Below, in pieces: positions 1 to 41,061 of a stretch of DNA of 41,061 nucleotides. Source of the DNA: Elusimicrobia bacterium RIFOXYA2_FULL_39_19 (GTDB lineage Bacteria > Elusimicrobiota > Endomicrobiia > CG1-02-37-114 > XYA2-FULL-39-19); assembly GCA_001800285.1 (NCBI GenBank), contig MGVC01000047.1:1-41061 (forward strand), read 5' to 3'. Positions within the stretch are counted from its first letter, which is position 1, and the number at the start of each line of letters is the position of its first letter. The notes below the pieces were generated by a model, which was given only the letters and a program-made list of their open reading frames with translations, was not told where the DNA came from and made no database searches. Both the position numbers and the translations under genes were made by a program.

Positions 1-1167
1 ATTGGCGGTTCACCGTTTACTACTTACAACTTACCGCTTACCATTAGTACAGAAGGAATCCACACAATAGAATACTGCTCAACAGACAATATTGGGGATG
101 TTGAAATCTTACAATCTCTAACAGTTTACGTAACAAATATAAGTGAATATGCGGCGTTTGCATTTGAAGAAATTAATTTTAGCGGCCAGGGTAAAATTTA
201 TGGTGATGTAAAAAGCAACGGGTCAATAAAACTTGATGGCCAGGCATTAATAGCTGGCAACGTTAGTGCACAAACAGTAACTGTTACAGGTCAAAGCCAA
301 ATAACAGGAACAATCACCCAAAATGCACCTGCAATAAACCCATATTTGATAGATTTATCTACAATTCAGGGTTATGTTTCACAAAACAACGATAATGCAA
401 ACATACCTTTAACTTCACAAGGCAACCAGGCAATAATAAACGGAGTTTTAAAATTATCAGGCAAGGATTCTATAACAATTACTACAGGTACATATTATTT
501 ATGCGGGATAGAACTATCAGGACAGTCAAAACTGTATTTCAAAGGTAAGATAGAGATATTTTGTACAGGGAAGATTTTTATATCCGGCCAGAGCGAGGTG
601 TACAAAGAAGATTTTAATTCGTATAATTTGATAATCTATTCTAATAGTGTAGAACCTATACAGGTAAGCGGCCAAGGGGAAATGCTGGGAATAATATATG
701 CGCCTTATAGTGATATATCAGTTGACGGCCAGGGAATAACAATAAGCAATGTGTTTGGTAAAACAATAAGTATAAATGGCCAGGCAAAAATAAAAGGAAC
801 CAGTTATAATGGTGAATTAGCAGTTTCTTCGGTAAAACCAAAAAAGGTAAACAAGGTTCAGGCTGATTCAACATTTAAATTAAAACAGGTTTATGTGTAT
901 CCAAATCCTGTTGAATATAGTAATCATCCTATTATCCACGTAGAATTAGGAATAGCGGATATAGTGGAGATAAGAATATATAATATGGCTGGTGAGTTAG
1001 TTAATAGTACACAATTAACTAACTATACGACAAAGAACAATGAATACTGTTACGAATATTCCTGGAATACAGCAGGAATGGCAAATGGTGTTTATGTGTG
1101 TCTTGTGAGAGCGCAGAAAGGTCATGAAACAATTAAGGTACTGAAAAAAGTGGCTGTTGTTAGATAA
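1..1167 (+). CDS. Secreted surface protein, 5'-truncated: Ig-like/OmpL47-like segment, SGQ-ladder beta-helix, PNP C-terminal domain
   Basis: The frame is open from base 1 to the TAA at 1165-1167 (388 codons), so the gene begins outside the window; the TTG at 346 is not its start. Visible codons 1-50 resemble an extracellular Ig-like/OmpL47-type repeat (EGIHTIEY). Codons about 55-270 hold a ladder of Gly-Gln turns (SGQ, DGQ, TGQ, NGQ) with glycines at codons 62, 80, 97, 154, 174, 196, 224, 243 and 260, mostly 17-22 residues apart. This suggests a parallel beta-helix like bactofilins or the DUF7305 domain. Codons about 295-388 form a FlgD-Ig/Por-secretion-like tail with YPNP at 300-303, an IYNMAGE strand, NGVYVC and a basic end. 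The family role is cell-surface display or secretion; the actual function is unknown. The DNA is AT-richer than the housekeeping genes that follow. Confidence 0.8.
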   Translation: MGGSPFTTYNLPLTISTEGIHTIEYCSTDNIGDVEILQSLTVYVTNISEYAAFAFEEINFSGQGKIYGDVKSNGSIKLDGQALIAGNVSAQTVTVTGQSQITGTITQNAPAINPYLIDLSTIQGYVSQNNDNANIPLTSQGNQAIINGVLKLSGKDSITITTGTYYLCGIELSGQSKLYFKGKIEIFCTGKIFISGQSEVYKEDFNSYNLIIYSNSVEPIQVSGQGEMLGIIYAPYSDISVDGQGITISNVFGKTISINGQAKIKGTSYNGELAVSSVKPKKVNKVQADSTFKLKQVYVYPNPVEYSNHPIIHVELGIADIVEIRIYNMAGELVNSTQLTNYTTKNNEYCYEYSWNTAGMANGVYVCLVRAQKGHETIKVLKKVAVVR

Positions 1168-1192
1168 GTGCATGCGGAAATTATCAGCTAAA

Positions 1193-1222
1193 TTAACTTC
1201 AGTCCTTACCTTTCGTTATACT
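1193..1222 (+). promoter_or_regulatory. Possible sigma-70 promoter for rsfS-argS
   Basis: TTAACT at 1193-1198 and TATACT at 1217-1222 are 18 bases apart. This is a fair match to the sigma-70 consensus, between the stop of the surface protein and rsfS. The predicted transcript would carry the 1234-1251 hairpin in its leader. Confidence 0.35.
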
Positions 1223-1233
1223 AAAATCAATTA

Positions 1234-1251
1234 CGCAACTTAAAAGTTGCG
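1234..1251. repeat. Perfect 18-base palindromic hairpin
   Basis: CGCAACTT (1234-1241) and AAGTTGCG (1244-1251) form a perfect inverted repeat around a two-base AA centre. It is not followed by a T-run, so it is a poor intrinsic terminator. It could be an interspersed palindrome, a protein-binding site or a leader hairpin upstream of rsfS. Confidence 0.6.
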
Positions 1252-1269
1252 GCTACAAAAAAGGGGAAA

Positions 1270-1641
1270 ATGGAAAACACAACTAAAAAGATTGCACCGA
1301 TTACATTAGCAAAAGAAGCCGCCAGGTTGTTCTGGGGCAAAAAAGGCAAAAAAATAGTGGTACTAAACGTGCATAAACTTACCACCATTGCAGATTACAT
1401 TGTCATAGGCACTGTAGAATCCAGCGTGCAGATGGCAACAGTGTATGACTTTATCGCTGCGCACTTTAAGCAGAAAGGCTGTTTCCAGATAGAACGCCAA
1501 CAAACCAAGGTTGAGCAGTCGCCAAACTGGCGCATTATGGATTACGGCAGTGTAATTGTAAACATCATGACCCAGCCCACAAGAGAATTCTACTCACTGG
1601 AAAAAATATGGCACAAAGCACGCAAACTTACATTCAGGTAA
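1270..1641 (+). CDS. rsfS: Ribosomal silencing factor RsfS (Iojap family)
   Basis: This 123-residue protein matches the RsfS/Iojap family, which binds ribosomal protein L14 (uL14) and blocks joining of the 30S and 50S subunits when nutrients are scarce. Family hallmarks are visible: the DYIVIGT strand near residue 41, then WRIMDYGSVIVNIM and an R-FY-LE-W-A pattern near the C terminus. The length is normal. An AAGGGG tract lies just before the ATG. The 3' end overlaps argS by 34 bases, so the two are probably co-translated. Their pairing links ribosome dormancy with tRNA charging by context only. Confidence 0.93.
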   Translation: MENTTKKIAPITLAKEAARLFWGKKGKKIVVLNVHKLTTIADYIVIGTVESSVQMATVYDFIAAHFKQKGCFQIERQQTKVEQSPNWRIMDYGSVIVNIMTQPTREFYSLEKIWHKARKLTFR

Positions 1642-3248
1642 TAAAAGAGCAAATTGCTTCCCGGCTTGCACTTGAAAAAGGTTTTGAATTCACTCTGGAA
1701 GTTCCACCCGGAAATATCCACGCGGATTTATCTACCAATATTGCCTTAATACTTGCCAAAAAAAACAAAACCAACCCTAAAACCATAGCAGAAGAGCTTA
1801 TTGCTAAACTGCAGGGCCTGCCCTATTTTGAAAAAATAGAGTTTTTAGCGCCCGGCTTTATAAACTTTCATTTCAAAATATCCGCTTTAAAAGACGAATT
1901 CAACAAAATCCTGACTCTTAAAGACAAATACCCGGAAATTAACCTTTCAGACAACAAACCCGTACTTATAGATTTCGTATCCAGCAACCCCACGGGCCCA
2001 CTGCATATTGGCCACGGCAGGGGCGCGGTAATTGGCGACAGCCTGGCAAAAATTTATACCCAGCTGGGTTATAAAGTTTTAAAAGAATATTACATCAACG
2101 ATGTGGGCACCCAAATAGACTTTCTGGCAGAATCCGTGCTGGTACAGGCAAAAATCCAAAAAAATGAAGATGTAAGTAGTTTTAACACCGAAAAACATTA
2201 TAAAGGTTCTTATATAGCAGACGTAGCAAAAGCCTTGCTTGAAAAACATAACAACCAAATACCGGAAATCAGTGTTATCAAAGAATTTGCCGTTGACAAA
2301 ATAATGGACCTGATCAAACAGGACCTGAAAGATTTTAACGTGGCCTTTGATTCTTTTATAAACGAATCCATGCTTCATAAAGACGGAACCGTAGCAAAAA
2401 TAATAGACTCTCTTAACAAAAAAGATATGCTTTATGAAAAAGACGGCGCCCTCTGGTTTAAATCTGACGATATTGAAGATGAAAAAGACCGTGTTGTTAA
2501 AAGACAGGACGGCAAATATACCTATTTTGGCGCGGATATTGCCTACCACTGGTATAAATTCAACCGCGGTTATAAACGGCTCATAAACATCTGGGGCTGT
2601 GACCACCACGGCTACGTGCCCCGGGTAAAATCTGCGGTAAAGGCCCTGGGTGAAAACCCGGAGGATGTGGATGTCCTGCTTTACCAGCTGGTATCTTTGT
2701 CAAGAAATGGCGTGCGGATAAAAATGTCTACCAGGGCAGGGGAGTTTGTAACCTTAAAAGAAGTGGTAGATGAAATAGGCTCTGACGCCGCGCGGTATTT
2801 CATGTCCACCAAAACGCCGGGCACGCACCTGGAATTTGACCTGGAACTGGCAAAAAAGAAAGCTACGGAAAACCCGATATTTTATATCCAATACGCTCAT
2901 ACCAGATGCTCCGGCATAATCCGCGAAGCGCAGAAAACCGGGTATAACGTTAAAGATGAAATAACTGATATAGAACTTTTCAAAGAACCCATAGAACGCA
3001 CTTTAATAAAAAAACTGCTTATGTACCCGGACACTATTAACCGGTGCATCATTATACTGTCACCGCACTATCTGGCAAACTATCTGCTGGATTTGGCAGG
3101 ACTACTGCATAAGTATTATGATTCCTGCAGGGTTATCACAGATGATAAAGCCCTGTCCCAGGCGCGGTTAGACCTGGTAGGCGCCGTAAAACAGGTAATA
3201 CATAACGGCCTTGCGCTGTTAAGCATATCCGCCCCGGAAAAGATGTGA
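1608..3248 (+). CDS. argS: Arginyl-tRNA synthetase
   Basis: This class I aminoacyl-tRNA synthetase attaches arginine to tRNA-Arg in the cytoplasm. The 546-residue length is normal. In order, one sees the N-terminal Arg-tRNA additional domain (about 5-90), the catalytic Rossmann core with HIGH at residues 133-136, a KMSTR signature at 372-376, and the C-terminal DALR anticodon-binding domain (about 430-546, ending in the typical APEKM). The ATG at 1608 lies inside rsfS, and a 34-base overlap is unusual but plausible. No strong ribosome-binding site precedes it, which fits translational coupling. The gene is intact. Confidence 0.97.
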   Translation: MAQSTQTYIQVIKEQIASRLALEKGFEFTLEVPPGNIHADLSTNIALILAKKNKTNPKTIAEELIAKLQGLPYFEKIEFLAPGFINFHFKISALKDEFNKILTLKDKYPEINLSDNKPVLIDFVSSNPTGPLHIGHGRGAVIGDSLAKIYTQLGYKVLKEYYINDVGTQIDFLAESVLVQAKIQKNEDVSSFNTEKHYKGSYIADVAKALLEKHNNQIPEISVIKEFAVDKIMDLIKQDLKDFNVAFDSFINESMLHKDGTVAKIIDSLNKKDMLYEKDGALWFKSDDIEDEKDRVVKRQDGKYTYFGADIAYHWYKFNRGYKRLINIWGCDHHGYVPRVKSAVKALGENPEDVDVLLYQLVSLSRNGVRIKMSTRAGEFVTLKEVVDEIGSDAARYFMSTKTPGTHLEFDLELAKKKATENPIFYIQYAHTRCSGIIREAQKTGYNVKDEITDIELFKEPIERTLIKKLLMYPDTINRCIIILSPHYLANYLLDLAGLLHKYYDSCRVITDDKALSQARLDLVGAVKQVIHNGLALLSISAPEKM

Positions 3249-3264
3249 AAAAACAGATGCAAAT

Positions 3265-3297
3265 AAAGTGATTACGTGGTTAGTCGTTAGTGATTAG
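3265..3297. repeat. GT-rich low-complexity tract
   Basis: The gap after argS is built from imperfect copies of GTGATTA/GTGGTTAG units. A similar tract is at about 40911-40934, just before the insertion element at the right edge. These look like degenerate dispersed simple repeats. The tract also supplies the doubtful upstream GTG (3290) for the next gene. Confidence 0.45.
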
Positions 3298-3325
3298 CAA
3301 TAGATTTTTAATCAAAGGAAATGAA

Positions 3326-4339
3326 GTGTTTTTTAAAATACCAAAAAAAATATTTGTCACATTACTTCTGCTGGCGGCTGTTTTTATAACAGGCACCTTA
3401 GGCTATGTAATTATAGAAGGCTGGAAACCGTTTGATGCCCTGTACATGACCGTTATCACCCTGGCTACCGTAGGCTACGGTGAAACAAACCCGCTTTCTA
3501 ACCACGGCAGATTATTTACAATATTTCTTATTATGGGCGGTATAGGCATACTTACCTATGCTTTTACTTCCATAATGTCTTTCATAATTGAAGGCGAACT
3601 AACCGGTATCATGAGGAGGCGTAAAATGGAAAAAGAAATCCAAAATTTAAGAAACCACTACATCATCTGCGCAGACAGCGAAACAGGGGAATACGCTATT
3701 GAAGAATTCCTGAAAACCAAACAGCAGGTGGTAGTAATCAGCTCATCAAAAACCCTTACAGAAAAATTGCAGGAAAATATGCTTACCATTTTCGGCAACC
3801 CGGGAGATGACAAAGTACTGCAGTCTGCCGGCATAGAGCACGCCAGGGGGCTGGTATCCATATTAAATGAAGATAAAGACAACCTGTTTGTAGTGCTTTC
3901 CGCCAAAGGGTTAAACCCGGGCTTAAAAATAGTTACCCAGGCCATTGAAAGAGAAAGCGCCAATAAATTAAAAAAAGCCGGCGCAGACGAAGTAGTATCT
4001 ACAAACCTGATAGGCGGTATGAGAATTGCCTCTGTCACTCTGCGCCCTGCGGTAGTATCATTTCTTGACACTATGCTTTACCAGACAGTAAACGGTGAAC
4101 CTCTGCGCGTAGAAGAGGGGATAATTACAGAAAGCTCGCACTTAAAAGGCAAACCCCTGTCAGAATGCAAAATATCAGAAAAAACCGGCCTGATTGTTAT
4201 AGCCATCAAAGAAAAACTATCAGGAAAATTTGTATATAACCCGTCCCAGTCCCACAAGGTCCTGCCGGGAGACGCCATTATAGTTATCGGTACACCCAGC
4301 CAGGCAAAACAACTCCACACCCTCATAGAAACCGTGTAA
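3326..4339 (+). CDS. Two-TM potassium channel with RCK (TrkA-N/TrkA-C) domains
   Basis: This is an inner-membrane ion channel of the two-transmembrane plus RCK type. With the start used here it has 337 residues: TM1 at about 6-28, a pore loop with the TVGYG selectivity filter at 48-52, TM2 at about 64-90, a TrkA-N-like Rossmann domain at about 107-225, and a TrkA-C ligand domain at about 245-335. I prefer the GTG at 3326 because AAGGAA lies five bases upstream. A GTG at 3290 would add 12 residues encoded by low-complexity DNA. The glycine-rich nucleotide loop is degenerate: ADSETG stands where GxGxxG is expected. Gating by NAD or ATP is therefore uncertain. Confidence 0.9.
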   Translation: MFFKIPKKIFVTLLLLAAVFITGTLGYVIIEGWKPFDALYMTVITLATVGYGETNPLSNHGRLFTIFLIMGGIGILTYAFTSIMSFIIEGELTGIMRRRKMEKEIQNLRNHYIICADSETGEYAIEEFLKTKQQVVVISSSKTLTEKLQENMLTIFGNPGDDKVLQSAGIEHARGLVSILNEDKDNLFVVLSAKGLNPGLKIVTQAIERESANKLKKAGADEVVSTNLIGGMRIASVTLRPAVVSFLDTMLYQTVNGEPLRVEEGIITESSHLKGKPLSECKISEKTGLIVIAIKEKLSGKFVYNPSQSHKVLPGDAIIVIGTPSQAKQLHTLIETV

Positions 4340-4364
4340 AGGAACCCATTTTTATTAAATAACA

Positions 4365-5537
4365 ATGAAAAAAAATATTTTTGCTTTACTATTTATAAGC
4401 ATCGGTGTTTTAAACGCTCAGGAAAGCGGGGGACTTTCTTTTTCTACAGAAACAGTAACTACTTTCCAGGGAAATGAACCTCTAACAATCCAAAAAAGCA
4501 GTTATGACAAAGATATTCAGGGTCTTATTGAAGACCTAAAAAACAATAAGATAAATGCAAATATAGCAATTTACTACATAGAAAAAACCATTATTAAAGA
4601 AGGTCCCAAAGATGAATACCTGGAGCATTTACTCCAATCATTGAAAGATAACCTAAAAAAAGGAAAAAAAGAAGGTAAAATACGCAGGATAGAAAACAAT
4701 TTAGTGGAAATAGATAAGGGCTCAATCCACAAAGTAAGAGAACGCGATATCTATAATGTTTTTGATAGTACTACAGGTAAATATAAAGGAAAATTAGAAG
4801 TAGACGCTATAGCAGATGCTGTTTCTATAGGCAGTACTTACAATAGAAATAAATACCAAATGAATAAGGATGATAAAATAAAGTATTACGGCCAAAGAAA
4901 AGTATTTGGATTAGGTGTGATAGGAGGTGGAACGGCCAACGAATTTCCATCTGCAACAAAACAACTAGATTTAGAAAAACATATTTGTATCAGGGGTGCA
5001 GGCCTATTGTGGGAATGGTCTTTTAAAAATGGATGGGGTGTTCAATGGTTATTAGGTTCATATGTTTACAAGACAGCAGTACCTAATAGAACTTTTATTA
5101 TTTATCAAGACCCATATACAATTTTTAAAAAAAGAATTGACAATCAATATGAAATAGAATTGATGTCACCTGTTATTTTTAAGAAAAACTTCTTTTATCC
5201 TTCTACGGTTTCGCCTTATTTAGGTTTAGGAATCGGTTATTTAAGAAATCAATTTTACAATTATATATTTGAGGATTACTTTTATTATGATCAACCAAAT
5301 TATTATCATCCTGGTCATATTGTTGATTCTTTCAGGAAGATTACAAATAATGATACAAAGGAAATTCAGTACCTATTACCATTCCCTGTTATAGGGATTG
5401 AATTCTTTTCAAGTCATTTAGTACATATCACATTTGATGCTAAGTATATTTATCCTTTAGTGCCATTAAGAGGCACAACAGAAGACCATTCTTGGAATGG
5501 GTGGATATTTTCAACTGGTATGACCACTAATTGGTAA
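4365..5537 (+). CDS. Exported envelope protein, probable C-terminal outer-membrane beta-barrel
   Basis: I do not recognise a named family for this 390-residue protein. A signal peptide (about 1-19, cleavage after LNAQ) is followed by a charged helical stretch (about 45-105). Next comes a small beta domain (about 106-175) of the kind found in FlgT-C/CsgG-like proteins (VEIDKGSIHKVRERD). The C-terminal half is rich in aromatic and glycine strands (YLGLGIGYL) and ends in Trp, as outer-membrane barrels do. No ribosome-binding site is close to the ATG. Base composition is clearly more AT-rich than in argS or the following HEAT gene, which suggests fast evolution or a separate origin. Confidence 0.7.
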   Translation: MKKNIFALLFISIGVLNAQESGGLSFSTETVTTFQGNEPLTIQKSSYDKDIQGLIEDLKNNKINANIAIYYIEKTIIKEGPKDEYLEHLLQSLKDNLKKGKKEGKIRRIENNLVEIDKGSIHKVRERDIYNVFDSTTGKYKGKLEVDAIADAVSIGSTYNRNKYQMNKDDKIKYYGQRKVFGLGVIGGGTANEFPSATKQLDLEKHICIRGAGLLWEWSFKNGWGVQWLLGSYVYKTAVPNRTFIIYQDPYTIFKKRIDNQYEIELMSPVIFKKNFFYPSTVSPYLGLGIGYLRNQFYNYIFEDYFYYDQPNYYHPGHIVDSFRKITNNDTKEIQYLLPFPVIGIEFFSSHLVHITFDAKYIYPLVPLRGTTEDHSWNGWIFSTGMTTNW

Positions 5538-5581
5538 GAGTTTTGATTCTATAGAAACAACGATGAATATCTCAAAAATAA

Positions 5582-5610
5582 TTGACAACAACGGCTTAAA
5601 TGAGTATAAT
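5582..5610 (+). promoter_or_regulatory. Consensus sigma-70 promoter
   Basis: TTGACA (5582-5587), a 17-base spacer and TATAAT (5605-5610) match the sigma-70 consensus exactly. The predicted start near 5617 leaves about 20 bases of leader containing a strong GGAGGT ribosome-binding site (5625-5630), six bases before the ATG at 5637. It should drive the HEAT protein and probably the genes as far as the terminator at 9988. Confidence 0.85.
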
Positions 5611-5636
5611 TATTAAAATTTTACGGAGGTGGGAAC

Positions 5637-6791
5637 ATGTTTAAAAGAATGACAATTTTCACGTTTTTATTTTCAACAGTATTATCCGGAAACACCCTGT
5701 ATTCACAGACCGCACCGGCAGTAAAACCCGCAACCCAGCCGGCAAAAGCAGTTACCCCGGCTATTACGGTAACCGCACCGGCAGAATCTATAAAGGCAGA
5801 AACCCCGGTTTCAGCTCAGCCGGCAGCAACCCCGGCAACTCAACCAACAGCAGTTAAAACAGCCCCGGTACAGGCAACCCCTGCTACCCCGGCCGCCGCA
5901 CCTGCCCCGGTAGTTGACCAGTACCCCGCAAACATTGAAAAACTTAAAGATAAAGACCCTTCAGTAAGGCGCCAGGCCGTTATGAACCTGCAAAACATAA
6001 GGGACCAGCGCGCAGTACCGTCTCTTCTTGGTATGCTTAAAGACCCGGACACTTCCGTAAGAATGTTCACTTGTGACGCTCTTGGCAGTTTCAGGTCAAA
6101 AGAAGCCGTACCGGAAATCATAAAAGCCCTTTCAGAAGACAAAGAATCACAGGTAAGGCAGATGGCAGCCGTATCTTTAGGTTACCTCAATGACAAGACA
6201 GCCGTACCAGCACTTGTAAAAGGTTTAAAAGACCAGGTAGATGGGGTACGTTTTGCCTGCGCTCAGGCACTGGGCAGTTTAAGAGCCACAGAAGCCGTAA
6301 AAGACTTAGCCGGATACCTAAAAGATGCCAACCCGAATATGAAGCGCAGCGCTCTAAATGCACTGTATAATATAGGTGACAAATCAGTTGTTCCGCAGGT
6401 AAGGGAACTGCTTACAGATACAGACCTGACCGTTAAAGTAGAAGCTATCAAAATTCTTGCCGTTTTAGGCGATGCCGAAAGCGTGCCAAAAATTAAAGCA
6501 TTACTTGAAGATAAGGACAAAAAGGTAGCTGTTTCTGCCGCCAAATCACTGGCGCTTTTAAATGACCAGTCAGGCATGAATGTGGCGATAAACCTTGTAA
6601 AAGATGCTGATTCTTCTATCCGTATGACAGCTGTAGAAACCCTGGGTTATATGACGGACAAGAAGGTTATACCTGTCCTAGAAAAGGCCTCCAGCGACAC
6701 CGTACCCTTTGTAAGCCAAGCCGCAAAGACAGCATTGGACAGAATTAAGTCAAAAACTGCTTCAGAAGTTAAACCCAAAAAAAAGAAATAA
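5637..6791 (+). CDS. Exported HEAT-repeat protein with Pro/Ala/Thr-rich linker
   Basis: The 384-residue protein has a signal peptide (about 1-24, cleavage after LYSQ) and a low-complexity Ala/Pro/Thr/Val linker (about 25-97). About nine HEAT/PBS-lyase-type repeats of roughly 31 residues follow (about 100-370), marked by recurring DxxVRxxAxxALG and AVPxLxxxL patterns. A lysine-rich end closes it. HEAT arrays are protein-binding scaffolds; the linker probably spans part of the periplasm or tethers the array away from the membrane. The partner is unknown. The gene has a consensus promoter and strong ribosome-binding site, so it is probably well expressed. The next envelope gene begins five bases after its stop. 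Confidence 0.88.
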   Translation: MFKRMTIFTFLFSTVLSGNTLYSQTAPAVKPATQPAKAVTPAITVTAPAESIKAETPVSAQPAATPATQPTAVKTAPVQATPATPAAAPAPVVDQYPANIEKLKDKDPSVRRQAVMNLQNIRDQRAVPSLLGMLKDPDTSVRMFTCDALGSFRSKEAVPEIIKALSEDKESQVRQMAAVSLGYLNDKTAVPALVKGLKDQVDGVRFACAQALGSLRATEAVKDLAGYLKDANPNMKRSALNALYNIGDKSVVPQVRELLTDTDLTVKVEAIKILAVLGDAESVPKIKALLEDKDKKVAVSAAKSLALLNDQSGMNVAINLVKDADSSIRMTAVETLGYMTDKKVIPVLEKASSDTVPFVSQAAKTALDRIKSKTASEVKPKKKK

Positions 6792-6796
6792 TATAA

Positions 6797-7528
6797 ATGA
6801 ACAAACTTAAAGTAAAACTTCATATTATCACCGCCCTGTTGCTCTTAATTACCCAGGGTTTACACGCAAGTTCCGTAAGATTAGTTGATACCCCAACGGC
6901 TAATATCATCGATTATTACGCCATGGCCATAGATTTCAGGCTGTATAACAACGGCGGGGTAATATCCCAGCTGAATTTCGGGGTTTTCAGGAAACTCAAT
7001 ATAGGCTGTTCCTGGGATATAGACCGGCTAATAGGCACCCAGGATCCTCAACCCAGAATGCCTACTCTGAGCATTAAGTTCCGCATCTATGACGGTTCAA
7101 AGAATATGCCAGCTATAGCCTTTGGGTATGATGGCCAGGGCTATAATTACGATGAATCTTCAAGCACCTACCAAAGCAAAGAAAAAGGCGTTTATTTTGT
7201 CACAGACACAGAACTGCTGGCACAGAACCTTTTTATGCATCTAGGCATGAATATGAACTTTTCCAAAGAAAACAACAAAGATAAAACCAACGTTTTGGGT
7301 TTTATAGGTTTTGACTATACCTTAATGGATGATGAAACAAAAATAGCTACACTAATTATGGAGTACGACAACCTCTTCAAGTACATTGAAGATGCAAAAC
7401 TCAACGGGGCTATCCGTATTTACCCTACGAATGACCTTACCATTGACTTTGCCTTCCGGGATATCGCCTCTCCAAGAAAGTTAAACACTGAAAGGTTTGC
7501 TCAGATAAACTATCAGACAAAATTCTAA
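6797..7528 (+). CDS. Exported YjbH-like putative outer-membrane protein
   Basis: This 243-residue protein starts with a signal peptide (about 1-24, HAS cleavage region) followed by alternating hydrophobic beta-strands. A GYDGQGYNYDE segment near residue 110, followed by a YQSKEKGVYFV strand, resembles YjbH-type outer-membrane proteins of capsule and exopolysaccharide systems and relatives in candidate phyla. The chain ends in Phe, as many barrels do. It lies five bases after the HEAT gene and five before accA, so it is probably co-transcribed from 5582. Its association with the exported HEAT scaffold is by position only. Family assignment is tentative. Confidence 0.65.
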   Translation: MNKLKVKLHIITALLLLITQGLHASSVRLVDTPTANIIDYYAMAIDFRLYNNGGVISQLNFGVFRKLNIGCSWDIDRLIGTQDPQPRMPTLSIKFRIYDGSKNMPAIAFGYDGQGYNYDESSSTYQSKEKGVYFVTDTELLAQNLFMHLGMNMNFSKENNKDKTNVLGFIGFDYTLMDDETKIATLIMEYDNLFKYIEDAKLNGAIRIYPTNDLTIDFAFRDIASPRKLNTERFAQINYQTKF

Positions 7529-7533
7529 AAACT

Positions 7534-8517
7534 ATGGCAGATGAATTCAAAGGGCTTGAATTCGAGCGGCCCGTATTTGAGCTCGAAAAAAAGATTGCAG
7601 ATTTAAGAAAAGCAGCGGGGGAACCGCATCCTCATGATGATGTGTCTCTTATTGACCTGGACAAGGAAATAATAAACCTTGAGCATAAATGCGCTGCTTT
7701 AAGGCAGGACATTTACTCAAACCTCAAGCCGCCGCAGCGGTTTCAGCTGGCACGCCACCCCAAAAGACCTTATAGCCTGGATTACATAGCCCACATTTTC
7801 ACGGATTTCACAGAACTGCACGGCGACAGAAGTTTTGCAGATGACAAAGCTCTGGTTACCGGGTTTGGCATGCTTGATAACACCACTTTTATGATAATTG
7901 CCCAGCAAAAAGGCAGAACCCTTCAGGAAAGTATGGAAAGAAACTTTGGAATGATGCATCCTGAAGGTTACAGAAAAGCACTTAGAATGATGAAAATGGC
8001 AGAAAAATTCCACAAGCCGATAATAACTTTTATAGATACCATGGGCGCTTTTCCGGGACTGGGCGCAGAAGAAAGAGGCCAAGCGGAAGCCATAGCCAGA
8101 AACCTGCGTGAAATGTCTGCCCTGGAAGTACCGGTAATCTGCGTTGTGCTTGGCGAAGGCGGTTCCGGCGGCGCTTTAGGCATAGGTGTTGGCGATAAAA
8201 TCCTTATGCTTGAAAACGCCTATTACTCCGTTATCACGCCGGAAGGCTGCGCGTCTATACTTTTCCACGATGCCGGCAAAGCTGCGGAAGCCGCAGAAGC
8301 CATGAAAATAACAGCAAATAATCTTTACGAATTTAAAGTAATAGATGAGATAATTCCGGAACCGCTTGGCGGGGCGCATAGAGACGTAAAAGAAACCGCA
8401 AACAACATAAAAACAGCTATCCTGAAACATTATGCCGGCTTAAGCAAAATGTCCGGCCCGCAAATACAGAAAGCCCGCTATAACAAATACCGCATTTTGG
8501 GCAATTTCGAAGAGTAA
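7534..8517 (+). CDS. accA: Acetyl-CoA carboxylase carboxyltransferase subunit alpha
   Basis: AccA pairs with AccD to move the carboxyl group from carboxybiotin to acetyl-CoA, giving malonyl-CoA for fatty-acid synthesis. The 327-residue length is normal. Visible family features are the N-terminal helical region (FERPVFELEKKI), the RHPKRPY segment, FTELHGDRSFADD, the IDTMGAFPG-GAEERGQ crotonase-fold region, and GEGGSGGALGIG forming the oxyanion loop. The C-terminal GAHRD helix region is present. accD, accB and accC are not in the window. The start has no strong ribosome-binding site and lies five bases after the preceding stop, which suggests coupling. Confidence 0.97.
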   Translation: MADEFKGLEFERPVFELEKKIADLRKAAGEPHPHDDVSLIDLDKEIINLEHKCAALRQDIYSNLKPPQRFQLARHPKRPYSLDYIAHIFTDFTELHGDRSFADDKALVTGFGMLDNTTFMIIAQQKGRTLQESMERNFGMMHPEGYRKALRMMKMAEKFHKPIITFIDTMGAFPGLGAEERGQAEAIARNLREMSALEVPVICVVLGEGGSGGALGIGVGDKILMLENAYYSVITPEGCASILFHDAGKAAEAAEAMKITANNLYEFKVIDEIIPEPLGGAHRDVKETANNIKTAILKHYAGLSKMSGPQIQKARYNKYRILGNFEE

Positions 8518-8557
8518 TGATTTAACCATCATAACATACATAAAGGGAGGAAGTAAG

Positions 8558-9970
8558 ATGAAAGAGTATCCAGACAAAAAAGCGCTTTTAGAAGGCATTA
8601 AAAGCACACTAACAGTAGCAAAGGACGGTTCATCAGTAACGATTATTGATGACAAAAAATTAAGAAGTTCCGTCATAGATGAACTGGTATGGAACGCGGT
8701 TTTCGGCACCGATGAAGTAAAAAATATGGCCAGGTTTGTTATCCGCCTTACGGCAAAGAAAACCGGCAACAGCCCTGCCTCTATTTATGAAATTTACCAG
8801 GCAAGAGGCGAAGGCAAAATCAAAGGGTTTACCGTGCCGGCTATCAATGTCCGCGGTTTAAGCTATGATTTCGCCAGAGCAATTTTCAGAGCCGCAAAAA
8901 AAGACAATGTTGGCCTTTTCTTATTTGAAATAGCCCGTTCAGAATCAGGCTATACGGATCAGAGGCCGTCAGAATTTTCCGCGGTTATGGTAGCTGCCGC
9001 TATAAAAGAAAATTATCCTCACCCGGTATTTATTCAGGGAGACCATTACCAGGTAAACGGGAAAAAATATAAAGAAGACGCCGCAAAAGAAATGAAAGGC
9101 GCAAAAGACCTGATTGCTGAATCTATTGAAGCGGGTTTTTATAACATAGACCTGGATACATCCACCCTGGTTGACCTTTCAAAAACCAGCCACGATGACC
9201 AGCAGAAACTTAACTATGAAATAGCCGCAGAACTTACAAAATTTGCCAGAAGCGTACAGCCAAAAGGCGTAACCGTGATGCTTGGCGGAGAAATAGGTGA
9301 AATCGGCGGAACCAATTCAAACGAAGAAGAAATGAGAGCTTATTTAGGCGGTTACCTTAAAACCATCGGCTCAATTCCCGGAATTTCAAAAATAGCAGTC
9401 CAGACCGGTACAACCCACGGCGGAGTACCTTTACCGGACGGCACAATTGCCAAAGTTAAACTGGATTTTGACGTCCTTGAAAAACTGGGCCAGATAGCCA
9501 GAAAAGATTATAAGATTTCAGGCTGTGTACAGCACGGCGCCTCAACCCTGCCGGCTGACCTGTTTGACAGATTTGCAAAAGTAGAAACCTCAGAAATCCA
9601 CCTGGCAACCGAATTCCAGAACATGATTTTTGACCATCCTGCTTTCCCGGAAAGCTTAAGAAAAGAAATCAATGAATGGTGCAAAAAGAACTGCGCTTCT
9701 GAAAAGAAGGAAACAGACACCGAACAGCAGTTTATTTATAAAGCCCGCAAAAAAGCCAATGGCCCGTTTAAAAAAGCCATGTGGTCTCTTTCTGAAGATG
9801 TAAGAGCTAAAATTTCTAAAGCTCTTGAAGACAAACTTACGTTCCTTTTCAATATTCTTAACGTAAAAAACTCCGCTGAAATAGTGAAACAATACGTTAA
9901 AGTGGCGGATGTACCGGTAAAACTTCCATCAGCTGCAGGCGCTTCAGAAGAGTTTGAAGGCGCAGACTAA
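8558..9970 (+). CDS. Long class II (zinc) fructose-bisphosphate aldolase family protein
   Basis: This looks like a class II aldolase, which interconverts fructose 1,6-bisphosphate (or a related ketose bisphosphate) and two triose phosphates using Zn2+. Recognisable signatures are FTVPAINVRG, the metal-site QGDHYQ, NIDLDTST, GEIGEIGGTNS, THGGVPLPDG and CVQHGAST. At 470 residues it is much longer than the usual 285-360. The extra length is an N-terminal about 85-residue segment and a C-terminal lysine-rich helical region (about 370-470). A strong AGGGAGGA ribosome-binding site precedes the ATG. An intrinsic terminator follows directly, so this ends a transcription unit. Sugar specificity cannot be read from sequence. 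Confidence 0.88.
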   Translation: MKEYPDKKALLEGIKSTLTVAKDGSSVTIIDDKKLRSSVIDELVWNAVFGTDEVKNMARFVIRLTAKKTGNSPASIYEIYQARGEGKIKGFTVPAINVRGLSYDFARAIFRAAKKDNVGLFLFEIARSESGYTDQRPSEFSAVMVAAAIKENYPHPVFIQGDHYQVNGKKYKEDAAKEMKGAKDLIAESIEAGFYNIDLDTSTLVDLSKTSHDDQQKLNYEIAAELTKFARSVQPKGVTVMLGGEIGEIGGTNSNEEEMRAYLGGYLKTIGSIPGISKIAVQTGTTHGGVPLPDGTIAKVKLDFDVLEKLGQIARKDYKISGCVQHGASTLPADLFDRFAKVETSEIHLATEFQNMIFDHPAFPESLRKEINEWCKKNCASEKKETDTEQQFIYKARKKANGPFKKAMWSLSEDVRAKISKALEDKLTFLFNILNVKNSAEIVKQYVKVADVPVKLPSAAGASEEFEGAD

Positions 9971-9987
9971 CACAAAACCAACAAAAA

Positions 9988-10020
9988 AACCCGTCCCGTA
10001 TTGCGGGCGGGTTTTTTTTT
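9988..10020 (+). terminator. Intrinsic terminator after the aldolase
   Basis: AACCCG-T-CCCG (9988-9998) pairs with CGGGCGGGTT (10004-10013), with a single-base bulge and a short loop, and runs into nine or more T residues. This is a classic rho-independent terminator and separates the aldolase from thrC. Confidence 0.93.
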
Positions 10021-10041
10021 GAATTTCCAAGAGAGTTCACC

Positions 10042-11148
10042 ATGATATACAAAGGGCTCGTAGAACGCTACAAAGCTTACTTACCCGTAACGGATAAAAC
10101 ACCCGTCATTACGCTTTATGAAGGCAATACCCCGCTATTGCGCGCAAAAAACCTTGAAAAACACTTAAAAACAGACTTCAAAATATTCCTTAAATGCGAA
10201 GGCTTCAACCCCACGGGTTCTTTTAAAGACCGCGGTATGACTATGGCCATATCCAAGGCCGTGGAAGAAGGGTCAGACACGGTTATATGCGCATCTACCG
10301 GCAACACCTCTGCCAGCGCGGCCGCTTACTCGGCGCGTGCCGGAATAAAATGTATTGTATTAATACCGGAAGGCTCTATCGCGCTGGGCAAACTGTCGCA
10401 GGCAATGATGCATAACGCCAAAGTTATTGCTGTGCGCGGCAACTTTGACGAAGCGCTTACCATCGTGAGGGAAATTAGCCAGAAATATCCTATTACGCTT
10501 GTAAATTCGGTAAATCCTTACAGAATTGAAGGCCAGAAAACAGCTTCATTTGAAATCATAGACTTCTTGGGTTATGTGCCGGATTACCACTTTATTCCGG
10601 TAGGAAATGCGGGAAACATTACCGCTTACTGGAAAGGGTATAAAGAATATATCCAATCTCCAATCTCAAATCTCAAATCTCTTGCCCCGGCTGATGCCGC
10701 AAGACGGGTTAATTCTTCTCTTCCCAAAATGATGGGCTTCCAGGCAAAAGGCTCAGCACCCATTGTAAACGGCAAACCCGTAAAACACCCGAAAACCCTG
10801 GCTACCGCCATTAAAATAGGAAACCCCGCCAGCTGGAAACAGGCGGAAGCCGCCAGAGATGAATCCGGCGGAGTAATTGACTGCGTAACTGATACGGAAA
10901 TAGTGAATGCTTATAAACTACTGGCTTCGCTTGAAGGGGTATTTGTAGAACCTGCCAGTGCGGCTTCTTTAGCGGGAATGATTAAATATAAACAATCCGG
11001 AAAACTTACCAATACCAAAAACAAAACTGCGGTTTTCACACTTACCGGCCACGGCCTTAAAGACCCGGACCGGGCTATTAAATCCATAAAAAAACCTGTA
11101 GTTGTTGCCGCTGAATTTAAAAAAGTCCTGAAAATAATAGGATGCTAA
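10042..11148 (+). CDS. thrC: Threonine synthase with an in-frame insertion
   Basis: This PLP enzyme converts O-phosphohomoserine to threonine and phosphate. The PLP-binding lysine is K62 in NPTGSFKDRGM; the CASTGNTSAS loop, SVNPYRIEGQKT and PVGNAGNITAYWKGY are all typical. The 368-residue length exceeds the usual 350 or so for this type, because residues about 204-226 form an insert between YWKGYKEY and LPKMMGF, where relatives have only a few residues. The insert DNA (10651-10719) contains tandem CTCAAAT-like units and resembles an intergenic repeat elsewhere in the window. The active site is intact, so the enzyme is probably functional with a surface loop. Start ATG 10042 follows the terminator. 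Confidence 0.95.
   Translation: MIYKGLVERYKAYLPVTDKTPVITLYEGNTPLLRAKNLEKHLKTDFKIFLKCEGFNPTGSFKDRGMTMAISKAVEEGSDTVICASTGNTSASAAAYSARAGIKCIVLIPEGSIALGKLSQAMMHNAKVIAVRGNFDEALTIVREISQKYPITLVNSVNPYRIEGQKTASFEIIDFLGYVPDYHFIPVGNAGNITAYWKGYKEYIQSPISNLKSLAPADAARRVNSSLPKMMGFQAKGSAPIVNGKPVKHPKTLATAIKIGNPASWKQAEAARDESGGVIDCVTDTEIVNAYKLLASLEGVFVEPASAASLAGMIKYKQSGKLTNTKNKTAVFTLTGHGLKDPDRAIKSIKKPVVVAAEFKKVLKIIGC
10651..10719. repeat. Repeat-like insert inside thrC
   Basis: Bases 10654-10681 are near-tandem copies of CAATCTC/CAAATCTC and resemble the inverted-repeat element at 31988-32012. They sit in frame within thrC at a point where threonine synthases have no conserved sequence, and encode about 22 extra residues rich in Ser, Ala and Arg. 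The later half (10682-10719) is not repetitive. The boundaries are estimates. Confidence 0.55.
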
Positions 11149-11176
11149 ACCAATACCACCACATCGGAGGAAACAA

Positions 11177-11482
11177 ATGAGCGAAACCAGCCCGGAAACA
11201 AAACAGATTCAGATTGAAGTAGATGAACAAACATCCCAGGGTGTGTACTGCAACCTGGCCATGATAGGCCATTCAGAAACAGAATTTGTATTTGATTTTA
11301 TTTTTGTTCAGCCCCAGGCACCAAAAGGCAAAGTCAGGTCCAGGGTAATCACTTCTCCGGCCCACGTAAAAAGATTGCTTATGGCAATAAATGAAAACAT
11401 AAAAAAATATGAAGAACGCTTCGGTGAAATAAAAACCGTTCAACAACCTGCAGAAGAAAAAAAAGTAGGATTCTACCACTAA
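11177..11482 (+). CDS. DUF3467 family protein
   Basis: This small protein of 101 residues matches DUF3467: a beta-rich pattern with GVYCNLAMIGHSETEFVFDF, then a hydrophobic FVQPQAPKG segment and SRVITSPAHVKRLL before a C-terminal helix. The family is widespread in bacteria, and its biochemical role is not established. A GGAGG ribosome-binding site lies six to seven bases upstream. cinA begins four bases after its stop, so the two are likely in one operon with thrC. Confidence 0.9.
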   Translation: MSETSPETKQIQIEVDEQTSQGVYCNLAMIGHSETEFVFDFIFVQPQAPKGKVRSRVITSPAHVKRLLMAINENIKKYEERFGEIKTVQQPAEEKKVGFYH

Positions 11483-11486
11483 ATCC

Positions 11487-12737
11487 ATGCGCACAGAACT
11501 GCTTTGTATCGGCACAGAACTGCTTTACGGCAAAATCAATACCCACATTGCTTACATTGGGAGTCATTTAAGCAGTATCGGCCTGCCTCTTACCTCAGCC
11601 ATCACCGTTTCCGACGAATTAGACGAAATGAAAAACGTATTTAAAGAGTCCATTGACCGCTCTGATATAATTTTTATTACAGGCGGCATTGGCCCTACCT
11701 TTGATGATTTAACCAGGGAAGCCACGGCTTTTGCACTGAATAAAAAACTTGTTTTCAGCGCCGAAATTCTGGAACAGATAAATAACTTTTTCAAAACAAG
11801 AAACGTAAAAATATCTCCTAAGGGCAACGAAAGACAGGCGTATTTAATAGAAAATGCCGTACCCATTTTTAATAAAATCGGCACAGCTCCGGGCCAGATT
11901 ATTGAGCACAAAGAAAAGCTGATAATTATTTTACCCGGTCCTCCGACAGAAATGCACGCCATGTTTGAAGAATCCGTGCTTTCGCTTTTAAAAAAGAAAT
12001 ATGTCCATGCCATTACCAGGTCAAAAACCCTGCACATTTACGGTTTATCAGAATCCAAAGTAAATGAAATGATTTTGCCTATTGTTGAAACCGAAAGGCG
12101 CCTTGAAGGCGGGTCTGTTTCATTCACCATTCTTGCGCATTTGCAGATAGTAGATATTAAAATTACGGCTACCGGTACCAACGAACTTATTATTGATGAA
12201 TTAATTCATAATATTAAAGCGGAATTTTATCAACTGTTAAAGAAAAACATCTTTTCAGAAGACCATAAAACGCTCGAAGGCGTAACCGCAGAACTATTCA
12301 TGAAAAAGAAAAAAACCCTTTCAACGGCAGAATCCTGCACGGGCGGGCTGATTTCCAACCGCATAACAAACCTAGCAGGCAGTTCACTGTTTTTCAAAGG
12401 CGGGGTAGTGGCCTACTCCAACGACCTGAAAACAGGAATTTTAAAAGTAAAGCAGAAAACCCTGAATGATTTCGGCGCCGTTTCTGAACAAACCGTCCTT
12501 GAAATGGCTGAAGGTATAAAAACCATAAGTGAAAGCGATTATGCCGTGGCGGTAAGCGGTATCACAGGCCCGGCAGGCGGCTCAAAAGAGAAACCCATTG
12601 GAACGGTCTGTTTCGGGCTTATCACACCGAAGGGAAACAAACTGTTCACAGAACACTTCTATGGCTCCCGCACTGAAATCAAAGAAAAAGCCGCCAACTT
12701 CATTTTTAACCTGATTAGGCTGGAACTTTCAAAATAA
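11487..12737 (+). CDS. cinA: CinA: ADP-ribose pyrophosphatase-like / nicotinamide-nucleotide amidase
   Basis: The 416-residue protein has both usual CinA parts. The N-terminal MoCF-like domain (about 1-170) shows IGTELLYG, FITGGIGPTFDDLTREA and ILPGPPTEM. After a middle linker domain, the C-terminal PncC amidase domain (about 265-415) shows STAESCTGGLI, GGVVAYSN, GAVSE and SGITGPAGG. Full-length CinA recycles pyridine-nucleotide breakdown products (ADP-ribose and nicotinamide mononucleotide), and in some bacteria it is linked to competence. The start is the ATG at 11487, four bases after DUF3467. No internal stop or missing motif is apparent. Confidence 0.95.
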   Translation: MRTELLCIGTELLYGKINTHIAYIGSHLSSIGLPLTSAITVSDELDEMKNVFKESIDRSDIIFITGGIGPTFDDLTREATAFALNKKLVFSAEILEQINNFFKTRNVKISPKGNERQAYLIENAVPIFNKIGTAPGQIIEHKEKLIIILPGPPTEMHAMFEESVLSLLKKKYVHAITRSKTLHIYGLSESKVNEMILPIVETERRLEGGSVSFTILAHLQIVDIKITATGTNELIIDELIHNIKAEFYQLLKKNIFSEDHKTLEGVTAELFMKKKKTLSTAESCTGGLISNRITNLAGSSLFFKGGVVAYSNDLKTGILKVKQKTLNDFGAVSEQTVLEMAEGIKTISESDYAVAVSGITGPAGGSKEKPIGTVCFGLITPKGNKLFTEHFYGSRTEIKEKAANFIFNLIRLELSK

Positions 12738-12805
12738 CCCTCATTTTTTGTTTTTACAAATCCGTTAAATTCCCGGCCTCTATACTATTTTAATAATTAA
12801 TTTTA

Positions 12806-12811
12806 TATAAT
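12806..12811 (+). promoter_or_regulatory. -10 element directly before thpR
   Basis: TATAAT at 12806-12811 ends six bases before the thpR ATG (12818), and no good -35 is visible 16-18 bases upstream in this AT-rich gap. If used, transcription would begin at or next to the A of the start codon and give a leaderless mRNA. Confidence 0.4.
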
Positions 12812-12817
12812 GCATTC

Positions 12818-13378
12818 ATGCGTATATTTACCGCTGTTGATATATCCGGCCCCGTAAAAGAAACAATCCTTAACATTCAAAATGAACTAAAAAACCAGCT
12901 GCCCTGCGTTAAATGGGTTGAAAAAGACAACCTGCATATAACCCTTAAGTTTATAGGCGACATTGAAGATAACGGCCTGGAAGGCATAAAAACAGCTATT
13001 TCCGGTATTGCCGGCAATTTCTCAAGTTTCAGCATACATTTAACTGACATTGGCCTTTTTCCAAATGTAAAATTCCCGAAAATTATATCCGCAAAAATTG
13101 AAAAGGGAAACGACCACCTGAAAGAAATTTCCGGTGCGCTTAATACCGGGCTTGCCCCGTTGGGCGTAGAAGCCGAAAAAAGAGATTTTGCCGCACACCT
13201 GACCGTTGCCAGAATTAAAGACCCGCAGAAAAACAAGGATATGCTGGACTTGGTAACGCAAAAAAAACTGAATATTAATTGCAGCACTAAAATCAACGCA
13301 ATTATGCTTATTCAGAGTAAAATTACTCCAACCGGCCCTATATACACTTTGCTGGAAAATTTCAACCTATGCAAATAA
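12818..13378 (+). CDS. thpR: RNA 2',3'-cyclic phosphodiesterase ThpR (LigT-like)
   Basis: This 186-residue 2H phosphoesterase has both catalytic HxTx motifs: HIT at 40-42 (DNLHITLKFIG) and HLT at 127-129 (AAHLTVARIK). The family opens 2',3'-cyclic phosphate ends of RNA and was first described as a 2'-5' RNA ligase. The length is normal. The preceding gap is AT-rich and carries a TATAAT but no ribosome-binding site. The last ten bases overlap the downstream deacetylase gene, so the two are probably co-transcribed. Confidence 0.93.
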   Translation: MRIFTAVDISGPVKETILNIQNELKNQLPCVKWVEKDNLHITLKFIGDIEDNGLEGIKTAISGIAGNFSSFSIHLTDIGLFPNVKFPKIISAKIEKGNDHLKEISGALNTGLAPLGVEAEKRDFAAHLTVARIKDPQKNKDMLDLVTQKKLNINCSTKINAIMLIQSKITPTGPIYTLLENFNLCK

Positions 13379-14286
13379 ACTTAAAAACTCCGCTTTTACT
13401 CTGGCATAACTTTAAACTTTATTTAAAACGCTTCGGCAAAACCGGCCCGGAGACACTCAAGACAGACAGCACTAATTCATCGTCATATATGGCAGGTATC
13501 CACATTGCCTTTGATAAATGGGAAAAAAAGGCCCTGGGGTGGGTGCCGTTAAAGAGTTTTAAAATCTACCGGTACCAGGCAATACTGATTATTCTCGTTG
13601 TGCTAATTACAGGAACCGTGAGAATAATATCAACCGAAACAGACCGTAAAAATGCGCCCGTACAAAAATATGCTTACTCCATAGCCTTAACTTTTGATGA
13701 CGGGCCCTACCCTGAATATACCCAGAAGCTTCTAAACATTCTTGAAAACGAAAATGTAAAAGCCACTTTTTTTGTCATAGGCAGGCATTCAAAAAAGAAT
13801 CCCCTGCTGATGCAGCTGATAGCTTCAAGGGGCCATGAATTCGGCGGACACACATACAATCACCAGAATATAAATAAAATTTCAAAACAAAAACTGCTTG
13901 CAGAAATGCAGGACACGCAAAACATTATTGAACAAACCACCGGAAAAAAAACCAGCCTTTTCCGGCCACCGGGAGGAAAGTACAACAAGAAATCGCTTAA
14001 TTTTATTTCTGAAGCAGGTTATACTACGGTACTCTGGTCAATTTTACCCAAGGACTGTGAAATATCAACAACAAAAGAAGACCTGATTGCAACAGTACTG
14101 AAAAACCCGAAAAACAATGACATTATTCTGCTTCATATAGGAACCAGGGTGACACTGGAAGCTTTGCCGGAAATTATTTGTTCTTTGCGCCTTAAAGGCT
14201 TCAAATTTGTTACTATTTCCGAGCTTATGGACGGTATATCTGCACAAGCGAAAGAAAACCGTTATGTCTACCTGAAAAAAACCTGA
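13369..14286 (+). CDS. Membrane-anchored polysaccharide deacetylase (NodB family)
   Basis: The 305-residue protein has a cytoplasmic N-terminal stretch of about 65 residues, one TM segment (about 69-89) and an extracytoplasmic NodB domain. Metal and catalytic motifs are complete: TFDDGP with D110-D111, HxxxH at H161 and H165, RPPGGKYN, a VLWSI strand, and LLHIG with H256. Such enzymes remove acetyl groups from N-acetylated sugars of peptidoglycan or exopolysaccharide. The substrate is unknown here; proximity to mltG (murein) favours peptidoglycan, weakly. It overlaps thpR by ten bases and ends seven bases before ruvX. Confidence 0.92.
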   Translation: MQINLKTPLLLWHNFKLYLKRFGKTGPETLKTDSTNSSSYMAGIHIAFDKWEKKALGWVPLKSFKIYRYQAILIILVVLITGTVRIISTETDRKNAPVQKYAYSIALTFDDGPYPEYTQKLLNILENENVKATFFVIGRHSKKNPLLMQLIASRGHEFGGHTYNHQNINKISKQKLLAEMQDTQNIIEQTTGKKTSLFRPPGGKYNKKSLNFISEAGYTTVLWSILPKDCEISTTKEDLIATVLKNPKNNDIILLHIGTRVTLEALPEIICSLRLKGFKFVTISELMDGISAQAKENRYVYLKKT

Positions 14287-14293
14287 TATTATT

Positions 14294-14701
14294 ATGCGCA
14301 TTCTTGCTATAGATTACGGTGAAAGAAGAATAGGCCTGGCAGTAAGCGACCCGCTGGGAATGACAGCCCAGCCTTTTGAAACCCTTATAAAAGACGGCGG
14401 TGAAATTAAAATAATTGCCGGCATAATAAAAGAAAAAGAAGTTACAAGAATAATAGTCGGGTTACCTGTTAACATGAATGATACCCAAAGCGAAATGACT
14501 AAGACTGTAATGGCCTTTGCTGAAACGCTGAAGACAATAACCACCGTACCCGTAGAGTTTGTAGATGAACGGTTAACTTCCATAGAAGCCAATGAAAGAG
14601 CAAGAGATATGCAGCTGAACCCCAAAAAAAGAAAAATGGTAATTGACCAGATAGCCGCAGCAATTATACTTGAAGATTATTTAAGAAAGGCAAAAACATG
14701 A
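14294..14701 (+). CDS. ruvX: RuvX / YqgF Holliday-junction resolvase-like protein
   Basis: This 135-residue RNase H-fold protein shows the family pattern: ILAIDYGERRIGLAVSD at the N terminus, RIIVGLPVNMND in the middle, FVDERLTSIEA, and an IDQIAAAIILEDYL end with the terminal acidic residue. RuvX/YqgF proteins act in 16S rRNA precursor maturation and possibly in DNA recombination. The length is normal. The stop overlaps the mltG start in an ATGA arrangement at 14698-14701, a very common pairing in bacteria. Confidence 0.95.
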   Translation: MRILAIDYGERRIGLAVSDPLGMTAQPFETLIKDGGEIKIIAGIIKEKEVTRIIVGLPVNMNDTQSEMTKTVMAFAETLKTITTVPVEFVDERLTSIEANERARDMQLNPKKRKMVIDQIAAAIILEDYLRKAKT

Positions 14702-15642
14702 AAAAAACAGCAATACAAATTGCTTTATTGGCATCAATGTTTCTGATTATTGGTTATTTCTTATTTAACAACACCCGTCCTGATAATGAAATAATCCTTA
14801 CCATACCACCGGGAAGAACCGGCTCTGCAATAGCCTCAATACTTTATGAAAACAAACTAATTCTAAACAAAAAACTCTTCCTTTTTATGGCAGACTTATC
14901 TGGTTCTACCAAAAAATTTCAGACCGGAACCTACAAATTTAATTTAAAAAACAGTCTTTTTGAAATAATAAATATGTTAAAAAAAGGAAAAACCTATGCA
15001 ATAAAAGTAACGATACCCGAAGGATTTACATCGGAACAGATTGCGGATATCCTTGCAGATAAAAACCTGGCAGACCGGACAACTCTTTTAAATATTGTTA
15101 ACAAACAAAAACTTGAAGGTTACCTTTTCCCGGAAACTTATTATATACCCTACGGCGCCAGTGAAGAAAAAATAGTTTCTATGATGAAAAACGTTTTTGA
15201 TAAAAACTATTCTTCTGAAATCAAAGAAGCGGCTTTAAAAAACAAAATGTCGGGCACCGCAGTAATCACACTGGCTTCAATAATTGAGAAAGAAGCAAAA
15301 ACCGATGAAGAGAGGGGCATAATATCAGGAGTCTTTTATAACCGCCTTAAAAAGAGCTGGATGCTTGAATCCTGTGCTACGGTGCGTTATGCACTGAAAA
15401 AATATGATAAAAAAGTCATTTACAAAGACCTGAACGTAAAATCACCTTATAACACATACCGGCATCCGGGACTGCCTCCGGGCCCTATCTGCAACCCGGG
15501 ACTGGCATCTATAAAAGCGGCAGTAAACCCTGCGCAAACCGACATGATGTTCTTTTTTGCAACCGGTGACGGTAATCATGAGTTTTCAAAATATTATAGG
15601 CAACACATAGAAAGACAGAAAAACGCAAAAACAAAAAAATAG
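14698..15642 (+). CDS. mltG: Endolytic murein transglycosylase MltG
   Basis: MltG cleaves nascent peptidoglycan strands at the inner membrane and sets glycan length. The 314-residue protein has an N-terminal TM anchor (about 6-24), a LysM-like region (about 30-110) and the YceG domain. The catalytic glutamate is E197 in SIIEKEA, followed by GVFYNRL. The usual LQ(S/T)DPTV segment reads LESCATV (residues 223-229), so the conserved Asp is replaced by Cys. The HPGLPPGPICNPG and YYRQH motifs are intact. It is coupled to ruvX by a four-base overlap. Confidence 0.95.
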   Translation: MKKTAIQIALLASMFLIIGYFLFNNTRPDNEIILTIPPGRTGSAIASILYENKLILNKKLFLFMADLSGSTKKFQTGTYKFNLKNSLFEIINMLKKGKTYAIKVTIPEGFTSEQIADILADKNLADRTTLLNIVNKQKLEGYLFPETYYIPYGASEEKIVSMMKNVFDKNYSSEIKEAALKNKMSGTAVITLASIIEKEAKTDEERGIISGVFYNRLKKSWMLESCATVRYALKKYDKKVIYKDLNVKSPYNTYRHPGLPPGPICNPGLASIKAAVNPAQTDMMFFFATGDGNHEFSKYYRQHIERQKNAKTKK

Positions 15643-15689
15643 TTATTTCTTAACTGTTATTACAATATCGTAAATACATTGGAAAATAA

Positions 15690-17237
15690 ATGCTTCTGGC
15701 TGAAAATACTATAAACATTCTGCTCCAAGCCAATAGAACGCTTTCTTCAACGCTTAAAACAGAGGAAGTGCTTTCTAAAATAATGGAATATGCGCTGAAA
15801 ATTGTTCCTGCGCAGGCGGCCTCAATTCTTCTCCTGGATGAAAAAACCAACAAACTTATTTTTGACGTTGTGCTTGGCGGGGGAAAAGTAAAACAACTTA
15901 AACAGATACAAATGGAAATAGGCGAAGGTATTGCCGGCTGGGTGGCTAAAGAACAAAAACCACTTATAGTAAACAACGTTGCCCAAGATAAACGCTGGGC
16001 CCGGCAGGTTGACCAGCTTTCTGAATTTGAAACAAAATCACTTATTGCTGTTCCTCTGCTTTTTAAAAACAAGCTCCTCGGAGTTATTGAGCTTATTAAC
16101 AGAAATGACAGCTCGGATTTTACGCAAGAAGACTGTTCTATTCTTGAGGCTTTCAGCGCCCAGGCTGCTATATCTATAGAAACAGCGCGTTTATTTGCCG
16201 GGTTAAACACTGAAAAAGAAAAGTTTGAACTGATCTTTTCACAAATGACCGATGCCGCCATATTCACAGATCCAAATGGAAACATAATTTTCTGCAACCA
16301 GACCTGCAGCTGCGTTTTAGGGCAACCATGCGGAGATATTTTTTCCACATTCTCCGAATATATTTCAACCCCGCCACTTAAAGAAGCTTATACCTCTGCA
16401 GAAAACACCCTGAAAATTGATTTTGAAAATAAAAACCGCCAGCTGTTTTTTTCAGGCAAATTAAACAGAATATTTTCTAATGGCTCAGCTATCGGCTATA
16501 TGCTGATTTTCAGGGATGTAACCGATGAAAAAAAGGAACAACTGCAGAAACGCAATTTTTTGTCGCTAATCTCGCATAAACTTAAAACCCCGCTGGTGCC
16601 TATTATCGGGTACAGTGAAATCCTGATGCAGAAATTTGAAAATGACCCGCAAAATAAACATTTTCTTGAAATTATCAATACCCAGGGCCAGCATCTTGAC
16701 CTACTCGTGAATAAACTTCTGGATTTTACTATAATAGAGTCCGGGCAGCAAAAACTTGAAAAAGCACCCATGCGGTTTGATTCGGTGCTTAAAATGGCAA
16801 TCTTTAAATTGCAGGACTACTTATTTAATAATAAAACAGTTCTGGTTATTAATCCGGGTATAGCAGATTCAGAAACTGTTCTTGCTGACGTATCATTGAT
16901 ATCTGTTGTTGTTAAAAATCTTATTGAAAACGCCGTCAAATTTAATCCGAATACTGATAAAAACGTTCAAGTTTCGTTGTATGAAACGGAGGGAATGACC
17001 GGGCTTTGCATAAAGGATAACGGTCCCGGAATACCGCAGGAACAGCAAAACAAGCTTTTCCAGGGTTTTTATCAGGTTGAAGAATCTTTTACCGGACAAA
17101 TAAAGGGCATGGGCATTGGATTGGCCACATGCAAGATTATTATAGAAACACATAAGGGAAAAATCGGCATAAATAAATCGGACAAAAACGGCAGTGAGTT
17201 CTATTTTGTACTGCCTAAACAAGCGGGGGATAGATGA
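15690..17237 (+). CDS. Soluble GAF-PAS sensor histidine kinase
   Basis: The 515-residue protein has no TM segment. In order: a GAF domain (about 5-170, with GEGIAGWVA and SLIAVPLLF), a PAS domain (about 178-280, with AIFTDPNGNIIFCN), a HisKA helix pair with phospho-acceptor H296 in SHKLKTPL, and a HATPase with the N box VVKNLIENAVKFNP, DNGPGIP and GMGIGLA. It should sense a small ligand or redox state and autophosphorylate. No receiver-domain response regulator is present in this window. The stop overlaps the Crp/Fnr gene start by four bases (ATGA), so the two are translationally coupled. Confidence 0.93.
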   Translation: MLLAENTINILLQANRTLSSTLKTEEVLSKIMEYALKIVPAQAASILLLDEKTNKLIFDVVLGGGKVKQLKQIQMEIGEGIAGWVAKEQKPLIVNNVAQDKRWARQVDQLSEFETKSLIAVPLLFKNKLLGVIELINRNDSSDFTQEDCSILEAFSAQAAISIETARLFAGLNTEKEKFELIFSQMTDAAIFTDPNGNIIFCNQTCSCVLGQPCGDIFSTFSEYISTPPLKEAYTSAENTLKIDFENKNRQLFFSGKLNRIFSNGSAIGYMLIFRDVTDEKKEQLQKRNFLSLISHKLKTPLVPIIGYSEILMQKFENDPQNKHFLEIINTQGQHLDLLVNKLLDFTIIESGQQKLEKAPMRFDSVLKMAIFKLQDYLFNNKTVLVINPGIADSETVLADVSLISVVVKNLIENAVKFNPNTDKNVQVSLYETEGMTGLCIKDNGPGIPQEQQNKLFQGFYQVEESFTGQIKGMGIGLATCKIIIETHKGKIGINKSDKNGSEFYFVLPKQAGDR

Positions 17238-17929
17238 ACTCAAAAACAAATGTTATTGAATTGCTGGGCAAAGTACAACTGTTCTCCGGATTTAACACCA
17301 CTGATCTGGAAAAAGTATCCAAAATCTCTAAAACAAAGTTCTTTCCGAAGAAGAAAAAGATTTTTACTGAAAACACGCCAGGGGATTCTCTTTACGTAGT
17401 TGCAGCCGGATGTATTAAGATTTTTGCCCAGACAAAAAATAGAAAGAAAGTTTTTGCCTATCTGGGGCCCGGTGAATTTTTTGGCGAACTGGCACTTATT
17501 AATGGCGAAAGAAAACGCTCCGCCTCAGCAGAAACCACTTCTGAAACAGAACTTCTGGTAATTCACCGGAAAGATTTCCAGCAAATTCTCCAGAAGGACC
17601 CTCGGCTGTCATTAAATCTGTTAAGCGTTATTGCCAAGCGCCTGCGTATGGCTGACCAGGAAATAGAACTCATTACTTTCCAGGATGTTTTCGGCAGAAT
17701 AATAAAGATCATCTTAAATCTAAGCAAAAAATACGGCAAAAAAACTTCAGAAGGTATTAAAGTAGACCTGCCGCTGGATCATACGGACATTGCAGAACTT
17801 GCGGGAACAGTCAGAGAAATGGCTACCCGGGTCTGTATAAAACTTAAAAACTTAAACTGCATAGATTACGTTAGTAAACATATCATTATCAAAGATGAAT
17901 CAAAACTTAAGGAAATGATTTCGGAATAA
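17234..17929 (+). CDS. Crp/Fnr-family transcription regulator
   Basis: The 231-residue protein has a cyclic-nucleotide-binding domain (about 10-125), a dimerisation helix, and a winged-helix DNA-binding domain (about 150-225) with the recognition region AELAGTVREMATRV. The phosphate-binding cassette is conserved: G84-E85 and, ten residues after the Glu, R95-S96, matching E72 and R82-S83 of E. coli CRP in spacing. The set of Cys residues that would hold an FNR-type cluster is absent. It therefore probably binds cAMP or a similar nucleotide. It overlaps the upstream histidine kinase by four bases and sits about 2.4 kb before an adenylate cyclase. Confidence 0.93.
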   Translation: MNSKTNVIELLGKVQLFSGFNTTDLEKVSKISKTKFFPKKKKIFTENTPGDSLYVVAAGCIKIFAQTKNRKKVFAYLGPGEFFGELALINGERKRSASAETTSETELLVIHRKDFQQILQKDPRLSLNLLSVIAKRLRMADQEIELITFQDVFGRIIKIILNLSKKYGKKTSEGIKVDLPLDHTDIAELAGTVREMATRVCIKLKNLNCIDYVSKHIIIKDESKLKEMISE

Positions 17930-17933
17930 AAAA

Positions 17934-19181
17934 ATGAAATCCAACTACCAGAAAATCCGCGGGACCTACGACATACTTCCAGATGAACTTTTTTATTATA
18001 ACCTGGTTGAAAAAGCAGCCAGAGAAATAACCTCAAGACACAGTTTTAAGGAAATCCGTTTGCCTGCCTTTGAAGATGCCGGGCTTTTCATTCACGCCAC
18101 CGGTGAAACCACTGACATAGTTGAAAAAGAAATGTACCTGCTGAAGGATAAAAAGGACAGGCAAATCGCCCTACGGCCGGAGGGAACACCCGGTGTAGTA
18201 CGGGCCTTTCTTGAAAATGACCTGACTGCTTCATATCCGGTAGGCAAATTTTTCTATAGCGGAGCCATGTACAGGCATGAAAGACCTCAGGAAGGAAGGC
18301 GCAGGGAGTTTTTCCAGTTCGGCTGTGAATTTTTCTCAAACCCTCACCCTGTAGCCGATGCAGAGCTTATAACAATCATTGGAGAAATTTATGAGTTACT
18401 CGGCATAAACAACATAAATATCGAACTGAACTCTATAGGCTGCCCCGAATGCAGGCCTAAATACCGGCAGGACCTGCTGGCTTTTCTTGAAAATAACAAA
18501 GACATTTCCTGTGATGACTGTAAAATAAGAATGACCAAAAACCCGTTAAGGGCTGTAGACTGTAAAGTGGACCGCGAGAAATATATACAAAGAAATATTC
18601 CTGTCATGAGAACTTTTCTCTGTAACGACTGTACAAATCATTTCAATCAGGTTTTAGAATTACTCGAAAGTACACATATTAAATACTCTTTAAATCCTTA
18701 CATTGTACGCGGACTGGATTACTATACCCGCACAGTATTTGAAGTAAAACACGCAAGCAGTGATGCCTTAGGCGCCGGCGGCCGCTACGACAATCTCATT
18801 GAACTTTTAGGCGGAGAGAAAACACCCGCCGTGGGTTTTGCCATAGGCATAGACCGCACAGCTTCCGCATTAAAGAACACCGGTGTAATTGAAAACAGCA
18901 TTAAGCCTGTTTTTTTAATTGTCCAGCAGAATGACACTGTAATAAAACACAGCTATCTTTTACTTAAAAATCTTTTATCGCAAAATATCCCGGTTCAGGG
19001 GCCCTTTCCGGACAAAAGCTTTAAAGCTCAGATGAGAATGGCAAATTCTCTGGGAGTTAAATATACCTTGATTTTAGGTGAAGATGAACTGAAAGAGAAT
19101 ACAGTAGCCCTTAAAGACATGGAAAACAAAATACAGGAAAAAGTACCGGTTGTTCAGTTAATAGAAAAATTGAAAAAATAG
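17934..19181 (+). CDS. hisS: Histidyl-tRNA synthetase
   Basis: This class II synthetase charges tRNA-His. The 415-residue length is normal. Motif 1 lies near residues 45-65, motif 2 shows YRHERPQEGRRREFFQFG, the histidine-specific loops show GLDYYTRTVFE and GAGGRYDNLIE, and motif 3 reads AVGFAIGIDR. The C-terminal anticodon domain (about 325-415) follows. Several CxxC pairs in the mid region (GCPEC, CDDC, CNDC) occur in many bacterial HisRS proteins. It begins four bases after the Crp/Fnr stop without a clear ribosome-binding site. Confidence 0.97.
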   Translation: MKSNYQKIRGTYDILPDELFYYNLVEKAAREITSRHSFKEIRLPAFEDAGLFIHATGETTDIVEKEMYLLKDKKDRQIALRPEGTPGVVRAFLENDLTASYPVGKFFYSGAMYRHERPQEGRRREFFQFGCEFFSNPHPVADAELITIIGEIYELLGINNINIELNSIGCPECRPKYRQDLLAFLENNKDISCDDCKIRMTKNPLRAVDCKVDREKYIQRNIPVMRTFLCNDCTNHFNQVLELLESTHIKYSLNPYIVRGLDYYTRTVFEVKHASSDALGAGGRYDNLIELLGGEKTPAVGFAIGIDRTASALKNTGVIENSIKPVFLIVQQNDTVIKHSYLLLKNLLSQNIPVQGPFPDKSFKAQMRMANSLGVKYTLILGEDELKENTVALKDMENKIQEKVPVVQLIEKLKK

Positions 19182-19210
19182 CTACAAAAGGTTTTTTGCC
19201 CTATCTTGTG

Positions 19211-19239
19211 TTGACGACAGGGCAGATATTTAATATAAT
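19211..19239 (+). promoter_or_regulatory. Near-consensus sigma-70 promoter abutting a start codon
   Basis: TTGACG (19211-19216), a 17-base spacer and TATAAT (19234-19239) lie right before the ATG at 19244. Only four bases separate the -10 box from the start codon, so the transcript should be leaderless or nearly so. This is also why a longer reading from 19196 is rejected: it would run through the promoter. Confidence 0.75.
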
Positions 19240-19243
19240 TAAA

Positions 19244-20302
19244 ATGATTAAGTTAATAGCATATACTATTTTAGGGTTCATTTTAGTACTTCTGGTATCC
19301 ATATTGTATATAAATCATCCAAAAGTAACTTTTTCTATAGAAAGTCTTGGGAAAGAATACCTTCCAAAGGACAAGGTTAGTTTTAGGGTTACTTTAATGA
19401 ACAAGGGGAAAAAGAACAATTATTTTTCAGTTATTTTGGATTCAAAAATTGAAAAATCTGCCCCTACCGTAATATATCTTCCTGTAGACATATCAAAAGA
19501 AATAACTTATTCACTAGATATTCCGCCCGATACGGCACCCGGGGATTATAAAATCAATGTTTCAATTATGTTGCCAAAGGATTATTCATTCCCGGTGAAA
19601 AAAATTGCATCAGACGCCATTTCCTTCACTTTGAAAGAGCCACCTCCGGCACCGGTGGTTAAAAAAGTTGAAGATTTAAGAGGAAACGTCAGTTTCACAA
19701 ACGTTCCCGAACGTTTCACTTATAATACAGTCACAAATATCAACGCGGGACTCCAGAATACTTCAACAACAAACGGTACTTTCAAACTACTTTTAAATGT
19801 TTTAAACCCGGAAAGCAATGTCTGGGTTTCATCAGTATCCGTTAACCTTTCTGCGGGTGAAAAAAAGGAAATTCAGTTTCAGTACTCTGTCCCCGCAGAG
19901 TATTCTGACGGCGAATATCTGCTGACTCTTGAGTTATATGACCGGAAATTAGATAAGCTCCTTGCTTCGGATACAAGAATCCTGGGCTTAACAGATAATG
20001 CACCGAAAATTGAAATTAACACTATGTTTGATAAGGAACAGAAAAAAATAAACATTCTTTGCAAAGCAAAAGACGACAAAGCTATAAAGGATGTTTCTCT
20101 GCATATAAATGACCTGGCAAAAAAATATACTACATCCTATTCATTTGTAATTATCACCGGAAACAAACAAAACGGCGTCTGGGAAGCAGCGCTAAATCTT
20201 AATAAAAGAACCAATAAAACCGATTTCTATATTTCAGCAACAGATACAAAGGACCAGACAGCAAAAACAGAAACATTTAAGTTAACTTCATTTTCCGAAT
20301 AA
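19244..20302 (+). CDS. Membrane-anchored Ig-like/CARDB-like extracytoplasmic protein
   Basis: With ATG 19244 the protein has 352 residues. An N-terminal TM anchor (about 2-23) is followed by beta-rich domains: a first Ig-like domain (about 30-125), a Pro-rich hinge (PPPAPVV) and a CARDB-like domain (about 140-245). A third beta domain (about 250-350) carries DNAPKIEI and KAKDDKAIKDVSLHI, resembling the Ig-like repeats of large surface proteins. It is probably anchored in the inner membrane and faces the periplasm. The function is unknown. The upstream TTG at 19196 overlaps a promoter and was not chosen. Confidence 0.75.
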   Translation: MIKLIAYTILGFILVLLVSILYINHPKVTFSIESLGKEYLPKDKVSFRVTLMNKGKKNNYFSVILDSKIEKSAPTVIYLPVDISKEITYSLDIPPDTAPGDYKINVSIMLPKDYSFPVKKIASDAISFTLKEPPPAPVVKKVEDLRGNVSFTNVPERFTYNTVTNINAGLQNTSTTNGTFKLLLNVLNPESNVWVSSVSVNLSAGEKKEIQFQYSVPAEYSDGEYLLTLELYDRKLDKLLASDTRILGLTDNAPKIEINTMFDKEQKKINILCKAKDDKAIKDVSLHINDLAKKYTTSYSFVIITGNKQNGVWEAALNLNKRTNKTDFYISATDTKDQTAKTETFKLTSFSE

Positions 20303-20323
20303 TACCAAACCAAGGAGAAAAAC

Positions 20324-22111
20324 ATGAAAAAAAGCCATAATTTTATAGGATTAGCCGTTGGATTTTTATCTGTTTTGATAATCTTTATCATCTGGTGGTT
20401 TGGGCTGTTGCATACCTTTGAAAACAAATTCTATGATTTTAAATTCCGTTTAAGAGGGGACAAGCAGGCATCAAAAAAAGTTGTTATTGTCGGGCTTGAT
20501 GAAGACTCGCTCCAGCGTTTTGGCAGATGGCCCTGGCCCAGATCCATTATGGCAAGAGGCATAAGGAACCTGAAAAAAGCGGGAGTAAAAGTAATAGGTA
20601 CTGATATTATTTTCCCGGAACCAAGCAGGGACACAGCTCAGGATTTAGCATTTGCCAGCGCTCTGCGCTATGCCAAATGCGTAGTAGGGGCAACAAACTT
20701 TGAAATTCAGTATGAAAAAATAGCTGAAGTTGTTAACGACCAGCTGGAATACAGGGATGTAGAAAAAAGAATACTTCTTGACCCCATTCCTATGTTTAAA
20801 AAATCATTTGTCAGAATGGGCTACACTAACGCCTATCCCGGCGAAGACGGCATATTACGCACCGCCACACTAAGTGAAATTTATGAGGAAGAACTATTCT
20901 TTTCCTTTAATGCAACAGTTGCTGCGGTTTATCTCGGAATAAAACCTGAAGAATTAACCGTTCCGAGAACTATTTGGGTTAACTATCCGGGCCCTGAAAA
21001 ATCCTATGCCTACTACTCATTTGCCCTTATCTATGACGACACTTTTCCCAAGGACTGGATTAAAGACAAGGCAGTGCTTATAGGCTCTACATCAACAGGC
21101 ACCTTTGACCATTACCCGACACCTCTTTCAAACATGTATCCCGGGGTTGAATTTCACGCAGCCGTAATTGACAACATAATTGCAAAAAATTACATTCACG
21201 CAGTTCCTTATTTTGCCGTATTGCTGATAATGCTTTTTTTGACTTTCTTTATCAGCATTTTTACTATGCACGTAAAAACAACCAGCAGTGTTATTGTTTT
21301 CTTTTCTGTCTTGATAGGTTATTTTTTCCTTTCACTTATTCTTTTTGCAAAATTTGATATTCACCTGGATTTTCTTAAACCAGGGCTCGGCATGTTTTTA
21401 GGCTACATTGGCTCCATGGGCTACCGGTTCAGAACAGAAGAAAGGGAGAAAAAATGGATTAAGAAAACTTTTTCCAGTTATATGAGCCCGCAAGTCATTA
21501 AGGAACTTGCAGAAAACCCGGATAAACTTAAACTGGGTGGCGAAAAAAAGACCATGACAGTTTTCTTTTCCGACATCAGAGGATTTACCTCCATTTCAGA
21601 AAAATATCCGCCTGAAGAAGTAGTAAGCATATTAAACGAATACTTAAGTGCTATGACTGAAATAGTATTCAAGTATGAAGGTACCCTTGATAAATTTGTT
21701 GGCGACGAAATCATGGCCTTCTGGAATTCTCCGCTTCAGCAGGAAGACCATGCCATGCGCGCCCTGAACTGTTCTTTTGACATGATGGACAGGCTGGACC
21801 AGCTTCAGGAAAAATGGAAACAGGAAGGCAAACCAATTATTGATATTGGTATAGGACTTAACACCGGAGAAATGATTGTAGGAAACATGGGTTCTCACCA
21901 GAGAATGGACTATACTGTAATAGGCGATAATGTAAACCTGGGCGCAAGAATTGAAACTCTGACCAGGCAATATGACTCAAAAATCATAATTTCAGAATAT
22001 ACAATGACACACGTTAAAGACAAAATTGAAGCCGTCCATTTAGGGGAAGTTAAAGTTAAGGGAAAAAACAAACCCGTAAACGTGTATGGCGCATCCAGGA
22101 AAAAAACATAA
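20324..22111 (+). CDS. CHASE2-domain adenylate cyclase (class III)
   Basis: This 595-residue inner-membrane receptor has TM1 (about 8-28), a periplasmic CHASE2 domain (about 30-290), three TM segments (about 292-372) and a cytoplasmic class III cyclase domain (about 405-570). Catalytic residues are complete: metal-binding D417 (SDIRGFT) and D461 (VGDEIMAFW), adenine-selecting K457 and D529, and transition-state N538 and R542 (NVNLGARIE). It should make cAMP in response to an external signal. An AAGGAG ribosome-binding site precedes the ATG. A Crp-like protein with an intact nucleotide pocket is encoded about 2.4 kb upstream. Confidence 0.95.
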   Translation: MKKSHNFIGLAVGFLSVLIIFIIWWFGLLHTFENKFYDFKFRLRGDKQASKKVVIVGLDEDSLQRFGRWPWPRSIMARGIRNLKKAGVKVIGTDIIFPEPSRDTAQDLAFASALRYAKCVVGATNFEIQYEKIAEVVNDQLEYRDVEKRILLDPIPMFKKSFVRMGYTNAYPGEDGILRTATLSEIYEEELFFSFNATVAAVYLGIKPEELTVPRTIWVNYPGPEKSYAYYSFALIYDDTFPKDWIKDKAVLIGSTSTGTFDHYPTPLSNMYPGVEFHAAVIDNIIAKNYIHAVPYFAVLLIMLFLTFFISIFTMHVKTTSSVIVFFSVLIGYFFLSLILFAKFDIHLDFLKPGLGMFLGYIGSMGYRFRTEEREKKWIKKTFSSYMSPQVIKELAENPDKLKLGGEKKTMTVFFSDIRGFTSISEKYPPEEVVSILNEYLSAMTEIVFKYEGTLDKFVGDEIMAFWNSPLQQEDHAMRALNCSFDMMDRLDQLQEKWKQEGKPIIDIGIGLNTGEMIVGNMGSHQRMDYTVIGDNVNLGARIETLTRQYDSKIIISEYTMTHVKDKIEAVHLGEVKVKGKNKPVNVYGASRKKT

Positions 22112-22123
22112 AAAGGAAACATA

Positions 22124-22840
22124 ATGATTATTTTTTGGCGCATTGTCCTGGCACATTTTTTAACTGATTTTACTTTGCAGACTAACAGGATTGCCGTCTG
22201 GAAAAGAAACAGCTATATGGGTGTGATAGTCCATTCAGCAACGTTTCCTCTACTTGCTTTTATATTCTGTATTTTCGATAAAAACTTAACCGGTATTAAC
22301 TTCATAGAAAACATGACAAGCACCTGGTGGCTTTTGCCGGGCTGGGTCTGCATCCTGCTGATGTCTTTCATTCATTTTGCAGAGGATTCTTACAGAATCT
22401 GGAGCATAAAAGAAAGCGGTTCTCCGGATAACCTGATCTTCTTTTTGTGGGATCAGTTTATACACCTGGTAACCATTTTTGTCCTTTCTCCAATCAACAG
22501 TTCAATACTCATTCCTGAGAAATACGTAATTTTGCTGATATTAATTATCTTAATAACTCACTTTTCAACTATTTTCATTTATTATCTTGAGCAATTATTT
22601 TACGGCAAGGAAAACGTTGAGACACGTTTAAAAGGCAAATATGCAGCGATCGCTGAAAGACTGATTATTTTTGGGTGCTTTCTACTGCCTGGTCATTTTG
22701 TTTTTATAGGACTCGGGCTTTATGCCATTATAAGAATTTTCATCTATAAGCCTGCTTTTAAATTCAGTTATATCAACATAGCTTCCGGCACACTGCTGGC
22801 AATACTGCTAGGTTATTTATCCAGGGTAATACTCTATTGA
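22124..22840 (+). CDS. DUF3307 family integral membrane protein
   Basis: The 238-residue protein matches DUF3307 at its N terminus: LAHFLTDFTLQTNRIA followed by VIVHSATFPLLAF. About six to seven hydrophobic segments span the chain, with conserved-looking His and Asp residues in or near them (H11, D15, H38). DUF3307 proteins are often found near regulators or defence loci, but their role is not established. A GGAAA-type ribosome-binding site precedes the ATG. Its stop overlaps the next start as TTGA, so it is tightly coupled to a membrane PHP protein. Confidence 0.85.
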   Translation: MIIFWRIVLAHFLTDFTLQTNRIAVWKRNSYMGVIVHSATFPLLAFIFCIFDKNLTGINFIENMTSTWWLLPGWVCILLMSFIHFAEDSYRIWSIKESGSPDNLIFFLWDQFIHLVTIFVLSPINSSILIPEKYVILLILIILITHFSTIFIYYLEQLFYGKENVETRLKGKYAAIAERLIIFGCFLLPGHFVFIGLGLYAIIRIFIYKPAFKFSYINIASGTLLAILLGYLSRVILY

Positions 22841-24237
22841 AGAAAATATATATTCAGGGAATTGTCTACTTACTACTGCTTGCAAGTGTTTTATTTCTGC
22901 CTCATAAACCGGCCTACATTCAAGACATTACAAAAAATATACCAAGCACGGACTTCACTATAACTACTGAATGGTATCAGTTTCTGATTGAACCTTTCAC
23001 GGGCATTCCGGACTATTTTCTTTCTTTCAGACAAGCGCAAAAACAAGCACTATCCTGGCTTTTCTGGCTTTTTATTTTCAGTATATTTTTCAGCATCATT
23101 TTGAAAAAAGAGAGAAATATAGTGAAAATTCTTTCACAATATTACTCTTTTCTTATCTGGTTTTTTATTACGATCACCTTCGTTTTGTTTTTTCCGCTGC
23201 CAAAATATTATATTTCACAAAATAACCAGAACTTTATATTAGTTGATTTTCATTCTCATACTTTTTTTTCACATGACGGCATTGTTACTCCCGAAGAATC
23301 GCAAAAATGGCACAGAATCCATAAATTTGACGCTTTTTATATAACCGATCATGACAGAAATTTCTACAGAAGAATTCAAAAAAAATTAGCAAATCACTTA
23401 ATCCGGCCTATAATGCTTCCTGGCGAGGAATTGAGTGATACAACCGGAAGCCATTACCTTGCATTAGGTTTGGAAAGGTCTATTTTTGATCAGAAAAACC
23501 GCAATATCACTTTTTTTTCTTCAAAGATACATAAGAAAAACGGCGTTATTCTTGCAGCTCATTGGTGGCAGGAAAAAGCAATACCTCTGGCTTCTCTGCT
23601 AAAATCATCGATAGACGGTTTTGAAATATTCGGACATGAAAAAAAATATATTGATAATGAAACCCTATCAATTCTGATGTCTTTCTGCAGAGATAATAAA
23701 CTGGCTGCAATAGCGGGAACTAACTGGCACGGATGGGGTACAAGAAATGACTTGTGGACCTATATAGCGGTAGACAAAAACATAAAAAAAACCAAGTCAA
23801 AATATTTAAATAAATTCATTGTTGAAACACTTTCAAGTCCTGATAGTTCAAAGATTTCAGGAGTCCTGACAATAACAAACAATCAAACTTACAGTCATTC
23901 AAGAATATTTTTTGAACCTTTCTATGGATTATATTATTATATTACTGGACAGACCACCCTTCAGCGTATATTTTTTGTTTTCTGGGTTATTCTTCTGACT
24001 TTACTTGTCAGTATTTTTCTTAAAAATAAAGAACTTAAAAGACATACCTATATTATTTTTGCCATTTTATTTTTCACTTTGTTTTTATCTTTTTTCTTCA
24101 AATGGCTGCACGTTTCAAGCCTCAATAAAACATTACTGGCACTTTCCGGTTTCTATCTGCTGCTTTCTGCCATGCTGGTAGGCAAGTCCTATTTTTTATC
24201 TTTAAGAAAATCGCCCAAATCAACCAGTAGCCAATAA
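22837..24237 (+). CDS. Membrane-embedded PHP-domain protein
   Basis: The start is a TTG inside the TTGA overlap with the DUF3307 gene; the resulting LKKIYIQ N terminus leads directly into TM1. The 466-residue protein has about three N-terminal TM segments (8-22, 65-90, 105-127) and a PHP metallo-phosphoesterase domain (about 135-345). HSH at 139-141, SHDGIVTPEE, ITDHD and a GTNWHGWG segment supply metal ligands. Three C-terminal TM segments (about 375-455) follow. PHP domains hydrolyse phosphate esters; the substrate is unknown. A membrane-embedded PHP domain suggests action on a lipid-linked or envelope phosphate, which is inference. Confidence 0.82.
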   Translation: MKKIYIQGIVYLLLLASVLFLPHKPAYIQDITKNIPSTDFTITTEWYQFLIEPFTGIPDYFLSFRQAQKQALSWLFWLFIFSIFFSIILKKERNIVKILSQYYSFLIWFFITITFVLFFPLPKYYISQNNQNFILVDFHSHTFFSHDGIVTPEESQKWHRIHKFDAFYITDHDRNFYRRIQKKLANHLIRPIMLPGEELSDTTGSHYLALGLERSIFDQKNRNITFFSSKIHKKNGVILAAHWWQEKAIPLASLLKSSIDGFEIFGHEKKYIDNETLSILMSFCRDNKLAAIAGTNWHGWGTRNDLWTYIAVDKNIKKTKSKYLNKFIVETLSSPDSSKISGVLTITNNQTYSHSRIFFEPFYGLYYYITGQTTLQRIFFVFWVILLTLLVSIFLKNKELKRHTYIIFAILFFTLFLSFFFKWLHVSSLNKTLLALSGFYLLLSAMLVGKSYFLSLRKSPKSTSSQ

Positions 24238-24246
24238 AAATCCTCA

Positions 24247-24275
24247 TTGATTTAACCCCTTATATTTAATATAAT
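24247..24275 (+). promoter_or_regulatory. Sigma-70-type promoter for the GAF-HD-GYP gene
   Basis: TTGATT (24247-24252) and TATAAT (24270-24275) are separated by 17 bases. The predicted leader of about 30 bases contains AAGGA before the ATG at 24314. Confidence 0.7.
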
Positions 24276-24313
24276 TTACACGATTAATAAATCCGTATCT
24301 CAAAAGGAATATC

Positions 24314-25528
24314 ATGCTGATTTTTGTTTTATTTTTTGTGCTCTTAATAATATTTATATTCCTGTTTTTTTTCCTGTTTCATTTCCGCCTTTTTAACAAA
24401 ATCAAAGCTCAGACCAGTCAACTGGAACAATCAAAAAGAAACATTGAACGCTACATTGCAACCATAAGCAATTTAAAAAATGCCTTATCGAACATACACA
24501 AATTTTCGCTAAATATTACTGGAATTCTCACAAAAGAAGATTTAGCCCAATTTGTGCTTAAAACTGCATGCGCGCTATATAAGGCTCATTGCGGATCCGT
24601 TCTGTTTATTGACGAAGAAACGCACAGGTTTGAAATTATAGCTAACGTTAATATTCCTGAGGAAACACTAAACTCAGCAAATTTTGAAATCGCTGGAACT
24701 ATAGCCAGCCAAGCTGCCGCAGAAAAAAGAATCATATTTATCGAAGATATTTCAAAAGACCCTCAATTTAAAGGTGTAAAAAAAGAATTATGCGGCAATT
24801 CCCTGATATCAATACCCATTGAAACCAAAGAAAAGATAGTCGGTGTTATAAACTTGACTTTTGATAAAGACAGTGATGTTTTTATTGACCAGAATCTCCA
24901 ACTTTTTACTATTCTTGCAGATCATACTGCTGCATCTTTTGAAAATATTGAGCTCTATAACAATCTTCAGAATATGTACATTCAGATGGTTGAATCACTT
25001 GCTAAAACCGTTGACATCAAGGATTCTTATACTTACGACCATGCTGACAGATCCCGCAATTATGCCCGTTTAATCTGCAAAAATCTAGGACTGCCGATAA
25101 GCATATCTAAACATGTGGAATATGCCGCCCTTATCCACGATATCGGCAAAATAGCCATAGAAAAATCTGTACTGGAAAAACCCGGCAGGTTAACCAGTGA
25201 AGAAAGAAAGCTTATAGAACAGCACCCGGCGATAGGGGCAAAAATAGCCGAAGGTATTGCATTTCTGGCTCCGGTTGCACCTATAATTAAGCACCATCAG
25301 GAATGGTATAACGGACAGGGTTATCCGGACAGTTTGAAAGCTGAAGAAATACCTTTAGGGGCAAGAATTGTAGCCATAATTGATGCGTTTGATGCCATGA
25401 CTTCAGACAGACCGTACAGAAAAGCCATGACAAAAGAACAGGCCCAGGGCGAACTAAAAAGACTTTCAGGAATACAATTTGACCCGAAAATCGTCGAAGT
25501 ATTCTTAAAATCCCTTGAAGCAGAATAA
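24314..25528 (+). CDS. GAF-HD-GYP cyclic-di-GMP phosphodiesterase, membrane anchored
   Basis: The 404-residue protein has one N-terminal TM segment (about 2-27), a coiled-coil linker (about 30-65), a GAF sensor domain (about 70-215) and an HD-GYP domain (about 225-400). Metal and signature residues are canonical: H275-D276 in HDIGK, H327-H328, G336-Y337-P338, and AIIDAFDAMTSDRPYR. It should hydrolyse c-di-GMP in the cytoplasm under control of the GAF ligand. It has its own promoter and a moderate ribosome-binding site. rsmI starts two bases after its stop. Confidence 0.94.
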   Translation: MLIFVLFFVLLIIFIFLFFFLFHFRLFNKIKAQTSQLEQSKRNIERYIATISNLKNALSNIHKFSLNITGILTKEDLAQFVLKTACALYKAHCGSVLFIDEETHRFEIIANVNIPEETLNSANFEIAGTIASQAAAEKRIIFIEDISKDPQFKGVKKELCGNSLISIPIETKEKIVGVINLTFDKDSDVFIDQNLQLFTILADHTAASFENIELYNNLQNMYIQMVESLAKTVDIKDSYTYDHADRSRNYARLICKNLGLPISISKHVEYAALIHDIGKIAIEKSVLEKPGRLTSEERKLIEQHPAIGAKIAEGIAFLAPVAPIIKHHQEWYNGQGYPDSLKAEEIPLGARIVAIIDAFDAMTSDRPYRKAMTKEQAQGELKRLSGIQFDPKIVEVFLKSLEAE

Positions 25529-25530
25529 TC

Positions 25531-26256
25531 ATGCCAGGTAAACTTTTTCTTGTTGCAACGCCCATCGGAAATCTTGAAGATATTACATTCCGGGCTGTTC
25601 AAAACCTTAAAGAATCCGATATTGTTGCCTGTGAAGACACCAGAAGAACAAAAATTCTTTTAAATAAGTATGAAATTCACAAAGAATTAATCAGTCATCA
25701 TTCATACAGTACAAATTCAAAAACTAATTACATTATTGATAAACTGCTTGACGGAAATAAAGTAGCCTATGTCACAGACGGCGGTACCCCGGGGATTTCA
25801 GATCCTGGTGAAATACTGGTTAGGGAAGCACTGAAAAACAATATACCGGTAGAATGCCTGCCGGGTCCCAGTGCCTGCATAACAGCGCTTGCTGCTTCCG
25901 GGTTACCTACAAACGGCTTTGTGTTTATCGGGTTTTTGCCCAGAAAGCCGGGAAAAATAAAAAAAACATTGTTGGCTGCGGCTGCACTTGAAAAAACAGT
26001 AATTTTTTACGAGTCGCCGTTTCGCATAAAAAAAACACTTGAAATATGCTGCCAAATATTTGAACCGCAGTCTCTCTGTGTAGTGGCCAGAGAATTGACT
26101 AAAATTTATGAAGAATACATCAGAGGGACTCTCAGTGAAGTATCCGGAAATATAGCTGAAAGAAAAGAAATTAAAGGAGAGATTGTAACATTAATTCATA
26201 CAGCTTCATCTGATAAAAGAGAAGAATCTGAAGAAACAGAGGAAGAACATTTATGA
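25531..26256 (+). CDS. rsmI: 16S rRNA 2'-O-methyltransferase RsmI
   Basis: RsmI methylates the ribose of C1402 in 16S rRNA, using S-adenosylmethionine. The 241-residue protein shows LFLVATPIGNLEDIT at the N terminus, ACEDTRRTKILL, VTDGGTPGISDPG, ECLPGPSACITALAASGLPT and FVFIGFLPRKPG, all typical of this tetrapyrrole-methylase-fold family. The Glu-rich tail (about 228-241) is lineage specific. It begins two bases after the HD-GYP gene and overlaps argC by four bases (ATGA). Confidence 0.96.
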   Translation: MPGKLFLVATPIGNLEDITFRAVQNLKESDIVACEDTRRTKILLNKYEIHKELISHHSYSTNSKTNYIIDKLLDGNKVAYVTDGGTPGISDPGEILVREALKNNIPVECLPGPSACITALAASGLPTNGFVFIGFLPRKPGKIKKTLLAAAALEKTVIFYESPFRIKKTLEICCQIFEPQSLCVVARELTKIYEEYIRGTLSEVSGNIAERKEIKGEIVTLIHTASSDKREESEETEEEHL

Positions 26257-27293
26257 AAAAAATCAAGGCAGGCATTATAGGCATAACGGGGTATACCGGC
26301 GAAGAACTGTTGAAAATTTTCGTCAAACACACATCCGCTGAGCTTTCTTTTCTGGCAGGCCGTTTAACCCAGAGCTCAAAAAGCATCAGTGAATTTTACC
26401 CCAAACTGCCGCTTAAACTTGACGTAACAAATCTTGACATAGATTCAAACCTGAAGGATTCAGAATTAAAAAACACCGACGTTGTTTTTCTTGCCCTGCC
26501 TCACGGAGTATCCATAGATTTGGGAGCTAAGCTGGTAAATGCCGGTAAAAAAGTTATTGATTTAAGCGCTGATTACCGTATAAAAGACCCGGCAGTTTAT
26601 GAAAAATGGTATGCTATTAAACACACCCAGGTAAAGCTGCTTTCAAGCACAGTTTACGGGCTTCCGGAACTTTATAAAACTCAGATTCAAAAATGTAATA
26701 TGGTAGCAAACCCGGGCTGTTATCCAACCAGTATGCTATTAGGCACCGCACCACTTTTAAAAAATGCGCTTGTTGAAACCGAAGGAATCATTATTGATTC
26801 TAAAAGCGGCTATTCAGGTGCCGGGCGTGAATTTAGTAAAAAGTACGAGAGCACAGGCAAACCCGATACATTTGCCTACAAAACAGGAGGCAAACACCGG
26901 CATATTCCTGAGGTTGAACAGGAAATGACAAAAATTGCCGGAAAATCATGCAACATTCTTTTCACTCCTCAGGTAGTACCTCAGGAGCGTGGAATGTTCA
27001 CAAATATTTATTTAAAACTGAAAAAGAAAATGAATCTCACAGACGTCTTTGAACTTTATGCCGGTTTCTATAAAAATGAACCCTTTGTTCGTATTCTGCC
27101 TGAAAATACCGAACCTAAAACAATAAATGTAATGAACACCAACTATTGCGACATAGGTTTTGCCCTCTATCCCGAACACAACACGCTTTTAGTGATGTCC
27201 GCACTGGACAACCTGCTTAAAGGCGCTTCCGGCCAGGCTGTGCAAAACATGAATATAATGTTCGGCTTAAAAGAAACGGAAGGCCTGCTTTAA
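26253..27293 (+). CDS. argC: N-acetyl-gamma-glutamyl-phosphate reductase
   Basis: ArgC reduces N-acetyl-glutamyl phosphate to the semialdehyde with NADPH in arginine synthesis. The 346-residue length is normal for the long form. The NADP loop is IIGITGYTGEELL, the catalytic cysteine is C156 in ANPGCYPTS, and SGYSGAGRE and HRHIPEVEQE (with the active-site His) follow. No other arg biosynthetic gene lies in the window, so arginine genes are scattered. It overlaps rsmI by four bases. Confidence 0.96.
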   Translation: MKKIKAGIIGITGYTGEELLKIFVKHTSAELSFLAGRLTQSSKSISEFYPKLPLKLDVTNLDIDSNLKDSELKNTDVVFLALPHGVSIDLGAKLVNAGKKVIDLSADYRIKDPAVYEKWYAIKHTQVKLLSSTVYGLPELYKTQIQKCNMVANPGCYPTSMLLGTAPLLKNALVETEGIIIDSKSGYSGAGREFSKKYESTGKPDTFAYKTGGKHRHIPEVEQEMTKIAGKSCNILFTPQVVPQERGMFTNIYLKLKKKMNLTDVFELYAGFYKNEPFVRILPENTEPKTINVMNTNYCDIGFALYPEHNTLLVMSALDNLLKGASGQAVQNMNIMFGLKETEGLL

Positions 27294-27300
27294 TACGCCT

Positions 27301-28146
27301 ATGCTTCTTGGCACGCACTGCTCCATCCGCAAAAACATATCCAACTCCCTGCTGGAAGCAAAATCTCTCGGATGCAACACCATGCAGATTTTTACCCGAA
27401 GCCCCAGAAGATGGTTTGTAAATGAAATTAACCAGCCCGAAATTGATGCCTTTAACCTGCAAAGAAAAAAACAAAAACTGCACCCTCTGATAATTCACAT
27501 TCCTTACCTGCCTAACCTGGCCACAAGCGACGATATTCTATACAAAAAGTCTATTGATATTTTAAAACAAGACCTCACCATAGCAGAAAAAATATTTGCT
27601 GATTATTTTATAATACACGCAGGGGCCTATTCTTTCGGCTCAAACATAAGCTATGGTATTGAAAGAATTGCCGGTGCTTTGAATAAATGTATTGCAGCTA
27701 CCTCGGACAAAATAACCTTACTGCTGGAAAATGTCAGCGGCGGGGGAAGGCGTGTCGGCTCTACTTTCACGGAATTAAAAGCAATTATAGACGGCATCAA
27801 GCACAAAAACCGGATAGGCATCTGTATAGATACCGCACATATTTTTACTGCGGGTTATGCAATAAATACAAAAAAAGGGCTCAACAGCACCATCAGTCAA
27901 TTTGACAAAATTATCGGGTTAAAGTTTCTCAAGGTAATTCATCTTAACGATTCGGCAGCTGATTTTAAAAGCAAAATTGACCGGCACCAGCACATTGGAA
28001 AAGGTTATATCGGTTTAAGGGGATTCGGGTATATTGTAAACCATCCGGCACTTAAAAACCTGCCGTTTATACTTGAAACTCCCAAGGATACCCCGCAAGC
28101 AGATAAAAGAAACCTGTGGTCGGTTAAAAAGCTCATAAAACCTTGA
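27301..28146 (+). CDS. nfo: Endonuclease IV (AP endonuclease)
   Basis: Endonuclease IV cuts DNA 5' to abasic sites in base-excision repair and uses three zinc ions in a TIM barrel. The 281-residue protein has LGTHCSIRKN, GCNTMQIFTRSPR, IIHIPYLPNLAT, FIIHAGAY, LLENVSGGGRRVG, GICIDTAHIFTAGY, VIHLNDSAADF, DRHQHIGKGYIG and FILETPKD, which contain the expected His, Glu and Asp zinc ligands. Start ATG 27301 lies seven bases after argC without a visible ribosome-binding site. Confidence 0.96.
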   Translation: MLLGTHCSIRKNISNSLLEAKSLGCNTMQIFTRSPRRWFVNEINQPEIDAFNLQRKKQKLHPLIIHIPYLPNLATSDDILYKKSIDILKQDLTIAEKIFADYFIIHAGAYSFGSNISYGIERIAGALNKCIAATSDKITLLLENVSGGGRRVGSTFTELKAIIDGIKHKNRIGICIDTAHIFTAGYAINTKKGLNSTISQFDKIIGLKFLKVIHLNDSAADFKSKIDRHQHIGKGYIGLRGFGYIVNHPALKNLPFILETPKDTPQADKRNLWSVKKLIKP

Positions 28147-28171
28147 CTTTAACGGCATAAATCTGTATAAT
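28143..28171 (+). promoter_or_regulatory. Sigma-70 promoter just before the second HD-GYP gene
   Basis: TTGACT (28143-28148), a 17-base spacer and TATAAT (28166-28171) end ten bases before the ATG at 28182. The predicted leader is only a few bases long with no ribosome-binding site, so translation would be leaderless or nearly so. The -35 box overlaps the end of nfo. Confidence 0.75.
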
Positions 28172-28181
28172 TATTTTAATT

Positions 28182-29222
28182 ATGAAAAAGACCGAACAGG
28201 AAACCCTCAAACAACTTTTTGAGATTGCCAGAAGCCTTTCTTCCACTCTTGATATTGATACCCTTCTTAAACGTATTGGTGAAGCCGCAGAACAACTTAC
28301 AGAAGCTGAAGCCAGCTCAATCATGCTGGTAGACGATGATAAAGAAAACCTGTTTTTCAAGGTTGCCACCGGTGAGAAAAGCAATATCCTAAAAAAACTC
28401 AGAGTCAAAATCGGCCAGGGTATTGCCGGCACAGTAGCACAAACCAAAGAATCCCTTGTTGTAGATGACGTATCAAAAGACAGCAGGTTCAGCGGTTCTT
28501 TTGACAAATCCTCCGGTTTTGTAACCAAATCCATTCTGGCAGTACCCATCCTGCTGGGAAATGAAATAGTAGGCGTTGCTGAAGTTTTAAATAAAAAAAA
28601 CGGCCAATCCTTTACCGAAGACGATAAAATCATCCTTCAAAGCCTGGCAAGTTTTGCCAGCGTCAGTATAGTAAATGCGCGTTTTGCCGAAGACCAGAAA
28701 AACTTTTTTGTATATATCATTGAAATAGTCATACAGGGTATTGAAAGCAGAAACGCCAAACTGACAGGCCACACGGCAAAAGTAGCACAGATATCCACCG
28801 CAATAGCCAGGCATATGGATTTAAATCAACAGGATTACAAAGATATATATTACGCCGCTTTATTGCATGATATTGGCTACCTTTCAACAACAAAAAGCAC
28901 TTTCATTGAAACCCACCCTAACATGGGTTGGGAAATGATAAGAAAAATAAACATTTTAAAAGGCGCTGCACCCATCATTCTTTCACACCATGAAATGTTT
29001 GACGGTTCCGGCTATCCGAAAGGCTTAATCGGTGAAGCTATACCCATAGGAGCAAGAATCATATCTTTAGCTGAATATGTTGAAGATATGCACGCAGAAG
29101 GCCATTCATACGATAAAATAGCCCTTATGATACAGTCAAACAGTTCTAAATTTGACCCAAAAGCAGCAGAAATATACCTGTCTGAAATTGCACCTCTTCA
29201 AAGAACCGAAGTAACCGCATAG
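28182..29222 (+). CDS. Soluble GAF-HD domain protein with variant HD-GYP residues
   Basis: The 346-residue protein has a GAF domain (about 8-170, with GQGIAGTVA and SILAVPI) and an HD-GYP-like domain (about 185-338). HD is H229-D230, but the motif reads HDIGY rather than HDIGK. HH is H269-H270 and GYP is at 277-279. The segment that normally reads DAFDAMTSDRPYR has become SLAEYVEDMHAEG, so one usual Asp ligand appears to be Glu and the RPYR motif is gone. It may be a phosphodiesterase with altered metal use or specificity, or mainly a signal-binding protein. The GAF sequence resembles that of the histidine kinase at 15690. Confidence 0.88.
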   Translation: MKKTEQETLKQLFEIARSLSSTLDIDTLLKRIGEAAEQLTEAEASSIMLVDDDKENLFFKVATGEKSNILKKLRVKIGQGIAGTVAQTKESLVVDDVSKDSRFSGSFDKSSGFVTKSILAVPILLGNEIVGVAEVLNKKNGQSFTEDDKIILQSLASFASVSIVNARFAEDQKNFFVYIIEIVIQGIESRNAKLTGHTAKVAQISTAIARHMDLNQQDYKDIYYAALLHDIGYLSTTKSTFIETHPNMGWEMIRKINILKGAAPIILSHHEMFDGSGYPKGLIGEAIPIGARIISLAEYVEDMHAEGHSYDKIALMIQSNSSKFDPKAAEIYLSEIAPLQRTEVTA

Positions 29223-29223
29223 C

Positions 29224-29988
29224 ATGAACCTTATAACTTTTGATATTGGAAACACCTCAATAAATACCGGTATTTATGTTAACGATAAACTTAAAATCAC
29301 CTGGCGCATGTCTTCTGATACAAAAAATAAAACTGCTTTCTATAAAAAAGAAATCTTAAAACATGCCAAAATTGAAATACACGGCGCCATAATATCAAGC
29401 GTAGTACCCGCCCTGGACCCGTTATTTAATAACCTCTGCCTGAATTTATTCGGTTTCAAACCTTTGTTTGTCAACTATAAAAACTGCGGCATCAAAGTTA
29501 AATATAATAAACCTTCCGTTGTCGGTGCAGACCGGCTGGTAAATGCCGTTGCAGGAAAGGTTATGTTCGGCGCTCCGCTGATTATTATTGATTTCGGCAC
29601 AGCGACCACCTTTGACTGCATAGATAAAAGCGGTGCTTATGCAGGAGGGGCCATATTACCCGGCATTGATATGTCTTTAAAAGCTTTAAACCATTTTACC
29701 GCAAAACTTCCGCTTGTTAAATTTAGTAAACCAAAAAACATAATAGGCAAAAACACCATAGAAAGCATAAAATCCGGAATCTATTATGGTTATACCGGTT
29801 CCATTATCCACTTTGCTTCAAATTTGAAAAAGACACTCAAATGTGATAAAATTATTGCCACTGGCGGATACGCAAATCTTATTGCAAAACCGCTGGAAAT
29901 CAGCAACGTCCCGGACCTTACTTTACACGGCCTTAAAATTATCTGGGAAAACAACAAATTAAACCGCAAAAGCGGGGAGGACAAATGA
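29224..29988 (+). CDS. coaX: Type III pantothenate kinase
   Basis: CoaX phosphorylates pantothenate, the first step of coenzyme A synthesis. The 254-residue protein has the ASKHA-fold motifs of the family: FDIGNTSINTGIY (phosphate 1), ISSVVPAL, GADRLVNAVAGK, IIDFGTATTFD (phosphate 2), AYAGGAILPGIDMSLKAL and an IIATGGYANLI adenosine motif. The length is normal. It starts one base after the preceding stop and overlaps the next envelope gene by four bases (ATGA). Confidence 0.95.
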   Translation: MNLITFDIGNTSINTGIYVNDKLKITWRMSSDTKNKTAFYKKEILKHAKIEIHGAIISSVVPALDPLFNNLCLNLFGFKPLFVNYKNCGIKVKYNKPSVVGADRLVNAVAGKVMFGAPLIIIDFGTATTFDCIDKSGAYAGGAILPGIDMSLKALNHFTAKLPLVKFSKPKNIIGKNTIESIKSGIYYGYTGSIIHFASNLKKTLKCDKIIATGGYANLIAKPLEISNVPDLTLHGLKIIWENNKLNRKSGEDK

Positions 29989-30722
29989 AAAAAAGTTATT
30001 TAGCAGCACTCACGGTAGCATTGTTTTCTGTACAGGGTTTAGCGCTGGACTATAACAACATTATCAACTATGCCAATGATACCGATGCACAAAAGGAAGC
30101 AACATTTAATGCTTTGGCAAAAGATATGGGCGCAGTGCTTGGCGGCGGATTTTATCACAGCGGAAAAAGCCTGGGAGTTGTAGGTTTTGATGCCGGCGGA
30201 AGAATCTCGATACAAAAAATCAGTGATGACAACAAGCTTTTCAAAGATAACAACACAGATATGATTGCTCTCCCATGGGTTCAGCTGGAAAAAGGCCTGC
30301 CTATGAAGATTGACCTTATTGTTAGAGGCATTTCATCAGACGGTTTAACCGCTTACGGTGGAGGCATTAAATACAATTTAATTTCTTTTGCGGTATTAAA
30401 CATCTCTGCTGTTTTAAGCCATAACCAGTTAACACATGACTATCTTAAAGCCACCACTACAGGCCTCGGAGTTGTTGCATCCCTGGACATACCAATCATT
30501 AAACCCTATGTCGGGTTCGGTTCTGATTCAACGGAAGTAACACCCGGCACAAAAGCCCTTGCAGATGCACCTCTTTTAGAAGGGGTAAAGGGCAAATCCA
30601 GCGGAACCCGTATAGAAGCAGGCGTAAATATTTCGCCTCTTCCGCTTCTCTACATCTATGGCGCTTACACCATGGTTAACAGCGGCACCGGTTATGCGGG
30701 CGGCCTTGGCCTGAAATTCTAA
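29985..30722 (+). CDS. Exported putative outer-membrane beta-barrel protein
   Basis: The 245-residue protein has a signal peptide (about 1-20, cleavage after GLA) and alternating Gly/aromatic beta-strands (GGGFYHSG, VVASLDIPIIKPYVGFG, LYIYGAYTMVNSG), and it ends in a Leu-Lys-Phe strand. This is the pattern of a small outer-membrane barrel; no named family is recognised. A strong GGGGAGGA ribosome-binding site lies in the end of coaX, so it is translated efficiently despite the overlap. It precedes the Lol genes. Confidence 0.7.
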   Translation: MKKSYLAALTVALFSVQGLALDYNNIINYANDTDAQKEATFNALAKDMGAVLGGGFYHSGKSLGVVGFDAGGRISIQKISDDNKLFKDNNTDMIALPWVQLEKGLPMKIDLIVRGISSDGLTAYGGGIKYNLISFAVLNISAVLSHNQLTHDYLKATTTGLGVVASLDIPIIKPYVGFGSDSTEVTPGTKALADAPLLEGVKGKSSGTRIEAGVNISPLPLLYIYGAYTMVNSGTGYAGGLGLKF

Positions 30723-30735
30723 TAAAAGGACCATC

Positions 30736-30751
30736 CGGCTTTTTTAAGCCG
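30736..30751 (+). other. Small hairpin between envelope gene and lolC-like gene
   Basis: CGGCTT (30736-30741) pairs with AAGCCG (30746-30751) around a TTTT loop. There is no downstream T-run, so it is more likely an mRNA stability or processing hairpin than a terminator. Confidence 0.45.
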
Positions 30752-30766
30752 CGTACACACCTCTAA

Positions 30767-31984
30767 ATGTCATTTGAATTCTTCATTGCCTCCAGATACC
30801 TTATAAGAAGGCGCAAAGGTTTATTCGCCTTTGTGACTACCACTATTGCCATAGCCGGCATTACTCTTGGCGTTGGCGCACTTATAATCACACTTGCCGT
30901 TATGAGCGGGTTTCATGCCGAAATACAAAGAAAAATTTTAAGTATCCAGGCCCACGTAATCTTAGGCTCTAAGAATTCCTCCGGACTTAACACATCAAAC
31001 TATAAAGAATTATCAGAAAAAGTCAGCAGTATTAAAGGCGTAAAGGCCACCTCTCCGTTTATTTACAGCCAGATTGTTTTAAGAAACAGGGAAAGCACCA
31101 CCGGAGCCATAATCAAGGGCATTGATTTCAGTAAGGAAGATAAAATCAGCGACCTGAAAAAATATATAGTATCCGGTAAATGGGAAAAACTAGATGAAGG
31201 CATTGTTTTAGGTAAAACCCTCGCAAAAAGCCTCAACGCCTTCAAAGGCGACGAAATAGTACTGATATCACCGGCAGGAATAGATTCCACTCTTGTATCA
31301 ATCCCAAAAATGAAGATGTTGAAAGTTACCGGAATATTTGAATCCGGAATGTATGATTATGACGCAAATCTGGCATATATATCAATTCCTAACGCGCAGA
31401 AACTGCTGGATTTAGGCACTAATATCACAGCTATCGGTATAAAAATTGACAACATAGACAAAACAGAGCTTTTATCACAACTGATATTAAAAGAAGCCGG
31501 GCCCAACCACTGGGTTCAGACCTGGCAGAGCCTAAACAGAAACCTTTTTTCAGCTTTGAAACTTGAAAAACTGATGATGTTCATTATACTCACACTCATA
31601 GTCCTGGTAGCATCTTCTAACATAATTTCAAACCTGCTGCTTTTCACCATTGAAAAAGTACGCGATATAGGTATTCTGTCTGCTTTGGGTGCTACTAAAG
31701 GAAACATCTACAGAATATTCATGTATGAAGGGTTCATTATGGGAGGCATAGGAATTTCACTGGGTACATTTATCGGTTGTATGATTTCCTACATAGTAAA
31801 CAAATTTCAGATAATTAAACTGCCGCCGGATATTTACTATCTTGAAAGCCTGCCCGTTAAGTTGTTTTGGGGAGATGTAATATTAGTAATTATTTCTGCG
31901 GCAATTATTATAATTCTGTCTACAATTTATCCGGCCAAGAAAGCCGCAGACACGGACCCGCTGGATGCAATAAGATACGGATAA
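30767..31984 (+). CDS. Lipoprotein-releasing ABC permease (LolC/LolE family)
   Basis: The 405-residue permease has TM1 (about 20-48, ending in MSGFH), a large periplasmic domain (about 50-265) and three C-terminal TM segments (about 270-295, 320-345, 370-395) that form the FtsX domain. The end reads YPAKKAADTDPLDAIRYG, which is typical of LolC/E. These proteins extract mature lipoproteins from the inner membrane and pass them to LolA. The ATPase LolD is encoded 46 bases downstream. Only one permease gene is present, as in species that use a single LolF-like protein or keep the second elsewhere. No ribosome-binding site is obvious. Confidence 0.92.
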   Translation: MSFEFFIASRYLIRRRKGLFAFVTTTIAIAGITLGVGALIITLAVMSGFHAEIQRKILSIQAHVILGSKNSSGLNTSNYKELSEKVSSIKGVKATSPFIYSQIVLRNRESTTGAIIKGIDFSKEDKISDLKKYIVSGKWEKLDEGIVLGKTLAKSLNAFKGDEIVLISPAGIDSTLVSIPKMKMLKVTGIFESGMYDYDANLAYISIPNAQKLLDLGTNITAIGIKIDNIDKTELLSQLILKEAGPNHWVQTWQSLNRNLFSALKLEKLMMFIILTLIVLVASSNIISNLLLFTIEKVRDIGILSALGATKGNIYRIFMYEGFIMGGIGISLGTFIGCMISYIVNKFQIIKLPPDIYYLESLPVKLFWGDVILVIISAAIIIILSTIYPAKKAADTDPLDAIRYG

Positions 31985-31987
31985 TTT

Positions 31988-32012
31988 AATTTCAAATCTC
32001 AAATTTGAAATT
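31988..32012. repeat. Inverted repeat with CAAATCTC core
   Basis: AATTTCAAAT (31988-31997) and ATTTGAAATT (32003-32012) form a perfect 10-base stem with a five-base loop. The TTCAAATCTCAAAT core resembles the tract inserted in thrC at 10654-10681. It lies between the Lol permease and lolD and could be a dispersed repeat. Confidence 0.6.
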
Positions 32013-32030
32013 TCAAAAAAAGCTAAACCA

Positions 32031-32702
32031 ATGAAAATTATTGAGCTAAAAAACATTTCCAAAGTATTTAATGTAAAAAGCGAAGAAATAAAAGCGCTTG
32101 ACTGCGTGAATATGGAAATAACCCAGGGTGAAGTAGTCACTGTAATGGGCCCTTCAGGAGCAGGAAAATCTACACTGCTGCACCTTATAGGCCTTATGGA
32201 TAAACCATCAACCGGAGAGCTGTATATAGATGGAGAGCCCATTTCCAGCCTTACGGAACCTGAACTTTCAGCACTGCGCAACGGGTTTGTAGGCTTTGTT
32301 TTTCAGTTCCACCACCTGCTTCCTGAATTTGACGCTATTGAAAACATAGCTATCCCCGCATTAATAAAGGGAAGGCCTAAAAAAGAAACCTATGAAAAAG
32401 CCATGCAATTGCTAAAGGAAGTAAATCTGGAAAACAGAAAAAATCACTTTCCTTCCCAGTTATCAGGAGGGGAACAACAGCGTGTTTCTATAGCGCGTTG
32501 CCTAATAAATGACCCTAAACTTGTCCTTGCTGATGAACCTACAGGCAACTTAGACCATGAGTCCGGAACTGCCGTTATGGACCTCATGAACCGCTTTGTC
32601 AAAGAAAAGAATATATCGCTTATCCTTGTAACTCACAACCCTGCCCTGGAAAAATATTCCAATAGAACTATACGCCTTTCCGAAGGAAAAATCACTCCCT
32701 GA
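32031..32702 (+). CDS. lolD: Lipoprotein-releasing ABC ATPase LolD
   Basis: The 223-residue ATPase shows Walker [10 protein letters not shown], a Q-loop [16 protein letters not shown] typical of LolD/MacB-like proteins, the signature [13 protein letters not shown], Walker [13 protein letters not shown], and the switch His in LVTHN. It powers release of lipoproteins from the inner membrane with the permease just upstream. The separation by a 46-base gap with an inverted repeat is modest, and co-transcription is likely. Confidence 0.95.
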
Positions 32703-32732
32703 CCCGCTTTATAAAATCCGCATTTAAGGCTA

Positions 32733-32761
32733 TTGACAAAAATTCAAAAGTGTGTTATAAT
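32733..32761 (+). promoter_or_regulatory. groESL sigma-70 promoter
   Basis: TTGACA (32733-32738), a 17-base spacer and TATAAT (32756-32761) match the consensus exactly. The last T of the -10 box is the first base of the CIRCE operator, so repressor binding would block RNA polymerase directly. Confidence 0.93.
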
Positions 32762-32787
32762 TAGCACTCAAGATGTAAGAGTGCTAA
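32761..32787 (+). promoter_or_regulatory. CIRCE operator (HrcA binding site)
   Basis: TTAGCACTC (32761-32769), nine bases, then GAGTGCTAA (32779-32787) is a perfect CIRCE inverted repeat. In known systems HrcA binds it, and GroEL titration links it to heat shock. hrcA is not in the window and is predicted elsewhere in the genome. A second short hairpin (ACCGG/CCGGT, 32819-32834) lies in the leader. Confidence 0.97.
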
Positions 32788-32872
32788 TTTTGAAATCAGT
32801 TTCATCCGCAGAAAAATAACCGGCACAAACCGGTAAAACTAAATTCCAAAACTTTATAAGGGGGTGTTTTCT

Positions 32873-34820
<1,948 letters not shown>

Positions 34821-34861
34821 ACCTGTAGCGCTTCTATTGATATTTCAAACCAGAGACAAAC

Positions 34862-34896
34862 AAAAAACGCTCCTATCAAACGGAGCGTTTTTTTTG
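34862..34896 (+). terminator. Intrinsic terminator of groESL
   Basis: CGCTCC (34868-34873) pairs with GGAGCG (34882-34887), extended by flanking A and T runs, and a run of T residues follows. The rest of the 196-base gap to the next gene holds a further CCGGC/GCCGG hairpin (34921-34936) and a promoter-like pair. Confidence 0.93.
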
Positions 34897-34947
34897 CTTC
34901 ATACTCACGCTTTATAAACACCGGCCTATATGCCGGGAAAGCTTCAT

Positions 34948-34976
34948 TTGCTTATACCGGTCAAATCTGATAAAAT
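34948..34976 (+). promoter_or_regulatory. Possible promoter for the DUF192 lipoprotein gene
   Basis: TTGCTT (34948-34953) and TAAAAT (34971-34976) are 17 bases apart, after the groESL terminator and before ATG 35017. The match is moderate, but its position between a terminator and a gene supports it. Confidence 0.5.
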
Positions 34977-35016
34977 ATACAACAAAGCTGACGGAAAACC
35001 TTTCTAATAAACTATT

Positions 35017-35484
35017 ATGAAAACATTCAAAAAAATATACCACCTTCTCTTTGACAGCATTTTTTTACTGCTTACGCTTACTTTAAGCGCCTGCTCACTG
35101 ATAAGCGCCTGTTCAAAGCTGCCCAAAGGCCAGTCGGAAGTTATACTTACAATAAATGATTACCAGCTTAAAACAGAAATTGCTGATACCATAAAGAAAA
35201 AATCTGTCGGCTTAATGAATAGAAAATCACTTCCGGAAAATAATGCCATGCTGTTTATTTTTCCGGTTGAACAATACCTTAATTTCTGGATGAAAAACAC
35301 TTACATACCGCTTTCCATAGCTTTCATTGATAAAAATGGCATAATACTTGAAATTGTTGACATGAAACCGCTGGACATTTCAATTATCAGGTCCAATTAT
35401 AAAGCTCTATATGCACTCGAAGTAAACCAGGGCTGGTTTAAACAGCACAATATTAAAGAAGGCATGAAAATCAAAGAACTTTAA
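35017..35484 (+). CDS. DUF192 lipoprotein
   Basis: The 155-residue protein has a lipoprotein signal with two candidate lipoboxes, LSAC (C26) and ISAC (C32). A DUF192 domain (about 45-152) follows, with SVGLMNRKSLPENNAMLFIFP, FWMKNTYIPLSIAFID and the G-KI end. DUF192 proteins are widespread in envelopes; their biochemical role is unclear. It starts a new unit after groESL. The next gene begins three bases after its stop. Confidence 0.9.
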   Translation: MKTFKKIYHLLFDSIFLLLTLTLSACSLISACSKLPKGQSEVILTINDYQLKTEIADTIKKKSVGLMNRKSLPENNAMLFIFPVEQYLNFWMKNTYIPLSIAFIDKNGIILEIVDMKPLDISIIRSNYKALYALEVNQGWFKQHNIKEGMKIKEL

Positions 35485-35487
35485 CCC

Positions 35488-37476
35488 ATGGAAAACATAC
35501 CTTTACTAAGAGATTTAATTATTCTGCTTGCCGCATCAATTCCTATAAGTATTCTATGCCGTAAACTTAAAATACCCGCTATAGTAGGCTTTTTAATTAC
35601 CGGTGTACTTATAGGCCCGGATGCATTAGCTTTGATAAATGAAAAAGATTCCATAAATGTTCTTTCAGAAATCGGGGTAGTTTTTTTACTTTTTACCATT
35701 GGCCTTGAAATCTCCATGGAACGGTTTACCAGGATTAAAAGGTTTTTGATTATCGGCGGAGGATTACAGATTCTTCTTACAAATATTGCTGTAATTCTTA
35801 TAGCAAAAACCATGGGCTTCACTATCCAGCAATGCATATTCTTCGGTTTTTTCATTTCTCTCAGCAGTACCGCTATCGTTTTGAAATCCTATCTGGACAA
35901 AGGGGAAATGCACACCCCTCAGGCCCACATTTCAACGGGCATTCTGCTGTTTCAGGATTTCTGCGTTGTCCCTATGCTTTTGCTTATACCCGTTCTTGGA
36001 AATCCTGAAATATTTTCAATTATGCAGGTTTTAAAAACTCTTCTTATTTCCTTAATCGCCATATCGGTAGTAATTGCCGCCACCTACTTTCTCATACCCA
36101 TTGGGCTGGCGCAGATAGTAAAATTCAAAGACAGGGAAATTTTTACAGTATTCATAATACTTCTATGCCTTGGTACTGCCTGGCTGACTAACAGAATCGG
36201 TCTGTCTTTAGCTATCGGCGGATTTATAGCCGGATTAATACTTTCAAAATCCGATTACAGCCACCAGATTATATCCGAAATACTTCCTCTTAAAGATATC
36301 TTTATCAGCGTATTTTTCATTTCCATAGGAATGCTTGTTAAACTTACCTTTATGCAGGAAATGTTTTTTCCAATCATTATAATTACTGTTTTAGTAATAT
36401 TGATAAAGTTTATTTTTGGCTCTGCTACAGTTCTCCTGCTTAAATACCCCGCAAGAGTAGCATTGATAACCGGAATCGGCTTATCGCAAATCGGGGAATT
36501 TTCTTTTCTGCTTTTAAAGTTCGGCCAGAACTCAAAACTAATTTCTCCGGAAAACTATCAGTATCTGCTTTCCATAGCTTTATTAACCATGCTTGCCACG
36601 CCGCTTTTAATACGCTGGGCCCCAAAAACTATTACACGATTCAGCCCAAAGAGAGAAGTATCGCCAAACGAACCGGAATACGACACCGAAAAACTTAAAT
36701 GTAATTTATCAGACCACGTTATAATAATCGGGTACGGTGTAAACGGTAAAAACCTCGCCCGTGTACTTAAAGAAACCGGTATAAAATACTACATACTTGA
36801 ACTAAATGCTAATATAGTTGCAAAAGCAAAAAAAGACGGAGAACCCATTTTTTACGGCGATTCCACTAGAACTGAAATACTTGAAAAACTTGGGGTACGC
36901 TGCTGCCGCGTAATTGTGTTTGCCATATCAGACCCATCAGCAGTCAGGAGGGGCGTGTGGACCGCAAGAAAAATTAACCCGGATATTTACATCCTGGTAA
37001 GAACCAGGTACCTGTCAGAAATTGAAGAACTGCACAAACTCGGCGCTAATCAGGTTATACCCGAAGAGTTTGAGACTTCCATAGAAATTTTTTCCCGTGT
37101 ACTGCAGAAATTTCATATCCCAAGCAATATTATTGAAGAAGAAGTAAAAATTATCCGCAGAGAAGGCTACCGTATGTTAAGGGGCCTTTCGCTTGAGCCA
37201 TACAGCCTGACTGATATTCAGCAGGCTCTAAAACTCAGCCTTACAGAAACTTACCTGGTAAATGATAAATCACCTGCTTGCAACAAAAACCTTGCAGGAC
37301 TGGACTTGAGAAATAAAACAGGGGTAACCATTATTGCTATTGTAAGAAACGGCAAACCTTTTACAAACCCTGCCAGCGATTTTCTTATAGAAGCAGGTGA
37401 TGTTTTAGTGCTTCTTGGAAGCCACAAACAACTACATAATGCCATGAAAATATTTGAACTTGAAGAAGAACCGTAG
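35488..37476 (+). CDS. CPA2-family monovalent cation:proton antiporter with TrkA domains (KefB-like)
   Basis: The 662-residue protein has about 12 TM segments (about 5-385) of the Na+/H+ exchanger fold, with GLEISMERF and the FISLSSTAIVLKS region. A cytoplasmic TrkA-N domain follows (about 410-525), with an intact GxGxxG loop at G415-G417-G420 and the FYGDSTRTEIL nucleotide site. A TrkA-C domain (about 575-655) ends it. It should exchange K+ or Na+ for H+ under nucleotide control. The Kef name is by similarity only; no KefF/G partner is nearby. Contrast the degenerate loop in the channel at 3326. Confidence 0.93.
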   Translation: MENIPLLRDLIILLAASIPISILCRKLKIPAIVGFLITGVLIGPDALALINEKDSINVLSEIGVVFLLFTIGLEISMERFTRIKRFLIIGGGLQILLTNIAVILIAKTMGFTIQQCIFFGFFISLSSTAIVLKSYLDKGEMHTPQAHISTGILLFQDFCVVPMLLLIPVLGNPEIFSIMQVLKTLLISLIAISVVIAATYFLIPIGLAQIVKFKDREIFTVFIILLCLGTAWLTNRIGLSLAIGGFIAGLILSKSDYSHQIISEILPLKDIFISVFFISIGMLVKLTFMQEMFFPIIIITVLVILIKFIFGSATVLLLKYPARVALITGIGLSQIGEFSFLLLKFGQNSKLISPENYQYLLSIALLTMLATPLLIRWAPKTITRFSPKREVSPNEPEYDTEKLKCNLSDHVIIIGYGVNGKNLARVLKETGIKYYILELNANIVAKAKKDGEPIFYGDSTRTEILEKLGVRCCRVIVFAISDPSAVRRGVWTARKINPDIYILVRTRYLSEIEELHKLGANQVIPEEFETSIEIFSRVLQKFHIPSNIIEEEVKIIRREGYRMLRGLSLEPYSLTDIQQALKLSLTETYLVNDKSPACNKNLAGLDLRNKTGVTIIAIVRNGKPFTNPASDFLIEAGDVLVLLGSHKQLHNAMKIFELEEEP

Positions 37477-37503
37477 CCCCGCCGATAATTTCCTGTATTT
37501 TAT

Positions 37504-37532
37504 TTGAATATTTCACAAGATTTTGTTATTAT
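37504..37532 (+). promoter_or_regulatory. Possible promoter for the DUF4015 gene
   Basis: TTGAAT (37504-37509) and TATTAT (37527-37532) are 17 bases apart in the 111-base gap between the antiporter and the DUF4015 gene. A TATAAC also overlaps at 37530-37535 but with a long spacer. Confidence 0.45.
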
Positions 37533-37587
37533 AACTGACCGTAAATTTCTCTAAATATTGCATACATATAAACTCAGAAAAACTAAA

Positions 37588-38805
37588 ATGAAAAGAAACC
37601 CAAAGTATTATATTCTCTCCTTTACCGTATTCCTGCTTATTCTCACCGGTGCAATAGTCTTTAAGCTGGATAAAAACATTTCCATTTTCTCACAGGATGT
37701 AAATACCTCAACTTCAACCGAACAACAAACAGGGGACACTGTGTCAGTACCCGGAAAACTTCTGGAAAAACCCAAGCACGTAAGAGGCATTCACATAATG
37801 GCCTGGTCTGCCGGTTCAAAAAAATACCGCCAAAAACTACAAACATATATCGACAGCTCAACCCTTAACACAGTAGTAATTGCCGTAAAAGAAACTAACG
37901 GTGAGGTTTATATACCCGGTGTGAAATCTGCCGTAGAAATAAAAGCTTACGTTCCCGCTATGCCCAACATACAAAGTTACATTAGTGACCTGAAATCACA
38001 AAACATTTACACTTCCGCAAGAATAGTCGTATTTAAAGATAATATTGCCGCCAGGAAACACCCTGACTGGGCAGTAAAAAACCCGGACGGGTCTATTTGG
38101 GTTGACAAGAAAGACCAGGCATGGCTGGATCCTTTTAATAAAGATAACTGGGAATATACATTTGAAATAGCCCAGCAGTGTGTAAAGCTGGGGTTTGAAG
38201 AAATACAGTTTGATTATATACGCTTTCCTTCAGACGGTGTTATTAAAAATTGCCGGTACAGCCAACCCCACTCTTCTACAACTGCTGTAAATAATATTGT
38301 TGCTTTTTTAAAAGAAGCCAAAACCAGGCTAAAAATAACCGGTGTCAAAATTTCAATAGACGTATTCGGGCTTACTACCTCTTCAGAACATGATATGGGA
38401 ATAGGCCAATCAATAGTACCCATGGCAAAAGAAGTGGATTATGTATGCCCTATGGTATATCCTTCACATTACCCCAAAGGCAGCTACGGAATAGCAAGTC
38501 CCAACAGCCAGCCTTATAAAACCATACTAATAGCGCTGGAGCATGCAAGGCGAAAAATGGGGGAAGATGCCGTTAAATTAAGGCCTTACCTTCAGGATTT
38601 CTCGCTTGGATACAAATACGATACTGAAGAAGTAATTGCACAAATGCAAGCCTGTTATGATAATGATATTTTTGAGTGGACCTTATGGAACCCAAGCAGC
38701 CGCTATAACATTGTCCCTCTTAAAGAAAAAGAAGCTATAAATAAAAGAAAACTTTCTAAAAATAATGCAGTCGCCGTTTCCTCATCTGCTGATAAAGCTG
38801 AATAA
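37588..38805 (+). CDS. Membrane-anchored DUF4015 putative glycoside hydrolase
   Basis: With ATG 37588 the protein has 405 residues: an N-terminal TM anchor (about 8-26), a Ser/Thr-rich stalk, and a TIM-barrel DUF4015 domain (about 65-385). Visible signatures include RGIHIMAWSAG, ARIVVFKDNIAARKHPDWAV, WLDPFNKDNWEYTFEIA, GFEEIQFDYIRFPSDG, VDYVCPMVYPSHY and LRPYLQDFSLG. The family is predicted to cleave envelope or exopolysaccharides; Asp in QFDYIRFP and other acidic residues are candidate catalytic groups. The TTG at 37558 is possible but adds a polar segment with no better ribosome-binding site. Confidence 0.88.
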   Translation: MKRNPKYYILSFTVFLLILTGAIVFKLDKNISIFSQDVNTSTSTEQQTGDTVSVPGKLLEKPKHVRGIHIMAWSAGSKKYRQKLQTYIDSSTLNTVVIAVKETNGEVYIPGVKSAVEIKAYVPAMPNIQSYISDLKSQNIYTSARIVVFKDNIAARKHPDWAVKNPDGSIWVDKKDQAWLDPFNKDNWEYTFEIAQQCVKLGFEEIQFDYIRFPSDGVIKNCRYSQPHSSTTAVNNIVAFLKEAKTRLKITGVKISIDVFGLTTSSEHDMGIGQSIVPMAKEVDYVCPMVYPSHYPKGSYGIASPNSQPYKTILIALEHARRKMGEDAVKLRPYLQDFSLGYKYDTEEVIAQMQACYDNDIFEWTLWNPSSRYNIVPLKEKEAINKRKLSKNNAVAVSSSADKAE

Positions 38806-38823
38806 TCCGCTTTACACGTTCTC

Positions 38824-40914
38824 ATGAAAAAAATCTTATCCCGTTACACCAACGCATTGATTTTTGCCGCTTTTCTGTTGCTTTCACTTATTTATTGGCA
38901 TAAACTTATTTTTTCCGGCATGACTGTCTACTGGCAGATTATGGACCGGTTCATGTATCCTTATCTGCAGTTTTATACCGAAACACTCAAAAATCTGGAA
39001 ATACCGTTCTGGAACCCTTACCTTTCCTGCGGCACGCCTTTCATGGCTATGCTTCAGACACAGGTCTTTTATCCGTTTAATCTTTTATTTGTTATCCTTC
39101 CGTTTCCTGCCGCTTTAAATATCCATATTATTATTCATACCTGCCTTGCCGGTTTTTTTACGTTTCTTCTCATGAGGTATAATGCGTTCGGCAAAACAGA
39201 AGCTTTACTGGCTTCAGTGGTTTTTATGTTTAACGGTTTTTTTGCCTACCACATAGAATTTATACACCACATGTCAGCTTATGTGTGGCTGCCGCTTATT
39301 TTTCTTTATTTCCAAAAATCACTTATGGAAAGGAAAATACAGTATTATCTTTTTACTGCCCTATTGCTTGCGGTACAATTTTTTGCCGGGTACCCGCAAT
39401 TCAGCTACTTTACTGTGCTAATACTTGGCATGTACTTTCTTTTTAATCTTTTTTCATTCAAGACAGATAAAAAAACTATACAGTATAAATTACTTACCTT
39501 TTCCGTTATTCTAACATCTTTTGCAGGCCTTATACTGGTCCAAATCCTGCCTACCTTAGAGCTCACCGCACTTTCAGAAAGAGCCGGCGGGATGAATATA
39601 AACGCATCACTGGAATATTCTATGACGTTTAAGGAAATGCTGACATACTTTTTTATACCGGTATGGAACATTTTCTATTCCTTAACACTTCACGATGCGC
39701 AGACTACCGGTTTTTACTTTGGCATTTTCTGCCCCGTACTGGTTCTTTTCGCTTTTATAAATAAATCTGAACGTAAAACAGCTTACTTTTTTGGTTTTAT
39801 TACTCTGCTGGGTCTTGCCCTGGCTCTGGGGAAAAACACGTTTCTTTACAGTATTTTTCTTAAATACTTTCCGGGCATGGCGTACTTCCGCTTTCCGGTA
39901 CAGTGCCTTTACTTTGCGGTTTTTGGCATAACCATTTTAAGCGCCATGGGCTTAAAAGCTATAAAAAACAAAAAAGTGCAAATCCTTATTCTGCTGATTT
40001 TTCTTGGAGAATTTTACTTTTTCGGCAGAAACGCCTGTAACCTTATTGACAGCAATTACTTCAAAAATGTCAATAACCCGTCCTGGCTGGCGGAAACCGT
40101 CAACACGCAGGATTACAGAATCCTCATGAACCCGCTGACTTTGGATAAACTGAAAAACTATACACCAAAAAACTATAATGACTGTGTAAACTACCGTGAT
40201 ACCCGCATAATAAACTACGGCATGCTTAATAATCTATATGACGCTAACGGGTACATAATCCTTGGAGTACGCAGCTATGAAGTTTTTTTATCTGAATTAT
40301 TCAAGCAGGGTTATAACTCAAAACTACTGAACCTTATCGGTGTAAAATACCTGATATCTGAAAGGGATATGAAAAATCCGGTGTGGAAACCATTAAAAAC
40401 TACTGACTATGGCATGAACGTTTATAAAAACTCCGGCGCACTGCCGCGCACCATGTTTTTCACCCGCTCAAAAACCTTTGCTACAGATGCAGACACCCTG
40501 CGTTACATGAAGTCTTCACAATTTACACCGGAAAATGAAATCATATTCACCCAGGCCGGCCTAAAAGAACCCTTTAGCACAAGCATAGCTATCCCTCAGG
40601 ACGCTGATATTATTACAGATGAATATTCGCCAAACCGGATAACCCTGTACGTTTACAACAAAACGCCCGGCTGGCTGTTCTTAAGTGATACCTATTATCC
40701 CGGCTGGAAAGTTTACATAAACGGTAAAAAGGGGAACATTTTAAAAGCAGACTACACGTTCAGGGCGGTTTTGCTTGATACGATACAACAGGGGGAAGCT
40801 AACAGAATTGATTTTGTATATAATCCGGTAAGTTATAAACTGGGTTTAAACCTTTCTCTAATAACCTTAATGCTGATCCTGATAATCCTAATAAAAAAAC
40901 AAGTGGATATGTGA
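38824..40914 (+). CDS. YfhO-family polytopic membrane protein
   Basis: The 696-residue protein has about 12 TM segments (first at about 9-28, last at about 672-692) and a large extracytoplasmic C-terminal domain (about 400-665). The YfhO hallmarks are the N-terminal FWNPYLSCGTPFMA and FPFNLLFVILP, and the C-terminal LFLSDTYYPGWKVYING with an NRIDFVYNP strand. YfhO is needed for glycosylation of lipoteichoic acid in Bacillus, where it acts as a GT-C-type sugar transferase; by analogy this protein may glycosylate an envelope polymer. It begins 18 bases after the DUF4015 gene without a visible ribosome-binding site. Confidence 0.9.
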   Translation: MKKILSRYTNALIFAAFLLLSLIYWHKLIFSGMTVYWQIMDRFMYPYLQFYTETLKNLEIPFWNPYLSCGTPFMAMLQTQVFYPFNLLFVILPFPAALNIHIIIHTCLAGFFTFLLMRYNAFGKTEALLASVVFMFNGFFAYHIEFIHHMSAYVWLPLIFLYFQKSLMERKIQYYLFTALLLAVQFFAGYPQFSYFTVLILGMYFLFNLFSFKTDKKTIQYKLLTFSVILTSFAGLILVQILPTLELTALSERAGGMNINASLEYSMTFKEMLTYFFIPVWNIFYSLTLHDAQTTGFYFGIFCPVLVLFAFINKSERKTAYFFGFITLLGLALALGKNTFLYSIFLKYFPGMAYFRFPVQCLYFAVFGITILSAMGLKAIKNKKVQILILLIFLGEFYFFGRNACNLIDSNYFKNVNNPSWLAETVNTQDYRILMNPLTLDKLKNYTPKNYNDCVNYRDTRIINYGMLNNLYDANGYIILGVRSYEVFLSELFKQGYNSKLLNLIGVKYLISERDMKNPVWKPLKTTDYGMNVYKNSGALPRTMFFTRSKTFATDADTLRYMKSSQFTPENEIIFTQAGLKEPFSTSIAIPQDADIITDEYSPNRITLYVYNKTPGWLFLSDTYYPGWKVYINGKKGNILKADYTFRAVLLDTIQQGEANRIDFVYNPVSYKLGLNLSLITLMLILIILIKKQVDM

Positions 40915-40934
40915 TTTGTGGTTATGTGGTTAGC
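40911..40934. repeat. Second GT-rich low-complexity tract
   Basis: Imperfect GTGATTT/GTGGTTAG units overlap the end of the YfhO-like gene and resemble the tract at 3265-3297. It lies directly beside the insertion element end. Confidence 0.4.
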
Positions 40935-40944
40935 AAAAACTTGT

Positions 40945-40970
40945 GAGTCTGTCAAGTAATTTGTGTAAAC
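40945..40970. repeat. Probable IS terminal inverted repeat
   Basis: The segment ends in TCAAGTAATTTGTGTAAAC on the + strand and lies just beyond the transposase stop codon. The TTTGTGTAAAC part is typical of IS256-family ends. Only this one copy is visible. Confidence 0.6.
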
Positions 40971-40981
40971 GGTTAATCTAT

Positions 40982-41061
40982 TCATAAATACTCCGATGGA
41001 ACCCTGTCCTCAAACATTACCGCAAACTGACTCAAAACCTGGCCCCAATTACGAAAAGGCA
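40982..41061 (-). CDS. IS256-family transposase, C-terminal fragment
   Basis: Reading the - strand from 41059 down to the TGA at 40984-40982 gives 25 residues, starting PFRNWGQVLSQFAVMFEDR and ending EYL. The NWGQVLSQ-A-MFE pattern is the typical last helix of IS256-family DDE transposases, which move their element by cut or copy and paste. The DDE active site and the start are outside the window. This is the only - strand gene seen, which fits a recent insertion. Confidence 0.72.
   Translation of the reverse strand, partial: PFRNWGQVLSQFAVMFEDRVPSEYL

Follow-up and report, generated by a model that had tools for sequence, protein, structure and literature searches.

Introduction

In Bacteroidota, T9SS cargo with type A tails is collected from SprA by PorV, which hands it to the PorU sortase (PMC12618676, in excerpt), and most descriptions of the type A export signal so far come from Bacteroidota and related groups. 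Type B cargo of Bacteroidota is held by, or depends on, a PorP/SprF barrel that is often encoded next door (PMC12618676 and PMC9143113, as excerpted), and for Sphingobacteriia that lack PorU it has been proposed, in the excerpted part of PMC7323717, that cargo is left on PorV. Excerpts of three papers describe the T9SS as limited to Bacteroidota and FCB relatives (PMC12618676, PMC11285876, PMC11205867); one of them states that T9SS genes are absent outside the FCB group, and Elusimicrobiota do not appear in the FCB list that its excerpt gives (PMC11285876). Among open-access texts, available in part, no account of a T9SS in Elusimicrobiota was found.

A second body of work concerns solenoid proteins. 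The solenoid of ComZ has its closest relative in the ice-binding protein FfIBP, which carries a helix that lies against face A, and ComZ itself binds DNA and lacks conservation of the ice face (PMC6561018, in excerpt). For DUF7305 no paper was found in the open-access literature, nor was one found there that treats OmpL47 together with bactofilin.

Here we describe a frame at one end of a 41,061-nt window (the whole stretch of DNA that was analysed), which is the entire contig C47 of the source genome, G000 (3.09 Mb in 86 contigs). The frame comes from an Elusimicrobiota bacterium and is the 3' end of a gene whose product is probably a long protein of the cell surface. We think it probable that this protein, composed of repeats, a solenoid and a type A tail, uses Sec and a SprA-like export step and is held by PorV as a surface stalk.

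Domain layout of the truncated gene

A single open frame of 388 amino acids occupies positions 1-1167 (+) and runs from the first base of the contig; because the window is the whole of that contig, the gene lacks its 5' part. The frame opens within an OmpL47-type (Ig-like) repeat, the C-terminal part of which covers residues 1-44 (1-132, +; NF047446, E 8.2e-9), the remaining gene lying beyond the contig start, and this truncated repeat scores 35.8 bits against a cut-off of 40. It is followed by a Gly-turn beta-ladder (148-804, +; residues 50-268), which passes the cut-off of the DUF7305 profile PF23981 (34.2 bits against 27), as the earlier note on this DNA had suspected, and is predicted to form a beta-solenoid of the ice-binding-protein (DUF3494)/ComZ fold. 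A loop that interrupts the ladder contains a helix at residues 119-128 (355-384, +; AlphaFold secondary structure), comparable to the side helix of ice-binding proteins. A flexible linker (805-867, +; residues 269-289, with pLDDT below 50 for residues 270-289) connects the ladder to a T9SS type A sorting domain (CTD) that starts with YPNP and comprises residues 290-388 and the stop codon (868-1167, +). The secretion or sorting domain of PNP type that had been suggested at this C-terminus is thus a curated T9SS type A tail, with scores of 34.7 bits for TIGR04183 (cut-off 23) and 27.7 for PF18962 (cut-off 27).

On another contig of the same genome, C61, a 3,514-codon frame (G000:C61:2-10543, -) has a signal-like start, Ig-like repeats and, where it runs off the end of its contig, an OmpL47-type repeat. 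It is plausible that this frame is the missing 5' part of the gene at 1-1167; in a comparison of C61 with the start of the window, no DNA overlap longer than 11 bases was found. Elsewhere in the window, a TCP-1/cpn60 chaperonin family protein is encoded at 33186-34820 (274 bits), and the remainder, as far as scanned, is housekeeping (RsfS, an ion channel, CinA, a YfhO-like protein and others).

Repeats and conservation of the ladder

Gly-Gln occurs in the ladder at residues 62, 80, 97, 174, 196, 224, 243 and 260, that is eight times against 1.9 expected from residue shuffles, and at least eight were obtained in 2 of 20,000 shuffles. Together with the Gly-Lys of 'KLSGKDS' this gives the nine Gly-centred turns, eight of them Gly-Gln, that had been counted before. 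Their spacing (18, 17, 77, 22, 28, 19 and 17 residues) is rung-like, as noted earlier for a period of mostly 17-22 residues, but is broken by the helix and loop at about residues 110-150. Among 26 aligned ladders the turn glycine is conserved in 21-26 sequences at each of eight turns, whereas the glutamine after it is present in 3-7 of the 26 at the seven turns that can be counted, the eighth being a gap column; the alternatives are Asn, Thr, Gly, Ser and Lys. Since the glycine is kept across these ladders and the glutamine is not, the 'SGQ ladder' is a local version of a Gly-turn ladder, and the idea of a glutamine at each corner applies to the closest relatives of the 1-1167 protein and not to the family.

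Of 294 phylum genomes searched by profile, 40 contain DUF7305, and loci were taken from 29 of these other than the source genome (L039-L067). Ladder and tail lie within one frame in 26 of the 29 loci, the exceptions being L043, which has no tail, L059, which is pilin-like, and L065, which has a different tail (the labels of L059 and L065 come from reading the sequences). Ten further Elusimicrobia loci (L068-L077) were chosen for ladders like that of the window; seven of them have the tail and two (L075 and L076) do not, and L072 is cut by a contig end. The ladders of G024, G015, G018 and G108, four genomes classed in the phylum of the source genome, are letter-identical to those of L077, L070, L074 and L075, respectively, which places the window in Elusimicrobiota. 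In L043, L075 and L076 the protein ends without a match to the T9SS tail profile, and the same variant is seen at two places of one genome set. The protein of L059 (1432-2595, -) carries DUF7305 on a pilin-like (PilX-type) sequence, which represents another setting of the domain in the phylum.

The earlier suggestion that Ig-like repeats precede the ladder is borne out by the last 44 residues of one such repeat here and by fuller repeats in relatives. Of 38 sequences, 37 have a repeat bordering the ladder (the exception, L060, is cut near the ladder), a count that is partly circular because the repeat profile was built from those regions; NCBIfam agrees for L019, L069 and L073, where NF047446 scores 65.2, 144.8 and 199.6 bits (cut-off 40). 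The source genome encodes two paralogues, one on C74 and one on C10, that share 40% identity with the 1-1167 protein over ladder and tail. The C74 paralogue is complete, with about 1,112 residues from its likely start, and consists of a signal-like N-terminus (identified by eye), repeat, ladder and tail. It also has a weak match to a C39-type peptidase (L019:1936-5316, -; PF13529, 25.6 bits, cut-off 24).

Predicted fold

The AlphaFold model was built with 11 sequences (mean pLDDT 79.7, pTM 0.60); pLDDT is mostly 80-94 in the blocks of the ladder and low in residues 1-45. The ladder is predicted as a parallel beta-helix, as had been anticipated. In VIA-align, which served as a second look at Foldseek's list and comprised 50 entries, the best match of the modelled ladder (residues 44-268) is FfIBP (8x1o; Z 21.1, 193 of 216 residues, 2.5 Å), all of rows 1-25 are ice-binding proteins, and row 26 is ComZ (6qvi; Z 15.3, 212 residues, 3.6 Å). 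Foldseek itself returned LeIBP (3uyv, E 9.9e-6), ComZ (6qvi, 8.6e-4) and, weakly, tapirin (4wa0, 5.7e-3). The predicted ladder has the solenoid with a side helix that is known from DUF3494 ice-binding proteins, and helix 119-128 of the model occupies the interruption that corresponds to the FfIBP side helix. The model points to an ice-binding (DUF3494)/ComZ solenoid, although a fold that is shared does not show function. A solved-structure search with the window-centred profile A4 gave no matches. The modelled tail fits, in VIA-align, the tails of PorZ (5m11; Z 10.8, 29% identity) and PorU (6za2; Z 10.4, 25% identity), and in a sequence search against solved structures the PorU tail is the sole significant match (E 8.3e-4).

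These matches allow an explanation in which the solenoid, like ComZ or the tapirin adhesins, serves to receive or adhere to a polymer (polysaccharide or DNA), the tail doing no more than deliver the solenoid to the cell surface. ComZ as the second-best fold family, the weak Foldseek match to tapirin and the matches of nine of the 26 ladders to PF20597 ('ice-binding-like adhesive domain') at E up to 1, the best at 2.3e-7, are in its favour, but no conserved binding site was identified in the ladder, and the family-wide position beside the tail puts the solenoid close to the membrane. We rate such a receptor as a serious possibility with clearly less than even chances; it is compatible with the surface protein anchored by PorV that we favour.

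Candidate export machinery in the genome and the phylum

The source genome contains 67 matches to the type A tail model TIGR04183 and 48 to the PorV/PorQ family model NF033709, 32 of the latter above cut-off and some of them fragments; contigs with PorV-family matches include C29, C16, C20, C75 and C78. One of these proteins matches the solved PorV of F. johnsoniae (6h3i) in a phmmer search (E 3e-9), and two that were scanned with the PorV equivalog model NF033710 scored 84 and 53.9 bits and did not reach its cut-off of 250. The family is found in 59 of 60 sampled genomes of the phylum, and above cut-off in 39 of them. A SprA-like protein of 1,761 amino acids, encoded on C81, gives a two-piece match to TIGR04189 (86.9 bits against a cut-off of 200), and a single-sequence search with it against solved structures gave no match to SprA; across the phylum, 254 of 294 genomes have a SprA-like match, and in none does it reach the family cut-off. 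The frame itself has 1,762 codons (G000:C81:59298-64583; L032:7299-12584), and is flanked upstream by genes resembling LptF/LptG and downstream by one resembling ComF (named by eye).

C25 (PorU-type) peptidases were found in none of the contigs of the source genome and in 1 of the 294 phylum genomes, which served as the positive control, and every match of the PorU model NF033707 in the source genome lies within the tail region of the model (939-1094 of 1095). No match to GldL of the PorL/GldL motor was found in the source genome at E up to 1, in a search where no control genome exceeded the cut-off either. The rarity of C25 peptidases fits tails that remain uncleaved. The earlier note had tied its reading to the presence of an outer membrane export route for such tails, and of this route the tails, the PorV-family genes and weak SprA-like matches were found, but not the sortase or the motor.

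Tail-PorV gene pairs

Tail and PorV genes of the source genome are frequently neighbours. Of the 48 PorV matches, 33 are immediately preceded, on their own strand and at no more than 1.5 kb, by a tail gene (27 of them at no more than 600 bases), the order PorV-then-tail occurs once in 48, and neighbours on opposite strands do not occur (0 of 48). This pairing used 74 tail matches, namely the 67 of TIGR04183 and seven added to them; with the 67 alone, 29 of 48 PorV matches are paired. Seen from the tails, 31 of 74 are paired with PorV and 43 are unpaired, the 1-1167 protein being among the latter. In the phylum, a PorV-like frame adjoins the ladder-tail gene in 24 of 29 loci, a count from which L072 was left out. 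No PorV neighbour was found at the 1-1167 gene or at any of the ten window-like loci L068-L077 (L072 included here, although it and L068 have little room to show one), and the subfamily of the 1-1167 protein is therefore an orphan one.

Tail and PorV distances are correlated over 29 pairs of the source genome (Pearson 0.67, Spearman 0.34), and none of 5000 permutations reached the Pearson value; after removal of tail pairs with at least 50% identity, r was 0.45, which was again reached by 0 of 5000. Nearest neighbours in the two distance tables agree for 11 of the 29 pairs. The set represents 29 of the 33 paired PorV, leaving out those at C16 27423 and C38 35749 (second PorV at one tail) and the partial ones of L106 and L107. 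The same correlation would also arise if neighbouring genes had been duplicated together.

The pairing bears on the explanation of the protein as canonical T9SS cargo, according to which shuttling is the work of one or a few PorV proteins, the tail is cleaved by a sortase that escaped recognition and that links the protein to a glycolipid, and the abundance of PorV genes reflects lineage-specific duplication without any cognate roles. The curated type A model is indeed satisfied by the tail, the PorV family is nearly universal in the sampled genomes, and a search for C25 would miss a sortase of another family. Against this stand the one-sided order of tail and PorV genes, their co-variation, the single genome with a C25 peptidase and the confinement of the NF033707 matches to the tail region, and we consider the canonical route unlikely.

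Proposed export and anchoring

From the domain order, conservation, predicted folds, gene pairing and co-variation described above, we infer the following route for a surface protein anchored by PorV. The protein would leave the cytoplasm by Sec, and a SprA-like translocon would recognise the tail and pass the protein across the outer membrane. A signal-peptide-like start is seen only in a paralogue, the truncated frame itself showing none. The tail, left uncleaved, would then remain bound to a PorV-family barrel, and it is this binding that is proposed to keep the protein on the surface. In most relatives the barrel would be the product of the next gene, and the 1-1167 protein would use a PorV encoded elsewhere. 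The Ig repeats may reach outward as a stalk, with the solenoid, near the membrane, serving as a rigid base or binding surface, and the ladder may thus be a domain of an adhesin-like stalk. The type A tails, the neighbouring PorV genes and the near absence of C25 peptidases fit PorV itself as the anchor. Such a T9SS-like system would be poor in sortase, and its type A cargo would be held by cognate PorV barrels in the way that PorP/SprF barrels retain type B cargo. Several results weigh against this reading: all SprA-like matches stay below the family cut-off, GldL was not found in the search described above, the window-like loci have no PorV neighbour, 43 of 74 tail matches are unpaired, and nearest neighbours agree for only 11 of 29 pairs.

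More tentatively, and at a little short of even chances, Elusimicrobiota may possess a stripped-down and perhaps ancestral T9SS-like system without PorU, in which each type A protein has its own co-evolving PorV as a dedicated anchor, not a common shuttle, and orphans share barrels. The single parts are already known, since NCBI models name PorV/PorQ-family proteins and type A tails, but the combination of tails, PorV and SprA-like proteins with tail-PorV pairing seems to be new. Type A tails, PorV and SprA-like proteins throughout a phylum, without the sortase, would bear on the origin of the T9SS and on its essential parts, and the tail-PorV gene pairs would provide a large natural set for testing how specific cargo and barrel are for each other. 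Through the ladder, DUF7305, which has so far had no known function, would be connected with surface display and with the solenoid fold of ice-binding proteins and ComZ.

Bactofilin and ice-binding readings of the ladder

The earlier note had called the ladder bactofilin-like, and it could accordingly be supposed that ladders self-assemble end to end into extracellular filaments. The bactofilin profile PF04519 does match the whole protein marginally (28.8 bits against a cut-off of 27.9, spanning 46 residues) but falls to 23.7 bits, below the cut-off, when the ladder alone is scanned. At E up to 1, PF04519 touches 22 of the 26 ladders, all 26 of which match DUF7305, and the ladder profile A2 has weak matches only among solved structures, including bactofilin A (2n3d, E 0.019; 6ria, E 0.29). 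The whole ladder, including the side helix, fits the ice-binding/ComZ solenoid far better, and the helix and loop, the flanking repeat and the tail would probably block simple end-to-end stacking; such a polymer is therefore very improbable. Bactofilins fall outside the 50 VIA-align entries, an absence that proves nothing about bactofilin kinship. As the best fold of the ladder, bactofilin was rejected in favour of the ice-binding and ComZ matches and is kept as a weak relative.

That the solenoid binds ice, making the protein an ice adhesin, is hardly credible and was rejected as the function of the ladder, in spite of the fold and of the long ice adhesin with Ig repeats that Marinomonas possesses (PMC5014055, in excerpt). 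The sequence gives no support: with E up to 1 allowed, the DUF3494 profile PF11999 finds four of the 26 ladders (best E 0.019), and that of the 1-1167 protein is not among them. The named relatives belong to MAGs, from groundwater among other sources, and ComZ, of the same fold, binds DNA and is without ice-face conservation (PMC6561018, in excerpt).

Comparison with known systems

The proposed surface protein anchored by PorV shares features with several described systems. With the competence pilin ComZ of Thermus it has the predicted solenoid fold in common, and with PilX-like pilins the DUF7305 domain, which in one phylum locus (L059) is found on a pilin-like protein; in those cases the domain belongs to pilin assembly, whereas here it is joined to a T9SS tail. 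Bactofilins resemble the ladder in having Gly-turn beta rungs of similar length and in the marginal Pfam match. They are usually cytoplasmic polymers, have neither the repeats nor the tail, and are not known to have a side helix. The DUF3494 ice-binding proteins FfIBP and LeIBP have the solenoid with a side helix that is predicted here, but in the VIA-align rows the ladder is just 12-16% identical to them, and it forms a single module within a long protein made of repeats.

On the side of export, the closest counterpart is the type A route of Bacteroidota with its PorV shuttle and SprA translocon, which is matched here by the family and fold of the tail, by PorV-family barrels and by SprA-like matches. 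It differs in that the SprA match is weak, that the C25 sortase was not found and that the phylum is another one, and in that tens of PorV paralogues are present here, many of them paired with tail genes. In this gene arrangement the system resembles type B cargo and its cognate PorP/SprF in Flavobacterium and Porphyromonas, where the barrel gene likewise comes directly after the surface-protein gene and orphan cargo without its own barrel also occurs; what distinguishes the Elusimicrobiota loci from type B systems, as these are described in the excerpts of PMC12618676 and PMC9143113, is that the tails are of type A and the barrels belong to the PorV family.
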